From: Bacteroidota bacterium
GTDB lineage: Bacteria > Bacteroidota > Ignavibacteria > Palsa-1295
Assembly (NCBI GenBank): GCA_018266755.1
Contig: JAFDZW010000005.1
Location: 1,155,233-1,219,232, forward strand
Direction: 5' to 3'
DNA length: 64,000 bases
Shown here: piece by piece, positions 1 through 64,000 of the stretch
Numbering within the stretch: the first letter of the stretch is position 1
Layout of the letters: every line of letters starts with the position of its first letter
Notes under the pieces: generated by a model
Seen by the model: only the letters and a program-made list of their open reading frames with translations
Databases searched by the model: none
Told to the model about the DNA's origin: nothing
Position numbers and translations under genes: made by a program

Positions 1-489
1 ACCGTTGGGGCTGGTATGTCCGAGCAGTACACCATCGTGCAGGGTCACCCGCCCGAACGAATCGACTTCTGACGGCGAGGGTAGGATGACTGCATCAAGC
101 GTAATAGTGAAATCCGGTACCACCGCCAGATAGATAACACCTGCATTGACCACACCACCCCCGAGAAAGACGATGCTCCGAATCCTGCGCGTCGTGTAAC
201 CGGGTTTGGTAAATGTCAGCGAGTACGTCCGTGACGGCAAACCGTGGATGATCCACCGGCCGGTCGTATCGGTCTCGGCGCTGAAGTCTGTCCCGTCGCA
301 TCGCACCGTCACTCCGGAAGCCTCCGCTACATACTGTCCCTCTCGATCATAGAGGTACACTACGCCAGCCAGATCCCCCGTCAGGGTTGATCCCCCTCCG
401 CCGGAGCCCACCGAATCGCTCGACTTGGAACAGGAACTCGTCACTGCTGCGAGGAAGCAGAGAATAGTTATCACGGTCAGACGCTGCAT
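1..489 (-). CDS. Lipoprotein with carboxypeptidase-regulatory-like domain (partial, runs off left edge)
   Basis: An open frame starts with ATG at 489 and stays open for 163 codons to base 1, so the C-terminus lies outside the window. The N-terminus is a lipoprotein signal: a basic start, a hydrophobic stretch (TVITILCFLAAV), then TSSC with the lipidated Cys at about residue 20, followed by a Ser/Gly linker. Residues about 38-100 read as a CarboxypepD_reg-type beta-sandwich (a GxVxLxDxxG opening, then TDTTGRW and GLPSRTYSLTFTKPGY). Such domains are common in Bacteroidota surface proteins. A TAnnTTTG element lies about 28 bases upstream. The function of the missing part is unknown. That it is a real lipoprotein gene is well supported; the family call is moderate. 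Confidence 0.75.
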   Translation of the reverse strand, partial: MQRLTVITILCFLAAVTSSCSKSSDSVGSGGGGSTLTGDLAGVVYLYDREGQYVAEASGVTVRCDGTDFSAETDTTGRWIIHGLPSRTYSLTFTKPGYTTRRIRSIVFLGGGVVNAGVIYLAVVPDFTITLDAVILPSPSEVDSFGRVTLHDGVLLGHTSPNG

Positions 490-516
490 AGTAGGATCGG
501 ATAGCCAATATCGAGA

Positions 517-524
517 CAAATGTA
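517..524 (-). promoter_or_regulatory. Bacteroidota-type -7 element (TACATTTG)
   Basis: On the minus strand TACATTTG matches TAnnTTTG and lies 28 bases upstream of the ATG at 489. No clear TTG is at the ideal -33 spacing, so this rests on the -7 match and its position. Confidence 0.4.
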
Positions 525-688
525 CGAACACAATCGGGATCGTGCACGCAAACGGACTATCGATTGATTGCCGACCGATGATCGTGCCCACGTGAATGGC
601 AACCAGTCAACTCCATGGGGTATGCATCGGCAGAAAGAATGCTGGGGGCAGTTTCCGGTGAGGCCATGCGCTAAGTAACACTGCTACG

Positions 689-696
689 TATATTTG
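689..696 (+). promoter_or_regulatory. Bacteroidota-type -7 element (TATATTTG)
   Basis: TATATTTG matches TAnnTTTG and would place a transcript start near 702, about 45 bases before the ATG at 749. No good -33 TTG is seen. Confidence 0.4.
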
Positions 697-748
697 CACG
701 GTCTGTGCACGTCACGGACCGATCAAGTACCCCAGAGACATCCATCGA

Positions 749-2113
749 ATGACAATGAAGTTTCCATCGTACCTACTACTCACACTTTGTATTTCCGGCT
801 GCTCCATACTCAAGAGCGAACCTGCCGCGACGGCCGATGCGACACCACCGCCGGGATATAACCCCGTCTATATCACCGGCATCAAGAAGATCACCTCGCC
901 GCCGACCGAGCGCCCGGCATTCTACCTGAGTCGTTCCGAGGCAACCGAACCCAACCGCATCCGTCTGTTCTCGCATATGGTGGATTCTGCCGGAAATTAC
1001 CTTTCCGGCGCATCGAGCTCGAAACTTCGCTCGATGTGGTGCCGCCTTACGGATGTCTGTGCGGGGCGCACCGATATTATCAAAGATTTCAAACTTCGCG
1101 AAGTCTCGGAGAACGACCATATCCCGACAGCAATCGTGCTGGCAATGGATCACTCCGGCTCGATGGGTGAGCCCCGTGCGCTTGCAGTGCAAGAGGCCGC
1201 GTCAAAGTTCATCTCCATGAAGATGCCGGAGGATGCATTCGCATTGATCAAGTATGACGGACATATCGGCGTCGAATCGCCGCTCTCCAATGATGGCCAA
1301 TTGCTGCAATCGCGGCTGCAAAAGACAGGGCTTACCGGGTTTGGAGGGTTCACGGCCATCGGCGATGCGATCGAATCGGGTATCGACCTGCTCGCGAAGA
1401 CACAAGGATACGACCGCAAAGCGATCGTCGTCTTCACCGACGGAAAGGACAACAGTTCGACGCTGACACGCGACTCGGTCATCCGTAATGCCAGACGCAA
1501 CGGCGTTATCGTTTGCGCAGTCGATTTTGGCGAGAACATCGATCCGGGATATATGACCGAGGTTGCAAACTCGACCGGAGGCATTCACGAGCAGGTGTAT
1601 CGCACCGGTGAATTCGAGTCGGTCTTTCAAGACCTCTATCGCAAACTGAAAAACTATTACGTGATCGAATATACGCCGCGCTCCTACGGCCAGCACACGG
1701 TCTCGATGAAGCTCTGTCTGCCACGCGATACGGCGATCGCAGAACGCACATTCGATAACTCGCCGAAAGCAGGCGAAGTCGCATTCCTGGATATTACATT
1801 CAATGTCGATCAGGCAGACATCCAGCCCGCATCGGAAGAAGCGCTGACAAACGCAGAATATTTGCTCAAAGCATTTCCGACAATGACGGTCGAGGTCCGC
1901 GGACACACCGACAACACCGGCGATTCGCAACATAACAAGACGCTCTCCGAACGACGCGCACAGGCTGTTCGCGCTGCCCTCGTCAAGCGCGGCGTCGCCG
2001 CAAATCGTATCGTTGCGAAAGGCTTCGGAGACTCGATGCCGATCGCGGATAACTCCACCGAAGACGGCAGAGCTCGCAATCGGCGAACGGAATTCGTGAT
2101 CCTGACACAGTAA
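749..2113 (+). CDS. VWA domain and OmpA peptidoglycan-binding lipoprotein
   Basis: A 454-residue outer-membrane lipoprotein. The signal ends in ISGC with the lipidated Cys at residue 18. Residues about 125-300 form a von Willebrand factor A domain with an intact MIDAS: D134, S136, S138 (MDHSGSMG), T202 and D231 (FTDGKDN). Residues about 345-452 form an OmpA C-terminal domain (GHTDNTG at 385, TLSERRAQAV at 398, NRRTEF at 444), which binds peptidoglycan. The protein would tether the cell wall to the outer membrane and bind a metal-dependent ligand through the VWA domain; that role is inferred from the domains. A second ATG two codons in (755) is an equally possible start. It stands alone, convergent with the large gene to its right. 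Confidence 0.9.
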   Translation: MTMKFPSYLLLTLCISGCSILKSEPAATADATPPPGYNPVYITGIKKITSPPTERPAFYLSRSEATEPNRIRLFSHMVDSAGNYLSGASSSKLRSMWCRLTDVCAGRTDIIKDFKLREVSENDHIPTAIVLAMDHSGSMGEPRALAVQEAASKFISMKMPEDAFALIKYDGHIGVESPLSNDGQLLQSRLQKTGLTGFGGFTAIGDAIESGIDLLAKTQGYDRKAIVVFTDGKDNSSTLTRDSVIRNARRNGVIVCAVDFGENIDPGYMTEVANSTGGIHEQVYRTGEFESVFQDLYRKLKNYYVIEYTPRSYGQHTVSMKLCLPRDTAIAERTFDNSPKAGEVAFLDITFNVDQADIQPASEEALTNAEYLLKAFPTMTVEVRGHTDNTGDSQHNKTLSERRAQAVRAALVKRGVAANRIVAKGFGDSMPIADNSTEDGRARNRRTEFVILTQ

Positions 2114-2127
2114 AAAGAAGCTCGAAT

Positions 2128-5100
2128 CTATCGAACGATCACCAGCGGCAGTACGACGACTGCCGATCCGTTCACGATGCGGACGAAATAATTTGCGGAT
2201 GGCAGGTCCGCAATATCAAGAATCAGCGGCGCATCGGTACCGATGATTCCTTCCTTGCGCGAATGAACACTCCCGAGACCGTCCACGACGTCGATCACGA
2301 CATATCCGTTCGACGTAGAATGGACTTCGGCGATGTTCGTTGCCGGGTTCGGTCGAACGGTGAATTGAGGAAGAACCTGATGGTGTAAGAACCGCGATAC
2401 AATCCCAACCCCGCACCCACCGATAATCGATACGGCGGCTCTGGCCGAATCTGCAACGGTGAACGCGCACGGGACGAACGTCCCCACTACCGATACCGAG
2501 TCGAACCATACTCGAGGTGTCATGATCGTGTCGGCAAAGACATTGAAATCGGCTGTGCAGATCGTCCCCGAGGTTGCTCCTTGTATCCGCAATTTTGCAC
2601 GGCCCGACCACGACTCGCTAGCGAGATCAACGGAGGTTCCACTCGCAGCATACGAACCGAGATAGTCGAGATCGGCAGTGACATCATAATGCAGTACCGC
2701 TTCGATCGTTTGCGATGAAGATAACCCGGAGAGCGTAAGCGGGACATGGATCGTCGAGCCAAGAACGCCGACGCTCTGGTCCGTCGTCGAAAGAGTGAGC
2801 ACTTGTTGAGATCCTCCAACGCCGTGTAATGGCACGACAAGGGTAGATCCGTTCGAGAACTGAATCACATAGTTCGCATCGCGTGCGCCTCCTCCGGAGG
2901 GAGAAAATCGTATCAACGCGGAGTCCTGGACGGCAATCGAATCGGCGACACCCTGCAACAGGGTGTAGTCGGCCGACGCAGGGCCGACGATCGATTGCGA
3001 GACGACACGCGCGCTGGGGCAGCCGGTTGCCACTACCGCGAAACGTTGCACGATCGGTGAGTCGCACGGGAACAGCGTATCCTGTGCGAATGCCACAGTG
3101 GGAGCGATCGACGAAGCGAATGGGGTTTCGACACCGACATCTTCCAGCGTGATCGTCACCAGCGTCCCGTCGGAAAATGTCAGGACGATCGCACCACGAG
3201 CGAGACCTCCCTGTGTGGGTGTGAACCGAACGACGAGGGAATCGAGATCGCCAACCGAATCCCGCATGATTTGGACGAGACGATACGACGGGTCGCCGGA
3301 CAATTGCTGAAGTATAATATGCGGCTGCGGACATCCATTACCCGTAAGATAAATCGTCCGATCGAACGGCGGATCGCAGATGCGTATTGTATCGCGCAAG
3401 ACTGACGGACTGGCCTCAGCCCCGAACGAATTCGCAACCCCAAACCCATTGAGCGGAATGCTAATCTTCGAACCGTCGTCGAACACGATCTCGTACGTCG
3501 CGCTGCGCAGACCGAGTCCATGAAGTGTGAAGCGCACCACCGCCGAATCCAATACTCCGATCGAATCCGGCACGGGTTGAACGAGAGTGTAGTCACCTGG
3601 CTGCGCGCCGACGATCTGCTGACTGACAATTTTCGGCACCCTGCATCCTCCGGCATGAAACCGAAAAACCCGTGTGAGTGCGCTATCGCAAAGTGTTAGT
3701 GAATCGGTCAATGCTGCCGGTGAGTATGTTCGAGTATATCCGCCAGGCGTGGTGAACGAGTTTAAGGGGATGCGCACTATGGTGCTGTCGGAAAAGACCA
3801 CCTCGTAGGTTGCGCTTCCGGCTCCGCTTGAGCTCGGACGGAAATCGATCTCGGCATAGTTTGCAACACCGAGCGAGTCGGGTGCCGGAGTAACAAGGGT
3901 GTAATTCCCGCTGCCAATAATACGCTGCGAGACGATATGCGGCATGAAGCAACCCTTCACCGAAAAGATGACACGATGCGTTACAGGCGAATCGCAGAGT
4001 GTAAGCGAATCGGTGATCGAAGCGGGCGAGGCCGTGCAGATGAACGGCACTCCCCTGCCATTCCCATTCAACGAGACCAGTTGTGTGCTGCCGTCATCTG
4101 CCGTGAGCAGCAGTGTTGCCGGAAGTTGGCCGTGAATGCCTGTCGGGGTAAGCGTTACGACTACCGAATCCGATGTTGCAAGCCATGCACTGTAGGAAGC
4201 GGCATCCTGACCATACACACTGACACTCTTCAACTTGACGGGCAGACACCCGGTATATCCGCACGTCAACATTCGAACGATGCTATCGGAGCAATCGACG
4301 ACGGTATCTCCATCGAACAAGGAAGCGACGCTTGGCGAGAGCGTACCCGCGTTCGGGACTCGTCTGATCGAATCGTTGCCGCTGTTAGTCGTACGCCAAC
4401 AATTCCCGTTGGCGTCTACCGCAAAGACGGTGTTGTCGTTCTTCGTACATACAAGATGCGCATCGATGATTCCCGACGGTCCGCCGATCTTCTTCCATGT
4501 TCGCCCATGATCGAGCGATCGAAGCAGTCCGTCGAGCGTCTCGGGTGTGGTCTGCACATAAAGCGTGCCGCCAAGCGAGTTCGTTATGCAGCCGGTGTAG
4601 TACGTGATGTCGCTGTAGGCCACCTGTGGAAATGTCAAGCCATTATCGAACGAGTAGTGGAGGCGGCTGCGCAAGTCGCTTTCCGGTGCTGCCGTTCCTT
4701 CGTTGACGATATTGAACTGCCCCCAATTACACGAGTCGAGCGCGAAGCTATAACAATCGTAGGTATAGCCGCCGGCCGATGTGGTCCACGTCAGGCCATA
4801 ATCCGACGACCACAAGACACGAGAACCAGTCGAACCGTTGAGCTTGATGATATAGATAGTATGGTTTGCATGACGCACGAGCAGATTCGTGAGGTCACCG
4901 TTGTATGGCGGGACGATGCGATTCCATGTCGTGCCGCCATCTTGCGTCACCCACACAATCCCCGCGCCGGTTGCGACAGCGATGATATAGGGCGACGACA
5001 CAAATTTCGCTTGCGTCCAGAATGAATCCGGCAGATTTGCCGCCGACCAGTTCGCTCCACCATCACGCGTTATATATGGCCCGAAATAATGGCTGAGGAC

Positions 5101-5394
5101 GACACCGTTGAGACTATCATAAAAGTCAACATCGAGTGTCTTGGCCGCTGCAAGTGGAAAGTTAACAGTATGGGTTATCCACGTGACACCGTCGTCGGAA
5201 CTCTCCATTACTGTATTCTGCGACGTGGCATAGACCCTGCCTGCACAATAGGCGATGGCACCATCGAACGACTGGTCGAGTGTCAGCAGGCCGGACTTCA
5301 TGAGCTGCCACTGTGCCTCTGCGGGACCGGCGAAGACCGATAGGAAATAGAGTACAACAACCACCCACAGACGGTGGTAGCATTTACTGCTCAT
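2128..5394 (-). CDS. Large T9SS-sorted surface protein with Asp-box head and four ~100-residue repeats
   Basis: About 1,088 residues from the chosen ATG at 5394, which gives a clean signal peptide (RLWVVVVLYFLSVFAGPAEA). An in-frame ATG at 5415 would add seven residues. After the signal comes a beta-propeller region with Asp-box motifs (SDDGVTWI, TRDGGANWS, TQDGGTTWN, SLDHGRTWK). From about 4045 down to 2820 the protein is made of four tandem units of about 100 residues. Each opens near DSLTLCDSP, has a paired Cys and a conserved PDSxGVxD segment, and ends in a strand resembling choice-of-anchor D / Spd-2-like Ig domains. The C-terminus (VRPNPATN ... ADLPSANYFVRI) is a T9SS type A sorting domain. 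It is therefore exported across the outer membrane; ligand unknown. Confidence 0.85.
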   Translation of the reverse strand: MSSKCYHRLWVVVVLYFLSVFAGPAEAQWQLMKSGLLTLDQSFDGAIAYCAGRVYATSQNTVMESSDDGVTWITHTVNFPLAAAKTLDVDFYDSLNGVVLSHYFGPYITRDGGANWSAANLPDSFWTQAKFVSSPYIIAVATGAGIVWVTQDGGTTWNRIVPPYNGDLTNLLVRHANHTIYIIKLNGSTGSRVLWSSDYGLTWTTSAGGYTYDCYSFALDSCNWGQFNIVNEGTAAPESDLRSRLHYSFDNGLTFPQVAYSDITYYTGCITNSLGGTLYVQTTPETLDGLLRSLDHGRTWKKIGGPSGIIDAHLVCTKNDNTVFAVDANGNCWRTTNSGNDSIRRVPNAGTLSPSVASLFDGDTVVDCSDSIVRMLTCGYTGCLPVKLKSVSVYGQDAASYSAWLATSDSVVVTLTPTGIHGQLPATLLLTADDGSTQLVSLNGNGRGVPFICTASPASITDSLTLCDSPVTHRVIFSVKGCFMPHIVSQRIIGSGNYTLVTPAPDSLGVANYAEIDFRPSSSGAGSATYEVVFSDSTIVRIPLNSFTTPGGYTRTYSPAALTDSLTLCDSALTRVFRFHAGGCRVPKIVSQQIVGAQPGDYTLVQPVPDSIGVLDSAVVRFTLHGLGLRSATYEIVFDDGSKISIPLNGFGVANSFGAEASPSVLRDTIRICDPPFDRTIYLTGNGCPQPHIILQQLSGDPSYRLVQIMRDSVGDLDSLVVRFTPTQGGLARGAIVLTFSDGTLVTITLEDVGVETPFASSIAPTVAFAQDTLFPCDSPIVQRFAVVATGCPSARVVSQSIVGPASADYTLLQGVADSIAVQDSALIRFSPSGGGARDANYVIQFSNGSTLVVPLHGVGGSQQVLTLSTTDQSVGVLGSTIHVPLTLSGLSSSQTIEAVLHYDVTADLDYLGSYAASGTSVDLASESWSGRAKLRIQGATSGTICTADFNVFADTIMTPRVWFDSVSVVGTFVPCAFTVADSARAAVSIIGGCGVGIVSRFLHHQVLPQFTVRPNPATNIAEVHSTSNGYVVIDVVDGLGSVHSRKEGIIGTDAPLILDIADLPSANYFVRIVNGSAVVVLPLVIVR

Positions 5395-5519
5395 CACATG
5401 ATATTTCTCATGCATTCTGTGCTGTTGGTACCTCCAGATCAAACAAGAACGTCCGTCAGAGTACTCCGCAAGTATCTCGCCTCTCCTCGTCGGTAAGACA
5501 CATCGGCCGGGATAAATGT

Positions 5520-5557
5520 GACAAAGCGGGAGCGCCATCCGACGCCCCCGCCTTGTC
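5520..5557 (-). terminator. Hairpin between the PuuD-like gene and the large T9SS gene
   Basis: GACAAAGCGGG (5520-5530) pairs with CCCGCCTTGTC (5547-5557) with one mismatch. In the minus direction it follows the stop of the PuuD-like gene by 19 bases. There is no strong U-run, so termination efficiency is uncertain. Confidence 0.4.
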
Positions 5558-5576
5558 GTAACGATTCACGCCGGGT

Positions 5577-6344
5577 TTAGAACCCCTTGATCTTGGCTGC
5601 TTTCTTATAGACCAGCATTACTGCTGCCCAGCCGACAAGGATGAAAATGCTCGTGATTCCCCAGTCACAATTGCTTGCCATCGGCGCATGGTGCGAATTG
5701 ATCATCGCCCACACAAGCGGGACGGACATATATGTGTTATGCTTCGAGCGCGAACCGGCAAGCGCGACAACGGATGCGTCGGCAGGATTACCCGTCTTCA
5801 CGCCGTTGATGATCTTCTGCTGCGATGGCCAAATACGGTACCACACATTGTAGGCCATGGTCGTCCCGAACATTGCGCCCATGTAGATAACCATCCCCCG
5901 ATAGCCGAACCCACAGACGGTCTCCATGACCCACAATACCGCGACGACAAGCACGAACATGATCGCGGTGAATACTTTGGGGTTCTTCGCCAACGGGCTC
6001 TTGGCGAGCGCATCGTAAATAAACGGAGCAAGGATAAAGCTCCAGAGCACGACGATGCTGCCGGCAGAACCGCCGGACGTATTCGCCAGAAAGACGTTGC
6101 CCGACTCAAACACGAAATAGATCAGCAGCACGCCGGTGATCCACGTGTAGGCAGCTCCCCAACGAAACCAGTACAGCGCTCGGGGCATGAGCTCCGGCAC
6201 GACCTTCTTCTTCGTGTCGCCGTCCATCGTCCCCGCAAATGGGCCGTTGACAAAATTAAAGAAGTACAGCAGGCCGATCCAGAGGATACCCGCAGCAATA
6301 TGGGTCCAACGCGAGAGAATGGATAGATAATCGACGAATTGCAT
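5577..6344 (-). CDS. PuuD-like (urate oxidase N-terminal family) membrane protein
   Basis: 255 residues from ATG 6344; upstream in-frame starts would add a non-conserved tail. About seven hydrophobic segments are visible (first near 12-33, last near the C-terminus). The sequence resembles the membrane domain of PuuD / Urate_ox_N proteins: RWTHIAAGILWIGLLYFFNF near the N-terminus, the paired His in NSHHAP, and conserved Trp/Tyr in each helix. The family is linked to urate oxidation when fused to a cytochrome c domain. Here that domain is absent and no purine genes are nearby, so urate activity is not established. A TTG-N19-TATATTTG promoter lies just upstream. Confidence 0.75.
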   Translation of the reverse strand: MQFVDYLSILSRWTHIAAGILWIGLLYFFNFVNGPFAGTMDGDTKKKVVPELMPRALYWFRWGAAYTWITGVLLIYFVFESGNVFLANTSGGSAGSIVVLWSFILAPFIYDALAKSPLAKNPKVFTAIMFVLVVAVLWVMETVCGFGYRGMVIYMGAMFGTTMAYNVWYRIWPSQQKIINGVKTGNPADASVVALAGSRSKHNTYMSVPLVWAMINSHHAPMASNCDWGITSIFILVGWAAVMLVYKKAAKIKGF

Positions 6345-6392
6345 AATGACTGTGTGTTTTGGGTGAAAAATCGATCCGATGATGTAGTGTTG

Positions 6393-6422
6393 CAAATATA
6401 TGAATATTTCCCCTCGGTGCAA
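6393..6422 (-). promoter_or_regulatory. Bacteroidota-type promoter, TTG-N19-TATATTTG
   Basis: On the minus strand TTG (6420-6422) is followed after 19 bases by TATATTTG (6393-6400). This fits the -33/-7 layout of the Bacteroidota primary sigma factor and lies about 49 bases upstream of the PuuD-like start. Confidence 0.6.
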
Positions 6423-6481
6423 CTACTTCCCTATGATGATTTCCCTCTATTAACAGACAGAGCCCAACAACGGGAAGAAGG

Positions 6482-7156
6482 TCAGTTCGGCGCGATGCTT
6501 GCGGCGGCGTGTACGATATCCTTCACTTCAAGAATACGCTGCGGATAACCATGCAACGTCACGGCAAGCATCGCATCGCCAATCTCGCGAAGCGAGCAGA
6601 TCATCGAACGAGCAAATAGCCGCAAGATCGGCACGAGCCAACGCAAGTAGCGATAGAGTGTCAATGTATTATGCAGTCCAGGCGTGGCTTGGATGAACCC
6701 GGGTCGAAACAGAAACACTGCTTTGAACGGCAGCGCTGCCAGGTCATTCTCGGTCTTGCCTTTTACACGCGCCCACATCAACCGTCCGTGTTCCGAGCTG
6801 TCGGTTCCGGCGCCGGAGATGTAGCAGAATGTCATTGCGGGCGACTCTTCGACGAGCGTTCGGGCGAAGTTCAGCGTAAGATCGTATGTTACCCGTCGAT
6901 AGTCGGCCTCCTTCATTCCAATCGACGACGTACCGAGGCAGAAGTAGCAGGCATCGTAGCCGGCAAGCTGCGAGCGAATCTGCGAGAGATCGAACAAGTC
7001 CGGGATAAGAATCTCTTTCAGTTTGGGATGCACCGTTCCACAGGCGCGGCGCCCAACGACGAGTACCTGTTCGACCTCCGGACGTTGCAGGCATTCGAAC
7101 ATTACTCCCTCGCCCACCATCCCGCTTGCGCCGGTTACGATCACTCGCAGTCCCAT
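6482..7156 (-). CDS. Atypical SDR / NAD(P)-binding Rossmann protein (TIP30-like)
   Basis: 224 residues. The N-terminal GASGMVGEGV at about residues 9-18 is the GxxGxxG dinucleotide-binding loop of the atypical short-chain dehydrogenase fold. Further on are the SGAG segment and MWARVKGKTEN, where the usual YxxxK catalytic Tyr is Trp, as I recall is usual for this bacterial subgroup. The RPGFIQ block follows. Proteins of this kind are annotated as NAD-dependent epimerase/dehydratase or NAD(P)H-binding; substrate unknown. The start lies three bases after the stop of the 464-residue gene, so the two are probably co-transcribed. Confidence 0.8.
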   Translation of the reverse strand: MGLRVIVTGASGMVGEGVMFECLQRPEVEQVLVVGRRACGTVHPKLKEILIPDLFDLSQIRSQLAGYDACYFCLGTSSIGMKEADYRRVTYDLTLNFARTLVEESPAMTFCYISGAGTDSSEHGRLMWARVKGKTENDLAALPFKAVFLFRPGFIQATPGLHNTLTLYRYLRWLVPILRLFARSMICSLREIGDAMLAVTLHGYPQRILEVKDIVHAAASIAPN

Positions 7157-7159
7157 GTG

Positions 7160-8554
7160 TCACTTCGTATTATGATGAGGAAAATACCGAGAATAAAATT
7201 GCTGCACCTGAAATCCGAACAGATTCGTCCCGGACTGCGCCGCATATTCGGTGGCGATTTTGCTCGCGCGCTTCGGGTCGTGATCGACACACCGGATGAG
7301 CTTCAGCAACGTATCGAGGAACAGGAGTGCTCTTCGCTCACCGGTGTGGTAGCCGTTGGTCCGAGCGAAGCGGATGTGTTTCATAAGTGCGGTCTCGCTC
7401 GCGATATGGTCTCCGCGCATCGCAGTAAGATATGCATCGTAACATCGCAGCGCTAGCGCATTCGCGCTGATCTGCTTTCGGCCGCTGCTGAATATGTATC
7501 CCCGATGAAGGTGCTGTTGCGCTTCGTCAAGTTCGCCGAGATAAATATGATAAATCACGAGCAGCGTTGAATACGTAAGCGCCGCTTCGCGCGGCAACAA
7601 CTGAAGATCGTGAGGGAAATGCGATTCGATAAACTGTTTGACCCACTTGCGATCTCCTTCACGGAGGATCCGCGGCAGAAAACGACCGATCTGGTACACC
7701 GACGGACCGAGTGTCTCGCAAGTCAGTGTCAGAAATCGTTGGAGTTCTTTCACGCTGACACCGTCGTTGCCTTCGAGTTGGAGCCGACACTCCATGACAT
7801 ACGGCTCGGCAAGCAGCGAAAATACTTTTGGGCGAGATCTGACTAACTCCATAGCCTCTCGTGCGTAGTGCCGTGCATCCGGTTTACCCGAGTGTCGGCT
7901 GCTATCGAGCATCAATCGATCGACGGCTAAGAACGCCGTAACAGGATCGTCGCTGTTGCGGGCCTCGGCATATATTCCCTCTAACCCGATGCGAGCGGCT
8001 GCATGACGTGTGCCATCATAATGCTGCGATCCGGTTCGACGAAGCTCATCTATCAGATCGAAAGTCCGCAATAGCCTCGACGATTCGGATTCGTTCAACA
8101 TTGCCGCATACTCCAGGGAACACCGCTCAACGTGGGTTCGCACCCGATCCCCGTTCTTGCTGTCAAGCAAAAAGAATTGGGCCATCACGATCACGTCGGC
8201 ATAAAAGCGCTTGAGGCCGGCGGGATCGGATCGAAGCGCGGTCTCCTGAGCGCGGAGTACCCTCACGAAGTGCCGGAAGAGTTGTTTGTTGCCGAGATAC
8301 ATCAACAGATGGGTGCCGCCAGCAGAGACGATATCCCGGTAGCATGCATCGAGGATCTCGCCGACGACTTGATCGAGCCGACCGGCCGATGCACTACCCC
8401 GCGGACTCCGCGCAACCGCCGACGATCCTCCCCGGGCCTTGCTTCGAAGCAGCCGTAGGAAGATCGTCCGCTTATTGCCGCGAAATTGGAGCGGTCGCAA
8501 CCGTTTTCGCTCCGATCGGCTAAGCGAATAAATAAATTCTTCCAGTAAGCGCAT
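7160..8554 (-). CDS. Helical repeat protein of unknown function
   Basis: 464 residues from ATG 8554; a GGGG lies about 12 bases upstream and the longer frame above it looks non-coding. The N-terminus (LLEEFIYSLSRSERKRLRPL ...) is basic and helical and recalls a class of Bacteroidota proteins that begin with a short segment of this type and continue as degenerate TPR-like helices. Much of residues 150-450 is amphipathic helix, including AEARNSDDPVTAFLAVDRL and YHIYLGELDEAQQHLHRG. No signal peptide, membrane helix or catalytic motif is seen. First gene of a two-gene unit with the SDR. Function not recognised. Confidence 0.65.
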   Translation of the reverse strand: MRLLEEFIYSLSRSERKRLRPLQFRGNKRTIFLRLLRSKARGGSSAVARSPRGSASAGRLDQVVGEILDACYRDIVSAGGTHLLMYLGNKQLFRHFVRVLRAQETALRSDPAGLKRFYADVIVMAQFFLLDSKNGDRVRTHVERCSLEYAAMLNESESSRLLRTFDLIDELRRTGSQHYDGTRHAAARIGLEGIYAEARNSDDPVTAFLAVDRLMLDSSRHSGKPDARHYAREAMELVRSRPKVFSLLAEPYVMECRLQLEGNDGVSVKELQRFLTLTCETLGPSVYQIGRFLPRILREGDRKWVKQFIESHFPHDLQLLPREAALTYSTLLVIYHIYLGELDEAQQHLHRGYIFSSGRKQISANALALRCYDAYLTAMRGDHIASETALMKHIRFARTNGYHTGERRALLFLDTLLKLIRCVDHDPKRASKIATEYAAQSGTNLFGFQVQQFYSRYFPHHNTK

Positions 8555-9269
8555 AAAAAATTGCAACCCCCATGATGAGCTAAAATACGAATATGTAGCT
8601 CGTTTTCCAAGAGAGGTATGAGATCGTGGCGTAGCGCTCCGGCGCATCGGGGCAGACAAATTGAGGCAGGGGTAAAAATACGGAAGCCTCTGATCGCATC
8701 AGAGGCCTCCTGCCACGGGTTAATCGCAATACACATACATACTCAATATGTGCTTACTTGAGAACGGTTATAAAGCAAACTTCTGTATGTAAAAATACAT
8801 GACGACGGGGGAAACCGCAAGCCTAATTTTGAGCAGATTTCTACGTTATTTCAGCCTAATTAGTTATGATTGAATTGCTTGTGTGCCCAAGAGCAGATGA
8901 AAGCTGTAATTTTATAACGACAAGAACTATGGGACACAAACGAAAGCCCCTCGTGGCTGAGGGGCTTTGCATCGTTGCTACGCTCGTGGCGGCCGTACAC
9001 TCTGGGGATACTGTGCACCAACCGACTGCATAGGAGTTTGGGGATGCAAATTTATGCATCCCATGGGTTCCGAACAAAGTCATGTTTCGGAAACAACTTC
9101 ATGTGATGCAGGCCTAACTTCTGAAATAACAATACGTTTCTATCTATTCCCCGAGATACGTCCCCAACGATGGAATGCCGGGATCTGCACGTCGGTTATA
9201 TTGCGAGCACATCTCCAATAAATCAATACAATCGCGCACTTCGATATGGCAATGTCTCCGGAGCACCCA
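8555..9269. other. 715-base intergenic region with three strong hairpins
   Basis: No convincing gene. Three hairpins stand out: GCCTCTGAT/ATCAGAGGC (8686-8706, 3-base loop), AAAGCCCCTC/GAGGGGCTTT (8943-8968) and GGGATGCA/TGCATCCC (9041-9062). The stretch is more AT-rich than the flanking genes. It may hold an untranslated RNA, but I do not recognise a known family (tmRNA, RNase P, SRP and 6S signatures not seen). Confidence 0.5.
8943..8968 (-). terminator. Rho-independent-like hairpin in the intergenic region
   Basis: A 10-bp perfect stem AAAGCCCCTC/GAGGGGCTTT with a 6-base loop. On the minus strand it is followed by CGTTTGTG, on the plus strand by GCATCG, so it reads better as a terminator leftwards. 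No gene ends here, so it could end an unannotated RNA. Confidence 0.45.
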
Positions 9270-9788
9270 ATGATACACAACATCAGGCAAACCCTCCTCA
9301 ACCAATACGAAGCTTCGCTCAACATGCTCAAACACAGTCTCGCCGCCTGTCCTGCCCAGCACTGGGACGCCAAGGTGGGCCATAGCACGATCCGACAGGA
9401 TGCATATCACGCGCTCTTTTGGTGTTCGTACTACCTTACTCGCCACGAAGATCAATACCAGCCGAGCGAATACCACAAACGAGGCGGCAACGAACTCGAA
9501 CCTGTTATCAGCACCGGCCTTGAAAAAGAAGACACGCTACGGTTCATCGAGGATACGCACGACCGTATCGTCCGCACAATCGCCGATGAGACCGAGGGGT
9601 CAATGTCGGGCGACTGCGGCTTCCCGTCCATCTTTCGAAATTCGCCGTTGTCACGGCTCGAACTGCATGTGTATAACATCCGACACCTGCAACATCACGT
9701 CGGGCAAATAAACATCACACTTCGCCACATCTCCGATGCGGAAGGGCTCGATCTGAAGCTGCCCTGGGTCGGCCCGGGGTGGGGGTGA
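9270..9788 (+). CDS. DinB-fold (four-helix) protein
   Basis: 172 residues from ATG 9270, chosen because GGAG lies 6 bases upstream; ATG 9246 would add eight residues. The layout fits the DinB/YfiT metal-dependent four-helix bundle: a first helix (NIRQTLLNQYEASLNMLKHS), DAYHALFWCSYY with a candidate metal-binding His, and the C-terminal helix VYNIRHLQHHVGQINITLR with the paired His block. Members of this family often act as thiol-dependent transferases or damage-response proteins. The substrate is unknown here. The gene is convergent with the acetyltransferase, 12 bases apart. Confidence 0.75.
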   Translation: MIHNIRQTLLNQYEASLNMLKHSLAACPAQHWDAKVGHSTIRQDAYHALFWCSYYLTRHEDQYQPSEYHKRGGNELEPVISTGLEKEDTLRFIEDTHDRIVRTIADETEGSMSGDCGFPSIFRNSPLSRLELHVYNIRHLQHHVGQINITLRHISDAEGLDLKLPWVGPGWG

Positions 9789-9800
9789 GGGTCGGATCAT

Positions 9801-10352
9801 TCAGACCGAGCGAGAATGGTAACTCAACCACTCCTCTCGGGTGATCGCATACCATGTTTCGAGGTGGCCGTGATAGTCGAACTCATTCACGAATCGCATT
9901 CCGCTTTTCTCCAAGACTCGGCGGGAAGCGGCGTTGCCAAGTGTGGTTGTAGCGTAGATGGCGTCGAGGTGGAGTGTTTCGAACCAATGACGCAGCGAAG
10001 CTGTAGCCGCTTCGGTGGCATATCCTTTCCCCCAATGCTGCCAAAGGAAGCGGTAGCCGAGTGAATGATAGTACTCGTGTCCGTTGCGATGCTCGTGGAC
10101 GATTCGCAGCCCGCTAATGCCAAGGAATTCCCCACTATCTCGTTCGATCACTGCCCACCGTGCGATACCGTCACGCTGCCGCTGATGCTGCATTGCAATG
10201 ATCTCCGTCTCGGCAGCCGCGAGGTTCAGCATTGGCGCAGAATGCATGTGGCGCATTACCTCCGGATCGGAATCGAGCTGGAATAATGCGTCGGCATCGG
10301 ATGCAAGTATCTCCCGGAGGACGAGTCGGTCTGTTTCGACGGCATAGATCAT
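9801..10352 (-). CDS. GNAT family N-acetyltransferase (RimJ/RimL type)
   Basis: 183 residues from ATG 10352. The N-terminus ETDRLVLREILASDADALF is the standard opening of the RimJ/RimL-like GNAT group. The acetyl-CoA-binding segment QHWGKGYATEAA and the C-terminal block TTTLGNAASRRVLEKSGM are both intact. It would transfer an acetyl group from acetyl-CoA to an amine, possibly a protein N-terminus; the acceptor cannot be read from sequence. Cytoplasmic, no signal peptide. Confidence 0.85.
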   Translation of the reverse strand: MIYAVETDRLVLREILASDADALFQLDSDPEVMRHMHSAPMLNLAAAETEIIAMQHQRQRDGIARWAVIERDSGEFLGISGLRIVHEHRNGHEYYHSLGYRFLWQHWGKGYATEAATASLRHWFETLHLDAIYATTTLGNAASRRVLEKSGMRFVNEFDYHGHLETWYAITREEWLSYHSRSV

Positions 10353-10480
10353 ACAGCAGGACAGAACTCCGATCATAGAAGAATAAGCCCCGATGACGGG
10401 TCACAATCGAACATCTCCGGTAGTAGATGGTGCAACTATTCAGACGAGCGAGTGTTGCCCCATCAGATTCCATCGTCTCC

Positions 10481-12608
10481 ATGCAAGCATCATCAATGGG
10501 CCATTTACTCCTACAGTGTTGTATACTACTTGTCTCACTGGTCCCTTGTGCGACTCCAGGTTTTGCTCAATGGCAGTCAACGAGTGGACCAGCAGGCGGC
10601 GAAATGAAGCGGTTCGCAGCATCCGGGTCGTATCTGCTCGTTGCCTCTGAGAAAGCAGTACACACCTCAAGCGATGGCGGGAACACGTGGACCGTGACTA
10701 GCCCCTCACCGGACGGGTTTACTATCAACTGCATCGCCGCTGTCGGTGGAACGTGCTATCTTGGTACCGATCGAGGACTGTTTCTTTCGCTTGACAACGG
10801 GGCGACGTGGCAGCCCTCGACATTGCAGAGCATCATCGTGCGGGAGCTGGCATCACGGCGGGGTTCACTCTACGCATTGTGCACCGATGTTTCCCACTCC
10901 AACAGCGACGACGGTGAAGTCCGACGTTCAGACGATGGCGGCAAAACGTGGGTCCCCGACTTTCCCGGTCTTAACCACGTCCGGGTCACCCAGATGGTCG
11001 AAACACAGGGCGTGCTCGTTGCCGCCACATTCAATAAGGGAGTCTACCGGTCATTCGATGCAGGAAGTACCTGGCAACGATGCACTACAGGATTGGATAC
11101 CAGTTTCGGTGAGTACATGGGCCATCTGGTGGTCGATGGTAACCGAATGCTGACGGCGGCGAGAAGCGGGCCATGGGGAGTTCTTGAGTCAACAGATATT
11201 GGCCTGTCGTGGCACGTACTCGCGCTTGGTGACAAGGCAGTGAACTCAATCTTCCAAGCCAACACGTCGTTGTTCGCGATCAGAAGCGACGGACTCTTCC
11301 GATCTTCGGACCACGGCGCCACATGGCAGAAAACACAAGCCGACAGTGCACTCCAGTTACCAAATGACATGAACGACTACGGCAACCAGATCCTCTCCGC
11401 GGTTCGTGATGCAGTATTCCGATCGGCAGACGGGGGGATGACATGGGATCCATCGTCAACCGGGATCGCCGAGTCCAGCGTATGGGATCTGCTTCCGTGG
11501 AAGGACGGAATGCTGGCCTTTGTATGGGATCGTGGTGCTCAACACTCGACCGACCATGGCATAACATGGAGTCGATACTACATTCCATACCTCTACGGTC
11601 ACCTGCTCTTTGTGTATCCCGGAAACCAGCGAAACGGGCTGATCCTTGCGCTCGACAATGGGGTGCTTATTCGGACGTTCGATTCAACGACGTGGGAAGA
11701 AATCACGCCCCGAGTGTTCGGTTGGGTGTCCGGTTCGACCACAGGCCTCGTCGAACATAACGATAAGCTGTACTTCTCTTGCTACAAGGGAATTGCGGTC
11801 AGCTCCGATCATGGTGCCACGTGGAAGGACATCACGACAACTCTTGCATCCTAATCTTCCTTCTTGCAGCGTGGTGCTTGGATGTGATCAATCCATTAAC
11901 GTTGACGTCGCACGTCCACATTACCGATTCCGACTTGCAGACGATGGAAGCTGGGTACCAAACTCGGCTACGACCTCGACCGGTCTTCAACTCTTTCGGG
12001 AGTATACAAGACCTCCATATCCCGTCGTTGTTCGCTCCGGGCTCGTGGATGTTCTTGACTGTGCAGGTGCAACGGACACACTCTTGCAGCTAAGCGGTAA
12101 CTCGTATTGGTTTTGCGACGCAAGCCCAGATCTGTTTGTCATGGCCGACAGCGGCTTATTCAGGTCCACAGACCGAGGCGTCACGTGGACCAGAAGTTAT
12201 GATACGCTGCCGATCGGAATTCATTCTGCACGGCTGGCACGGTTCATGGATGGATGGTTATTCGCGGGAGTACCGGGCATGGGTGTCTGGAGGCTCAACA
12301 TCTCAGGCCATGATGACGGATCACCTACTCCCACCCCGCCGCCGTCGTTTACCAGTTCGCTTCAGGGCGACCCGGCGTCAACGTCTTTCCAACTGACAGT
12401 AAGTTGCCACGATCCTGGCACTGTCTCGGTCCGGGCCTACGACATTGACGGCCGGTTGCAGGCCGACATCGCCGAACAGTCATTCAGCGCGGGTGACCAT
12501 GTGCTGAAAGTGGATGTCAGTCGTTGGCCCCCGGGACGGTATCAGATCGTGGCACGTGCGGGTTCGAACCTCTCATCGAACGGATTGATCGTAGTGCACG
12601 ACCGCTAA
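10481..12608 (+). pseudogene. Asp-box beta-propeller T9SS protein, frameshifted
   Basis: Two overlapping frames together encode one T9SS-type protein. The first (ATG 10481, or 10496; signal peptide ending ATPGFAQ) carries at least nine Asp-box motifs (SSDGGNTWT, SLDNGATWQ, SDDGGKTWV, SSDHGATWK and others) and stops at 11854. The product continues in the next frame from about 11830: NLPSCSVVLG, another Asp box (STDRGVTWT) and a C-terminal T9SS sorting domain (SVRAYDIDGRL ... WPPGRYQIVARAG) ending at 12608. The shift equals one extra base, most simply near CTTGCATCCTAATC at 11842-11855. Without correction the first product lacks its sorting signal. Real mutation and sequencing error cannot be told apart here. 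The coding sense otherwise looks intact. Confidence 0.8.
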
Positions 12609-12613
12609 CAAAA

Positions 12614-12638
12614 AAGGCCGATCATGCTGATCGGCCTT
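12614..12638 (-). terminator. Rho-independent terminator of ahcY
   Basis: AAGGCCGATCA (12614-12624) pairs perfectly with TGATCGGCCTT (12628-12638) over a 3-base loop. On the minus strand the stem runs straight into T residues, a textbook terminator 26 bases after the ahcY stop. It may also act on the convergent gene. Confidence 0.85.
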
Positions 12639-12664
12639 CCTTGACAGATTGGTATCTCCCTGCC

Positions 12665-13948
12665 TCAGGTGCCTGCAGCGTAGTCCATTGCGTATGCGAT
12701 CTGCTCTTCGGTGAGCACATCGATCTTGACGCCGTTGGTTGCGAGCTTGACACCGGCGATCTCCTGATCCTGTTCGACCGGGATATCATAGACCTTCCCG
12801 CGCTCCATGATCTCCTCACCCTTGTCCACCTTCACCAGGCGGAGCTGCGACATGAACTGGTTCGCGAAGCTCATGTCCATCACCTCGGACGGGTGTCCTT
12901 CGGCGGCAGCCAGGTTCACGAGGCGGCCCTGTGCGAGCAGGTACACGCGGCGGTTACCGCTCAAGATATACTCTTCGCAGTTCGCACGGATCGTGCGCTT
13001 GGTTGCGGCGCGGTCCTCGAGATCCGGAATATTGATCTCGCAGTCATAGTGACCGGTGTTGCAGAAGATCGCGCCGTCCTTCATCGAATCGAAGTGGCGG
13101 CCGACGAGAATATCCTTCACACCGGTGGCGGTGATGAAGATATCGCCGATCTTCGCAGCTTCGTCCATCGGCATGACCTGCATGCCTTCGAGCGTTGCCT
13201 TCAGCGCAGCGGTCGGCTTGATTTCGGTGACGATCACGTTCGCGCCCATGCCCTTCGCGCGGGTCGCGACGCCCTTGCCGCAGTGGCCGTAGCCTGCGAC
13301 GACGACGTTCTTGCCAGCCAGCAGCACGCTCGTGGCGCGGATGACACCGTCGAGTGTCGATTGGCCCGTACCGTAGACGTTATCGAAATCCCACTTGGTC
13401 TCGGCATCGTTGACGGCAACGACCGGATACATGAGCTTGCCGTCGTCCGCCATTGCGCGCAGACGGTGCACACCTGTCGTGGTCTCTTCGGTACCGCCGA
13501 TGATACCAGCAGCGAGTTCGGGATACTTGTTGTGGACGGTAAAGATGAGGTCGGCGCCGTCATCGAGCGTCAGGTTCGGCTTGAAGTCGAGCGTACGGTC
13601 GATGCACCAGTAGAATTCTTCGACATTCATGCCATACCAGGCGAAGATCTGGGTACGACCGCCGACCGCGAGCGCTGCGGCAACTTCGTCGTTGGTCGAA
13701 AGAGGGTTGCAACCGCTCCACGACACCTCGGCGCCGGCGGCGGCGAGCGTCTCGATCAGCACGGCGGTCTCCTTCGTGACATGCAAGCATCCGGCGATCT
13801 TGTACCCGGCGAGCGGCTTGGTCTTGGAATACTTCTCGCGAAGCGCCATCAAGACCGGCATGCGGCTCTCGGCCCATTCGATCTGACGACGACCGGCATC
13901 GGCCAGCTTCAGGTCACGAACTTTATATTGTCCCTTCTTCTCGTCCAT
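12665..13948 (-). CDS. ahcY: Adenosylhomocysteinase
   Basis: 427 residues, full length for the bacterial enzyme. It splits S-adenosylhomocysteine into adenosine and homocysteine, closing the methyl cycle. Typical blocks are seen: GCLHVTKETAVLIETLAAAGA near the N-terminus, SGCNPLSTNDEVAAALA, the NAD-binding GYGHCGKGVATRAKGMGANVIVTE in the middle, and FCNTGHYDCEINI. The N-terminal extension is short. Monocistronic, ended by a strong terminator. No SAM or SAH riboswitch motif is visible upstream. Confidence 0.97.
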   Translation of the reverse strand: MDEKKGQYKVRDLKLADAGRRQIEWAESRMPVLMALREKYSKTKPLAGYKIAGCLHVTKETAVLIETLAAAGAEVSWSGCNPLSTNDEVAAALAVGGRTQIFAWYGMNVEEFYWCIDRTLDFKPNLTLDDGADLIFTVHNKYPELAAGIIGGTEETTTGVHRLRAMADDGKLMYPVVAVNDAETKWDFDNVYGTGQSTLDGVIRATSVLLAGKNVVVAGYGHCGKGVATRAKGMGANVIVTEIKPTAALKATLEGMQVMPMDEAAKIGDIFITATGVKDILVGRHFDSMKDGAIFCNTGHYDCEINIPDLEDRAATKRTIRANCEEYILSGNRRVYLLAQGRLVNLAAAEGHPSEVMDMSFANQFMSQLRLVKVDKGEEIMERGKVYDIPVEQDQEIAGVKLATNGVKIDVLTEEQIAYAMDYAAGT

Positions 13949-14431
13949 TAGTGTATCCTTGAGAAAATAGTAGTGGAATGATATAGTCCTACGTAAATCG
14001 GGCGTATAACAGATTGGGGATGGGGTTCGTTCAAGATGGTGTGCAGTGAATAATTTGATCCCTGTCCGACTGAGTTATCAACTTGCCAATCCTCTGCCAA
14101 TCACTACGTATGAATACATTACTGCGCTTGGTCCCGGAATATCAATAGAAACGGTATTCGGCAAATTATGTAAATAAGTCAAAGTCAGAAAACAGTTTAA
14201 AAAACATTAGTCAATAATTTGGAATATCCCCACAGTATGCGTATATTTAGAATATTGCCTTGGCATAATGATGGAGCGGCAGCCCACGATGTAGGAGTGC
14301 CCGCCATCAAAGTTTTTACCCCAGATACTTGCAGTATACCTCGCGAGCGATCAGGATACAAAAGGCGGTTTGCCGAAAAGCCTTGATAGAGTAGGCATAC
14401 CTTATATTTCCACAACTTAATCAACGTAACT
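13949..14431. other. Divergent intergenic region between ahcY and the lanthipeptide precursor
   Basis: 483 AT-rich bases holding the promoters for both directions. No convincing gene; a 43-codon open stretch at 14046-14177 has nothing to support it. AAGGC (14362-14366) and GCCTT (14380-14384) form a short inverted repeat just upstream of the proposed lanA -7 element and could be an operator. Confidence 0.5.
14383..14410 (+). promoter_or_regulatory. Putative promoter of the lanthipeptide precursor
   Basis: TTG at 14383-14385, then 17 bases, then TATATTTC (14403-14410), one mismatch from TAnnTTTG. A start near 14416 would leave a leader of about 16 bases. Spacing and last base are imperfect. 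Confidence 0.35.
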
Positions 14432-14761
14432 ATGATGAATTGGCCAAAAACAATCGCACTGTCCGAGTTGGACAAGCTGAAAATCGAGTGCGCACATGAC
14501 CAGGGACTACGCGACCGAATGGTGAAGAACCCGGCCGCGGTCCTTCAGGAGCGTGGGATCGAAGTACCAGCCGGCGTCAAGGTGAACGTGGTGCAAGATG
14601 CAGAGAACACGCACACGATCACCCTGCCGCCATACGTGGGTAGCGACCTCGCCGCAGCGACCATGGCAAAGGCATCGAATAGCGGTACATGGTGGTGTAC
14701 AACATGCACCGCCACGACACCGATCTGTGCCGGGTCCTTGGCATCGCTAACCTGCATCTGA
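14432..14761 (+). CDS. Class II lanthipeptide precursor with NHLP-type leader
   Basis: 109 residues (ATG 14432; a second ATG at 14435). Residues about 10-67 match the nitrile-hydratase-like leader peptide (NHLP) family: a helical start (LSELDKLKIECAHDQ), then LRDRMVKNPAAVLQERGIEV, PAGVKVNVVQDAENT and TITLPPY. The C-terminal core after about residue 81 (TWWCTTCTATTPICAG ...) has four Cys (89, 92, 99, 108) and many Ser/Thr (S82, S84, T86, T90, T91, T93, T95, T96, S102, S105, T107), as needed for (methyl)lanthionine rings. No Gly-Gly is present; removal of the leader near DLAAATMAKA is an inference. The synthetase gene follows 117 bases downstream. Confidence 0.88.
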   Translation: MMNWPKTIALSELDKLKIECAHDQGLRDRMVKNPAAVLQERGIEVPAGVKVNVVQDAENTHTITLPPYVGSDLAAATMAKASNSGTWWCTTCTATTPICAGSLASLTCI

Positions 14762-14796
14762 GCGTACGTAGTCTGTCACGCACGAACAGGTAATCG

Positions 14797-14828
14797 CACT
14801 GCGGTCCTCAACACCGAGGACCGCAGTG
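14797..14828 (+). terminator. Intercistronic hairpin (attenuator) between precursor and LanM
   Basis: CACTGCGGTCCTC (14797-14809) pairs perfectly with GAGGACCGCAGTG (14816-14828) over loop AACACC, followed by TTGCCTTTTGTC. A 13-bp stem with an interrupted T-run is expected to stop most but not all transcripts, giving more precursor than enzyme message, as in many lantibiotic operons. Confidence 0.75.
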
Positions 14829-14878
14829 TTGCCTTTTGTCATCAACGCATACCGAAGCGAGCTTCCGAAGACTTCCGA

Positions 14879-17791
14879 ATGCCAATACTTCCAACAGTCA
14901 CACAGAACTCTGACGATGAACCGGTCGACCTGGAGTTCAGCCAATCGCTGAACCGCAAACCGATCGTCAAGGAGTTGCTCTCCCCACTACTCGAGAGAGC
15001 GGCGGCAGAGCTATCCCAACGGCTTTCATCGACCGGATTATTCGTGAGCTCCGACGTACTGGCAGACCTGTTGCACGGGTATGAGCAAACCTTGGCTCGG
15101 CTGACCAATTTGATCATCGTTCAACGGTTCTCCAGCTTCCACCTCGTGCTCAACCCGTTGTGGCGTCCGCGGAAGGCGGCACCAGGTCCGGATACCGAAG
15201 GCAGAAGCACTGCCGTGCTTAACGCATACATCGAGTGGGAAGAGATCGAGCGCACATTCGGGCCGGATGGTTCGTACCCGGAGCTTGGACGACTATTGCG
15301 GATCGCACAAGAACATTGGTTGGTGATGTGCGAGGAGATTGTTGCTCGCGTATCCAAACATCTTCCCGATCTCGCGACGATCATCGGGGCACCTGTTACA
15401 GTGCTCGATGGTGTAACGTTTGGCATCTCCGATCCGCATAATTTCGGACGAACCGCCGTGATTCTTCGATTTGGTACTCACCGCATTCTCTATAAACCGC
15501 GGACCCTCGCCCCGGAAATGGCCTGGGCTCGGATTGTGGAGAAGCTCGTGAGGGAGTCTCTCGATCAAGAATTTCCACTTCCCCGGATCGCGGACTTTGG
15601 CGACTACGGATTCATGGAATTCGTGGGCAGGCAAGATTGCAGAGATCGTGACGCGGTTGCACGTTGCTATACCCGATACGGTGCACTGATGGGAATAGCG
15701 CACGCTCTCGGAACCTGCGATCTGCACCACGAAAACATCATCGTCAGTGGAGAGTACCCTGTCGTGGTAGATGCGGAGCCCCTGCTGCGTGCGCGGCTCG
15801 CACTTAGCACGCACGGAGACAAACGGCTACAGACGGAACAGAACTTGACGCTCGACGATCTGGATGTTCGTGAATCTGTCCTTGAGCTCGGAATACTACC
15901 GATCGCTGTGCAATCGCTCGTCAAGCGAGAGCACGATACAGACCGAGCCGAGCATCAGGAGATCGTCATCGGCGCCCTGAGCGCGTTCGCAAGTACTCCC
16001 CATATCGATATGGTGCCATGCGCGATCGGGAGTGACGATTTACAGATCCGTCCGGTGCAGGTGCAGTCGCATTCATCTCCGAATCTTCCGAGCTTCAACG
16101 GAGCCGTGCAACATCCGGAAGCATGGATCGACAGGATCATCGACGGGTTCTCGACCGTCCACCACTACATAAGTTGCCATAAGGATGAGCTAGTGGGTCC
16201 GAACGGAATCATGGCTGAGTATGCCTCATGTCCGGTGAGACTGCTGGCTCGGCCGACCATGGATTACATGAACGTGCTCTCGCGTTCGTTGAGTCCGCCG
16301 GTGCTCCGCTCCACGGAGTCACGCCGGGCGTTGATCGAATCGGACTTGGCGATCCTGAGCCAATTTCGAATGGACAACGTTCAAACACTGATCCCTGTAG
16401 AGATCGAAAGTTTGATGCGCGGCGATGTCCCACGCTTCGAGGTGGCGTCGGACGAAATACTGTGCGCAGGCGCCGAGCTCATGCACACACCCCTTGCAGG
16501 GGCGAAACTCCGTATCGAAGGAGTCGATGAATTCGATCGGCAGATCCAAATCCGACAGATTCGTGAGCGGATGCTCAACAGAGATCGCGAACTCTCTGTA
16601 GTTGCTCCGGATCCGACGAATGCAAGCGATGTGGAACGGCATGCACTTCAGCTCGTCGAGGCGATCATCGATGCTCGGATCGAACAGAACGGAAACACCT
16701 CATGGGTGTATGCTGCATATGCGGCTGGAGTCGCTTCCACAATGGCTCACAGCGATGTCGAATCGCTGTACGAAGGGAGCGCAGGTACAGCGATCGCGAT
16801 AGCGGAAGCGGCCGCCCTCACAGATGAGCGGGGTTGGATGCAGATAGCCCGATCGGTCTTCGATGCTGTTCGACGCACCGACGCTCCCGAGAGCGCTCGT
16901 CGGGGGTGCGGGATGGCAAGAGGTCTGGGCGGCTTGTTGTATGCAATGGCACGCGTCGGACGTTGCGCGCAAGACGAAGCGCTGATCGAACGTGCGGCAA
17001 CGATCGCGGTATCGTATGCTGGCCGCTTGGCCGACGAGGCAAAGCGTGACGAGGTGCTCTATGGACGAGCTGGGCTCCTGCTCTCCGTCCTCGCCCTATA
17101 TCGCTTGTCCCCAACAGAGTCGTTGCTGCGAACAGCCGATCACATTGCGAGATTGATCATCGCAAATGCAAAGCGCTCTGACAGCGGGGCAAGTTGGTCG
17201 GTAAACGGTGGCAAACCTCTGCCGCACGTCAGTCACGGTGCGTCGGGGATCGCAATGGCGCTCGCGAGGTACGCGGCCATTCGCAGCGATGCGGACGCAG
17301 CCAACGTTGCGATGCAGGCCATCGAATTCGACGATACGTTCTGGGTAGAACGCGAAGCCGGTTGGGCGGACGGTCGTTTTCTCGATGTACCGATGCAGGA
17401 TCGTACGAATTGGGGATGGTGCAACGGACGATCCGGGGCGTTGCTCGCGCGCTTTGCTATCGCGCATGATCTTGGGACTTCGTTCATCGGCGCGAAGGCT
17501 ACTCATGCGCTATCGGCAGAATGCATAGACGTACTATCGGATGTTTCTCCGGGATTGTGTTGCGGCACAGCCGGTGCGATCGATGCGTTGCTTTCCCTGC
17601 CCACAATCCCCGCGGATGCACACATCCAACATTGTATCGCTTGTGCGACAAAGGCTTTGGCTACGACCTCACCTGCGAGCAACTACTCCACGTTGGCAGC
17701 TTCCTTGTTTTCAGGGAGCGCAGGACTCGCCTTCGGACTGTTGCGAGCAGCACAGCCAACGCGGGTTAATCCCTTGTTGAGCTTCGTATAG
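14879..17791 (+). CDS. lanM: Class II lanthionine synthetase LanM, CCG (ProcM-like) type
   Basis: 970 residues, a full-length bifunctional LanM. The N-terminal half is the kinase-like dehydratase, with K206 (LYKPRTL), the D281/H283/N286 triad (CDLHHEN) and D298/E300 (VVVDAEPLL); the spacing from D281 to D298 and E300 equals that of characterised LanM enzymes. It phosphorylates and eliminates Ser/Thr. The C-terminal half is a LanC-like cyclase: LYEGSAGTA, VSHGASGIA, WCNGRSG (C848), LCCGTAG (C894, C895) and LFSGSAGLAFGLLR. The zinc ligands are thus three Cys, not Cys-Cys-His, the CCG type known from the promiscuous ProcM. Acts in the cytoplasm on the precursor at 14432. No transporter or protease gene is adjacent. 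Confidence 0.95.
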   Translation: MPILPTVTQNSDDEPVDLEFSQSLNRKPIVKELLSPLLERAAAELSQRLSSTGLFVSSDVLADLLHGYEQTLARLTNLIIVQRFSSFHLVLNPLWRPRKAAPGPDTEGRSTAVLNAYIEWEEIERTFGPDGSYPELGRLLRIAQEHWLVMCEEIVARVSKHLPDLATIIGAPVTVLDGVTFGISDPHNFGRTAVILRFGTHRILYKPRTLAPEMAWARIVEKLVRESLDQEFPLPRIADFGDYGFMEFVGRQDCRDRDAVARCYTRYGALMGIAHALGTCDLHHENIIVSGEYPVVVDAEPLLRARLALSTHGDKRLQTEQNLTLDDLDVRESVLELGILPIAVQSLVKREHDTDRAEHQEIVIGALSAFASTPHIDMVPCAIGSDDLQIRPVQVQSHSSPNLPSFNGAVQHPEAWIDRIIDGFSTVHHYISCHKDELVGPNGIMAEYASCPVRLLARPTMDYMNVLSRSLSPPVLRSTESRRALIESDLAILSQFRMDNVQTLIPVEIESLMRGDVPRFEVASDEILCAGAELMHTPLAGAKLRIEGVDEFDRQIQIRQIRERMLNRDRELSVVAPDPTNASDVERHALQLVEAIIDARIEQNGNTSWVYAAYAAGVASTMAHSDVESLYEGSAGTAIAIAEAAALTDERGWMQIARSVFDAVRRTDAPESARRGCGMARGLGGLLYAMARVGRCAQDEALIERAATIAVSYAGRLADEAKRDEVLYGRAGLLLSVLALYRLSPTESLLRTADHIARLIIANAKRSDSGASWSVNGGKPLPHVSHGASGIAMALARYAAIRSDADAANVAMQAIEFDDTFWVEREAGWADGRFLDVPMQDRTNWGWCNGRSGALLARFAIAHDLGTSFIGAKATHALSAECIDVLSDVSPGLCCGTAGAIDALLSLPTIPADAHIQHCIACATKALATTSPASNYSTLAASLFSGSAGLAFGLLRAAQPTRVNPLLSFV

Positions 17792-17817
17792 CAGGACAAA
17801 ACGGTGGCGAGCAGAAC

Positions 17818-18378
17818 CTACCGCTTCTTCTTCGCGGGCGGAGGCGGCTGCAGCGGATAGTCCGCTTCGATCTCGCCTTTCTTCATCTTCGTGAGCTTGC
17901 CTTTGAGGAGCGAGAGCTTGAACTTGCTGATGTGGTCGATGAAGTAGATGCCGTGGAGGTGGTCGATCTCGTGTTGGATGACGCGCGCGAGCAACTTATC
18001 GGCTTCGAGTTCGACCTCGTTGAAATTGCGGTCGAGGAATTTCACGCCGATCTCCGACGGGCGCACGACATCCTCGCGAATATCGGGAAGACTCAAACAC
18101 CCCTCCTCGAAGACCGACTCACCGAAGGTGCCGATGAGTTCGGGATTGATCAGTACGATCGGCGATGTGCCTTCGTAGCCTTTCGCATGCGAGACATCGA
18201 CGACCGTCATCATCAACCCCTTGCCGACCTGATTCGCAGCCAAGCCAATGCCGTCGGCGTTGTGCATCGTCTCGATCATATTATCGATGAGCGACTGCAA
18301 CTCGGCCGTGTCGTCGGCGATGCGTTCGGTCTCGCGCCGAAGCACCGGTTGGTCGAAGGTGTAGATCGGTAGAATCAA
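17818..18378 (-). CDS. def: Peptide deformylase
   Basis: 186 residues. Removes the formyl group from the initiator Met of new proteins. The three diagnostic motifs are intact: GIGLAANQVG (about 43-52), EGCLSLP with the metal-binding Cys, and QHEIDHLHG with the HExxH metal site and catalytic Glu. The C-terminal tail is basic and Pro-rich (PPPPAKKKR). It is convergent with lanM, 26 bases apart, and is preceded by an AT-rich inverted repeat. Confidence 0.97.
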   Translation of the reverse strand: MILPIYTFDQPVLRRETERIADDTAELQSLIDNMIETMHNADGIGLAANQVGKGLMMTVVDVSHAKGYEGTSPIVLINPELIGTFGESVFEEGCLSLPDIREDVVRPSEIGVKFLDRNFNEVELEADKLLARVIQHEIDHLHGIYFIDHISKFKLSLLKGKLTKMKKGEIEADYPLQPPPPAKKKR

Positions 18379-18382
18379 GGGA

Positions 18383-18467
18383 AAATGTAAAATTACAAAC
18401 GTAAAATGTAAAATTAGAAATGCAGGCTTATGCCAATTTTACATTTTACATTTGTAATTTTACATTT
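18383..18467. repeat. 33-bp AT-rich inverted repeat
   Basis: Left arm 18383-18415 and right arm 18435-18467 are reverse complements with one mismatch, separated by 19 bases. Each arm is built from GTAAAATT-like units that are themselves partly repeated. It sits between def and tRNA-Ala. RNA from either strand would fold into a long hairpin. Confidence 0.85.
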
Positions 18468-18486
18468 GCCGCGCGAGCGCGGCTCG

Positions 18487-18559
18487 TGGACCTGAGGGGA
18501 GTCGAACCCCTTACCTCTACAATGCGAATGTAGCGCTCTACCAGATGAGCTACAGGCCC
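18487..18559 (-). tRNA. tRNA-Ala (anticodon CGC)
   Basis: On the minus strand GGGCCTG (from 18559) pairs with CAGGTCC near the 3' end. The D-arm (GCTCATCTGGTAGAGC), anticodon stem CTACA/TGTAG with loop TTCGCAT (anticodon CGC, decoding GCG) and T-arm (GGGGTTCGACTCCCC) are all in place. The discriminator is A at 18487. CCA is not encoded. Confidence 0.95.
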
Positions 18560-18641
18560 TCGGTTTTTTGAATGCGGAGTAATAATTGGTTTTCGCCGCC
18601 GAAGGTTCCGATTCGAGACGAGCCTGATAGTCGGTGTATCC

Positions 18642-20537
18642 TTACCGGATTACCAACTGCACCTGGTCGCTGGCATCGGGGGTTCGGAGCGTCACGCGAT
18701 AACTCCCCGCAGCCACCGCAGGAAGCGAACACGAGATCTGTGATGCGACTCCTTCTTCCAGTTGGCCGGCCCAGAGCTGTGCGACCTCACGACCGTTGAC
18801 GTCGGTCAGTTCGATAACGCCGTTCGCCGACACTGGAGAATAGACATTCAAGGTGATCTTCCCATTCAATGCCGGGTTCGGATACACAGAAGAAAGGCGC
18901 AAGCTCTTCGAAGCGACGAGCATCGGCACCGCATTCGGCGAACTGGCGGTTGTCTTTGGTAAACCGAGATAGACGAACACCTCCCCATCCGACGAGACGC
19001 CTTCGGTCCAAGCGGCAGCATAGATGGAATCGAGCAAATCGGCGCCGATATAGTCTCCGATAAATGCCGGCCCCCCGTTGAGTGCGCCGACGACAGTGGG
19101 ATCGAAGTCGTTCGGTTCGAGCGCGGTCGTCGAACTGTCGCCAGCAGCATTGAGATGATAGCGAAACGGCGCTGTCAAAATATTATTCGGATCGCGCTCG
19201 CTCGAGTAGCAGGTCAGGAAGGCATCGCCGGTGCGCTGGTTCACGCTGACCAGCGGACAAAATCGGTCGAGCACAGGCTGAGTGCCGGGCGCGGTGCCGT
19301 TATATCCGACGGCGATCGGTTCGCTCCAGGTCTGCCCGAGGTCCGTGCTCCTGACATAGAATTGCACTGCTCCGTCACCATTCCACTCACTGCCAAAAAC
19401 CAGATGCAGATCGTTGTTGCGCAGATCGACATCGAACGACATGTATGGCTCGCATCGCGGACCGTAGTCGCCCTTGAGCGCAGGATAGCCGGTGACATTC
19501 TGAAAGAATGGATCATATTCATGGATCGGACGCATCTCGAACGACGATGCTCCATCCGTCGAGACATAGAGCACATGGTATGCGGCGGGATTTCCGAGCG
19601 AGTCGGCAAACACACTGCTATAACTTACCAATACTTCTCCATTTCGTCCCGTTTTGACGGAGCCGAACTCCTCCACGGAGGTTTCGATCACAGTCCATGT
19701 GCTCCACGTTTGACAGGTATCGTCGCTATAGACGATCCGTGTTTCGCCGCCACCGTTCAAATCGTAATGAGCCCACACCAGATAGACGCGGCCGTAGTAC
19801 GGACTCGTCGGACTATTATCGACACACAGTGCTTCTTTATCCTCGAACCCGTCTATCTGATCGTCGGGAACGACCAACGATCCGTTTTTCCAAGTACGAC
19901 CATTCACACTGGTCGCAACCACGAAATTGTCCACAATCGAGGGGCCAGTATACGGATCACCGTATATATATGCATAGTAGAGTATTCCGTTCGCACCGGC
20001 GGCCATCACTGGGTCGCCCATCGCAACCCATGTACCGGTTGACGACGCGGGAGCCTGGACGTATGTACGCGACCAATTCTTGCCTGCATTATTCGTGTAA
20101 TACACCGGCATACCGCTGACATACATATTGTCGTCGTTGGCGCCTGCAACGACGATCTTCGGATCCTTGCGATCGATCGCAATAGTCGTTTCATTTTGCT
20201 GCGTGAACTTCGATTTCGACACATTCACGGCAACACCGCTATCGTCCGGAATACGTTTGAGCGATTCATTCACGTCGGACCGGCCATCGGGAATAGCGTC
20301 GGTACTGATCCCGAGCGCATGGGCTGCACGCAGACGCAACATTCTACCGTATGCGTCGGCATGCGTATTGAGGTAACGCACATTCGGATCTTGCTCACAT
20401 TGTTGCTCGATCCAATCCTGGATCCGACGTTCGTTCTGCGTGAATCTAGAGGCGCGCTGCTGCGCAAACGAAACAGAGTGAAGAACAACTGATACTCCGA
20501 GGATCACCGCAAGCGAGGACATACGATATTGTTTCAT
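18642..20537 (-). CDS. Sialidase-fold T9SS protein (copy 1)
   Basis: 631 residues with a signal peptide ending about residue 26 (VVLHSVSFAQQ). The body is a beta-propeller of the exo-alpha-sialidase/BNR type (TNNAGKNWS, SDDTCQTWS, STDLGQTWS), with conserved segments GYPALKGDYGPRCEPYMSFD and DRFCPLVSVNQRTGDAF. The C-terminus (SSVYPNPALNGKITL ... AAGSYRVTLRT) is a T9SS sorting domain. Real sialidase activity is not shown: the catalytic Arg triad cannot be confirmed by eye. It lies 46 bases downstream of a close relative on the same strand, so the pair looks like a tandem duplication. Confidence 0.85.
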   Translation of the reverse strand: MKQYRMSSLAVILGVSVVLHSVSFAQQRASRFTQNERRIQDWIEQQCEQDPNVRYLNTHADAYGRMLRLRAAHALGISTDAIPDGRSDVNESLKRIPDDSGVAVNVSKSKFTQQNETTIAIDRKDPKIVVAGANDDNMYVSGMPVYYTNNAGKNWSRTYVQAPASSTGTWVAMGDPVMAAGANGILYYAYIYGDPYTGPSIVDNFVVATSVNGRTWKNGSLVVPDDQIDGFEDKEALCVDNSPTSPYYGRVYLVWAHYDLNGGGETRIVYSDDTCQTWSTWTVIETSVEEFGSVKTGRNGEVLVSYSSVFADSLGNPAAYHVLYVSTDGASSFEMRPIHEYDPFFQNVTGYPALKGDYGPRCEPYMSFDVDLRNNDLHLVFGSEWNGDGAVQFYVRSTDLGQTWSEPIAVGYNGTAPGTQPVLDRFCPLVSVNQRTGDAFLTCYSSERDPNNILTAPFRYHLNAAGDSSTTALEPNDFDPTVVGALNGGPAFIGDYIGADLLDSIYAAAWTEGVSSDGEVFVYLGLPKTTASSPNAVPMLVASKSLRLSSVYPNPALNGKITLNVYSPVSANGVIELTDVNGREVAQLWAGQLEEGVASQISCSLPAVAAGSYRVTLRTPDASDQVQLVIR

Positions 20538-20583
20538 ATTGGACGTTCAATAGAGGAAAAATGCAATCACCAAACAACGGATG

Positions 20584-22428
20584 TTACTCGATATGGACCC
20601 ATTGACAATCAGATGCCGTATCGGTCGTAACGCGAACGATGTATGCACCGGCACTAACTGTAGGCAGTGTACACATCAATGAGGAAGCCTTCGTCTGAGC
20701 GGGCAGTCGTCCTTCCCAGATCACCGCAACTCGTTTTCCAAGTTCGTCGCACAGCTCCACCGAAGCCGGTGTATCGTGATCGCTGGACACGCGCACGGTA
20801 ATACTGTTGCCATGTACCGGGTTCGGCGATATCGATCGGATCATATCGTTCTTCGGCGCATCGGCCGTAGCGGGGACTGCGCTGGTGGTACGGTTGACCC
20901 CGACAAACCCAACGATATTCCCAATCTTCGAATCGGGGTGACCTTCTGTCCAGGCGGAAGCATAGACGGGTTCGTACGCATCGGAAGTGATGTAATCGCC
21001 GATAAACGGTTGCTTGCCTGGACCGTTCTTCACTTCGAGCGGATCGAAATCCTGCACGCTCAACTCCCTCGCATGCGACGATCCGTCATGATCAAGCTCG
21101 ACGCGATACGCTGCCGCACGCCTATTGGCTGTGTCTCCCTCACTCGAGTAGTAGGTCGCATACGCTTCTCCGGTCAGTTGGCTTACCGAAACCCAAGGGC
21201 AGAAGCGGTCTGCCAGCGTCGTATCGCTCGGCAATTTGCCTGAATATCCGACTGCGTATGGGAAACTCCAGTTCGCACCGAGATTGCCGCTCGTAAGATA
21301 ATAGAGCATCGCGACCTTTCCGCCAACGAACCAGTCGCCGTAGACAAGATGGATCTGACTGTTGAAGATGTTCACGTCGAAGCTCATGTACGGATAGCAG
21401 CGGAATCCGCGCTCGCCTTTGAGCGCAGGGTAGCCGTTGATATTGGCCGGATAGATCGTATAGTTCGATACGAACCGCTTCGTAAACGTACTGCATCCAT
21501 CCTTCGATACTGCAATCCAGTGCGTACCGGTGAGCGAATCCTTCTCGACCGAATATCCGACCACGACCTCGCCGTACTTCCCGGTCTTCACCTCGCAGAA
21601 ATGCCCCACATCGGGCGAGATAGTCTTCGGCAGACTCCAGGTCCTACATGTATCGTCCGAATAGCTGATCTTCACCGAGCCGGTGACACCACTGGTGTCG
21701 TAGTGCGTCCAGACGACATAGACACGCCCCGCATGCGAACTATAGACGGAGCGATCGACACAAATAAATTCCTTGTCCTCGTAACCACTGAGTGAATCGA
21801 CGGGGATCACGGGAGTCCCGTTTCGCCAGGTAAACCCGTCGGTACTGATGGCGACCATAATATTGTCATGCTGCAACCCGACCTCTGCACGCATATATGC
21901 ATAATAGAGCGTGCCGTCGATATGATATGCAAGGATCGGATCGCCAAGCGCCTGCGTCCCGAATTGTGTGGGCAGGAATGTCGTGCGCCATGTATGTCCG
22001 GTATCGACCGAATAATAACATGGCATCCCATAGCTCGACATGCGGTGATCGTTCGCACCGATGGCGACGATCGCCGGATTGCGTCGGTTGATCACGAGCG
22101 AGGGGTCGTTCTGATAATTCTCGGCATCGCTGGCAACCGACTTCGCAGAAACGGTGTCCATAATGTCCTGGACCGGAATGCCGCCGCCAAATCCGGTGGT
22201 GTCGATCGTGATGCCGAGCGCCGAGAGCGCTCGCAATTCAAGGAAACGGGGATATGAATTTGCCGAACGGTAGAGTGCGAGCGCCGAGGGACTTGCTCGC
22301 AGAACCGAATCGACCCAGCGATCGACCAACACTTGCGTCGAGTCGTCGAGTACGCTCGCGCGAACATGCCCCGCTGTCAATGTGACGACGAGTGACCCTA
22401 CAAGCCAGATCCGATGGAAGTGCTGCAA
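20584..22428 (-). CDS. Sialidase-fold T9SS protein (copy 2)
   Basis: About 614 residues if translation begins at TTG 22428, which gives a signal-peptide-like start (RIWLVGSLVVTLTAGHVRAS). The open frame extends to 22536, but that part reads into a dispersed repeat. It shares many segments with copy 1: GYPALKGERGFRCYPYMSFD, SYSDDTCRTWSLP and DRFCPWVSVSQLTGEAYATY. The T9SS sorting domain is at the end (RSISPNPVHGNSITV ... SAGAYIVRVTTD). Secreted beta-propeller of unknown ligand. The start codon is uncertain. Confidence 0.82.
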   Translation of the reverse strand: MQHFHRIWLVGSLVVTLTAGHVRASVLDDSTQVLVDRWVDSVLRASPSALALYRSANSYPRFLELRALSALGITIDTTGFGGGIPVQDIMDTVSAKSVASDAENYQNDPSLVINRRNPAIVAIGANDHRMSSYGMPCYYSVDTGHTWRTTFLPTQFGTQALGDPILAYHIDGTLYYAYMRAEVGLQHDNIMVAISTDGFTWRNGTPVIPVDSLSGYEDKEFICVDRSVYSSHAGRVYVVWTHYDTSGVTGSVKISYSDDTCRTWSLPKTISPDVGHFCEVKTGKYGEVVVGYSVEKDSLTGTHWIAVSKDGCSTFTKRFVSNYTIYPANINGYPALKGERGFRCYPYMSFDVNIFNSQIHLVYGDWFVGGKVAMLYYLTSGNLGANWSFPYAVGYSGKLPSDTTLADRFCPWVSVSQLTGEAYATYYSSEGDTANRRAAAYRVELDHDGSSHARELSVQDFDPLEVKNGPGKQPFIGDYITSDAYEPVYASAWTEGHPDSKIGNIVGFVGVNRTTSAVPATADAPKNDMIRSISPNPVHGNSITVRVSSDHDTPASVELCDELGKRVAVIWEGRLPAQTKASSLMCTLPTVSAGAYIVRVTTDTASDCQWVHIE

Positions 22429-22531
22429 GTCTGGTGAGCTGCCTGTGTGTAGATATAAAAGACACAAATTAGGTAAAATAGTTGCAGCATCGGGTGCCCG
22501 GCGGCGGCTCGGTGTTGACTGTATCACCATC

Positions 22532-22684
22532 GTCATTCTGAGCGAAGCGAAGAATCCCTCGATGAAACGCAGTAACCCCCCCTTGAACCACTCAACCAGT
22601 CGTCATTCTGAGCGAAGCGAAGAATCCCTTGATGAAACCCTGTGAGGCTCCGACATAGGGATTCTTCGCTTCGCTCAGAATGAC
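22532..22684. repeat. Family A dispersed repeat, one direct copy plus one complete 83-base element
   Basis: GTCATTCTGAGCGAAGCGAA starts at 22532 and again at 22602, continuing GAATCCCT. The second copy pairs with a perfect 28-base inverted copy at 22657-22684, giving an 83-base hairpin with a 27-base centre. The gap 22429-22842 holds no gene. The same element occurs at 27121 and 48878 and, in changed form, near 30756 and 55412. Confidence 0.9.
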
Positions 22685-22842
22685 ATCTTTTATACAATTT
22701 CAAACTGAGCCACTGGAGGAGGTCCGGTATTGTAATTATGCAAGCGCTGAAGTTAACACCCACTTCCGACGCCGTCCTGCCATCAGCGAGAATACATTTC
22801 CCCTGCTGCGTGTTATACGGGCCGGACGCTTTTGGAGAAGTG

Positions 22843-23832
22843 ATGGATTCGGGACATATCGCCAGACCTCGCAGCCGTTTCGTACACGTGTTTGCCGTAT
22901 TTACGGCAGTGATGACACTATTCCTGATCTTTGTCGGGGCACTGGTAAAAAGTCACGACGCCGGTCTTTCCGTCCCCGATTGGCCGAACACCTATGGCCA
23001 GTTCATGTATGCCTTCCCGATCGACCTCTGGCGTGCGAATATCTTTTACGAGCATAGCCACAGACTGCTTGCATCGTTCGTCGGTTTCCTGATCTTAGTG
23101 CAGGCGTTCATGCTCTGGCGGCTCGAAAGCCGCTCCTGGGTCAAACGCCTTGGCTGGCTTGCGTTAGCAGCAGTGATCGCGCAGGGCATCCTCGGCGGAC
23201 TGACCGTGATATTCCTGCTCCCGACCTGGATCTCGACCTCACATGCCTCGCTCGCCCAGACAACACTCTGTATCGCGACGGCCATCGCGCTCGTCACTTC
23301 ACGAAAGTGGGACGACGACACGGTGAAAGTACAAGAATCCGGATCGTCGCTTCGCACACTATCGAAGTATACCGTCGCTGCCATTTTCTTGCAATTAGTG
23401 TTCGGGGCGGTCATGCGTCATGAAGAAGCGGGCCTCGCCATTGCAACCTGGCCGCTGGCGAACGGCTCACTGATCCCGCACTTCAGCGATCTGGGCGTGG
23501 TGCTGAACTTCATCCACCGGACGTGGGCGTGGGTTGTCGCTGTATTGATTTTCACCACGGCCATCAAATCGCTTCGCGCATATCGCACAGAGCGCTCATT
23601 CCGCACACCGGCCATCTTCTCGATGTTGCTTGTGCTCGTGCAGATCACACTCGGGGCGATCACGATCTGGTCGGGGAAAGAACCGAACTGGACCTCGCTG
23701 CATGTGATGAACGGCGCGGCAGTGCTCATGACGGAAGTCATCCTTGCCATCCGTATCCATCACCGGCTTCGCATGGCGGCGAGCGATCGTATAGCGGCCG
23801 GTGCCGTGACGTCACCTTCAATCGTCAGTTAG
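22843..23832 (+). CDS. ctaA: Haem A synthase (COX15/CtaA)
   Basis: 329 residues from ATG 22843, chosen because GGAG lies 5 bases upstream; the frame is open to 22738 without good support. Eight hydrophobic segments. Conserved His in EHSHRLLASFVGF, TSHASLAQ, VMRHEEAG, NFIHRTWAWVV and LHVMNGA are the haem-binding and catalytic positions of COX15/CtaA. It oxidises the C8 methyl of haem O to give haem A for an aa3-type oxidase. First gene of an assembly operon; the farnesyltransferase starts 13 bases after its stop. Confidence 0.93.
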   Translation: MDSGHIARPRSRFVHVFAVFTAVMTLFLIFVGALVKSHDAGLSVPDWPNTYGQFMYAFPIDLWRANIFYEHSHRLLASFVGFLILVQAFMLWRLESRSWVKRLGWLALAAVIAQGILGGLTVIFLLPTWISTSHASLAQTTLCIATAIALVTSRKWDDDTVKVQESGSSLRTLSKYTVAAIFLQLVFGAVMRHEEAGLAIATWPLANGSLIPHFSDLGVVLNFIHRTWAWVVAVLIFTTAIKSLRAYRTERSFRTPAIFSMLLVLVQITLGAITIWSGKEPNWTSLHVMNGAAVLMTEVILAIRIHHRLRMAASDRIAAGAVTSPSIVS

Positions 23833-23845
23833 AGTGGAGCAAGCA

Positions 23846-24733
23846 ATGCCGGCCCCCGAGTCGAATCCGTCGGAGCTGAAACAGCTTCTACGGGATTTCT
23901 TCGACCTCTCGAAACCGGGTATTGGTTTCTATGCGCTCATCACGACCTTCGCCTCGTTCTGGCTGGCGTCGCATCACGATCTCAACTACATTCTGCTGCT
24001 GCATACGCTCATCGGTACGGGGCTGGTGACTGCAGGAGGCGGCGCACTCAATCAAGTCATCGAGATCACGCTCGATGCCAAAATGCACCGTACCGAACGA
24101 CGTCCGCTCCCGGCGGGACGCATCTCGAAAGCATCAGGCCTGACGTTCGGTATCGTTACCTCGATCATCGGATCGCTCTACCTGCTTTTGTTCGTCAACG
24201 GTATTTCGTCGCTGCTGGCGATCGCAACGCTCGTCGGGTATTTGTTTATCTATACGCCGATGAAACGCACGACGTCGCTTGCGACGATCGTCGGTGCATT
24301 CCCGGGCGCCGTCCCGATCCTGATCGGCTGGGCCGCAGTAACGGGTGGCATCGACATCCGGGGATGGACACTGTTCGCAATCTTATTCCTGTGGCAGATT
24401 CCGCATTTCCTTGCCATTGCATGGATGTACCGGAAGGATTACGAACGTGCCGGCTTGCCGATGCTGACGGTCATCGACACCGACGGCGTGTCGGCGGCGC
24501 ATCAGTCGATCGTCTATCTCGTTGCGCTGCTGCCGATCAGCCTCATGCCGACCATGCTCGGGATGACGGGCAAATTGTATTTCTTCGGCGCACTCTTGCT
24601 CAGCGTCGGATACCTTGCGGCAGGCGTACAGGTGATCTTCAAGCGCACGAATGCTTCCGCACGCGGACTGCTCATCGCATCCATCCTCCATTTACCCGTT
24701 CTGCTTGGGTTGATGGTGCTGGATACATTGTGA
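23846..24733 (+). CDS. ctaB: Protohaem IX farnesyltransferase (haem O synthase)
   Basis: 295 residues from ATG 23846 with GGAG 6 bases upstream; the GTG at 23834 is less likely. Polytopic UbiA-type prenyltransferase: the first motif NQVIEITLDAKMHRTERRPL and the second, MYRKDYERAGLPMLTVIDTD, are both intact. It adds farnesyl to haem B, producing the substrate for CtaA. Gene order ctaA-ctaB matches a common oxidase assembly operon. Confidence 0.95.
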   Translation: MPAPESNPSELKQLLRDFFDLSKPGIGFYALITTFASFWLASHHDLNYILLLHTLIGTGLVTAGGGALNQVIEITLDAKMHRTERRPLPAGRISKASGLTFGIVTSIIGSLYLLLFVNGISSLLAIATLVGYLFIYTPMKRTTSLATIVGAFPGAVPILIGWAAVTGGIDIRGWTLFAILFLWQIPHFLAIAWMYRKDYERAGLPMLTVIDTDGVSAAHQSIVYLVALLPISLMPTMLGMTGKLYFFGALLLSVGYLAAGVQVIFKRTNASARGLLIASILHLPVLLGLMVLDTL

Positions 24734-24788
24734 CAACAACGACGTGGTTCCGGCTGAACGCCGGCTCTACTGTCAGCAACTGCAACCA

Positions 24789-24941
24789 ATGACACAACAA
24801 CCGCTATCGAACGGCGTGACCGTCAAGACATCGGTCACGGCACGCAAAGAAAACAAGCGCACGCTCACTATCTTGATGCTTGTGATCGGTCTGATCCTTG
24901 CTATTGCAGTCACGTATATCATTATCTACCCAAGTCTGTAA
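24789..24941 (+). CDS. Small single-helix membrane protein in the oxidase operon
   Basis: 50 residues from ATG 24789. A polar N-terminus with basic KENKR, then one membrane helix (LTILMLVIGLILAIAVTYII). The stop is followed one base later by the ATG of subunit III, which argues for a translated, co-regulated gene. It may be a small oxidase subunit or assembly factor; I do not recognise a family. Confidence 0.65.
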   Translation: MTQQPLSNGVTVKTSVTARKENKRTLTILMLVIGLILAIAVTYIIIYPSL

Positions 24942-24942
24942 G

Positions 24943-25548
24943 ATGTTTGGCTATCTCTACGAACGGCAAGGCCTCGGCGATACGACCCACGACGGCTCGG
25001 AGCTTGTCAACTCCAAGCGCTTTGCATTTCTGCTCTACATCGGGCTCACGATCATGCTCTTCGCCGGGCTCTTCGGCGGTTGGTTCGTGCTGCGAGGCAA
25101 CAACGATGTGTGGCCGCCGCTCGGGACGCCGCCGATGACGTTCATAAAAGTGTTGCCGTCGATCGTTGTGTTGCTTGCCAATGTGATTGCGATGATCCTG
25201 GCACGCAATGCGATGCGGCAGGGGGCGCTCGAACGTTTTCGAACGATGACGACGATCTCGGCCGGCATTTCAGTGCTCTTCGTACTGGCATTCGGGCTCG
25301 AATGGTGGCGCTTGATAGGGGGTGGTGTGCATTTTAGCACTGTATTCGGCGGGCTCTACTTCACGATTACCGGAATTTTTCTGCTGCATTTTCTCGGCGG
25401 CTCGTACGGCCTCGTGAGTTATGTGCGCAAAGCGAAGGATCTGCCATTTTCCACACCACAGCTCGTCGGGTTCAACAACACGCTGACATTTTATTATTTA
25501 ATGTTCGCCATGTGGTTCATCATGGGGACACTCGCTTATATCAATTAG
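24943..25548 (+). CDS. Cytochrome c oxidase subunit III-like protein
   Basis: 201 residues from ATG 24943, one base after the preceding stop. Five membrane segments. FTITGIFLLHFLGGSYGL matches the TGxxxxHxxxG helix of the CoxC/CyoC family, and the last helix (TFYYLMFAMWFIMGTLAYI) is typical of the short five-helix form. Subunit III stabilises the oxidase core in the membrane. Subunits I and II are not in the window. Confidence 0.88.
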   Translation: MFGYLYERQGLGDTTHDGSELVNSKRFAFLLYIGLTIMLFAGLFGGWFVLRGNNDVWPPLGTPPMTFIKVLPSIVVLLANVIAMILARNAMRQGALERFRTMTTISAGISVLFVLAFGLEWWRLIGGGVHFSTVFGGLYFTITGIFLLHFLGGSYGLVSYVRKAKDLPFSTPQLVGFNNTLTFYYLMFAMWFIMGTLAYIN

Positions 25549-25588
25549 AGATTATTAATCCAAACTATTGCAATAAGGATCGACTCGT

Positions 25589-26233
25589 ATGGCTACTGAC
25601 AAAAAAGTGAATAAAATGCTGTGGGGCATCCTCGTCGTTGCCCTCGTTGGAATTGGGATATTCGCACTCTCCGATTGGATGCGACATCAGGAGAAAGACC
25701 AGCCAACTCGCGTTCTGCCCGCATACGGTGCCGTCCCCGATTTTACGCTAACCAACCAGGATAATGCGCCGGTCTCGCTTAAAGACCTTAAAGGCAAGAT
25801 CTGGCTCGTCGATTTGATCTTCACCAATTGCGCAGGCACCTGCCCAATGCTCACCGCGCGTATGGCGGCCATCCAGAGCGCCATTTCCAAGACACCGCCC
25901 GATGTGCAACTCGTGAGCATCAGTGTCGATCCGAACAACGACACTCCGCCGGTTCTAAAAGACTATGCGAAGAAGTACAGCGCAGACCCGAAGCGTTGGA
26001 CGTTCCTCACGGGCAAGGTTGCCACGATCTACTCGATGGCAAAAGACGGCTTCCATCTGACACTCGATTCGGCGCACGAAGATGTTCACGAACCGATCGT
26101 GCATAGCGAGCGCCTCGTACTCGTAGACCGCACCGGCAACATTCGCGGATACTACAACGGTACCGAAGAAGACGCCCAGAGCAAGGTGCTCGCCGATCTC
26201 GGAGAATTGTTGCGCGAAGGCAAGAAAGACTAA
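25589..26233 (+). CDS. SCO1/SenC family copper chaperone
   Basis: 214 residues: one N-terminal membrane anchor (about 10-29), then a thioredoxin-like fold. The copper ligands of the Sco family are all present: C81 and C85 (NCAGTCP, CxxxC) and H172 (VHSERLVLVD). It delivers copper to the CuA site of oxidase subunit II on the outer face of the membrane. It sits between subunit III and DUF420, with AGGA upstream of the start. Confidence 0.94.
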   Translation: MATDKKVNKMLWGILVVALVGIGIFALSDWMRHQEKDQPTRVLPAYGAVPDFTLTNQDNAPVSLKDLKGKIWLVDLIFTNCAGTCPMLTARMAAIQSAISKTPPDVQLVSISVDPNNDTPPVLKDYAKKYSADPKRWTFLTGKVATIYSMAKDGFHLTLDSAHEDVHEPIVHSERLVLVDRTGNIRGYYNGTEEDAQSKVLADLGELLREGKKD

Positions 26234-26243
26234 GGCCGCACGA

Positions 26244-26678
26244 ATGACGCTTAACGATCTGCCACTCCTCAATGCCACGCTCAATGCGACGGCATCGGTA
26301 CTTTTACTCACGGCACGAAAGAAAATTCGCAACCGAGAGATCGAAGCACATAAGAAACTTATGATCGCTTCCGTCTGCGTGTCGGCGCTCTTTCTTGCAA
26401 GCTACCTGACGTATCATTTTGCAGTGCATCTGACCGTCCCGTTTCGAGATCCGGTCTGGTTTCGGCCCATCTATCTGACGATCCTGCTGACGCACACACT
26501 CCTTGCAGCCACCGTCCCGGTGCTGGTCGCGATCACGCTCGTGCGCGGGTTGAAACGAAAGGACGCATTACATCGTAAGATCGCGAAATGGACGTATCCG
26601 ATCTGGCTCTACGTCTCGGTCACGGGCGTCGTGATCTATTTGCTGTTGTATCAAATTTTTCCGCAGGTGATCTCATGA
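26244..26678 (+). CDS. DUF420 membrane protein (oxidase assembly, CtaM/YozB-like)
   Basis: 144 residues, four membrane helices. Opening LNDLPLLNATLNATASVLLL and the later AHKKLM, LTHTLLAA and HRKIAKWTYPIWLYVSVTG fit DUF420, whose Gram-positive member CtaM is needed for haem-copper oxidase function. Ten bases after sco, and its stop overlaps the next ATG (ATGA), so translation is coupled. Confidence 0.88.
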   Translation: MTLNDLPLLNATLNATASVLLLTARKKIRNREIEAHKKLMIASVCVSALFLASYLTYHFAVHLTVPFRDPVWFRPIYLTILLTHTLLAATVPVLVAITLVRGLKRKDALHRKIAKWTYPIWLYVSVTGVVIYLLLYQIFPQVIS

Positions 26679-27082
26679 ACCATTCGCACGATCATACGGC
26701 GCTTCATACCGATCCGTCGTTCACCTCGAAACATATCGTGCAGATACTCCTTCGCGGATGGCGTAAACAATGTCCGGTCTGCGGCGAAAAGACCATGTTC
26801 TCGTCGTACTTCACGATGCGCGACCGGTGTGCGAACTGTGGCGTGAATTACAACCGCGAGGATGGCGAGTACGTCGCGTCGATGTACCTGAGCATCATGA
26901 TCATTACGGTGATCTTCGTCGCCGTCTATGTGGTGCTCGAGTATGGGTTCAATGCGTCGCTGACCGTCGAGCTGATCGTGCTTGTTGCGCTCAACGGGCT
27001 GTTCCCCATCTGGTTCTACCCCCGAAGCAAGAGCCTCTGGGCCGCCGCACTGCATTTGATGGGAAGGCTATATCCGGATTAG
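26675..27082 (+). CDS. DUF983 zinc-ribbon membrane protein
   Basis: 135 residues from ATG 26675, overlapping the DUF420 stop by four bases. Two CxxC pairs (CPVCGEKTMF and CANCGVNYNR) form a zinc-ribbon-like N-terminal part. Two membrane helices follow (MYLSIMIITVIFVAVYVVLE and LIVLVALNGLFPIWF). DUF983 proteins are common in oxidase operons of Bacteroidota and Proteobacteria; molecular role unknown. Confidence 0.9.
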   Translation: MNHSHDHTALHTDPSFTSKHIVQILLRGWRKQCPVCGEKTMFSSYFTMRDRCANCGVNYNREDGEYVASMYLSIMIITVIFVAVYVVLEYGFNASLTVELIVLVALNGLFPIWFYPRSKSLWAAALHLMGRLYPD

Positions 27083-27120
27083 AAAAATCTATATTCCCTT
27101 GCCATTCTGCCCAAAGTACC

Positions 27121-27203
27121 GTCATTCTGAGCAAAGCGAAGAATCCCTCGATGAAACGCAGAAAGGCTCCGTCAACAACATTCTCACTATGCTCAGAATA
27201 ACA
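27121..27203. repeat. Family A dispersed repeat, decayed copy
   Basis: The left arm (from 27121) is nearly intact with one change (GAGCAAAGCG), and the centre matches other copies. The right arm is eroded (ATTCTCACTATGCTCAGAATAAC). Length is 83 bases like the complete elements. Confidence 0.75.
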
Positions 27204-27287
27204 TCGTTGTAGACCGTGCAGACAGAACCACTATCAGGAAAACCGGCGCGAAACCCTATTCCCACCCCGCATTGTTAGTATACCACT

Positions 27288-27587
27288 ATGAAGACCATCC
27301 GCACCATTGCCCCCGCGCTGTTCGCAGTTGTGATCGTCATGACCGCTTCGCTTGTCTTTGCACAATCGTGTCCGATGTGCAAGGAATCGATGACCTCGGC
27401 CGGTAAGAAGCTTTCGGACGGGTTCTACTACAGTATTATCTCGCTGGCCTTTCTCCCGATGAGTCTCGTCGGAAGCGCTGCTGTTTGGGTCATCAAATCT
27501 TCCTACCAGAAAAGTCACCCCGAATCGACGCTCGGCACCTACGGCATGGTCCGCGAAGCGATCAAAGAGCGGTTCGGACGCAAGTGA
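27288..27587 (+). CDS. Small exported membrane protein with a CPMC motif
   Basis: 99 residues. Signal peptide to about residue 26 (FAVVIVMTASLVFAQ), immediately followed by CPMC (C28, C31), then one membrane helix (YSIISLAFLPMSLVGSAAVW) and a basic tail. A CxxC just after a signal peptide suggests a metal- or thiol-handling site outside the inner membrane. The position 205 bases after DUF983, at the end of an oxidase assembly cluster, supports a role in copper or haem delivery, by inference only. The family is not recognised with certainty. Confidence 0.7.
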   Translation: MKTIRTIAPALFAVVIVMTASLVFAQSCPMCKESMTSAGKKLSDGFYYSIISLAFLPMSLVGSAAVWVIKSSYQKSHPESTLGTYGMVREAIKERFGRK

Positions 27588-27890
27588 TCGCCTGAACACG
27601 GATTCGTCGGATTAGTGGATTCACACGATTTCAAGCCGAACGTGGAGCACCATAGGCTCTGGGCTTCGACATTGCGCACGCCGAAATTCAAGGCGCTGAG
27701 GTTTCTGTAGATTCGGCGTCTTGCCGTTCTATAACGACTCGGCGCTTCGATCGTCATTGATCTAAACTCTAGGCGAGGACGCGATGTCGAAATGCTGATC
27801 AATGGGTCGGACTGTCAAGAATGTTTTCTGCACCCATCGCGCAACCAACGGACCGAAAGCGTGTTTCAGTTGAGATAATGCCGATGCCCT
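27588..27890. other. 303-base intergenic region
   Basis: No gene supported. A minus-strand open stretch (27539-27802) has low-complexity, non-conserved-looking product. No promoter or hairpin stands out. Confidence 0.5.
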
Positions 27891-28730
27891 ATGGGTTGGA
27901 AATACCTCATTGCCCTAGCCTTATTGTGGTCGATGCCACAGATATCGATAGCCCAATCTGACACCACCTGGGTCGAGTTCGATCATTTCGCCACTACCTG
28001 GCATGGTGTACGACTGGGACAGGACAGTACCGGAGCGTTCACATCTGTACTACAGGACACCATGGGAATGGTCTGGGGGGCATTCGGTAGTAGCGTACTT
28101 TCGGACTATACGGTCCGGTTCGGCGATACTCTCCTCTATCACGACTCCGCGAGCGACACGTTCCCGTTGAGAGTCCTCATTGACCCGGTGACGAGAGATA
28201 TTCTGTCCCTGTCCCTTCGAGTTCGCGTTCACATGCTGACCGATTGGTTCTACGACTCTTTGCTCATCGAGAACATTCACTTGCTTAGTTCTCGCGGGCA
28301 TCTCTCCGCGACAATCGCTGGGGATTCCGTCAGGCTGCATCGTGTTCGATTCACTCGGATAGCACAAGATACCGACTACGTAAATCATTGGCTAAACAAC
28401 GACACTATTACAGCCCTTGATACTGCAAGTCAACTTACCAAACTCACGGTTCAGTTCTCTCTGAGGAGTGATCTGGGCATCGCGCCTACCAAGAAAGGAT
28501 CAGTGTTTGCTGCTTTCCCAACTGTGGCCGGTTCTGCGTTGAAGATCCATACAGGCGATGGGTGCATGGGAGGCCATTACGTCATCTATGATGAATTAGG
28601 GCGAAGAGTGCTCGAAGGGACTTTACCAGCAGAGCCTTCGATAGTAATAGTCGATCTGAGAAGGCTCACCGCCGGGTTCTACCATTTCGTTTCGGGAGGG
28701 GTATCGAAGCGTATTCTTCTGATTCGCTAA
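27891..28730 (+). CDS. Small T9SS-sorted secreted protein
   Basis: 279 residues. Signal peptide to about residue 22 (LIALALLWSMPQISIAQ). The body is beta-rich with many Asp/Thr and no recognised domain. The C-terminal about 75 residues (FPTVAGSALKIHTGDGCMGG ... RLTAGFYHFVSGG) resemble a T9SS type A sorting domain ending in KRILLIR. Exported and probably surface-attached; function unknown. It overlaps the convergent dnaG by four bases. Confidence 0.72.
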   Translation: MGWKYLIALALLWSMPQISIAQSDTTWVEFDHFATTWHGVRLGQDSTGAFTSVLQDTMGMVWGAFGSSVLSDYTVRFGDTLLYHDSASDTFPLRVLIDPVTRDILSLSLRVRVHMLTDWFYDSLLIENIHLLSSRGHLSATIAGDSVRLHRVRFTRIAQDTDYVNHWLNNDTITALDTASQLTKLTVQFSLRSDLGIAPTKKGSVFAAFPTVAGSALKIHTGDGCMGGHYVIYDELGRRVLEGTLPAEPSIVIVDLRRLTAGFYHFVSGGVSKRILLIR

Positions 28731-30655
28731 AGATGAAACCTCGCCTGCACGCCACGCAGGTCTTCGAGGCGGCGCGATACTTCCATGCTGTCCTGCATGA
28801 GTTTCGTCGTGTCTTCTTCGGTGAGCGGTTCTCTGAGGCGTTCGCGGATTGTCACGAGTTCGCGTTCGAGTGCGCGGCGCATGATCAGCGCTGCGCTTTG
28901 ATGGACGGCGAGTCGGATCTGCTCTCGTAATTCGAATTCCGTTGGTGCGGCATCGACCCATTCGTCGCTAATATGGATCTGATGCGCGGCGGCATCGACG
29001 ATCATCGTTCGAGCGAGTTCGTCGTCCTCGAAATCTTCGAGCAAGTGAGCAACCGACGGCGATGCGGCCGTCTCTTCGAACTCCCGTGTGCACATCAGGA
29101 TGACCGACTGCACGATGGGATGTTCGATGAGCGCAAAATCGAAGTCGACCTCGATGGCCGATTTATAGGCAAGCTCCGTGTTCTCGAGGAACGCACGAAG
29201 CAGCGTGAGTTCGGCATTCGTCGGCGGCACACTCGGCGCGACATGCATGACGAACGCATCAAGCGGATCGGACGGCGGTTCGGGAGGAAGCGGAATATCG
29301 TCGGATGCCTGGCGCTGCTGCTCTTCGCGCATCTTCAAGCGATTCTCACGCACCTCGTCACCTTTGCGGATCTTGGTCAACTCGCTGAGCAATGTTGTCT
29401 CGAGTAACCTGAACTTCTCGGCAATACGTCGCACAAAAAACTCACGCTTGATCGGATCATTAACCTTTGCGATCGTCTCGACGATCGAACGCACAGCTCG
29501 CGCAGAGCCCTCCGGGGTGTCGAACGCCCCTGTATCCTTCAGCAGCTTCGCTTTGGTTTCGACGAACGACGTGCGGCGCTCCAACTCCTCGGCGAACGCC
29601 TGTGCGCCTTTTTCGCGAATGAACGAGTCGGGGTCATGATCGCCAGGCAGTACGACTGTACTCACGTCGAAGTCTGCGGCAAGCGCAAGATCGATGCCAC
29701 GTTCGGCAGCATTACGTCCGGCTTGGTCCGCATCGAAGAGCAGCACGATTTTCTTTGTGTACCGGCGCAACAAGTTGAGCTGGTCGGTCGTGAGCGATGT
29801 CCCGCTTGCGGCAACAACGTTCGTAAACCCCGCCTGTGCGAGCGCGACGACATCCGCATAGCCTTCGACAAGCAGCGCAAAGTCCTGCTTGCGGATGGCG
29901 TCTTTTGCTTGGTAGAGTCCGTACAGAACGTGCGACTTGTGGTAGATCGCTGTCTCGGGCGAGTTGACATACTTCGCCATCGACTTCACCGAGTCCGACG
30001 GCAGGATGCGACCGCCGAAGCCAATCAATTTTCCGACCGGTGAATAGATCGGGAAGATCACACGGCCATGAAACCGGTCGTACTCACCACTATTTCCTTT
30101 GGTGATGATCCCCGCCTCTTCGTAGATCTTCAGCGACGACTTCGAGTGCTCGTGCGCCTGAAGGAACGATGCCTCTCCCTCGGGCGAATAGCCGATACCG
30201 AACCGATGGAGCGCTTCATCGGAGAACCGACGGTCTTTGAGGTACTTCATCGCCACCACTCCCGCTTCGCTTCTGAGCGAGCGGTAGCAAAAAGCAGCGT
30301 ACTCGCGGCATGCATTCGACAGCGATTCCGTGCGGTCTTGCTCGCCGGCGGGCTTTTGTGCCATCGGCGTGTATTCGATCCCGACGTGTTTCGCGAGGCG
30401 TTCGAGCGTTTCCGGGAAGGTCAACCCCTCGATCTTCATGAGGAAAGAAAACACGTCGCCGCCTTCGCCGCAGCCAAAGCACTTGAAGATCCCCTTATCC
30501 TCGAGAACGTTAAATGAAGGAGTTTTCTCGGAGTGGAAGGGGCAGAGCCCGAGGTAATTTCGTCCACGCTTGCGCAAGCGGACATGCTGCCCGACGATAT
30601 CCACGATGCTCACGGCATCGCGGATCCGCTCGACAATATCATCGGGTCCTCGCAT
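28727..30655 (-). CDS. dnaG: DNA primase
   Basis: 642 residues. N-terminal CHC2 zinc finger with C38, H41, C59 and C62 (LCPFHSEKTPSF and KCFGCGEGGD). The Toprim catalytic core follows (LLVEGYADVVAL, then FDADQAG). The C-terminal about 150 residues form a helical helicase-interaction region. It makes RNA primers at the replication fork together with DnaB. The usual rpoD or rpsU neighbours are absent; a Rieske gene lies upstream beyond a terminator. Confidence 0.97.
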   Translation of the reverse strand: MRGPDDIVERIRDAVSIVDIVGQHVRLRKRGRNYLGLCPFHSEKTPSFNVLEDKGIFKCFGCGEGGDVFSFLMKIEGLTFPETLERLAKHVGIEYTPMAQKPAGEQDRTESLSNACREYAAFCYRSLRSEAGVVAMKYLKDRRFSDEALHRFGIGYSPEGEASFLQAHEHSKSSLKIYEEAGIITKGNSGEYDRFHGRVIFPIYSPVGKLIGFGGRILPSDSVKSMAKYVNSPETAIYHKSHVLYGLYQAKDAIRKQDFALLVEGYADVVALAQAGFTNVVAASGTSLTTDQLNLLRRYTKKIVLLFDADQAGRNAAERGIDLALAADFDVSTVVLPGDHDPDSFIREKGAQAFAEELERRTSFVETKAKLLKDTGAFDTPEGSARAVRSIVETIAKVNDPIKREFFVRRIAEKFRLLETTLLSELTKIRKGDEVRENRLKMREEQQRQASDDIPLPPEPPSDPLDAFVMHVAPSVPPTNAELTLLRAFLENTELAYKSAIEVDFDFALIEHPIVQSVILMCTREFEETAASPSVAHLLEDFEDDELARTMIVDAAAHQIHISDEWVDAAPTEFELREQIRLAVHQSAALIMRRALERELVTIRERLREPLTEEDTTKLMQDSMEVSRRLEDLRGVQARFHL

Positions 30656-30704
30656 CAGGGTTGGTCGGTAATCGGTAGTCGGTACTCGTTAGCAGGAAAT
30701 GCAA

Positions 30705-30742
30705 AAGTCAGAAGCAGAACACAAGATTCCTGCTTCTGACTT
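30705..30742 (-). terminator. Hairpin between the Rieske gene and dnaG
   Basis: AAGTCAGAAGCAG (30705-30717) pairs perfectly with CTGCTTCTGACTT (30730-30742) over a 12-base loop; on the minus strand it is followed by TTGC. It separates the Rieske transcript from dnaG. Confidence 0.6.
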
Positions 30743-30755
30743 CCTCAAGAATAGA

Positions 30756-30824
30756 GTCATTCTGAGTGGAACGAAGAATCCCTTCCGGTTTGCCACAGGC
30801 TTTCGTACAACTCCGAAAGGATTC
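30756..30824. repeat. Family A dispersed repeat, divergent copy
   Basis: GTCATTCTGAG followed by TGGAACGAAGAATCCCTT matches the left arm with changes. The right side is degenerate (CCGAAAGGATTC). Confidence 0.55.
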
Positions 30825-30885
30825 ATCACGACAGCCGCACTGCGGTCTTCGTTCGCAATGGCCTGTGGTACTTGCCTCCCAAAGC

Positions 30886-31410
30886 TTATTTCTTGCTCGA
30901 ATCCGGCGGGGCTGCCAACGAGTCGCTTGCCGGTGCCAGAGTATCACCTCCGGGCGCTGGCTCGGGGACGTATACGGTGACGGTATTATCCTTGAAGCTC
31001 GTTTTGTATGCCATCACCGGCCGCTTCGCCGGACCGTTGATGACCTCTCCCGTGACCTTGAACATGGAGCCATGACATGGGCAGACGAATCTGCCGCCAT
31101 CCTTTGCTTCGTAGCCAAGGTCGCACCCTTTATGCGTACACTTTAGATCGATCGCCAAAAACGACGACTCGCCCGTGCGGACGACCTGGATCGACTTTTC
31201 GAGGTCGTCGATATCGAGATGGTAGACCCCGCCGACTTCGGCAAGCTCCGGGGTATCCTGAATCATGAGCGGAATCTCGCGCACCCCTCCGCCCGGGACG
31301 AGCGGCGCGGCCTGCACATTCGAGAGATCGATGCCTTGCAACGCAGCAATGCCGGCGATCGCGCCGAGACCGGTGATGGTAGTATTCTTGAGAAAGTTTC
31401 TTCTGTTCAT
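30886..31410 (-). CDS. Tat-exported Rieske [2Fe-2S] protein
   Basis: 174 residues from ATG 31410 (NRRNFLKN, a Tat twin-arginine motif at residues 3-4, then a hydrophobic stretch). Rieske cluster ligands C91/H93 (CTHKGC) and C110/H113 (CPCHGS), with C96 and C112 placed for the stabilising disulphide. The C-terminal tail is rich in Pro, Asp and Ser. It is an electron carrier anchored on the periplasmic side. No cytochrome b gene is adjacent, so membership of a bc complex is not shown. Confidence 0.92.
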   Translation of the reverse strand: MNRRNFLKNTTITGLGAIAGIAALQGIDLSNVQAAPLVPGGGVREIPLMIQDTPELAEVGGVYHLDIDDLEKSIQVVRTGESSFLAIDLKCTHKGCDLGYEAKDGGRFVCPCHGSMFKVTGEVINGPAKRPVMAYKTSFKDNTVTVYVPEPAPGGDTLAPASDSLAAPPDSSKK

Positions 31411-31447
31411 ACGATCAATGTTTGGGTGGTTCGTCGCGCACACGTTT

Positions 31448-31564
31448 GTCATTCCGGGAAGCGGTGTTAGCCCGACGAGGAATCTGGGGTGCCTGCCACG
31501 TATCGGCCGACTGACACCTCAGAGAGTATCGTCGTCTCAGATTCCTCCCTTCGGTCGGAATGAC
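31448..31564. repeat. Family B dispersed repeat (117 bases)
   Basis: Begins GTCATTCCGGGAAGCGGTGT and ends TCCTCCCTTCGGTCGGAATGAC, so the ends are inverted (GTCATTCCG/CGGAATGAC). The internal GAGGAATCTGGGGTGCCTGC and TATCGGCCGACTGACACCT are shared with the copy at 32385. Partial copies lie at 36966 and 51836. Confidence 0.85.
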
Positions 31565-31580
31565 AATTGCGAAGTCACAT

Positions 31581-31628
31581 AAAAAACCCCGCCGCGTGAA
31601 CAAAGGGTTCTGTTACGCGCAGCGGGGT
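31581..31628 (-). terminator. Rho-independent terminator of the TPR gene
   Basis: On the minus strand GACCCCGCTGCGCGT pairs with ACGCGGCGGGGTT around a 17-base loop, followed by TTTTTT (31581-31586). It starts 19 bases after the TPR gene stop. Confidence 0.85.
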
Positions 31629-31646
31629 CCAACCATGAAACGAAAC

Positions 31647-32150
31647 TTAGTTCATGAGCGACAGGAGGCGGTAGTACGCATCCTTGGCGAGTGTGTAGTT
31701 CGGTTCGAGTCCGATGGCTTCCTGATACTCATCGAGCGCTTCGAACCAATCGCCTCGGCGTTCGAGGATGCGGCCCAGGTTGTAGTGCGGGAAATGCGGG
31801 GTCGCATAGCGTCTGGCTTTCATTGCGAGCTCGAGATACGGGATCGCTTCGTCGGTGTCGCCTTTCTGTATCAGATAAGCGCCGATGTCGTTGTACGGAT
31901 TCCCGAAGTCGGGATCGAGCTGAATCGCCATCTTGCACTCGTCGATCGCTTTGTCGTAATCGCCGAGGAAGCTATGCGCCCAGCCGAGAAAGGTGTACGC
32001 TTCCGGTGTCGGATTAAGCTCGATCGAGGTCTCGTAGTTCTCGATCGCTTCGTCGAGCCGTCCGGCCATCTGAAGCTTATATGCCCGTTGCAGGTATTCC
32101 TGCGCTTTCTCCTTGGGTCCGAGGTCTTCTATGTTGGTTGTCGTCTTCAT
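31647..32150 (-). CDS. Tetratricopeptide repeat protein
   Basis: 167 residues with about four TPR units (GRLDEAIENYETSIELNPTP, GDYDKAIDECKMAIQLDPDF, GDTDEAIPYLELAMKA, GDWFEALDEYQEAIGLEPNY). No signal peptide or catalytic domain; a cytoplasmic protein-protein interaction scaffold. Monocistronic, with its own terminator. Partner unknown. Confidence 0.9.
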   Translation of the reverse strand: MKTTTNIEDLGPKEKAQEYLQRAYKLQMAGRLDEAIENYETSIELNPTPEAYTFLGWAHSFLGDYDKAIDECKMAIQLDPDFGNPYNDIGAYLIQKGDTDEAIPYLELAMKARRYATPHFPHYNLGRILERRGDWFEALDEYQEAIGLEPNYTLAKDAYYRLLSLMN

Positions 32151-32565
32151 AACTGCCCACCTCCGTGGTCTCTATTCTCTTTTACGAACGTGAATCCTTT
32201 CGGTTTCTGCCCGTCTGGGTTGGTCAATGATGGCGAGTTACAGTCACTGGTACGCTGTCATTGGCTAATCCGGTTTTCAACTGACACTCTTTACCCTACA
32301 CTCGTATATACTTCGCACCCTGCCTGTGCGTTACAGCTTCGGGGCATTATGAATGAGAATTCACCCCGAAATGCCCTCTATCTTGTCATTACGAAGAAGC
32401 GCTTCAGCCCTACGAGGAATCTGGGGTGCCTGCCTCTTATCGGCCGGCTGACACCTTCAAGTGTATCGTCGTCACAGATTCCTCGCTTCGGTCGCACTGA
32501 CATGCAATGAACTACTTAAGAGACACGCTCACAATGAACTCTGCAACGCTCACTTTTCCACAATT
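32151..32565. other. 415-base intergenic region with a family B repeat
   Basis: Apart from the repeat at 32385-32501 there is no recognisable gene or hairpin. It presumably contains the promoter of the TPR gene. Confidence 0.5.
32385..32501. repeat. Family B dispersed repeat, second copy
   Basis: 117 bases from GTCATTACG to CACTGAC, the same length as the copy at 31448 and in the same orientation. The internal GAGGAATCTGGGGTGCCTGC is identical; TATCGGCCGGCTGACACCTT and CAGATTCCTCGCTTCGGTCG differ by single bases. Confidence 0.85.
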
Positions 32566-33390
32566 CTACGTATGTCGCAATTTCCGTGCCGCATTCTCCG
32601 AGAGGATGATTGCCGCGCTCATCGCCACATTGAGCGACTCGCCGCTGCCGATACGGGGTATCATTATTTGACGGTCTGCCTGCGCAAGCGCTTCTGGGCT
32701 TGCGCCGTGGGCCTCACTGCCGAGCACAATCACGAACTTATCAATGAACTCCTCGCTATACAAGGAACACGCGTCCGGCGACAGAGTCGTAGTGAAAACT
32801 TTGTGCCCTTCTTTCTTCAACCGCGCGAGCGTATCACCGACCGAATCAGTCAGTTCGCAGGCGACGGAAAAGATCTCCCCTTGCGTCGCTCGGACGGTCT
32901 TGGGCGCGTACGGATCGGCCGATCCGTGTGCGAGTATCACGCGCCCGATGCCAAACCACGCTGCGGCGCGAATAATGGTCCCTACATTTCCCGGGTCTTG
33001 GACCCCATCTAATAGTATGACACCCGAAGCGACCGAAGGTTTCACTTTGGGCATACGAACGAGCGCAAATATACCCTGGGGTGTGCGGGTATCGGATATC
33101 TGCTCTGCCTGACGAGGAGTGACGGAGTGCAACTCGATGCGGTTCTTCTCGAGAAGGGAGACGAGTGCGAGGTGTTTGTCGAACGCGTCACGGGTGAAGT
33201 ACGCCGATTCGATCTGCTTCGGCGATTCTTCGAGCGCACGCTCTACGAGATGCGGGCCCTCGATCACGAATGCCTTGCGTTCATAGCGCAAACGAGCATC
33301 GCGGACGAGACTCCGCAATTCTTCGGATGCTGACCTTGCAAGCGGAGGGGGCACACTCACAGCATTGCCAGGTGTCGTTTGTTTCTTCAA
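32566..33390 (-). CDS. TrmH/SpoU family RNA 2'-O-methyltransferase
   Basis: 274 residues starting at TTG 33390; a GTG about ten codons in is an alternative. An N-terminal substrate-binding part (AFVIEGPHLVERAL) is followed by the SPOUT knot with the three family motifs: LDGVQDPGNVGTIIRAAAWF, VIVLGSEAHG and IPRIGSGESLNVAMSAAIIL. It methylates the ribose of a specific rRNA or tRNA base using SAM. The target cannot be named from sequence. It begins 6 bases after the pyrG stop, so it is probably in the pyrG operon. Confidence 0.9.
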   Translation of the reverse strand: MKKQTTPGNAVSVPPPLARSASEELRSLVRDARLRYERKAFVIEGPHLVERALEESPKQIESAYFTRDAFDKHLALVSLLEKNRIELHSVTPRQAEQISDTRTPQGIFALVRMPKVKPSVASGVILLDGVQDPGNVGTIIRAAAWFGIGRVILAHGSADPYAPKTVRATQGEIFSVACELTDSVGDTLARLKKEGHKVFTTTLSPDACSLYSEEFIDKFVIVLGSEAHGASPEALAQADRQIMIPRIGSGESLNVAMSAAIILSENAARKLRHT

Positions 33391-33396
33391 CCGTGC

Positions 33397-35106
<1,710 letters not shown>

Positions 35107-35124
35107 TTACAATAAGTACGGGCT

Positions 35125-35132
35125 CAAATATA
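35125..35132 (-). promoter_or_regulatory. Bacteroidota-type -7 element upstream of pyrG
   Basis: TATATTTG on the minus strand, 33 bases upstream of the TTG start. A TTG lies further upstream, at 23-base rather than 19-base spacing. Confidence 0.5.
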
Positions 35133-35409
35133 CGAACTTGCCACGTCGTGATTTTCAATAACGGAAGTTTGTGGGTAACTCTCTTCTTCATCCCGAGCTC
35201 ACTGAAAGGGCTGAAGTGATTGTTTCAATTACAGTTGGTGCCTGTCTCCCAGCGTCTCGAATTCTGTTGGTACATACCAAATAAATTCAACCCCAATCTA
35301 TCACCTCGATCAGAATACGTGAGGCCGGGAGGATCGTTATCTGCTTTGCCAGACGAGTCAGCAACCTTCCCATGCATACCGTGTTTTGTTTAATATAGTG
35401 GTTTACCCT
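35133..35409. other. Intergenic region between pyrG and a lipoprotein gene
   Basis: Divergent gap holding both promoters. No gene, repeat or hairpin seen. Confidence 0.45.
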
Positions 35410-36129
35410 ATGAAACGAATCAGCTATCTCCTCCTACCCGTACTCGCGGTCAGTGCGTTACTCATTTCGTGTCGATCGTCCCAAGTGAGCGCCGACCAAA
35501 CAGAGACCGGGCCGACCGCACCGAAACTGCTTAGCGCAACGGTTGAGGTACGCGGTGTTCCTGCACGGCTCCAATTGGAGAGGTCTTCGTACGATCACAC
35601 CTCGAGTCAGGCCGAAGTACGTGACACAAGTTATCGCAACGACACGGTGTCGTTTGTGATACTCTCCTCCCCGAAGTGGATGGCGTGCGACACGTTGACC
35701 CATCACGACACAGTCTCGATGTGCAGCGATTCCGATGCCTATGGCGCCAGAGGTGGGTATGGTCGCACTAAGATGGCGTTCCGATCCTCAATCGATACGA
35801 GCGCTGCCGTACTGCGCTTCTTTCATGCAGACTATTCGAGCTATTATGGAGAGTCCTCCAGCGAGCAAGGTGGATCGTCAAGCTCCTGGACGGGAAGCGG
35901 TGCAATGCTCGTTGTGACGGCAGTCCCGTTCACGCGAGTCGCCGACACACTGTTCGTGACGCTCGATGGAGAAGCGTTTCGAGCACGACTCGACAGCATG
36001 TACCACTCAACTTCAGCGGACTACGGTGGCACGATCATGGGATCCGGTAGCAGCGAGAGCATTTCCAGCATACAGACGCCCTTCCCCGCAAGCGCGTCGC
36101 TCCGTATCCGTATTGTCCTTGCCCGGTAG
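35410..36129 (+). CDS. Putative lipoprotein of unknown function
   Basis: 239 residues from ATG 35410. The signal is clear: KRISYLLLPVLAVSALL, then ISC with the lipidated Cys at about residue 21. The mature part is Ser/Thr/Asp-rich, with a long Ser/Gly/Tyr region (DYSSYYGESSSEQGGSSSS) in the middle, and ends in a beta-strand. No known domain. Likely surface or periplasmic, anchored to the outer membrane. Confidence 0.75.
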   Translation: MKRISYLLLPVLAVSALLISCRSSQVSADQTETGPTAPKLLSATVEVRGVPARLQLERSSYDHTSSQAEVRDTSYRNDTVSFVILSSPKWMACDTLTHHDTVSMCSDSDAYGARGGYGRTKMAFRSSIDTSAAVLRFFHADYSSYYGESSSEQGGSSSSWTGSGAMLVVTAVPFTRVADTLFVTLDGEAFRARLDSMYHSTSADYGGTIMGSGSSESISSIQTPFPASASLRIRIVLAR

Positions 36130-36161
36130 CCGGAGCGTGGCACAGCGAGGAGGTCGTGGCG

Positions 36162-36920
36162 TCAATGCGCCGACTGGTGTTGCTTCACCAGCGCTTCGCG
36201 TCGTTTGGCCGAGAACGAACTCGATATGGTGAAATACAGTCCGCACACAGGTCCGTACATCATCCCCGAGAGCGCAGGCAGCGTAACTCCACCGATGAGC
36301 GCCATCGAGAGCCCGAGGGTCGAGAGGATCATGAAGAACAGGGCATCGTACATGCTCCATTTCGTATCGAAGAGTTCGACCTCGTTGAAGTGGAGTACCT
36401 CTCGAAAGCGTCGTGCATGACGGTAGAGCACATAGAAGATCGAGTAGATCGCAAGGACGCCAACGTTATAAAGGATCATCAGATTGCGAACGTCGTCCGG
36501 CGACGTGAAGACCTCCAGCTGCAACCCGGAGATCGATGGGAACATCGCATGGATGATCGGGGCGAAGATCGCATTGAAGAGAAACTTCATCGGATAGACA
36601 TAATAGAGCACGACAAAGAGCAGCGCGATCGTTAGTATCACGGTCTTTTTGTCTTGGAGCCCGTAGCGTCGGAAGTACTTATACTGCTCGAACCAAATGA
36701 ACATGAGCATCACGAACGTCATCGCGAAGCTCGGCAGGCCAGCGAGCGTACGGTAGAACTCTTCGAAGTTTTTCGGTACTTCGAGCGAGACGATCAGGAG
36801 CGTCACGGCAAACGCGAACACTGCATCCGAGAGTCCTTCGATACGACTGATCTCGTCACCGCGCCACTGAAAGCCCGGTTCGACGAAGAGATGATGTTTG
36901 GTTGCTAATTTGGAAATCAT
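36162..36920 (-). CDS. TMEM175/DUF1211 family membrane protein
   Basis: 252 residues from ATG 36920. The first helix carries RIEGLSDAVFAFAVTLLIV, matching the RxxxFSD signature of prokaryotic TMEM175-type potassium channels, with Leu for Phe. Five further hydrophobic segments follow. Bacterial members form tetrameric potassium-permeable channels. The gene is alone, flanked by the lipoprotein and a family B repeat. Confidence 0.82.
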   Translation of the reverse strand: MISKLATKHHLFVEPGFQWRGDEISRIEGLSDAVFAFAVTLLIVSLEVPKNFEEFYRTLAGLPSFAMTFVMLMFIWFEQYKYFRRYGLQDKKTVILTIALLFVVLYYVYPMKFLFNAIFAPIIHAMFPSISGLQLEVFTSPDDVRNLMILYNVGVLAIYSIFYVLYRHARRFREVLHFNEVELFDTKWSMYDALFFMILSTLGLSMALIGGVTLPALSGMMYGPVCGLYFTISSSFSAKRREALVKQHQSAH

Positions 36921-36965
36921 AGTACGTGCGAAGATACGACAGTGGGGTCTGGGGTTTGGAGTGAC

Positions 36966-37036
36966 TGTCACTTATCGGTGGAGTGACAATTTTCAAGATA
37001 TCGCCTTTACAGATTCCTCCCTTCGGTCGGAATGAC
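36966..37036. repeat. Family B dispersed repeat, partial copy
   Basis: Right end only: CACTTATCGG, then CAGATTCCTCCCTTCGGTCG and GAATGAC, identical in its last part to the copy at 31448. Confidence 0.7.
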
Positions 37037-37112
37037 ATGCTGGCTGGCCAACCAAACATCACACTACGATATCAAACGCTTTTACACCCAACGATTGTTA
37101 GTAGAGACCTTG

Positions 37113-38258
37113 ATGGAAACCGTCACGCAACCATACTCTCTACGAGGCCTCGTCCTCTATTTTCTGAAGCTCGGCACGATCGGCTTTGGAGGGCCTGTGC
37201 CGCTCGCAGGGTACATGGATCGGGACCTTGTCGAATCGCGCAAGTGGATCACACGCGACGAGTTCATCCGCGGTCTTGCCTTTAGCAAGATGGCGCCCGG
37301 TCCGTTTGCAACGCAACTTGCGATCTACATCGGCTATATTCGCTCGGGTGTGTGGGGTGCGTCGCTTGTTGCGTTCTTTTTTGTGCTGCCGTCGTTTATT
37401 ATTGTCGTCGGCCTTGCCATGCTGTATCAAGCATACGGAGCGATGCACTGGATGGAGGCCACATTCGCAGGCGTGAGTGCCGCCGTTCTCGGCGTAATCG
37501 CCCGATCGACCTACAAACTCACGCAGACTGCGGTCGGCAACGATAAAATGATGTGGGGCATCTACATCGTAGCCGCCGTTGCGGCGGTGTTGATGGAGAA
37601 CGAACCTATCTGGCTTTTGCTTGCGGCGGGAGTATTCATGATGCTCTGGACCATGCGCATGAGTCCGAAGCAGATCGGAGCGAAGCTCCTTTCGTTCAAT
37701 CCGATGGCGCTCATGCTTGCGGCCACATCGTTGCCGCCAACCGCGGGTTTTGTCGAGCTCTTCTGGTATTTCGCACAAGCCGGCACGGTGGTGTTCGGCT
37801 CGGGTATGGCGATCGTGCCGTTCCTCTACGGAGGTGTCGTCCAAGGCCATCACTGGCTCACGCAGCGGCAATTCTTGGATGCTGTGGCGGTGTCGATGAT
37901 CTCGCCGGGGCCGCTCGTGATCACGACAGCATTCATCGGCTACCTAATCTCCGGCATGCCAGGGGCATTCGCTGCGGCGCTCGGTGTCTTTCTGCCGGTG
38001 TATCTCTTCGTCGTGATCCTTACGCCGCTCTATGAGCGGCTCGCGAAGAATGCTCCGTTCCAGGCATTCATCAAAGGGGTGACCGCTGCCGCAACTGGCG
38101 CCATTGCCTCAGCAATCATCAATCTTGCACGTCATTCTTCGATGGGCCCGATCGAGATCACCTTCGCCCTCGTCGCGCTCGTGCTCACGTTCAAATGGAA
38201 GATCCCCGAACCGGTCATCATCCTCGCTGCGGGGCTACTGGGGATACTGCTACTGTAG
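37113..38258 (+). CDS. chrA: Chromate transporter ChrA family protein
   Basis: 381 residues from ATG 37113. Two homologous CHR halves: the first opens FLKLGTIGFGGPVPLAGYMD, the second FWYFAQAGTVVFGSGMAIVP. About ten membrane helices; MAPGPFATQLA and ISPGPLVITTA are the paired PGP motifs. Characterised members export chromate, though many paralogues have unknown substrates. No chrB-type regulator is nearby. Confidence 0.9.
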   Translation: METVTQPYSLRGLVLYFLKLGTIGFGGPVPLAGYMDRDLVESRKWITRDEFIRGLAFSKMAPGPFATQLAIYIGYIRSGVWGASLVAFFFVLPSFIIVVGLAMLYQAYGAMHWMEATFAGVSAAVLGVIARSTYKLTQTAVGNDKMMWGIYIVAAVAAVLMENEPIWLLLAAGVFMMLWTMRMSPKQIGAKLLSFNPMALMLAATSLPPTAGFVELFWYFAQAGTVVFGSGMAIVPFLYGGVVQGHHWLTQRQFLDAVAVSMISPGPLVITTAFIGYLISGMPGAFAAALGVFLPVYLFVVILTPLYERLAKNAPFQAFIKGVTAAATGAIASAIINLARHSSMGPIEITFALVALVLTFKWKIPEPVIILAAGLLGILLL

Positions 38259-38277
38259 TCGACGGACAATGTTGCGT

Positions 38278-38520
38278 CTACTCGAAGAGTCGCCGGCTCA
38301 ACTCATCTCGAGACAACTTGAAATGTTGTGCCACATCATTGAGGATTCCCATCAGCGTTCCCAACTTCAGAGGATCATGTAACGGTATCGCAATGTGGTG
38401 CTCACCGTGCTCGGAAGTCGTCAGCATCAGGTGACTTCCTCGCTGCCTCACGACGACATACCCCAATTCGCGAAGCGCTTTCGCAAGATCCGTGCCGGAT
38501 AGATCACGCGGCAGCTTCAT
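38278..38520 (-). CDS. hicA: HicA family toxin (mRNA interferase)
   Basis: 80 residues from ATG 38520, which overlaps the hicB stop by four bases. A double-stranded RNA-binding-like fold: LSGTDLAKALRELGYVVVRQ, then the catalytic His in GSH (H30), and IPLHDPLKLGTLMGILNDV. Such toxins cleave mRNA when freed from HicB. Second gene of the pair. Confidence 0.88.
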   Translation of the reverse strand: MKLPRDLSGTDLAKALRELGYVVVRQRGSHLMLTTSEHGEHHIAIPLHDPLKLGTLMGILNDVAQHFKLSRDELSRRLFE

Positions 38521-38723
38521 GCGTCGAGCACTTCTTCCCGAACGAAGTGGAGCCTGATTATCTTGGGCGCATTCGCATCCCCGTAGAAGCACTCCACTGC
38601 CTCTCGGACATTCCGTCGAAGCTCCTCAAGAGAATCGGCTTGGGTAAAGATAGACTCCCCCAAAGCACGAGCATTGTAGCCGCCTTCAACGGCATCCTCG
38701 ACCAAAAATATGATCTCATTCAT
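38517..38723 (-). CDS. hicB: Short HicB family antitoxin
   Basis: 68 residues. The partial RNase H-like fold of HicB is recognisable: FLVEDAVEGGYNARALGE, then SLEELRRNVREAVECFYGD. It lacks the C-terminal DNA-binding domain seen in longer HicB proteins, so autoregulation may differ. Antitoxin before toxin is the reverse of E. coli hicAB. Confidence 0.85.
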   Translation of the reverse strand: MNEIIFLVEDAVEGGYNARALGESIFTQADSLEELRRNVREAVECFYGDANAPKIIRLHFVREEVLDA

Positions 38724-38773
38724 ACCTGATTCAACAGCGACGGAACATGATGGTTCACTTGCGGCCAGCCTCC

Positions 38774-41326
38774 TTACACCTCCGGATTCACCCGATGAAA
38801 CACCTTCAATAACTCAAACCACAAAATGCTCACGAAGCCTGCGCCGACGCAAAAGATGAGGTCGTCGGGGTGCAGCGTGTGGAAATGGAAGAGGCGTTGG
38901 AGAAACGGCACGTAGAGCACCAGCGCGAGCAGGACGAGTGTACCGCCGATCACACCGGCAAGCGCCTTGTTCTTTCGCTTAAAGAGCTTCGAGATCGGCG
39001 CCGACCACGAACGGTTCGTGAGGATCAGACACAGGTTGCTGAACACCACCGTCGCGAACGCGAGGCTCCGGGCCTCCAGCTCTCCCCTTCCTTGCGAGAG
39101 AACGTACGCGTAGATACCGAATACGAGGATCACCGATACAGCGCCCTGCAACAGGCTTAACGAGATCATGCGTCGGCTAAAGAGCCGCGCCTTCGGCGGT
39201 CGTGGTTTTCGCTTCATCACATCGTCTTCTTCCGGCTCCGCTTCGAAGGCGATCGTGCAGGCGGGATCGATGATGAGCTCGAGGAAAATGATGTGCACCG
39301 GGAACAGGCCGACGGGCATCCCGAAGAGCAACGGCAGCAGCGTCATGCCGGCCGTCGGCACATGGATCGCGAAAATGTATGCGATCGCTTTCTTCAAATT
39401 ATCGAAGATGCGGCGGCCGTTGCGTATGGCTTCGACGATGCTGGCAAAGTCGTCATCGAGCAACACGAGCGACGAAGCTTCGCGCGCGACGTCAGTCCCG
39501 CGGCCGCCCATCGCAATGCCAACGTTCGCGGCGCGCAGCGCAGGTGCATCGTTCACGCCGTCGCCCGTCATCGCAACGACCTCGCCCCGCGCTTTGAGCG
39601 CACGAACGATCTTCAGCTTCTGCTCCGGCATCACGCGCGCAAAGACAGAGGTCGTGCCGATACGTGTTGAAAGCGTTTCGTCGCTCATCGCGTCGAGTTC
39701 ACTACCGGTGATGACCGACTCTGCATCGTGCATGCCGATCTGCTTGCCGATCGCCGTTGCCGTCGCGGGGTAATCACCCGTGATCATCACGACTCGAACT
39801 CCCGCACTGTAACACTCGGCGAGCGCCGCCGCGGCGCTTGCTTTCGGAGGATCGTAGAGCCCGACGAAACCGACAAAATCGAACGAGAGCATCCGCGGAC
39901 TCTCGGGCGCTTCGGCCGAATGCGAGCCTCGTGCGACGGCAAGCACACGCAACCCTTCGCTCGCCATCTCCGCTGCGATCGCATGCAATCGCTCGAGCTC
40001 CGCACCTTGCGCGCCGCAGAGCTCCGCCACCGCTTCGAGTGCACCTTTAACAGCGACAACGCGTCCATCGCCAGTGACATCCGTCTTCCAGATATTTGTC
40101 ACCGCGAGAAGCGACGGATCGAGCGGATACTCTTTTTCGAGCGTCCACTCTGCGCCGGGATACGATTCCTTCTCGAAGTGCTCGCCGCCGAGCGAATGGA
40201 TGGCGATCTCCATCGGATCGAACGGGTCACGCGGACTTGCGAGAATCGCGCATTCGGCAAGCATGCGAAGGTCACCGCCGAGATGCGATGCGGGTTCGCC
40301 AACGATATAGCGTTCGTTGTTCGCCAGACGAAGTTCGCGCACGACCATTCGGTTCTCCGTCAGCGTACCCGTCTTATCGACGCACAGCACCGTCGTTGCG
40401 CCGAGCGTTTCGAGAACAGGCATGCGGCGCGTGAGCACGCGCTTTTGTGTCATGCGCCACGCGCCGAGCGCGAGGAAGATCGTCAGCACAACGGGAAATT
40501 CTTCCGGCACCATCGCCATCGCGAGGCTCAGCCCAGAGAGCAGACCACCCAGCCAGTTGCCGCGCGAAAGCGCGAAGACGACCGTCACGGCCAGACACAG
40601 TACCAACCCTGCGACCGCCATTACGCGGACAATGCGCCGGATCTCGCCCTGCAGCTTCGTGCTTTCCTGCTCGATCGCTTTGAGGTGCGTGCCGATCTTC
40701 CCGATCTCCGTGCGTTCGCCGGTGGCAAGGACTTCGACGATCGCGCGGCCTTTTGTAACAAGCGTACCGCTATAGACGAACGGATGATTCTCCCCGCCCG
40801 GTCGCAACAGAGCGGTGCTGCGGTCCCATTCCGCTTTGCTCACTGCGACCGATTCGCCGGTGAGCAACGACTCGTCAACCTGCAGCGATGCGCACTCGAG
40901 CACACCGCCATCGGCCGGCACGCGGTCGCCTTCGGCAAGGACGACCACATCGCCGCGAACAACATCGCGCCCGGCGATGCGCTTGCGAATACCATCACGA
41001 ATGACGAGTGCACGAGGGCTCGAGAGATCGCGCAATGCTTCGAGTGCGCGTTCGGTCCGCCGCTCTTGAACGAAGGTGATACCGATGATCAATAGCGCCG
41101 ACCCGAGCAGAATGAGCGCCTCTTGAATGTCGGCAAGTACGAGATAGATAACGGCGCAGCCGAGCAACAGCAGGAGCATTGGCTCCGAGAGGACTGCAAG
41201 AACCGTCTGCAGCACCGAGTGCTTCTTCGCCGAGGGTAGCTCATTAGGCCCTTCCTCGCGCAAGCGCCGCGCAGCTTCCGCTTCGCCGAGACCATCAAAC
41301 CTCACCACAGGTTCGCTGCTGCCCAT
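38774..41326 (-). CDS. Cation-transporting P-type ATPase (P2 class)
   Basis: 850 residues, full length. Actuator motif LLTGES (about 154-159), the helix 4 segment VPEEFPVVLTI, phosphorylation site DKTGTLTENRM with D317, and the hinge TGDGVNDAPAL are intact. The N-terminal cation-ATPase domain (GLGEAEAARRLREEGPNELP) and six C-terminal helices place it near the calcium (SERCA/PMR1) group. PEEFP replaces PEGLP, so the ion cannot be fixed by eye. A TAGTTTTG element lies five bases before the start, suggesting a very short leader. Confidence 0.92.
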   Translation of the reverse strand: MGSSEPVVRFDGLGEAEAARRLREEGPNELPSAKKHSVLQTVLAVLSEPMLLLLLGCAVIYLVLADIQEALILLGSALLIIGITFVQERRTERALEALRDLSSPRALVIRDGIRKRIAGRDVVRGDVVVLAEGDRVPADGGVLECASLQVDESLLTGESVAVSKAEWDRSTALLRPGGENHPFVYSGTLVTKGRAIVEVLATGERTEIGKIGTHLKAIEQESTKLQGEIRRIVRVMAVAGLVLCLAVTVVFALSRGNWLGGLLSGLSLAMAMVPEEFPVVLTIFLALGAWRMTQKRVLTRRMPVLETLGATTVLCVDKTGTLTENRMVVRELRLANNERYIVGEPASHLGGDLRMLAECAILASPRDPFDPMEIAIHSLGGEHFEKESYPGAEWTLEKEYPLDPSLLAVTNIWKTDVTGDGRVVAVKGALEAVAELCGAQGAELERLHAIAAEMASEGLRVLAVARGSHSAEAPESPRMLSFDFVGFVGLYDPPKASAAAALAECYSAGVRVVMITGDYPATATAIGKQIGMHDAESVITGSELDAMSDETLSTRIGTTSVFARVMPEQKLKIVRALKARGEVVAMTGDGVNDAPALRAANVGIAMGGRGTDVAREASSLVLLDDDFASIVEAIRNGRRIFDNLKKAIAYIFAIHVPTAGMTLLPLLFGMPVGLFPVHIIFLELIIDPACTIAFEAEPEEDDVMKRKPRPPKARLFSRRMISLSLLQGAVSVILVFGIYAYVLSQGRGELEARSLAFATVVFSNLCLILTNRSWSAPISKLFKRKNKALAGVIGGTLVLLALVLYVPFLQRLFHFHTLHPDDLIFCVGAGFVSILWFELLKVFHRVNPEV

Positions 41327-41330
41327 GGTG

Positions 41331-41338
41331 CAAAACTA
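41331..41338 (-). promoter_or_regulatory. Bacteroidota-type -7 element close to the ATPase start
   Basis: TAGTTTTG on the minus strand, four bases before the ATG. If used, the transcript would start at or near the start codon (leaderless). No -33 TTG at the best spacing. Confidence 0.3.
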
Positions 41339-41374
41339 CGCAAAATGGATTACACCGACCTCGGTTGAGTGCAA

Positions 41375-43462
41375 CTACTTGCTAACGATAACGGGAGCAC
41401 TCGACTGCCTATTTCCGAAACTCAAGACGCACTGATATGTACCGGCACGCAAAACCGACAGATCGAGCGGTATCTCATGAACACCAGCCTCGAGGCTGCC
41501 TTGAAACACCTGCTGCACCGTGCGGCCCAACACATCGACCAACTCGATCCGGACCTGGCCCGATTCCGGCAGCCCAAACGTGATCATACCGTTCGTTGCA
41601 ACAGGGTTCGGGACAACGCTGATGCGACCTATGTCAGCAGCTACATCTACATTCTTGGGTACGTCAGCGATCCCAAGTTCGGAGAGATCGCGATACCAGA
41701 TCCCTGCTCCTGCGGTTGCGGCGAATAACCGCATGCCATCTGTGGTGAGTTGAATCACCTCGGCATCGAGCAGTCCTTCCGATACCCTCTCAAAACTTGA
41801 CCCACCATCGTAGCTCACATACACAGAACTCCCGCCGGCGAGCGCGATTGCATTCCCGACAGGGAGAATACTATAATATTCCTGAAATGGTGGCGCGAAG
41901 GTGATCGTCTGCCACGAGCGCCCCTCGTCTGTGCTTCGCACGGCAGCATCACTGGTCGTTGCGAAGAGCGCGCCATCTGTCTGGGATAGTGACGTGACTG
42001 GCTGCGTTGGCAATGAATCAGCGAAGGGCCATTCATTACCCCCATCGGTCGAGTAGTGCAGCCCATCCGATGCGCCAACCCATAACCTGCCGCCGCGGCT
42101 AACGAACTCGGTCTTCATACCGCCAATATCAGGGAAGCGCGGACTCCAGACCACCCCGCCGTCTGAAGAGTAACTCGTAGTGTACCCCTCACCGATATAC
42201 CATCTGGAGCCAAGCCTGGTGAGTACTTCAACCGAACCCGGCGAGTTGATCGTCGTCCAGTTCTCCCCCAAGTCGGTCGTTCGACCGATCGAAGTATTGC
42301 CGACCACGTACAAGACCGAATCTTCAACATGAAACCCATTCGCGCCCGCATAGGTACTATCGCCGACCGTCACCCAATGCTGACCAAGATCGAAGGTACG
42401 TCGCACCGGCGAACGGTCCGATGCCGCAACGAAGAGCGCCGAGCGACAAATTGCCATGCGCTTGACCTGTGACAATCCGATACCTACGTTCCGTTCTGCC
42501 CACGTCAAGCCTCCATCGGTCGAGCGAAGCACGGCCGAACGTTGATCGCCGGCCCACAGCATACTTCCCTGATGATACAGCACATTCGGAATCAGCCTTG
42601 ACTGAGGCACATCGAGCCATGTCGAGCCGCCGTCAGTTGACCGGAAGCAACCGTACTCCGTACTGAGAAGGATATCGTCCCCATTCGCGACGAAGGCTGT
42701 TGCGCCCGTGGGCCCGTTCGGGACTGCAAGATCGTTCCACGTCTGTCCTGCATCGAGCGAACGGAGAATACTGAATGAACGTCCATCTTCATTCGTCCCG
42801 AAAGCATAAACGGTCGTGCCATCGACGAAAAAGGAGAACGGGTAGGCAAGAGCGCGAGCGGGTGGCCACGGCTTGAAAGTATTTCCCGTATCCATTGACA
42901 TCCATATTTGGTCACGAGCATACCACAACACCGTCGTGCCGATTGCTGCTACCGTGAAGGCCGGGGATGGCGAAAAGCGTCCGGCCGGTGCCGTCCAAGT
43001 ATTGCCTCGATCTGTGGACCGAAAAAATGATCCAGAGAACGAGAGACCGTAGACGATCGAGCCCGCCGATGCCAATGAGGATATACCTGTCAAGTCCTCG
43101 CTCGCGGTCATCCCATTCGATCGAACTGCAGAGCCATTTCTTACCCAAGTCCGTCCACGATCGTCAGACAGATACAAACCCACAGGCGTTGCGGCCAGCA
43201 AGCGACTTCCCGAGACCACCATCGAGCGGACCACACCCGAACCCAAGCCGTAGGTCACCGACTCCCATGATGCACCTGCATTAGTAGATCGGAAAATCCC
43301 TCCGCCATTATCCCCGCGAACGAATACGGTGTCCTCGATCGAAACGATCTGAGTGATGTTGCCGCCATACAAACCGGGGAGTTGTTTCCACTGGGCATGC
43401 AGCGTTGAGACCAACGCAAGACAAATCGATGTGACCGCAAGACTGCGAAGCGTGTGATTCAT
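41375..43462 (-). CDS. Asp-box beta-propeller T9SS protein (tandem copy 1)
   Basis: 695 residues from ATG 43462 (signal peptide LAVTSICLALVSTLHAQ). At least twelve Asp-box-like motifs along the chain (STNAGASWE, SDDRGRTWV, STDRGNTWT, SLDAGQTWN, STDGGLTWA, STDEGRSWQ and others) indicate one or two beta-propellers of the sortilin/YCF48 type. The C-terminus (SVVPNPVATNGMITF ... VLRAGTYQCVL) is a T9SS sorting domain. Same strand and architecture as the next gene upstream, 279 bases away. Ligand unknown. Confidence 0.85.
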   Translation of the reverse strand: MNHTLRSLAVTSICLALVSTLHAQWKQLPGLYGGNITQIVSIEDTVFVRGDNGGGIFRSTNAGASWESVTYGLGSGVVRSMVVSGSRLLAATPVGLYLSDDRGRTWVRNGSAVRSNGMTASEDLTGISSLASAGSIVYGLSFSGSFFRSTDRGNTWTAPAGRFSPSPAFTVAAIGTTVLWYARDQIWMSMDTGNTFKPWPPARALAYPFSFFVDGTTVYAFGTNEDGRSFSILRSLDAGQTWNDLAVPNGPTGATAFVANGDDILLSTEYGCFRSTDGGSTWLDVPQSRLIPNVLYHQGSMLWAGDQRSAVLRSTDGGLTWAERNVGIGLSQVKRMAICRSALFVAASDRSPVRRTFDLGQHWVTVGDSTYAGANGFHVEDSVLYVVGNTSIGRTTDLGENWTTINSPGSVEVLTRLGSRWYIGEGYTTSYSSDGGVVWSPRFPDIGGMKTEFVSRGGRLWVGASDGLHYSTDGGNEWPFADSLPTQPVTSLSQTDGALFATTSDAAVRSTDEGRSWQTITFAPPFQEYYSILPVGNAIALAGGSSVYVSYDGGSSFERVSEGLLDAEVIQLTTDGMRLFAATAGAGIWYRDLSELGIADVPKNVDVAADIGRISVVPNPVATNGMITFGLPESGQVRIELVDVLGRTVQQVFQGSLEAGVHEIPLDLSVLRAGTYQCVLSFGNRQSSAPVIVSK

Positions 43463-43741
43463 AGCATACAAAATGTTCGATTTTGGGCAACCACCTCTCA
43501 CAATAATTAGTGCCAATACACCGCCCCCGCCGAATTGCTACCGGCCTACCTCGACAATAACATTTGTGTATCAATACCCGTCGTGATGGTGAAGCCAGGG
43601 ACACCGAACAGGAACGTACGATGGGACGATTATACGACAACTCAACACCATCTCATTCTCTGCTGAGTCTTGAGAACGCCTGCTCATCGTTCATTCAGGA
43701 TTTTCAATAATAAACAATGAGTGCTGTCAGTCGGAATGAGA

Positions 43742-45760
43742 TCACTCTCGCACGATCATCTTCGTCGTAGTAGAGCGTTGAGTCACGATCCGAGCATAAT
43801 ACACCCCCGAACTCAGGTTCGACAGATCGAGTGTTGCGTCGCTGCCATACACATTCGGAATGTCCATCACTTGTTTGCCAAGGACGTTCATGATGGAAAT
43901 GCGTTCGATGTCATCCGGTGCATTGTGAATCGTGATTGTGCCTGCTGTGGGGTTGGGAAATAACACAACGCTCTCCATACGAATCGGCGGCGGTACGGAA
44001 GACAAATCCGAAATTGGGCGGCGCCAGACACCTTGCCCCTGAGTTCCGGCAAAGATATATCTCTCGTTGATCGAAAGGCATGTGACTGTATCGGTACCAA
44101 GTCCGATATTCCAGTTGCCCCAACTGACGCCGCCATTCGTCGACCGAAATACCCCGCGTTCGGTTGCGACAACTACTCCGGCTACGTTCGCAGCGAGAAC
44201 ATTCAAACCTGCATTCGGGAGCCCGTTATGAGCATCACTCCATGTTGTTCCACCATCGGTAGAACGATACATACCTGTTCCATTTGTTGCAACGATCACA
44301 GATCCGCTCATTGCCATCGTATACTGTGGGGAGTCTGGAAGTCCCAAGACGTTCGTCCATGAGTTTCCAAGATCTGTCGAACGAAGAACGTGATTCAAAC
44401 TATCGGTGCCAATCAAAAGTGAATCATAGCCGAAGTCCGGGTAGATACCCGCCGGTGCTAACGACCAGGTTTGTCCGCTATCGGACGAAAAATTTACCCC
44501 ATAGTGCGGACTGACATACACCAATATAGTACCACTACTTCGGACGATGTTCTCGCCCTGCCAACCTAAGAAGTCATATGCTCCGCTGCCAGCGAGGATA
44601 TGGAGGCCGTCCCAGAGAGAACCTCCGAACACATTCCGACCCATGGCAGCAAGCGTCATGATGCCGGATGTACCTTCCGCTTCCCAAGTCAACCCGTCAT
44701 CGGATGAGGTAAACAGCCCGTCCGGGGCGTAATTCCAGCTCCTCAACGTAGCAAAGAGCACGGAACTGGTCGACGCGACACTATAGATGAGGGTATTTGC
44801 TGGACCAACACCACTCCATGATACACCTTGGTCAGTTGTACGAAACAAACCACGCCCATTCGTGACAATGATCAGCGCTTCGGAAGTTGATATAAGCCCG
44901 TAACCATAAGTATCATTTTGTAGTATCGGGGGAAAACGAGTTGCAATCCAATGAACTCCTTGGTCGGTCGATCTATACAAACCGTCATAAGATACCGTGA
45001 ATAGATCAGAGCCTGAGACACTCATTTCGGTAATCGCCATCGATACGTCAGGTACTACATGTACCCAGGTTTTCCCACTATCTGAAGAGCGAAGGATGAA
45101 CCTATCTGTGGTGGTCGTGGCAAACAAAATCGAGCCCATCGATGAGACATGATTGACATGGCACGTATCCACTTGTATCCAGGTGGCTCCGCTGTCGATC
45201 GATCGAAAAATGCCGGACTCTGTTGTCGCTAACAAGTAGGCTCCGTTACCGAGAATCTGCCAGACATTGTCATTAGGCGTTTCGGGACCAGGTACCAGGC
45301 GAGTCCAACTCACTCCGAGGTCCGTCGATGCATAGATCCCTTCGTCAGGGCAGACATACAGCGTACTACCAACTGCAAATAGTGCTGACGTGTTTCTCGT
45401 GAACATATAGACTGGTAGATTCGCGTTCATTGGGGTCCATGTTGCGCCATTGTCCGTTGAACGATTAACACCGTTCGCATTTGTCGCAAACAGGTCGTTG
45501 CCGAGAATAGCCAACGAAGTAATCATTGTGTCTTTTAACCCATTGCCAGTCGATGACCAAGTTACTCCGTCATCCGTTGACACAAAGAGGCCATCGTTAT
45601 AAGAACCCGCAAAGATCGTCATTCCATTCTTAGTCGCAAAGGCCGAGAGCGAGGCTTCCGACGGGCCCGATGTTTGTACCCACTGGGCATGCCCATCCAT
45701 AGATCCGGTGACACACACCGAAGTACAAACCAACGCAAGACGCAGCAGAGACTTAAACAT
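43742..45760 (-). CDS. Asp-box beta-propeller T9SS protein (tandem copy 2)
   Basis: 672 residues; signal peptide to about residue 25 (LALVCTSVCVTGSMDGHAQ). About a dozen Asp boxes (STDDGVTWS, STDNGATWT, SIDSGATWI, SSDSGKTWV, TTDQGVSWS, STDLGNSWT, STDGGTTWS). T9SS sorting domain at the end (VVLFPNPTAGTITIH ... NLSSGVYYARIV). Built like copy 1 and like the frameshifted gene at 10481, so three members of this surface protein family lie in the window. Confidence 0.87.
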   Translation of the reverse strand: MFKSLLRLALVCTSVCVTGSMDGHAQWVQTSGPSEASLSAFATKNGMTIFAGSYNDGLFVSTDDGVTWSSTGNGLKDTMITSLAILGNDLFATNANGVNRSTDNGATWTPMNANLPVYMFTRNTSALFAVGSTLYVCPDEGIYASTDLGVSWTRLVPGPETPNDNVWQILGNGAYLLATTESGIFRSIDSGATWIQVDTCHVNHVSSMGSILFATTTTDRFILRSSDSGKTWVHVVPDVSMAITEMSVSGSDLFTVSYDGLYRSTDQGVHWIATRFPPILQNDTYGYGLISTSEALIIVTNGRGLFRTTDQGVSWSGVGPANTLIYSVASTSSVLFATLRSWNYAPDGLFTSSDDGLTWEAEGTSGIMTLAAMGRNVFGGSLWDGLHILAGSGAYDFLGWQGENIVRSSGTILVYVSPHYGVNFSSDSGQTWSLAPAGIYPDFGYDSLLIGTDSLNHVLRSTDLGNSWTNVLGLPDSPQYTMAMSGSVIVATNGTGMYRSTDGGTTWSDAHNGLPNAGLNVLAANVAGVVVATERGVFRSTNGGVSWGNWNIGLGTDTVTCLSINERYIFAGTQGQGVWRRPISDLSSVPPPIRMESVVLFPNPTAGTITIHNAPDDIERISIMNVLGKQVMDIPNVYGSDATLDLSNLSSGVYYARIVTQRSTTTKMIVRE

Positions 45761-45928
45761 GGTGTTTCAATTGTGCCTCTTTCCTTCAAACATTCCAACT
45801 GGAATCGAGGAGAGTGTTAGAGCAACTCTTCTGGACGCAGCAGAGTAATTTTCTGGGCCGGATAAGGCCGAGGTATCTACGTTCGTAGGTCGCGATCGAT
45901 ACTCATGAGATTATGCAACCCTCATCCA

Positions 45929-45936
45929 CAAATATA
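45929..45936 (-). promoter_or_regulatory. Bacteroidota-type -7 element (TATATTTG)
   Basis: TATATTTG on the minus strand in the 281-base gap upstream of the Asp-box gene; it implies a leader of about 160 bases. No well-placed -33 TTG. Confidence 0.35.
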
Positions 45937-46041
45937 CCGACGAACCCTGAAATTTCCCCTTACAATTTGGTGAATTCTTGCTCATTATTGAGCTATGCTG
46001 GATAACCCCCTATGTGACAAGGGAATAGAGAATAATCCCTC

Positions 46042-47379
46042 CTACCTCGACAACAGCAGCGACTTATCGATCCCCGTCGTGTCGCCGACGACGCACCAGT
46101 TGAAGTTGCGGTAGTAGATCTTCGCAACGCGCTGGATCTGCTCGGGAGTGACCTTCGAGAGTTTGCTGAACGAGATGAACGCATTGCGCCATGAGCCGGT
46201 GAGGAGCTGAGCCTGTCCGATCGCCACTGCCTGCCCGATGGTCGTTTCCTGTTTGAGGTAATTGCTCGTCGTCCATTTTGCTACGCCGGACTTGATCGCC
46301 GATTCGAGGATCAAATTCTTCTGGAAGAAATCCACATCGTTGAAGAAGATCTTCACTGCGCTATCGACGTAATTGGTCTGGAAGGAAATCTCTTCGACGG
46401 CCGAAAGCCAATCGAGGTCGTCGTTGTTCGGCGCGTATGCGAGGTTCGTCTGGACGCGCAAGTGCTGGAAGAGGAACCCACCGAGGAAATTGCGCAAGCG
46501 AACGTACGCGTAGTAATCCGAATCGCCTTTGTTCGGGATGTGATGATAGCAGAGCACATAATTCGTCGGGAGCTTGCGGTCGATTGGTGGGAAGAATGCG
46601 CCGGGCGAATATGCTTGCGCCGGGATCGGCAGCTTCGGCGGCGTGAACGAGCCCATCGGCAGCGACGTCATGCCGCTCGAACGCATCTTCGCTTCGAGTT
46701 CTTTGCGGCTGACGTTACCGACCACGACGAGTAACATCCGCGACTTTATGACGATCGACTTGTAATAGTCGAGCACATGCGCCGGCGTCTGGGCAGTGAT
46801 CGATTCCGCCGTGACGTGCTTGCCGTACGGGTGATGGTGGAAGAACATCGAATCGAGCACGGCGTGGCTTAGGCGGTCGGGGTCGCTGCTTCGATCGCGC
46901 ACACCGACGAGTGCATTGCGCTGCAGGTTGCGAAACTCGGTGGTATCGACGACAGGATGCGCAAAAATATCGCCGAAGAACTTCCAGGTCGCATCGAAAT
47001 TCTCGCGTGTGCAGCGCATCGAGATTGTCGAGAAATCGCGGCCGTCGTTGCCGCCCATGACCGACCCCATGCGCAACATTTTCCGGCGGTATTGCTGCTT
47101 CGACGTGATCTCGCTGCCGCTCGACGGGACGAGCGCCATCGCGAAGTACTCGCTCGTCGGCAGTTCGTCTTTGCTCATCGCGCTCGTGCCGCCGCGAATG
47201 AAGCAGATCGCGCTCACGGTCGGCGCTTCCGTCGTTTCCCGCAACAGGACATCGATCCCATCGACGGAGAATTCCTGCACGTCGTCGATCGACGTATCGT
47301 CCATGCCGACGGCACGGGGTCTGGTCGGTGCGAGCGCAAGTAACGCGAAGACGAAAAGGGTCAGAACGAATTGCTTCAT
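46042..47379 (-). CDS. M16 family peptidase, non-catalytic partner
   Basis: 445 residues with an N-terminal signal (VLTLFVFALLALAPTRPRA). Two M16 domains by layout, but the HxxEH zinc motif is absent: the corresponding segment reads GTSAMSKDELPTSEYFAMAL. This is typical of the partner subunit in two-gene M16B systems, which helps form the peptide chamber. It overlaps the catalytic subunit by four bases, so translation is coupled. Periplasmic; substrate unknown. Confidence 0.85.
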   Translation of the reverse strand: MKQFVLTLFVFALLALAPTRPRAVGMDDTSIDDVQEFSVDGIDVLLRETTEAPTVSAICFIRGGTSAMSKDELPTSEYFAMALVPSSGSEITSKQQYRRKMLRMGSVMGGNDGRDFSTISMRCTRENFDATWKFFGDIFAHPVVDTTEFRNLQRNALVGVRDRSSDPDRLSHAVLDSMFFHHHPYGKHVTAESITAQTPAHVLDYYKSIVIKSRMLLVVVGNVSRKELEAKMRSSGMTSLPMGSFTPPKLPIPAQAYSPGAFFPPIDRKLPTNYVLCYHHIPNKGDSDYYAYVRLRNFLGGFLFQHLRVQTNLAYAPNNDDLDWLSAVEEISFQTNYVDSAVKIFFNDVDFFQKNLILESAIKSGVAKWTTSNYLKQETTIGQAVAIGQAQLLTGSWRNAFISFSKLSKVTPEQIQRVAKIYYRNFNWCVVGDTTGIDKSLLLSR

Positions 47380-48755
47380 CTCGGAGTCGGTACCAAAGCG
47401 TCGTGAGTGAGGTCGCGCGGATTGAGATCGTACTTCAACAGATCGCCGGCTTTGACGGCGATCGAAATGACGTACGGTTTGCCGATTACGTATCGGCGCA
47501 AATATTCATTGATATCCTTGCGCGTGATCTTCGAGAGATTATCAAGATACCCTTCGTAGTAATCGAGTCCCGTCGACGCCCACCAGAATGCGATATTCTT
47601 CGAAAAATCGGAAAGGCTCTCGCTATCGTAGAGGATGCGACTGCGAAGTTGCTGCTTCGACGTCTCGAGCTCTTCGTCACTGTAATAGCCGGGCTTCGTA
47701 AACTTGTCGAGCTGCTCCCAAAAGATCTTCATCGACGCTTTCATCCGCTCGGGCGGAGCGTAGATGTCGGCTTGGATCGGTCCAACGAGGCGCTGGGTAT
47801 AATACCAAAAATTGCGTGCCGACGCGACACCCGATTCCAGGAGCGACTTCGTAAATTCGTGCTCGTCCTGACGGATGATCTCACTGAACACATCCGCCGC
47901 GTATGTTCCTTTGTCGTCGATGCCGATCGACGGCCCGTGCCAGCGCACCAAACATGCGGCGGTTGGCGTCTCGACGAAATCGGTGACGTATTTATTCTCG
48001 GTAAGCGGCTCGATCGCCGGTTGAGTCGTGCCCTTGAATGGGTCGGGGCCGCGTTTCCAGGACGCGAAATATTTTTGTGCCAAATCTCTCACATCGTCGG
48101 TGGAGCAATCGCCGGCAACAATCAAGAGCGAGTTATTCGGGATGTAGTACTTGTCTTTGATGGCGAGCATTTTCTCGCGCGTGGCAGCTTTGATGGCTTC
48201 GCGCTGGCCGAGCGCTTCCTTGCGAATCCAGTTGTCACCCCAGATTGCCTTCTGCAGGTCGCGGTTAAAATTAAAGAATGGCGAGGCTTCGTCGCGGTCA
48301 AACTCGGCGAGCACGACGGCGATCTGCTGATCGATCTCCTTCTGCTTAAAGAGCGGATGCATGATGGCCGTCGCCATGAAGTCCATCCCTTCTTCGATGT
48401 TCTGCTTGGGAAGTGTGAAGTAGTACTGCACGTTCTCCTCATGCGTCTCACCATTATAGACGATGCCGAGGCGATCGACGCGATCAAGAAAATCTTCTTC
48501 GCTCGTATCCTTCTCGTTGGCGGTGAAGAACATGTGCTCGTAGAGATGGCTGAGGCCGTTATATTCCTGCGACTCGGTGAACGAGCCGTTCTTGACCGCG
48601 ATCTCGACGGTCACGATGGGCGTCAGGTGATTCTCGACGACCAGCACTTCAAGCCCGTTATCGAGCTTGAAGCGTGTCCAGTGCGGCAACTGTGCGAGCG
48701 AGGTCTGTGTGGCAAGCCCCACAAACAGAACAGCAAGAGCAATGCGTATGCGCAT
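47376..48755 (-). CDS. M16 family zinc peptidase, catalytic subunit
   Basis: 459 residues with a signal peptide (ALAVLFVGLATQTSLAQ). Inverted zinc motif H70-L-Y-E73-H74, with the distal Glu ligand E151 (VVLAEFDR), 77 residues on. The R/Y-type substrate-binding block sits in the C-terminal half. Degrades peptides or processes exported proteins in the periplasm together with the downstream partner. First gene of the pair, with a family A repeat upstream. Confidence 0.92.
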   Translation of the reverse strand: MRIRIALAVLFVGLATQTSLAQLPHWTRFKLDNGLEVLVVENHLTPIVTVEIAVKNGSFTESQEYNGLSHLYEHMFFTANEKDTSEEDFLDRVDRLGIVYNGETHEENVQYYFTLPKQNIEEGMDFMATAIMHPLFKQKEIDQQIAVVLAEFDRDEASPFFNFNRDLQKAIWGDNWIRKEALGQREAIKAATREKMLAIKDKYYIPNNSLLIVAGDCSTDDVRDLAQKYFASWKRGPDPFKGTTQPAIEPLTENKYVTDFVETPTAACLVRWHGPSIGIDDKGTYAADVFSEIIRQDEHEFTKSLLESGVASARNFWYYTQRLVGPIQADIYAPPERMKASMKIFWEQLDKFTKPGYYSDEELETSKQQLRSRILYDSESLSDFSKNIAFWWASTGLDYYEGYLDNLSKITRKDINEYLRRYVIGKPYVISIAVKAGDLLKYDLNPRDLTHDALVPTPR

Positions 48756-48877
48756 AGATTTTTTTACTCGGCAGTATGCAAGATGTTACAAGCCGTAGTG
48801 ATAAGCCCGGTCCGTCGATTTTCGTTTCGCCAATGCATCTGTCGGAAGTGGCTCAGGGTAAGCAGATGTAAGAAGCT

Positions 48878-48960
48878 GTCATTCTGAGCAACGCGAAGAA
48901 TCCCTCGATGAAACGCAGTGAGGCTCCGCCACAGGGATTCTTCGCTTCGCTCAGAATGAC
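48878..48960. repeat. Family A dispersed repeat, complete 83-base element
   Basis: Left arm 48878-48905 and right arm 48933-48960 are inverted copies with two mismatches; the centre (CGATGAAACGCAGTGAGGCT ...) matches that at 22630. Same length as the element at 22602. Confidence 0.9.
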
Positions 48961-49047
48961 AGTATTTATTCAGATCTACCCTCGTCCGTCGAACTGCGAA
49001 GTCATTTTACCCCGAAGTGGTGTTATAGCAGCCACATCCCAAGGGTG

Positions 49048-49584
49048 ATGGAGCATCAGAAAGCACCAGTCCAACAACCGACGCCTACGGGCGCAGCGAT
49101 CCGCGAGTGGCTCGAAGCCGATCACAAGCGGCTCGAAGAGCTGTTGCATCTTGCCACCGAGGGTAACGGCACGATCGACCGCAAACGCTACGACGAATTC
49201 CGCACCGGCCTGCTGCGGCATATCAATATCGAGGAGAAGATTCTCTTCCCCGCCGCGATGAAGTCGAACGTACTCGAACAAGCGGCGCAGCTTCGGCTCG
49301 ATCATGGCGCGCTCGCCGCGTTGCTTGTGCTCGATCCGTCACATACAGTCACTCACGCGCTGCGAACCGTTCTGGCGAAGCATAATAATCTCGAAGAAGG
49401 CAACGAAGGCGTGTACGAAGAATGCATAACCCTTATCGGCGACCTTGCCGGGAGTGTCTTTGCGAATTTGGAAGCCTCACCGAACATTCCATTGGCAATA
49501 CGCGCCCAAGGTGAGAAGATCACCGACGCTGCAAAGCGCTGCCTCGAACGCGCCGGCTACCCCGGTTCGCTGCTCGGCGATTAG
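49048..49584 (+). CDS. Hemerythrin (HHE cation-binding) domain protein
   Basis: 178 residues from ATG 49048; GTG 49045 is equally possible. Four-helix hemerythrin-like pattern of His/Glu: EADHKRLEELL, LLRHINIEEKILFP, LRLDHGALAALL and LAKHNNLEEGNEGVYEEC. Binds a di-iron centre; roles in this family include oxygen, NO or iron sensing and repair. No signal peptide, so cytoplasmic. A Crp/Fnr regulator lies 1.7 kb downstream. Confidence 0.88.
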   Translation: MEHQKAPVQQPTPTGAAIREWLEADHKRLEELLHLATEGNGTIDRKRYDEFRTGLLRHINIEEKILFPAAMKSNVLEQAAQLRLDHGALAALLVLDPSHTVTHALRTVLAKHNNLEEGNEGVYEECITLIGDLAGSVFANLEASPNIPLAIRAQGEKITDAAKRCLERAGYPGSLLGD

Positions 49585-49635
49585 CGCACTTCCTCTCTCG
49601 GTTCGTATCTTCGCATACCATTCGATTATGCAGGT

Positions 49636-51018
49636 ATGAACATTCGTCTCATTCTCACTGCCTTGTGTATCGTCGGGGTCGCAAAGAGTATTCGCGCGCA
49701 GAGTTGTGACGACCTGAACATGCATGAGTTTCTCGATATCAGCGGCAATTGCTCGCGGATGTTTCTCTGCATGCGGCCCGATATCCTCGGCCGACCGTTC
49801 GCATACACTGCCGAAAAAGAAGGAGGTCTGCGCATCGAACGGATCAACGCGGGAATCCCGACCACGATCGTACTCCTGCAGGCCGGGGTTTTTGACTCGC
49901 TCGACGTGATGAACATCTCGCAACAAGGTAACTACCTCTATCTCGCTCTTGGCAATCATTTCGGGACGAACAGCCAGTCACCGGGCATAGCCATTGTCGA
50001 CGTGACGGACCCGACCACGCCGTCGGTAACCGACATCTATCGATATCCTGCAAGCAATGGCGGGTGCGGTATTGTCAAAGCGGAAGGCGATTATGCATAT
50101 ATGGGCGCAATGCTCCACGGGCTCGTCATACTTGACGTTTCCGATAAGCATGCAATCAAGTACGTCAGCGAGATCACGCCGGACCGCAGCTTCCCGTCCC
50201 CAACACCCGATACGCTGAAGTATAACGCACGGGGAATGACGGTTCGAAACGGCATCGTCTATCTCTGCTTTGATGCCGGCGGCGTGCGCGTAATCAATAC
50301 GACGGACAAACTACATCCGCGCGAGACAGGCCGCTACTCCGCACCCGAGGTACTCAACCGTCCTCGCGCGTACAATAATCTTGTGCTTGACGACACGCTG
50401 CTCTATGTAGCATGCGATTACTGCGGAATGGAAGTGCTCAGCGTCGCCGACACCTCGCACATTTCCCGCATTGGGTGGTGGAATCCGTGGCATTGCGAAG
50501 GGCCGGCGAACAACTGGTTCAACTCCGGCGGCTATGCGAACGAGATCGAGTATCTGCCGTCGTGCAAACGTGCGTTTCTTTCCTGCGGGCGTGCACCGTT
50601 GGAAGTTGTTGATCTCAGCGACCCTACTCATCCCGACTCCTGCGCGGGGTATCCCGGCCCCATCAACGTCGGCTCGTGGGGAGTCTCGCTCGGGAACGGT
50701 TACTTGTATCTGTCCTACATCTGTGCGCTCATTCCGTTCACGTCCGGCTCGACAGGGATTAAAGCAGTCTCCTTTACACCGTGCAGTGCAGGAGTTGCAA
50801 CGCAGACGACGGCACCGGAGGTCACGCTCACTCCACTGCCTGCGAGTGATCAGATCATGCTCACGGCTTCCACGGATATTTCTCGTTCATCGATCGAAGT
50901 ATTCGACGCGCTCGGTCGGACGGTCTCACTGCGGCATTCAATACCGTCGGCACATTCAATCCGCGTTGAAGTGAACGATCTTCCCGAAGGAGTGTACTTT
51001 ATCCGTCTGAGCAACTAA
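49636..51018 (+). CDS. LVIVD-repeat beta-propeller T9SS protein
   Basis: 460 residues with a signal peptide ending RAQ near residue 22. Repeated strands of the LVIVD type (GIAIVDVTDPTTP, GLVILDVSDKHA, GVRVINTTDKLHP, PLEVVDLSDPTHP) form a propeller. Several Cys are spread along the chain, suggesting disulphides. The C-terminus (LTPLPASDQIMLT ... LPEGVYFIRLSN) is a T9SS sorting domain. Surface or secreted; ligand unknown. Confidence 0.87.
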   Translation: MNIRLILTALCIVGVAKSIRAQSCDDLNMHEFLDISGNCSRMFLCMRPDILGRPFAYTAEKEGGLRIERINAGIPTTIVLLQAGVFDSLDVMNISQQGNYLYLALGNHFGTNSQSPGIAIVDVTDPTTPSVTDIYRYPASNGGCGIVKAEGDYAYMGAMLHGLVILDVSDKHAIKYVSEITPDRSFPSPTPDTLKYNARGMTVRNGIVYLCFDAGGVRVINTTDKLHPRETGRYSAPEVLNRPRAYNNLVLDDTLLYVACDYCGMEVLSVADTSHISRIGWWNPWHCEGPANNWFNSGGYANEIEYLPSCKRAFLSCGRAPLEVVDLSDPTHPDSCAGYPGPINVGSWGVSLGNGYLYLSYICALIPFTSGSTGIKAVSFTPCSAGVATQTTAPEVTLTPLPASDQIMLTASTDISRSSIEVFDALGRTVSLRHSIPSAHSIRVEVNDLPEGVYFIRLSN

Positions 51019-51070
51019 ACGACGAAGCTCACGAAGCGTTTTGTAAAACTCCGTCGCTAAGAAGGAGCAC

Positions 51071-51238
51071 ATGCCAAAGGAACTCAACGCCGAGTGGCAC
51101 AACGATCATCGCATGCCGAAGAACGCGACACTTGACCAGCGCATCGCCTGGCATATCGAACACGCTAAGCACTGCGGCTGCAGACCGATGCCCGAGAAGC
51201 TGAAGGCCGAAATCGCGAAGCGAAGGAAGACGTCGTAG
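51071..51238 (+). CDS. Small conserved protein with HCGCRP motif
   Basis: 55 residues, ATG 51071 with AAGGAG 5 bases upstream. It reads PKELNAEWHNDHRMPKNATL, then DQRIAWHIEHAKHCGCRPMP and a basic tail. Several His and a CxC give it a metal-binding look. I recall close relatives of this short protein in many bacteria, always unannotated. It lies 13 bases before the Crp/Fnr gene, so the two are probably co-transcribed. Confidence 0.8.
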   Translation: MPKELNAEWHNDHRMPKNATLDQRIAWHIEHAKHCGCRPMPEKLKAEIAKRRKTS

Positions 51239-51251
51239 CGTTAAGTCCCAC

Positions 51252-51827
51252 ATGGAGACCAACCGACTTCTGAACGAACTACAATCCAAAGCGACGTTCA
51301 CCGACGCTGATTTCCCCGCGTTCCTCGCGCTCTTCGAGCCGCTGTGCTTACGTAGGAAGGAACATCTGTACTCAGCCGGCGATATCGTTAAGCATGCCGC
51401 ATTCATCGTGAAGGGTTGCGTCAGGCATTACTACGCGAACGAACAAGGTACGGAGCGCATCGTGATGTTCGCCGAGGAGAACTGGTGGATCGGCGACCTG
51501 ACAAGTCTGCGCGAGCGCACCCCGACAAAGCTGAACCTGCAAGCGGTCGAAGACAGCGACCTACTATTGATCTCACGCGAGCGTTTCGAACACGCATTGG
51601 CAACGTTTTCCGGATTCAACGAGTATTACACTAAAGGCACACAGAAGACCTACACCAAACTACAGGAACAGGTTGGGCAGTCGCTTGCGGATTCGGCCGA
51701 AACCAAATATCTGAGGCTGCTCAAAGAGCGTCCGTCGCTCGTGGCCCGCGTACCGCAGCATTATATCGCGTCCTATCTCGGCATCACACCCGAATCACTG
51801 AGCCGCGTGCGAAAGAATCTAGGATAA
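51252..51827 (+). CDS. Crp/Fnr family transcriptional regulator
   Basis: 191 residues. N-terminal cyclic-nucleotide-binding-type beta-roll (LYSAGDIVKHAAFIVKGCVR, then ERIVMFAEENWWIGDL) and a long dimerisation helix. It ends in a short helix-turn-helix (VPQHYIASYLGITPESLSRVR), typical of the Bacteroidota CRP-like group. No FNR-type Cys cluster, so not an iron-sulphur oxygen sensor. Target genes unknown. Confidence 0.9.
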   Translation: METNRLLNELQSKATFTDADFPAFLALFEPLCLRRKEHLYSAGDIVKHAAFIVKGCVRHYYANEQGTERIVMFAEENWWIGDLTSLRERTPTKLNLQAVEDSDLLLISRERFEHALATFSGFNEYYTKGTQKTYTKLQEQVGQSLADSAETKYLRLLKERPSLVARVPQHYIASYLGITPESLSRVRKNLG

Positions 51828-51835
51828 CTGCCCTG

Positions 51836-51899
51836 TATCGGCATACGGTTGTCTTCCGGACTCTCGTCACCACAGATTTCTTTCTTCGGTCGGCAGGAC
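51836..51899. repeat. Family B dispersed repeat, decayed copy
   Basis: TATCGGCATACGG ... CACAGATTTCTTTCTTCGGTCGG resembles the right half of the copy at 31448 with many changes. Confidence 0.45.
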
Positions 51900-52028
51900 A
51901 ATCTGCACCAACACAGCCCTCCCTCTCGTTTCTTAACATACATCAATGGAATCGTACCCTCCGACTCGGTAGCTTTGTATCGTTCGATTCAATTAACTCA
52001 TTCATCATTCAAAAAACAATAGACAACT

Positions 52029-52313
52029 ATGGCACGCATGATAGTCACCCACCGCGTTGCGGATTTCAACAACTGGAAGAAGGCATTCGACTCGATGGCC
52101 GAAACGCGCAAGGCGCACGGCTGGATCGGCCACGAAGTGCTACGCGACGAAGCAGACCCGAACAAGGTCACGATCATCAATAAGATGAAAAGCCTCGATG
52201 CCGCTCGCGCCTATGGCACATCGCCCGATATCAAAGCAGCGATGGCGAACGGCGGCGTCTTGAGCGCACCGGAGATCACCTTCCTCAACGACGAGGAAGT
52301 TGTGAGCTACTGA
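52029..52313 (+). CDS. Small dimeric alpha/beta-barrel-like protein
   Basis: 94 residues. Pattern IVTHRVADFNNWKKAFDSMA ... WIGHEVLRDEADPNKVTIIN ... MKSLDAARAYGTSPDIKAAM fits the ferredoxin-like antibiotic-monooxygenase/cyclase (dimeric alpha-beta barrel) fold. Small stand-alone members act on polyketides or haem or have unknown roles; no substrate can be assigned. Its 3' end overlaps the convergent propeller gene by 29 bases. Confidence 0.75.
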   Translation: MARMIVTHRVADFNNWKKAFDSMAETRKAHGWIGHEVLRDEADPNKVTIINKMKSLDAARAYGTSPDIKAAMANGGVLSAPEITFLNDEEVVSY

Positions 52314-53892
52314 CATCCGCTCCGTCGCCGTGCATCCGAAACGACGCAACTTCGAGCGTTCCGTCGCGGATGCGCTGGGCGAGCAGCGTCGCACCCGAGA
52401 CCTCGACCGGCAGGTACCCATCCGGGACCTGCCAGTCGAGGTGTTCTTGGGTATCCGGATGGTCGAGCGGTATCCCGTGAATGAAATAATTATCCTTTGC
52501 TTGTGCGGAGTGAGGGTCTTCAACCCCGTTCGGATATTCGGGGTTGCCATAGACAAGGTACAGCTCCCGATTCTTGCGGTCAATCAGCAGGCTCACCTGC
52601 TCCGACAGATTCGAGTTTAGATAGATCCAATCCTGGAGTGTCTTGCGATTCTTCGCAGCGAGGTGGCGGACCGAATCCGGATAGTCGCCTCGGAACCGCG
52701 GGCTGTATGTAATATCGATCGTTCTCAATCGCTCCCCATTTGATTTGTACACGTAGATGTGCCTTGTGAAATCCTGCCATTCGTAGATGCTTCCATCAGC
52801 GTCCACAACGACGCGCGAGTCCATCAGGTCGATGAGCGAGTCCGAGAAGTATACGGGGTCAAGCGCTCCGAATTTGTGCAGGAGTTCGCCGTTCTTTCCT
52901 ACCTCAAGTACCGTCGCAGGATGCTGGTTGGATGCTGTTATTTCTTCCGGGTTCATTCCAACCACGAACACGTTTCCATCGTCGATACTTCGCACCGCAT
53001 GCGACAGCCTCGCATCGGGACAATCTGCTTCTTCGTCAAAGGCCAATTGATGAAGCGAGCCGTCTGTAATGTTGCACGTATAGATGCTCCGGCCACCGAT
53101 CGGCTTGATGGATGTGCTCGATATCACCACACTGCTATCCTCGCAGATCCAGTCGATGTCTGTGGGCATGATATAGGGATAGCGTGACTCCGCCAGGTCG
53201 TACTTGCGAAGCACACGTAACGTTGAATCCGCAACGAATACGGTCTTGAGGGAGCGATCAAGGATGCAGTAGTGCCCCGAACGCGACTTGACAACGTTGA
53301 CTTTCGGTCCTACGAGGACCGAGGCTCCGCGAGCGTCGTGGAGCGTGAGCGTCGCTTCCTCTCTGGGTTTCAAATTGCCGCTAACTTTTCGCTCAACTCG
53401 CGTGAGCAATGCGTCGATCGAATCAATATCCGTTGCCACACCGCCGCATTTGTCCATCGCCAATATCTTACCGCCTTCATCGGTGATGTAATAGTACGGC
53501 AATGCACGAACGCCGTATGCTTGTTCGTATGCCGAGATCGGGTCCGGCACGGTCTCGAACTTCCAACCATGCACCTGCCCATACTTCGAAGCGAACGACC
53601 CGTCCGCCTCGCAGAAGAATGCCGAAACCCGAAGGTGATGCTTCTTCGCCAGCCGTTCCTGAAACGCCCGGAGTGTTCCGTCGCATGTGAAACAGGTGGA
53701 AGCATCAACGAACGCAACGATATAGAACCGATGCGAGTCCGGCTGAAAAACGCGCACCGAATCTCCTACCTTGTGAAGTGAGAAGCTTTTGGCAAATTCA
53801 TCCTGCGCCGCAATCCGCGTCGCGATTAAGAGCACGACGAGAAGCAAGAAAGCACGAGCAAGCACATGGCTTTTCCTTGACAATGCTGGCAT
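52285..53892 (-). CDS. Secreted thioredoxin-fold plus beta-propeller protein
   Basis: 535 residues from ATG 53892. Signal peptide (LARAFLLLVVLLIATRIAAQ). Residues about 35-175 are thioredoxin-like with CxxC at C67 and C70 (STCFTCDG) and a cis-Pro region (ALPYYYITDEGGKI). The remaining part looks like a six-bladed NHL/6-blade beta-propeller (VADSTLRVLRKYDLA, SIYEWQDFTRHIYVY, LYLVYGNPEYPNG). Possibly a redox or signalling protein in the envelope. It follows the ECF sigma and the small Cys protein on the same strand. Confidence 0.75.
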   Translation of the reverse strand: MPALSRKSHVLARAFLLLVVLLIATRIAAQDEFAKSFSLHKVGDSVRVFQPDSHRFYIVAFVDASTCFTCDGTLRAFQERLAKKHHLRVSAFFCEADGSFASKYGQVHGWKFETVPDPISAYEQAYGVRALPYYYITDEGGKILAMDKCGGVATDIDSIDALLTRVERKVSGNLKPREEATLTLHDARGASVLVGPKVNVVKSRSGHYCILDRSLKTVFVADSTLRVLRKYDLAESRYPYIMPTDIDWICEDSSVVISSTSIKPIGGRSIYTCNITDGSLHQLAFDEEADCPDARLSHAVRSIDDGNVFVVGMNPEEITASNQHPATVLEVGKNGELLHKFGALDPVYFSDSLIDLMDSRVVVDADGSIYEWQDFTRHIYVYKSNGERLRTIDITYSPRFRGDYPDSVRHLAAKNRKTLQDWIYLNSNLSEQVSLLIDRKNRELYLVYGNPEYPNGVEDPHSAQAKDNYFIHGIPLDHPDTQEHLDWQVPDGYLPVEVSGATLLAQRIRDGTLEVASFRMHGDGADVSSSQLPRR

Positions 53893-53966
53893 ATGTGGCC
53901 GTTCGAATCCCAACAGAAGATGACCGGCGCAAGCATACAACTTGCGCCGACCGGTTGCGACATTCA

Positions 53967-54437
53967 TCATTTGGGTACTGCCCCAGAGAAGTTACCACTC
54001 GCGTCGCAGACGATATTGTCCAACGGAATATGGAATCCTGGTACGCCTGGGAATGCATTATCCGGCACATCTAAGTACGAGCCATCCGGGAATGGGAAAT
54101 TTGCGCCGGGGATGGTTGCGTCGAACGATGGCTCGCCGATCGGCGTCATCTCGGCCTGCGCAGAGGTTATCGTCCCATCGAATTGCCACGTGGTGCCTCC
54201 GTCCGACACATTCGCGACGTTTTGAATCGTGATCTTGATCTTGCAGTCGTTCCCGTTCTTGTCGCAATCGCAGTCCTCGCCCTTCTTGCCGTTCCACTTG
54301 AGCTTTCCCTGGCCGAGGGTGATCGTGACTGTGACCGTGGTCGCTTCCGCTTGGCCAACGGCGATGAACAACGCAAGCAGCATCACACAGAACGCAAGCG
54401 TTCTGTTGCGAGCCTGAAATGCATGTAACGTCTTCAT
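53967..54437 (-). CDS. Small secreted Cys-rich protein
   Basis: 156 residues; signal peptide ending VGQA or AEA near residue 32. The mature part is beta-rich with a DCDCDKNGNDCKIKI cluster (C56, C58, C65) and one later Cys near residue 143. The remainder is Pro, Gly and Asp-rich. No domain recognised. Lies between the ECF sigma gene and the thioredoxin-propeller gene, 74 bases before the latter, suggesting one transcription unit. Confidence 0.72.
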   Translation of the reverse strand: MKTLHAFQARNRTLAFCVMLLALFIAVGQAEATTVTVTITLGQGKLKWNGKKGEDCDCDKNGNDCKIKITIQNVANVSDGGTTWQFDGTITSAQAEMTPIGEPSFDATIPGANFPFPDGSYLDVPDNAFPGVPGFHIPLDNIVCDASGNFSGAVPK

Positions 54438-54558
54438 AAGTGTTTGTTGATTTGGTTAATGTCGTGTTGATCTTGTCTTGGCGTTCGGACCAGCCGTTTC
54501 GTTGCCGGTTCTCTGCCACAATGTTCATACACGCCAAGTGTACATTTCGGGTAGGCAC

Positions 54559-55074
54559 CTATCGGTTACTTCGCGCTTCGTCACGGCGGACGAATTTCCG
54601 AAGCGCTCGCATCGCCGTTTTCAATCGCTCCTTCACCGCGTTCTCGCTAATGCCGAAGGTGACCGCAAGCTCACGCGTCGTGTGTCCATCTATATAATGC
54701 AGACGCACGGCATCTGCCTGTGCGGGTGTCAGCTCGGTAAGAAGCTGTTCGGTGAGCATCGCATCGAGGAGGCGGACTTCAAGCGTTGCATCGTTGAAGT
54801 CGGTGAGAAGCTGCACCTCCGACTCTGCGGGCAACGACGAAAGCCGTTTGCGACGGCGCAATTCATTGAGCACTGCATTTCGTGCACAGACGTAGAGCTT
54901 CGGTCGGGTGATCTGTTCAAGCGGCGAGGAAAGCGTGCAGGTGGTGAGTGCATCGCGCACGGCAATCGCGATAAAATCGACCGCAAGCGGAAATCGCCGA
55001 CGAAGCTGAAGTGTGATCTCGCGGATCGTCGCGGAATCGTCCTTTGTCAATAATGGAGTATCGACAGTAAGCAT
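54559..55074 (-). CDS. ECF-type RNA polymerase sigma factor
   Basis: 171 residues from ATG 55074 (another ATG at 55086). Region 2 has YVCARNAVLNELRRRKR; region 4 (LTPAQADAVRLHYIDGHTTR, then ELAVTFGISENAVKERL) ends with the DNA-recognition helix. No anti-sigma gene is adjacent. It is the first gene of the minus-strand cluster with the secreted Cys protein and the thioredoxin-propeller, which it may control; that is an inference from position. Confidence 0.85.
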   Translation of the reverse strand: MLTVDTPLLTKDDSATIREITLQLRRRFPLAVDFIAIAVRDALTTCTLSSPLEQITRPKLYVCARNAVLNELRRRKRLSSLPAESEVQLLTDFNDATLEVRLLDAMLTEQLLTELTPAQADAVRLHYIDGHTTRELAVTFGISENAVKERLKTAMRALRKFVRRDEARSNR

Positions 55075-55261
55075 TTGAATGTACAACTAATGAGTATTGA
55101 CTCGATGATGGGCACCTATTACCCCCTTCTTTAGCGAACTCTGCAACGGTGGCGGACATTCCCAGCGGTTGCATTCCTCCTACTGACACATCCCGTTGGA
55201 ACCTGCACGTGTCGTTGGTTCATGTGCTGAGGTGTTGATTCGGATGGGATGGGTGCGAAAT

Positions 55262-55404
55262 GCCCCTTCCCCCAACCCCTTCCCGTAACGGGAAGGGGAT
55301 TTTTTCTTCTTTGCTTACGCCAGCTTCAATTGTACTACAAATTATCAACCAGCGTAAGCAAAGACAATAAGAAGCCCTCCCGTTACGGGAGGGTTGGGAG
55401 GGGC
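55262..55404. repeat. 143-base nested inverted repeat
   Basis: About 55 bases at each end are imperfect reverse complements (left GCCCCTTCCCCCAACCCCTT; right ends GGGTTGGGAGGGGC). Inside are two self-complementary hairpins (CCCCTTCCCGT/ACGGGAAGGGG at 55276-55298; CCCTCCCGT/ACGGGAGGG at 55375-55393) and the pair CTTTGCTTACGC/GCGTAAGCAAAG (55309-55320, 55352-55363). Confidence 0.85.
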
Positions 55405-55411
55405 TTGGCAG

Positions 55412-55815
55412 GTCATTCTGAGCATTCTTCTGCGACCACAGGAGCAGAAGCGAAGAATCCCTTCCACGGAGCCGCAGTCTCTTCAAGCCAGTAGGACGGA
55501 CTCTCAGTCCGTCCTGTTTCGGTCTGTACGAACCATCGAGACAACCCCGAAGGGATTCTTCGGTCGCCGCGGTGACCTCAGAATGACAGGTGGGGTAAGA
55601 GGAGACTGCGGCTTCGTCGCATTGAGTCCGGTAGGACGGCCACAGGCGTAGCCCACGAATTCATTCGTGGGCGAGGTTCGGGGCAGGACAGAATGTTCGT
55701 GGTTGCCGAAAGAGCACTTACTAAGAGTCCGTCCTACAGGTGTGGGCATACTGCGGCTCCGCGGAAGGGATTCTTCGCTTCGCTCCTGTGGTCGCAGAAG
55801 AATGCTCAGAATGAC
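55412..55815. repeat. 404-base inverted-repeat element, long form of family A
   Basis: The left end (from 55412) and the reverse complement of the right end (to 55815) share about 100 bases: GTCATTCTGAGC, then an added ATTCTTCTGCGACCACAGGA, then a GAAGCGAAGAATCCCTTCC segment, GGAGCCGCAGT and a GTAGGACGGACTC block. The centre holds another inverted family A arm near 55551-55587. Confidence 0.8.
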
Positions 55816-55973
55816 GCGTAAGTATACGGGCATCCCCACCTTTCCCCCCGAACCAAGAGGATTTGGAGGTTGTTTCACTGCCCCCTAATTGTAGGGGTAC
55901 CCAGCGGATCGGCGTCTCGCCGGCGCGAGCGATCTGGTGGGGATCAATCACTTTTTAGCCGGCATATTTGATA

Positions 55974-57950
55974 ATGTTAGATTCGAACGAAACCATATCG
56001 CCCGCGACAGCGGATGTCGCAACGTCGGCACTGCCGACAGCCGTGAACGATCAGATCACCGATGCCGTCGCTGCACCGGCGAAGAAGTCATCGCGCACTG
56101 CACCGGTCGCTGCGTCGTCGCGCGGCAACCTTTCGATCATCGATCCGCAGTCAAAGCTCGGTTCGGGCTACGACTCCGCACAGCGCGATGCGATGATGAA
56201 GCTCTATGACACCACCTTCAATGCGCTCAAGGCAGACCAAGTTGTAAAAGGCCGCGTCGTTGCCATTACGCCGAGCGAAGTCGCCGTTGATATCGGCTTC
56301 AAGTCCGAGGGTATTATCCCCCGCTCCGAGTTCTCGATGCTCCCCGATCTGAAGGTCGGCGACGAGGTCGAAGTACTCGTCGAAGCGGTCGAGGACCGCG
56401 AAGGCCGTTTGCAGCTCTCGCACCGCCGCGCGAACTTCATTCGCGTATGGGAGCGTGTGCAGGATGCCGCCAAGACCGGCGAAGTCATGAAAGTCAAAGT
56501 CGTTCGCCGCATCAAAGGCGGCCTGGTGGTCGATCTCCTCGGCATGGAAGCATTCATGCCCGGTTCGCAGATCGATATCAAGCCCGTGCGCGATTTCGAC
56601 GCATACCTCAACCAGACCATGGACGTCCGCGTGGTGAAGATCAATCACCCGAGCGAGAATGTCGTCGTGTCGCACAAGGTGTTGCTCGAGGATACGCTCA
56701 ACGAGCAGCGTCAGAAAGTGGTCGAGAAGCTCGAGCGCGGTCAGGTGCTCGAAGGCACGGTCAAGGCGATCACGGATTTCGGCGCGTTCATCGACCTCGG
56801 CGGCGTGGACGGCCTCGTGCACATCACCGACCTCTCATGGGGCCGCGTGTCGCATCCGTCGGAAGTCGTTAAGCTCGATCAGACCGTCACGGTCGTCGTG
56901 CTCGATTTCGACGAGAATAAGAAGCGTATCAGCCTCGGCATGAAGCAGTTGTTGCCGCATCCGTGGGCAGAGATCGAACAGCGTTATGCTGTCGGTCAGC
57001 GCGTAAAGGGCAAGATCGTTTCGATGACCGACTACGGCGCCTTCCTCGAGATCGAGAAGGGCATCGAGGGTCTCATCCACGTCAGCGAGATGAGCTGGAC
57101 GACGCATGTAAAGCATCCGTCGCAGATCTTCGCGATCGGCCAGGAAGTCGAAGCGCAGATCCTCTCGATCGATCAGGATTCGAAGAAGATCTCGCTCGGC
57201 GTCAAGCAGCTCGAGCCCGATCCGTGGACGAAGTTCCTCGAGAAGTACCCGATCGGTTCGGTGCACAAGGGTATCGTTCGCAACCTCACGAACTTCGGCG
57301 CCTTCGTCGAGCTCGAGCCGGGTGTGGACGGGTTGGTGCACATCGGCGACTTGTCATGGACGAAGAAGGTCCGCCACCCAGGCGAACTGCTGAAGAAGAA
57401 CGACGAGATCGACGTCATGATCCTCGGCATCGACACCGAGAACCGCCGCATCGCGCTTGGACACAAGCAGGTGCAGGAGAATCCGTGGGATTCGCTCGGC
57501 GATGCGTTCAGTGAGGGTACCGATACCGCAGGTAAGATCATCCGCTTCCTCGATAAGGGTGTGGTGGTCGAGCTTCCGGGCGGCATCGACGGCTTCGTGC
57601 CGGCGTCACAGCTTGCGTTCCATCCGGTGCGCAACATCGCCGATACGTTCAAGCTTGACGAGACGCTCAACTTGCGCGTCATCGAGTTCGATTCGGAGAA
57701 CAAGAAGATCGTGTTGTCGGCAACCGAATGGTTGAAGGCACAGGATCGTGCGATCGTTGACGAGTACAACGCAAAGCACCCGATCCCGAAGGAGACGCTC
57801 GAAGAGTCGAGCAAGCGCACCCGCGCTCCGCGTGGAAAAGGACCGAAGAAGACCGAGAGCGAGAGCTTGCCGGCCGGCGAGGCTATCGGCAGCTTCGAGC
57901 TCCCGGGCGAGATGACCGCTCCGGCGGAAGATGCTCCGGCAGCGGAGTAA
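55974..57950 (+). CDS. rpsA: Ribosomal protein S1
   Basis: 658 residues from ATG 55974. Six S1 RNA-binding domains in a row, opening near VVKGRVVAITPSEVAVDIGF, EVMKVKVVRRIKGGLVVDLL, VLEGTVKAITDFGAFIDLGG, VKGKIVSMTDYGAFLEIEKG, VHKGIVRNLTNFGAFVELEP and TAGKIIRFLDKGVVVELPGG. An Ala/Thr-rich N-terminal tail and a charged C-terminal tail extend it. It helps the ribosome bind and unfold mRNA. Long repeat-rich leader region; strong terminator after the stop. Confidence 0.96.
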   Translation: MLDSNETISPATADVATSALPTAVNDQITDAVAAPAKKSSRTAPVAASSRGNLSIIDPQSKLGSGYDSAQRDAMMKLYDTTFNALKADQVVKGRVVAITPSEVAVDIGFKSEGIIPRSEFSMLPDLKVGDEVEVLVEAVEDREGRLQLSHRRANFIRVWERVQDAAKTGEVMKVKVVRRIKGGLVVDLLGMEAFMPGSQIDIKPVRDFDAYLNQTMDVRVVKINHPSENVVVSHKVLLEDTLNEQRQKVVEKLERGQVLEGTVKAITDFGAFIDLGGVDGLVHITDLSWGRVSHPSEVVKLDQTVTVVVLDFDENKKRISLGMKQLLPHPWAEIEQRYAVGQRVKGKIVSMTDYGAFLEIEKGIEGLIHVSEMSWTTHVKHPSQIFAIGQEVEAQILSIDQDSKKISLGVKQLEPDPWTKFLEKYPIGSVHKGIVRNLTNFGAFVELEPGVDGLVHIGDLSWTKKVRHPGELLKKNDEIDVMILGIDTENRRIALGHKQVQENPWDSLGDAFSEGTDTAGKIIRFLDKGVVVELPGGIDGFVPASQLAFHPVRNIADTFKLDETLNLRVIEFDSENKKIVLSATEWLKAQDRAIVDEYNAKHPIPKETLEESSKRTRAPRGKGPKKTESESLPAGEAIGSFELPGEMTAPAEDAPAAE

Positions 57951-57972
57951 GCTCATTTCGATCTGAAATGCA

Positions 57973-58000
57973 CGAAGGGCGGCCAATTGGCCGCCCTTCG
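57973..58000 (+). terminator. Rho-independent terminator of rpsA
   Basis: A perfect 28-base palindrome (CGAAGGGCGGCCAA and its complement), 22 bases after the rpsA stop, followed by ACGTTTTAG. It can also serve the convergent carboxypeptidase gene. Confidence 0.85.
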
Positions 58001-58027
58001 ACGTTTTAGAAGACCCATTGGTATATG

Positions 58028-58963
58028 TTATACCAATACCGATTCCCGAACTTCGACACGGTTGCCACTGACGGCAAGCCGTACCCCAAGCGCCAATGTC
58101 CACTGCCGTGGGATGTGCCCCCATGGAAGATTCGATAAGACAGGGACCTTCAACGCACCGAAGTAGTCTTCGAAGACTTGCTCCGTCGATAGTGACTTTT
58201 TGCCCTTCGGCGCTTCGCAATCGGAAAATTGTCCGAGCAGGATGGCGCTCGCTTTGTCGAGATATCCGGCAGCGCGAAGCTGGGCGAGGTAACGATCGAG
58301 ACGGTACGGTTCTTCGCCGACATCTTCGAAGAAGAGGATCTTGCCGCTCGGATTCGGAGCAAACGGCGTACCCATGATCGAGGAGAAGACCGTGAGGTTG
58401 CCACCGATGAATCGGCCAATGACTTCGCCACGATGCAATTTGCGAAGCGGGCGGATATCGCCAGGAGCCGAAGGCAACACGCCGAATGGCTTCACACTTG
58501 TCAGCGCACGCCACATGCATTCTTCGGCGAACGGATCGAAGCCGTTCCAAATGTCGACACCAGGCATCGGTCCGAAGAAGAGCGACTGTAGGCCCGTCTT
58601 TCGGTATATCGCGCTAAAGAGCGACGTTGCATCGCTATAGCCGACAAAGATCTTCGGATGCTTCGCGATCAGATCGTAGTCAAGCTCTGGCAGCAAGCGG
58701 ATCGTCCCGTATCCACCGCGAAGGAAGAAGAGGGCTTTGATATGCTTATTGCGAACGAGCGAATGGATATCTGCGATACGGTCGCGATCGCTGCCGGCGA
58801 GGTAGCCCCGCTCATCGCGGACGTGCTTCCCGAGCTCGACGCGATAGCCGAGCCGCTCGAAGTATCGAACGCTGTTCGAGATCTTCGCTGCAGTTTGCGG
58901 CGTACTTGCCGGGGCGATGAGGGCGATCGTGTCGCCGGATCTTAGCGCAGTTGCTTTGAGCAT
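58028..58963 (-). CDS. S66 family LD-carboxypeptidase
   Basis: 311 residues from ATG 58963 (a further ATG at 58978). Nucleophile S110 in FVGYSDATSLF; the Glu of the triad lies in FFEDVGEEPYRLDR and the His in WGHIPRQWTLALG. It removes the terminal D-Ala from tetrapeptides during peptidoglycan recycling; some relatives cleave microcin C. No signal peptide, so cytoplasmic. A TTG-N19-TAGGTTTG promoter is directly upstream. Confidence 0.92.
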   Translation of the reverse strand: MLKATALRSGDTIALIAPASTPQTAAKISNSVRYFERLGYRVELGKHVRDERGYLAGSDRDRIADIHSLVRNKHIKALFFLRGGYGTIRLLPELDYDLIAKHPKIFVGYSDATSLFSAIYRKTGLQSLFFGPMPGVDIWNGFDPFAEECMWRALTSVKPFGVLPSAPGDIRPLRKLHRGEVIGRFIGGNLTVFSSIMGTPFAPNPSGKILFFEDVGEEPYRLDRYLAQLRAAGYLDKASAILLGQFSDCEAPKGKKSLSTEQVFEDYFGALKVPVLSNLPWGHIPRQWTLALGVRLAVSGNRVEVRESVLV

Positions 58964-58985
58964 TCTCTTGGGTATCAACTTTCTA

Positions 58986-59015
58986 CAAACCTACGTGTTA
59001 GATTTAGCCGTGCAA
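58986..59015 (-). promoter_or_regulatory. Bacteroidota-type promoter, TTG-N19-TAGGTTTG
   Basis: On the minus strand TTG (59013-59015), 19 bases, TAGGTTTG (58986-58993), 22 bases before the carboxypeptidase ATG. The -33 element overlaps the first codons of the divergent amidohydrolase. Confidence 0.6.
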
Positions 59016-60260
59016 CAAAAGTCATACATCGACTACCACGCCCACGTCTGGGGCACCGGCTACAAAGTGCTGCATCCGCGGCTCGACGATGCACGCAGCG
59101 TTGCCGACGTGTTCGACATTCTCCGACCGTCGCTACTGAACCATCACGGCGGCTTTCTTACCGCACGCGGGTGGGACCAGAACAAGTGGGGACAGTCGCA
59201 CTTCCCCACTCGCGAAGATCTCGATGCGCTCAGCACAGACATCCCGATCGCACTCACCCGCGTCGACGGTCATGCGATGTGGTGCAACTCGAACGCACTG
59301 GAAGTCGCGGGCATTACACGCAGCACAACCATTCCTCCGGGAGGGGACATCCTCAAGACATCAAGCGGTGAACCGACCGGCATCTTGCTCGACGATGCGA
59401 TGGGGCTTGTACATCGTGCCATGCCGCCTGACGATGATTCAAGTATCACTCGCACGCTCCGTGCCGGTCTCGATGAATTTGCGAAGCACCACATCGGCGT
59501 TCACGACATGGGCATTCCAGCCGAGTGGTGGGAGCCATACAAGAAGCTGTATGCAAGCGATGGCGATTCGCTCATCAACGCCGATGTCTTCCTCGATATG
59601 TCGAAGCAAACAGGCCGAGCACTATTCTTACAAAAGCTGCGCGAGGAGCGATTCGACGATTCACCGCATCCGAAGCTTCGGCTGGTCGGCATCAAGCTCT
59701 ATCTCGACGGAGCGCTTGGGTCACGCGGCGCTGAGTTGTTCGAAGATTACTCCGACGATCCCGGCAATCGGGGACTTTCGCTCACGAGCGACGAGGAAGC
59801 GCTCGAACTCATGACGCTTGCAGCAGGTGCAGGACTCGGGATTGCCATCCACGCCATTGGCGACAAAGCGAATGCAAGAGCACTCGACCTCTTCGCCAAG
59901 ACGCCGCATCCCCTACACCCTATCCCCAATACCCTTCCCCGGCGCATCGAGCATACGCAAATAGTCCGAGAACAAGACCTTCCCCGCTTCCGAGAACTTG
60001 GCGTTGCGGCCGTGATCCAGCCCCAATTCTTCGCCAGCGACCGTCACTGGGCGATCAAGCGCCTTGGCCCCGAGCGAATGAAAAACGCCTATCGATGGAA
60101 ATCGCTCGTCGACGCCGGCGCAACCGTCCTCGCCTCCAGCGACTCCCCCGTCGAAGAGGCGAACGCCAACATCGGCATCGAGTTGCTCCAGACGAGGGAT
60201 GGGGTGGAGGATGGGGAGGCGGTGACCAGGGAAGAGGCGGAAAAGATGTATATGTCGTAG
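59010..60260 (+). CDS. Amidohydrolase (YtcJ-like), barrel-only form
   Basis: 416 residues from GTG 59010; longer starts would run into the divergent gene. The TIM-barrel metal-binding site is present: HxH in IDYHAHVWG, GIAIHAIGDKANARALD, RIEHTQIVREQDL and SSDSPVEEANANIGIE. The LYLDGALGSRGA block is also typical of the YtcJ/AtzD-like group. The outer beta-sandwich is missing on both sides: the protein begins at the HxH strand and stops at EEAEKMYMS, where relatives continue for about 60 residues. It may be a shortened functional enzyme or a decayed one; substrate unknown. Confidence 0.8.
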   Translation: MQQKSYIDYHAHVWGTGYKVLHPRLDDARSVADVFDILRPSLLNHHGGFLTARGWDQNKWGQSHFPTREDLDALSTDIPIALTRVDGHAMWCNSNALEVAGITRSTTIPPGGDILKTSSGEPTGILLDDAMGLVHRAMPPDDDSSITRTLRAGLDEFAKHHIGVHDMGIPAEWWEPYKKLYASDGDSLINADVFLDMSKQTGRALFLQKLREERFDDSPHPKLRLVGIKLYLDGALGSRGAELFEDYSDDPGNRGLSLTSDEEALELMTLAAGAGLGIAIHAIGDKANARALDLFAKTPHPLHPIPNTLPRRIEHTQIVREQDLPRFRELGVAAVIQPQFFASDRHWAIKRLGPERMKNAYRWKSLVDAGATVLASSDSPVEEANANIGIELLQTRDGVEDGEAVTREEAEKMYMS

Positions 60261-60344
60261 TCACTCTTTTCTACCTCAGAATCATGGCTCTATTATGGAA
60301 TGTTGGGTGTCAGTTAGGAAAGAAATGATCTCAATGAACATAAG

Positions 60345-61745
60345 ATGCGGCTCCTTTGCTTGATCATACTCAGCTTGTTCGTTATCTCGCAAGCCGTGGC
60401 ACAGCCACGAGTAGATTCAATGGTTGTTGACGAACTTGGTAAGCAACTTCTCATCTTCGGCACCTTTGGTACTACCAAGGGTACAGTAACGTGTGACGGA
60501 GTAACACTGAAAACTAGTGAGTGGAGTAACCCTCGACTTGTTGTTTCGATTTCCGATACTGGCACAGGGTCAGCTGGACCGGTCGTGGTAACTATCGGCT
60601 CTCAGAAATCTGAGCCTGAGTTCTTGACTAAGTGGACCCTCGTAACCGGAGCACGATCCCAGCGATCCGGATCAAGAGATGAGATTTCTGAAAATGCCAC
60701 TACACTTGTTTTCCGATTTGATCTTCAATCATCTCTGAAGCGCAATGCCTCAAGTCCTGTAACCTTCGTGCCCTCCCAACAGAGCTCATTATACGAGTAT
60801 TACAGCTTCGATCAAATACCGTACGACCCAAACTGGGGGTATGATGTAAGTACTGATATGGATCAAAGAAGCTATCTGCAGGATAGCTCCCAACAGTATT
60901 CTTCCGGGTTTTCTGCACTCGTAACTTACAATCCCCAAACACGATCACTTACAGCTAATTACTATGATATCAAGGGATATTATAAGCAAGTCAGCTATCG
61001 AGTTGGCAGCGATTTCAAGAATGCTACCCTCCCGTTTCACGTGGCTGACTTCAACCGTTCTTATACTCTGAATTCGCGTTTCTCAATTGACAGCTCTTCT
61101 GTTACGACCGGCAATCCGCCATATTACTTCACAAACTACGGTTCGTTCGGGCACCTCGATTTCCTCCCACCCTCTTGGCTAGTGGGGATATCGAACCGTC
61201 CAATGCTGCTAGAGGCTTCGGACGGCTCTGCGAACCTCCCAACGTCGGAGACGGTACTTAAATGGCATGCTCTACCATTCATCGACTCCTTTAGAGTCCA
61301 ATTGTCAGGTGACAGCGCTTTCTCGGCAGTGTTTCAAGATACCCTAGTTACCGATACAACCCTTCTCTTGGCCCATCTGCAAACAAATACCACCTACTAC
61401 TGGCGCGTCGCCGGGGTCAACTCCGAAGGCCAGAGCCGTTGGTCGGATGTGTGGCACTTCACGACGGGTACGAACGCCGATGTTGCGCTCACAACATCGA
61501 CGAACAAGGGTTTTAGTGTTGTCCCGAATCCGGCAGGTGCTATGGTCACCATTTCGTCAACTGCTGGTTCAAGTATTGAGAGCGCACGGGTGTATGATCT
61601 TCTTGGACGAGATGTTCTGCACTCACGCGGTGGAAGTACAGCGGAGCTTCGTCTTGACGTGAGCTCGCTGAGCGATGGCGTCTATGTTCTGGATTTGAAT
61701 AATAGTGTTCGTACCCTCCTGCGAGTCGACCACAGCATTCGCTGA
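60345..61745 (+). CDS. T9SS protein with TIG-like and fibronectin III domains
   Basis: 466 residues; signal peptide ending SQAVAQ. The N-terminal part (LLIFGTFGTTKGTVTCDGVT) resembles an IPT/TIG fold; residues about 290-370 (VLKWHALPFIDSFRVQLSGD, NTTYYWRVAGVNSEGQSRWS) form a fibronectin type III domain. The C-terminus (FSVVPNPAGAMVTIS ... SLSDGVYVLDL) is a T9SS sorting domain. Codon use is visibly more AT-rich than the neighbouring genes, which hints at recent acquisition or faster evolution. Confidence 0.82.
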   Translation: MRLLCLIILSLFVISQAVAQPRVDSMVVDELGKQLLIFGTFGTTKGTVTCDGVTLKTSEWSNPRLVVSISDTGTGSAGPVVVTIGSQKSEPEFLTKWTLVTGARSQRSGSRDEISENATTLVFRFDLQSSLKRNASSPVTFVPSQQSSLYEYYSFDQIPYDPNWGYDVSTDMDQRSYLQDSSQQYSSGFSALVTYNPQTRSLTANYYDIKGYYKQVSYRVGSDFKNATLPFHVADFNRSYTLNSRFSIDSSSVTTGNPPYYFTNYGSFGHLDFLPPSWLVGISNRPMLLEASDGSANLPTSETVLKWHALPFIDSFRVQLSGDSAFSAVFQDTLVTDTTLLLAHLQTNTTYYWRVAGVNSEGQSRWSDVWHFTTGTNADVALTTSTNKGFSVVPNPAGAMVTISSTAGSSIESARVYDLLGRDVLHSRGGSTAELRLDVSSLSDGVYVLDLNNSVRTLLRVDHSIR

Positions 61746-61793
61746 TCTGCATTGATCCGTACCGATCCGCGTTATCCGCGTGCCATGCATTTC

Positions 61794-62807
61794 TTATGCC
61801 GTCGCGGGCCTGCCGACGACGAGCTTCTTCAACTCCTGTCCGATACCGATAAAGGTGCGATGGTTGAGCGGGAATTCGAGCACGACGTGCAGCATGCTCA
61901 ATACATACAGATACTGAATGCCCAATTGATAATCGACCGCATAGAGCACGAGCGAGGCGACCCATAGGCCAAGTACAATTGCAAGTCCGCGTTTCGAGAT
62001 CTGGTGCCACTTGATCACCGTGGTCTTCGAGAACCAGTTGAGAAAATGATACGTGTAACTGAACGCCACCAGACGCATCACCATAATGCCGATGTTCGAT
62101 TCGAACAGAAGTTCGGCAAGCCCCGGATCGTTGTGCCCGACATGCGCAAGACCGAGCGTATTCATCAGATCGAAGTTGAGTCCACCGAACGAGAGATAGC
62201 TCGTCTTGACGTAATAACTCAGGCTCCGGTCAAGCTGCGGGCTCGGTGTCATCGTCAGCAGCAGCACCGAACATGCAGCAAAGACGACGAGCGACACGAT
62301 CCCGGTCGTGCTTTTATTCTTGAGCGCACCGAAGAGAATGAACGCGCCGGTGAATAACCACACATGGATAATCGATGTGATGAGATTCGCAAATATGACG
62401 GTGAACAGATCGTAGTTCGCGCCGATCAATCCGACACCGACCATCAGCGCAACGCCGATCGCCTTTTGCCAATAGGATCTGAAAAGCGTCAGCGCGAGTG
62501 CGCTCCCGAACGCACTAAAGCCGAGGATCGCCATCGTATGCATCGGCGCCTGCGTGACGACCCCGCCTTTCGGGATCGTATAGAACACTACCGCGATCGC
62601 GGCACAGAAACCGACGAGAAGCAGGTAATCGTACTTCCCTGTTGCAAAATACTGTTTGCGCGAAAGCCAGGGGATCTCGGTGAAGTAGTGCAACGGACCG
62701 AGCACGGCGAACGAGAACAAGAAGAGGTGGAACGGTGCGATGAACGCCAGTATGCACGAGACGAGCATCAGCCCGATGTTTACGAGGTCGATGGTGCGGG
62801 TGTTCAT
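61794..62807 (-). CDS. His-rich polytopic membrane protein of unknown function
   Basis: 337 residues from ATG 62807; the frame is open to 63044 but upstream sequence does not look coding. About nine membrane helices. Conserved-looking His lie at helix ends: GPLHYFTEIPWLSRKQYF, SIIHVWLFTGAF, AHVGHNDPG, YTYHFLNWFSKTTVIKWHQI and SMLHVVLEFPLNH. The pattern recalls di-iron membrane enzymes such as Brp/Blh dioxygenases, but no diagnostic motif is confirmed. A TATCTTTG element lies 8 bases upstream of the start. Confidence 0.7.
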   Translation of the reverse strand: MNTRTIDLVNIGLMLVSCILAFIAPFHLFLFSFAVLGPLHYFTEIPWLSRKQYFATGKYDYLLLVGFCAAIAVVFYTIPKGGVVTQAPMHTMAILGFSAFGSALALTLFRSYWQKAIGVALMVGVGLIGANYDLFTVIFANLITSIIHVWLFTGAFILFGALKNKSTTGIVSLVVFAACSVLLLTMTPSPQLDRSLSYYVKTSYLSFGGLNFDLMNTLGLAHVGHNDPGLAELLFESNIGIMVMRLVAFSYTYHFLNWFSKTTVIKWHQISKRGLAIVLGLWVASLVLYAVDYQLGIQYLYVLSMLHVVLEFPLNHRTFIGIGQELKKLVVGRPATA

Positions 62808-62815
62808 TGGTGCGA

Positions 62816-62823
62816 CAAAGATA
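62816..62823 (-). promoter_or_regulatory. Bacteroidota-type -7 element (TATCTTTG)
   Basis: TATCTTTG on the minus strand, 8 bases before ATG 62807; it would give a very short leader. Confidence 0.4.
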
Positions 62824-62943
62824 CGTCGCAATCCACGGGCAATTGCCGACGCCAGCCGGATCCCTGCTGCCCGGTCTGCACGGTTCTCAACCGGATAACC
62901 CGGCATCAACTTCGAAGCCGGATTGGCAGTACGGTTGTTTCGC

Positions 62944-64000
62944 TCAACGATAGAATACGACTCGGACCGATGGCACTGGCAACGTATCCCAGAGCAAGGG
63001 TCCGAAGACACCAGAATCTCCGTAGTAATTATAGAAGTGGCCATGTGCAGCCGCGAACGACTTCAACGCGGCCTTGAACGCATCGCCGCTCGCCGAACAC
63101 ACGAGTCGGTCGCTGGTCGCTGATTCCACCTTGAGCGAGTACACGCTCAGCGCGATAGTGGAGCCTCCGCCAGACCTCATTGCCTGGCCATAGGAGTCAT
63201 AGCGATAACTCGCAGTGAATTTCATCGCATGCAAGGAGTTGTCTGTTGGGTCAATTGTTCCAGCCACACTCGTTTCCGTGGAGCCCGAGCTACCGCTGGG
63301 ATTGTACGGGTTGCCGTTGCTCTGGGACCAACTATTGTGCGTCTGATACTCAACTGTGCTCCCCCGCCACGAAATGTTCTCGACCAACGGGCCATACCCG
63401 ATTCCGCCACCCGTGTAGATCGGCCCTTCATCGTAGGACAGAGACTTACCGATCACCGCGGTAGAAACCGTGCGGTGTTGGCTCTCATCTGTCACGGTGT
63501 CAACAACGACTCCGTTGAGCATCACCGACACACCCGTGAACGAATGCAAATAGGCTGTGTCCGAAAGATCATGGAGCAGCACTGGATCATCTCGCAGGAC
63601 CAAGTCCCGAGTACTCACAGTCACCGTCGATAGATCCGAGGTGTCCAGAACCGTCAGCTTTACTCGATACCCGCCCGAGATCTTGTACAGGTGCAATATT
63701 CCAGCCGTATCGAAGCTGGAGACCGCACCGGGAGTATCCCCGAATTCCCAATCAAACCGGACACCGTTTGGCAATCGAGGCAGAGACACAGCCCGAAATG
63801 CGAGCATGGACCTGGCAGCGGGGTCCGGCACCGAGTATTCGATCGAAACCGCAGGAGGAGCAGGGATCGAATCCCGTACTTTGAGCGCAAACGTGGTATC
63901 GGTGACGGTGGACCGTGTGATGGTATCGACAAGTGTCACGCGGACACGATAGCGGTTCGGTCGTGGGAAAGCATGCAATAACGGCAATGTGTCGTTCCGG
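62944..64000 (-). CDS. PKD-domain protein (partial, runs off right edge)
   Basis: An open frame of about 351 residues reaching base 64000 on the minus strand, so the start is missing (no ATG; the first in-frame alternative codon is TTG 63987). Residues about 1-45 end one PKD domain (NRYRVRVTLVDTITRSTV); a second follows (FDWEFGDTPGAVSSFDTAGI ... YRVKLTVLD). The C-terminal about 200 residues are unrecognised, Ser/Gly/Tyr-rich (YGDSGVFGPLLWDTLP near the end), without a clear T9SS domain. Probably extracellular. Confidence 0.75.
   Translation of the reverse strand, partial: RNDTLPLLHAFPRPNRYRVRVTLVDTITRSTVTDTTFALKVRDSIPAPPAVSIEYSVPDPAARSMLAFRAVSLPRLPNGVRFDWEFGDTPGAVSSFDTAGILHLYKISGGYRVKLTVLDTSDLSTVTVSTRDLVLRDDPVLLHDLSDTAYLHSFTGVSVMLNGVVVDTVTDESQHRTVSTAVIGKSLSYDEGPIYTGGGIGYGPLVENISWRGSTVEYQTHNSWSQSNGNPYNPSGSSGSTETSVAGTIDPTDNSLHAMKFTASYRYDSYGQAMRSGGGSTIALSVYSLKVESATSDRLVCSASGDAFKAALKSFAAAHGHFYNYYGDSGVFGPLLWDTLPVPSVRVVFYR

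Follow-up and report, generated by a model that had tools for sequence, protein, structure and literature searches.

Landornamide-type systems yield proteusin lanthipeptides through the combination of an NHLP-led precursor, a LanM synthetase and an epimerase. An arginase has also been described for this type of system (PMC10028609). The prochlorosins, by comparison, derive from many precursors in which the Nif11 leader and its Gly-Gly motif are conserved and the cores are variable (PMC10783134). Their synthetases, ProcM and SyncM, are bifunctional LanMs with a three-Cys zinc site, and the precursor genes can sit apart from exporters. In the roseocin family, a two-component lantibiotic of Actinobacteria, the precursors have an NHLP leader and the class II synthetase (RosM) carries a CHG rather than a CCG zinc site; the same study associated CHG enzymes with NHLP leaders and CCG enzymes with leaders of the Nif11 type (PMC10027976). 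NHLP leaders end in a typical leader cleavage site, which in the sister Nif11 family is usually Gly-Gly (Haft et al., PMC2887384). As of a 2020 survey, the pinensins were the sole lanthipeptides isolated from Bacteroidetes (PMC7268733).

The locus described here lies in a window of 64,000 nucleotides, the whole stretch of DNA that was analysed, and consists of two genes on the plus strand. The first, at 14432..14761, encodes a lanthipeptide precursor of 109 residues with an NHLP-type leader and a four-Cys core, and the second, 117 bases further on at 14879..17791, a class II lanthipeptide synthetase (LanM) of 970 residues. The coordinates, lengths and motifs described in the original prediction were reproduced from the sequence, and the prediction had also described the flanks correctly: ahcY and def, both on the minus strand, are the immediate neighbours, and the window annotation places no gene for transport, proteolysis, immunity or regulation next to the pair. 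An NHLP leader and a LanM are thus held in common with the landornamide-type system; however, neither a radical SAM nor an arginase gene lies beside the locus. In contrast to the prochlorosin systems, there is one precursor, its NHLP leader is devoid of a Gly-Gly site, and its core is fixed. We regard the pair as most probably an intact class II lanthipeptide cassette of two genes, rare and portable, whose product is fixed and whose export and leader removal are unclustered or non-canonical. In such a cassette the NHLP leader would hand the core to the LanM, which would phosphorylate and then eliminate core Ser/Thr residues, and the three-Cys zinc site would join the four Cys to the dehydro residues so produced, closing as many as four (methyl)lanthionine rings. 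A hairpin in the spacer would ensure more precursor than enzyme. Any leader removal and export would fall to genes elsewhere in the genome, since the leader lacks a Gly-Gly site and has no C39 exporter alongside it.

The LanM matches TIGR03897 over its full length (481.5 bits against a cut-off of 304; model positions 2-932 of 932) and comprises a dehydratase domain (DUF4135, E 6.7e-85; residues 133-522, 15275..16444) and a LanC-like cyclase domain (LANC_like, E 5.9e-39; residues 629-962, 16763..17764). The residues needed for phosphorylation and elimination have been identified in CylM (PMC4550811), and their counterparts in the window LanM are all present: D185, H187, K206, D281, H283, N286, D298, R454 and T460. 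The zinc ligands C848 (17420..17422) and C894 and C895 (17558..17563) occupy the same alignment columns as the ligands of 50 other LanMs, and residue 895 is Cys, making this a CCG rather than a CHG site. Together with the full-length profile match, this alignment confirms the complete enzyme and three-Cys ligand set that had been proposed. An AlphaFold model built from a 21-row alignment has a pLDDT of 82.9, with lower confidence around residues 880-940, and its best PDB matches are LicM2 and CylM, at whole-chain TM-scores of 0.45 and 0.43; values this low suggest that the domain arrangement is different or poorly modelled. The reduced confidence near residues 880-940, along with the strong divergence and long branch of the cyclase, would fit an enzyme that dehydrates only, or cyclises poorly, and so releases a linear dehydropeptide. 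We judge this very improbable, as the three zinc ligands, the WCNGRSG and GLCCGTAG motifs that flank them, and the core Cys residues are all conserved.

The precursor matches the profile TIGR03793 for nitrile-hydratase-like leader peptides (NHLP) with an E-value of 4.4e-10 although its 39.3 bits fall under the curated cut-off of 50.9, a shortfall that counts against our preferred reading, and it also matches NHase_alpha (E 1.8e-4). Its leader departs from the usual form at its end. A Gly-Gly type cleavage motif is absent from all seven precursors compared within the group formed by the window and its Chitinophaga relatives, described below. Of 47 NHLP-like frames at sampled LanM loci, 40 have such a motif; the seven frames without it comprise three from this same group and four that are fragments or coreless. 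In addition to the four core Cys, a fifth, C20 of the leader, located in an IEC motif (14489-14491), is invariant across the group precursors despite the divergence of the leader.

Relatives are few. The LanM had no match in the 12 other genomes of the same order, and matches above the LanM cut-off are rare across the phylum, with five among 395 sampled genomes. A single-sequence query found nothing; with an alignment as the query, 84,980 species genomes yielded two close relatives, one in Chitinophaga sp. S165 (L072) and one in C. silvisoli (L073), with LanM identities of 39-41%; all other listed matches were at 22-28%. In both, the gene immediately upstream of the LanM encodes an NHLP-type precursor. 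A profile made from the three precursors then showed that 6 of 79 Chitinophaga genomes each have one intact copy and that a seventh has a decayed one; among 396 sampled genomes of the family, S165 itself was the sole match. The six Chitinophaga copies, those of S165, C. silvisoli and four more, carry the same genes in the same order, a spacer hairpin in every copy folded, a near-identical core and no Gly-Gly site, and with the window locus they form a true homologous set, even though LanM identity to the window is only about 40% and the flanking genes differ. The six genomes present the cassette in two different chromosomal neighbourhoods, among genes for histidine kinases and response regulators, an HPP membrane protein, a YhcG-type nuclease or a methyltransferase, none of which occurs beside the window locus. 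The unit that stays together is therefore the two genes alone.

The decayed precursor and LanM lie at about 9937-10523 of L178, in genome G1124, at the chromosomal site where C. silvisoli has an intact copy. It shows that the cassette can be lost and is dispensable, a point against our preferred reading. No clean empty site between ahcY and def was found in relatives, in which def did not lie within the ahcY flanks (up to 1.5 kb). Recent transfer, considered on the basis of base composition, is unsupported: the LanM has a GC content of 0.573 and a GC3 of 0.616, against host means of 0.560 and 0.679, and neither gene departs in composition from the host range. Searches for carriage on phages, plasmids or viral contigs gave no match to the precursor core or the enzyme clade, the plasmid matches being confined to the leader. 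The distribution is patchy and protein divergence is large, a pattern that does not distinguish ancient transfer from repeated loss.

It is the core that has changed least. The conserved core region, residues G85-I109 (GTWWCTTCTATTPICAGSLASLTCI; 14684..14758), is identical to that of C. silvisoli at 23 of 24 positions, as against 41 of 84 (~49%) for the leader and 387 of 936 (~41%) for the LanM. Synonymous differences between the two copies amount to 0.92, 0.90 and 0.85 per site for core, leader and LanM, respectively, and are thus saturated everywhere. By a crude test that ignores phylogeny, the core is more conserved than the leader (Fisher p 1.2e-5) and the LanM (p 3.2e-8). The residues invariant in the aligned copies are G85, T86, W88, C89, T90, T91, C92, T93, T95, T96, P97, I98, C99, G101, S102, L103, A104, S105, L106 and C108, so that four Cys face eight invariant Ser/Thr, and the group consensus is GTTWCTTCTATTPICAGSLASLTC. 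That the core remains near-identical while synonymous sites are saturated and the leader and enzyme have diverged argues for selection on a single product, and the near-unchanged product sequence in six Chitinophaga species suggests that the cassette probably makes one specific ring-shaped molecule. A core-string search of papers returned nucleotide strings only and no peptide match, although the Chitinophaga copies may sit uncommented in supplementary survey tables, and the core has no match in the PDB. The core represents a defined, testable new lanthipeptide sequence.

This conservation also bears on whether the locus might be decaying or silent, its genes intact but its product no longer made after loss of transporter and protease genes. 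The decayed copy in G1124 is consistent with such a fate, as is the lack of linked export, cleavage and immunity genes, which are found beside no copy of the cassette and whose absence counts against our preferred reading of a working cassette as well. However, nearly all of the core and all catalytic residues have been kept across synonymous saturation, and every copy has the identical two-gene layout, which makes the missing genes a rule of the family and not a local loss. We therefore consider a silent locus very improbable.

The original prediction had further envisaged a lanthipeptide family made by one relaxed enzyme, with more precursors elsewhere in the genome. The genome, which is 3.55 Mb in size and listed as 100% complete, proved by whole-genome search to encode one DUF4135 protein, the LanM, and one clear NHLP open frame. 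Queries with TIGR03793 and with the precursor itself identified no other NHLP-leader frame, the weak second matches either holding a stop or lying in long unrelated frames. A genome with one LanM and one NHLP precursor gives no support to an enzyme that, like ProcM, serves many substrates encoded at scattered sites. Such a diversity-oriented system could still be argued for on the grounds that the CCG zinc site is the same as that of ProcM and that this motif has been tied to promiscuity (PMC10027976). Yet a search for NHLP-type leaders found one precursor in this complete genome and a single one per genome in the six Chitinophaga species, no other part of the system is as conserved as the core, and the LanM falls outside the cyanobacterial CCG group; a ProcM-like arrangement is thus scarcely credible, and the envisaged family of products is not borne out. 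The CCG zinc motif and substrate promiscuity therefore appear separable, and since a CCG enzyme is here apparently tied to a single conserved core, the motif alone is unfit for predicting diversity-oriented systems.

The position of the enzyme was assessed with a cyclase-only tree of 46 LanMs, from which the odd column was omitted and in which cyanobacterial Nif11-plus-CCG enzymes stood in for ProcM, itself not included. CCG and CHG enzymes are separated by one split (support 74/88). The window LanM and four Chitinophaga LanMs form a group with support of 100/100 on the CCG side, on a stem of ~3.2 changes per site and, in this tree without ProcM, outside the cyanobacterial Nif11/NHLP CCG group. 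The description of the enzyme as ProcM-like is accordingly upheld for its motif only. Full-length trees likewise isolate the group but set it beside further long branches, so that its deep placement is tentative. A possible sister grouping with the L043 LanM was dropped, as it was weak and joined by long branches. This L043 enzyme (G676; frame from 864) is another CCG LanM of the same phylum, and directly upstream of it is a short precursor whose leader is Nif11-like by profile. Elsewhere among the cyanobacterial LanMs, those of L036, L037, L095 and L112 have zinc ligands that are partly or wholly replaced (e.g. WANG or WSHG for WCHG) and are possibly non-cyclising.

The pairing of an NHLP leader with a CCG LanM was considered as a novelty in itself and rejected, since among the sampled loci L119, L129 and L093 also have NHLP precursors beside CCG LanMs. 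At two of these, in Calothrix PCC 7103 (L119) and Nostoc FACHB-152 (L129), the precursor is directly upstream of the enzyme, as in the window; however, their leaders end in a Gly-Gly type motif, each locus has two similar precursors, and LanM identity to the window is 22-23%. We advance more tentatively the proposal that the window and Chitinophaga cassettes represent a distinct class II lineage, in which a deep-branching CCG LanM is dedicated to one strictly conserved core with a Gly-Gly-less NHLP leader, in a two-gene unit with non-C39 release or export and a target conserved across distant lineages.

The missing Gly-Gly site in every copy raises the question of how NHLP-led peptides are released without a C39 exporter. 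An orphan C39 peptidase/ABC transporter had been suggested as something to look for in the genome, and neither a C39-ABC fusion nor an orphan exporter was found there. What the genome does encode is one 286-residue C39-like protein, not an ABC fusion, beside an hslV-like gene, and five generic full-length ABC exporters that score far below the NHLM cut-off. The lack of both a Gly-Gly site and a C39 exporter suggests a different release route. It also lends some weight to the idea that the LanM modifies the precursor into an intracellular or leader-bearing product that acts inside the cell or at the envelope and is not a secreted antimicrobial, for which it may be added that no dedicated transporter or leader peptidase, and no C39-ABC exporter, is linked to the Chitinophaga cassettes. 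On the other hand, lanthipeptides can be processed by M16B pairs encoded away from the locus, and such pairs are widely distributed (PMC8960859). As unlinked proteases are thus known for lanthipeptides and the genome has generic ABC exporters, ordinary secretion is possible, and we consider an intracellular or leader-bearing product rather unlikely. The window itself carries an M16 peptidase pair on the minus strand at 46042-48755, 30 kb from the locus, in which one member has the HXXEH motif (HLYEH) and the other does not, the layout of an M16B heterodimer. That this pair might be the leader protease for the precursor is only a guess, such pairs being common.

With respect to expression of the cassette, the spacer between the precursor and LanM genes holds a hairpin of 14 pairs with a T-rich tail on the plus strand (14796..14829; fold z -3.7), a candidate attenuator or terminator. 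In each of the five Chitinophaga spacers tested, a strong hairpin occupies the corresponding position (z -3.4 to -4.9); by sequence these hairpins form three unrelated sets (L072/L176, L073 and L174/L175). A terminator scan of the window region overall found 3 sites against 2.8 in shuffled sequence, and the case for the hairpin accordingly rests on the 14-pair stem and its recurrence. By its position and recurrence, the hairpin is probably a conserved attenuator that brakes LanM expression and keeps the precursor above the enzyme. Elsewhere in the window, at 2128-5538, 10427-11854 and 41375-45760, are genes for large BNR/sortilin-like repeat proteins, most of them with type IX secretion sorting domains.
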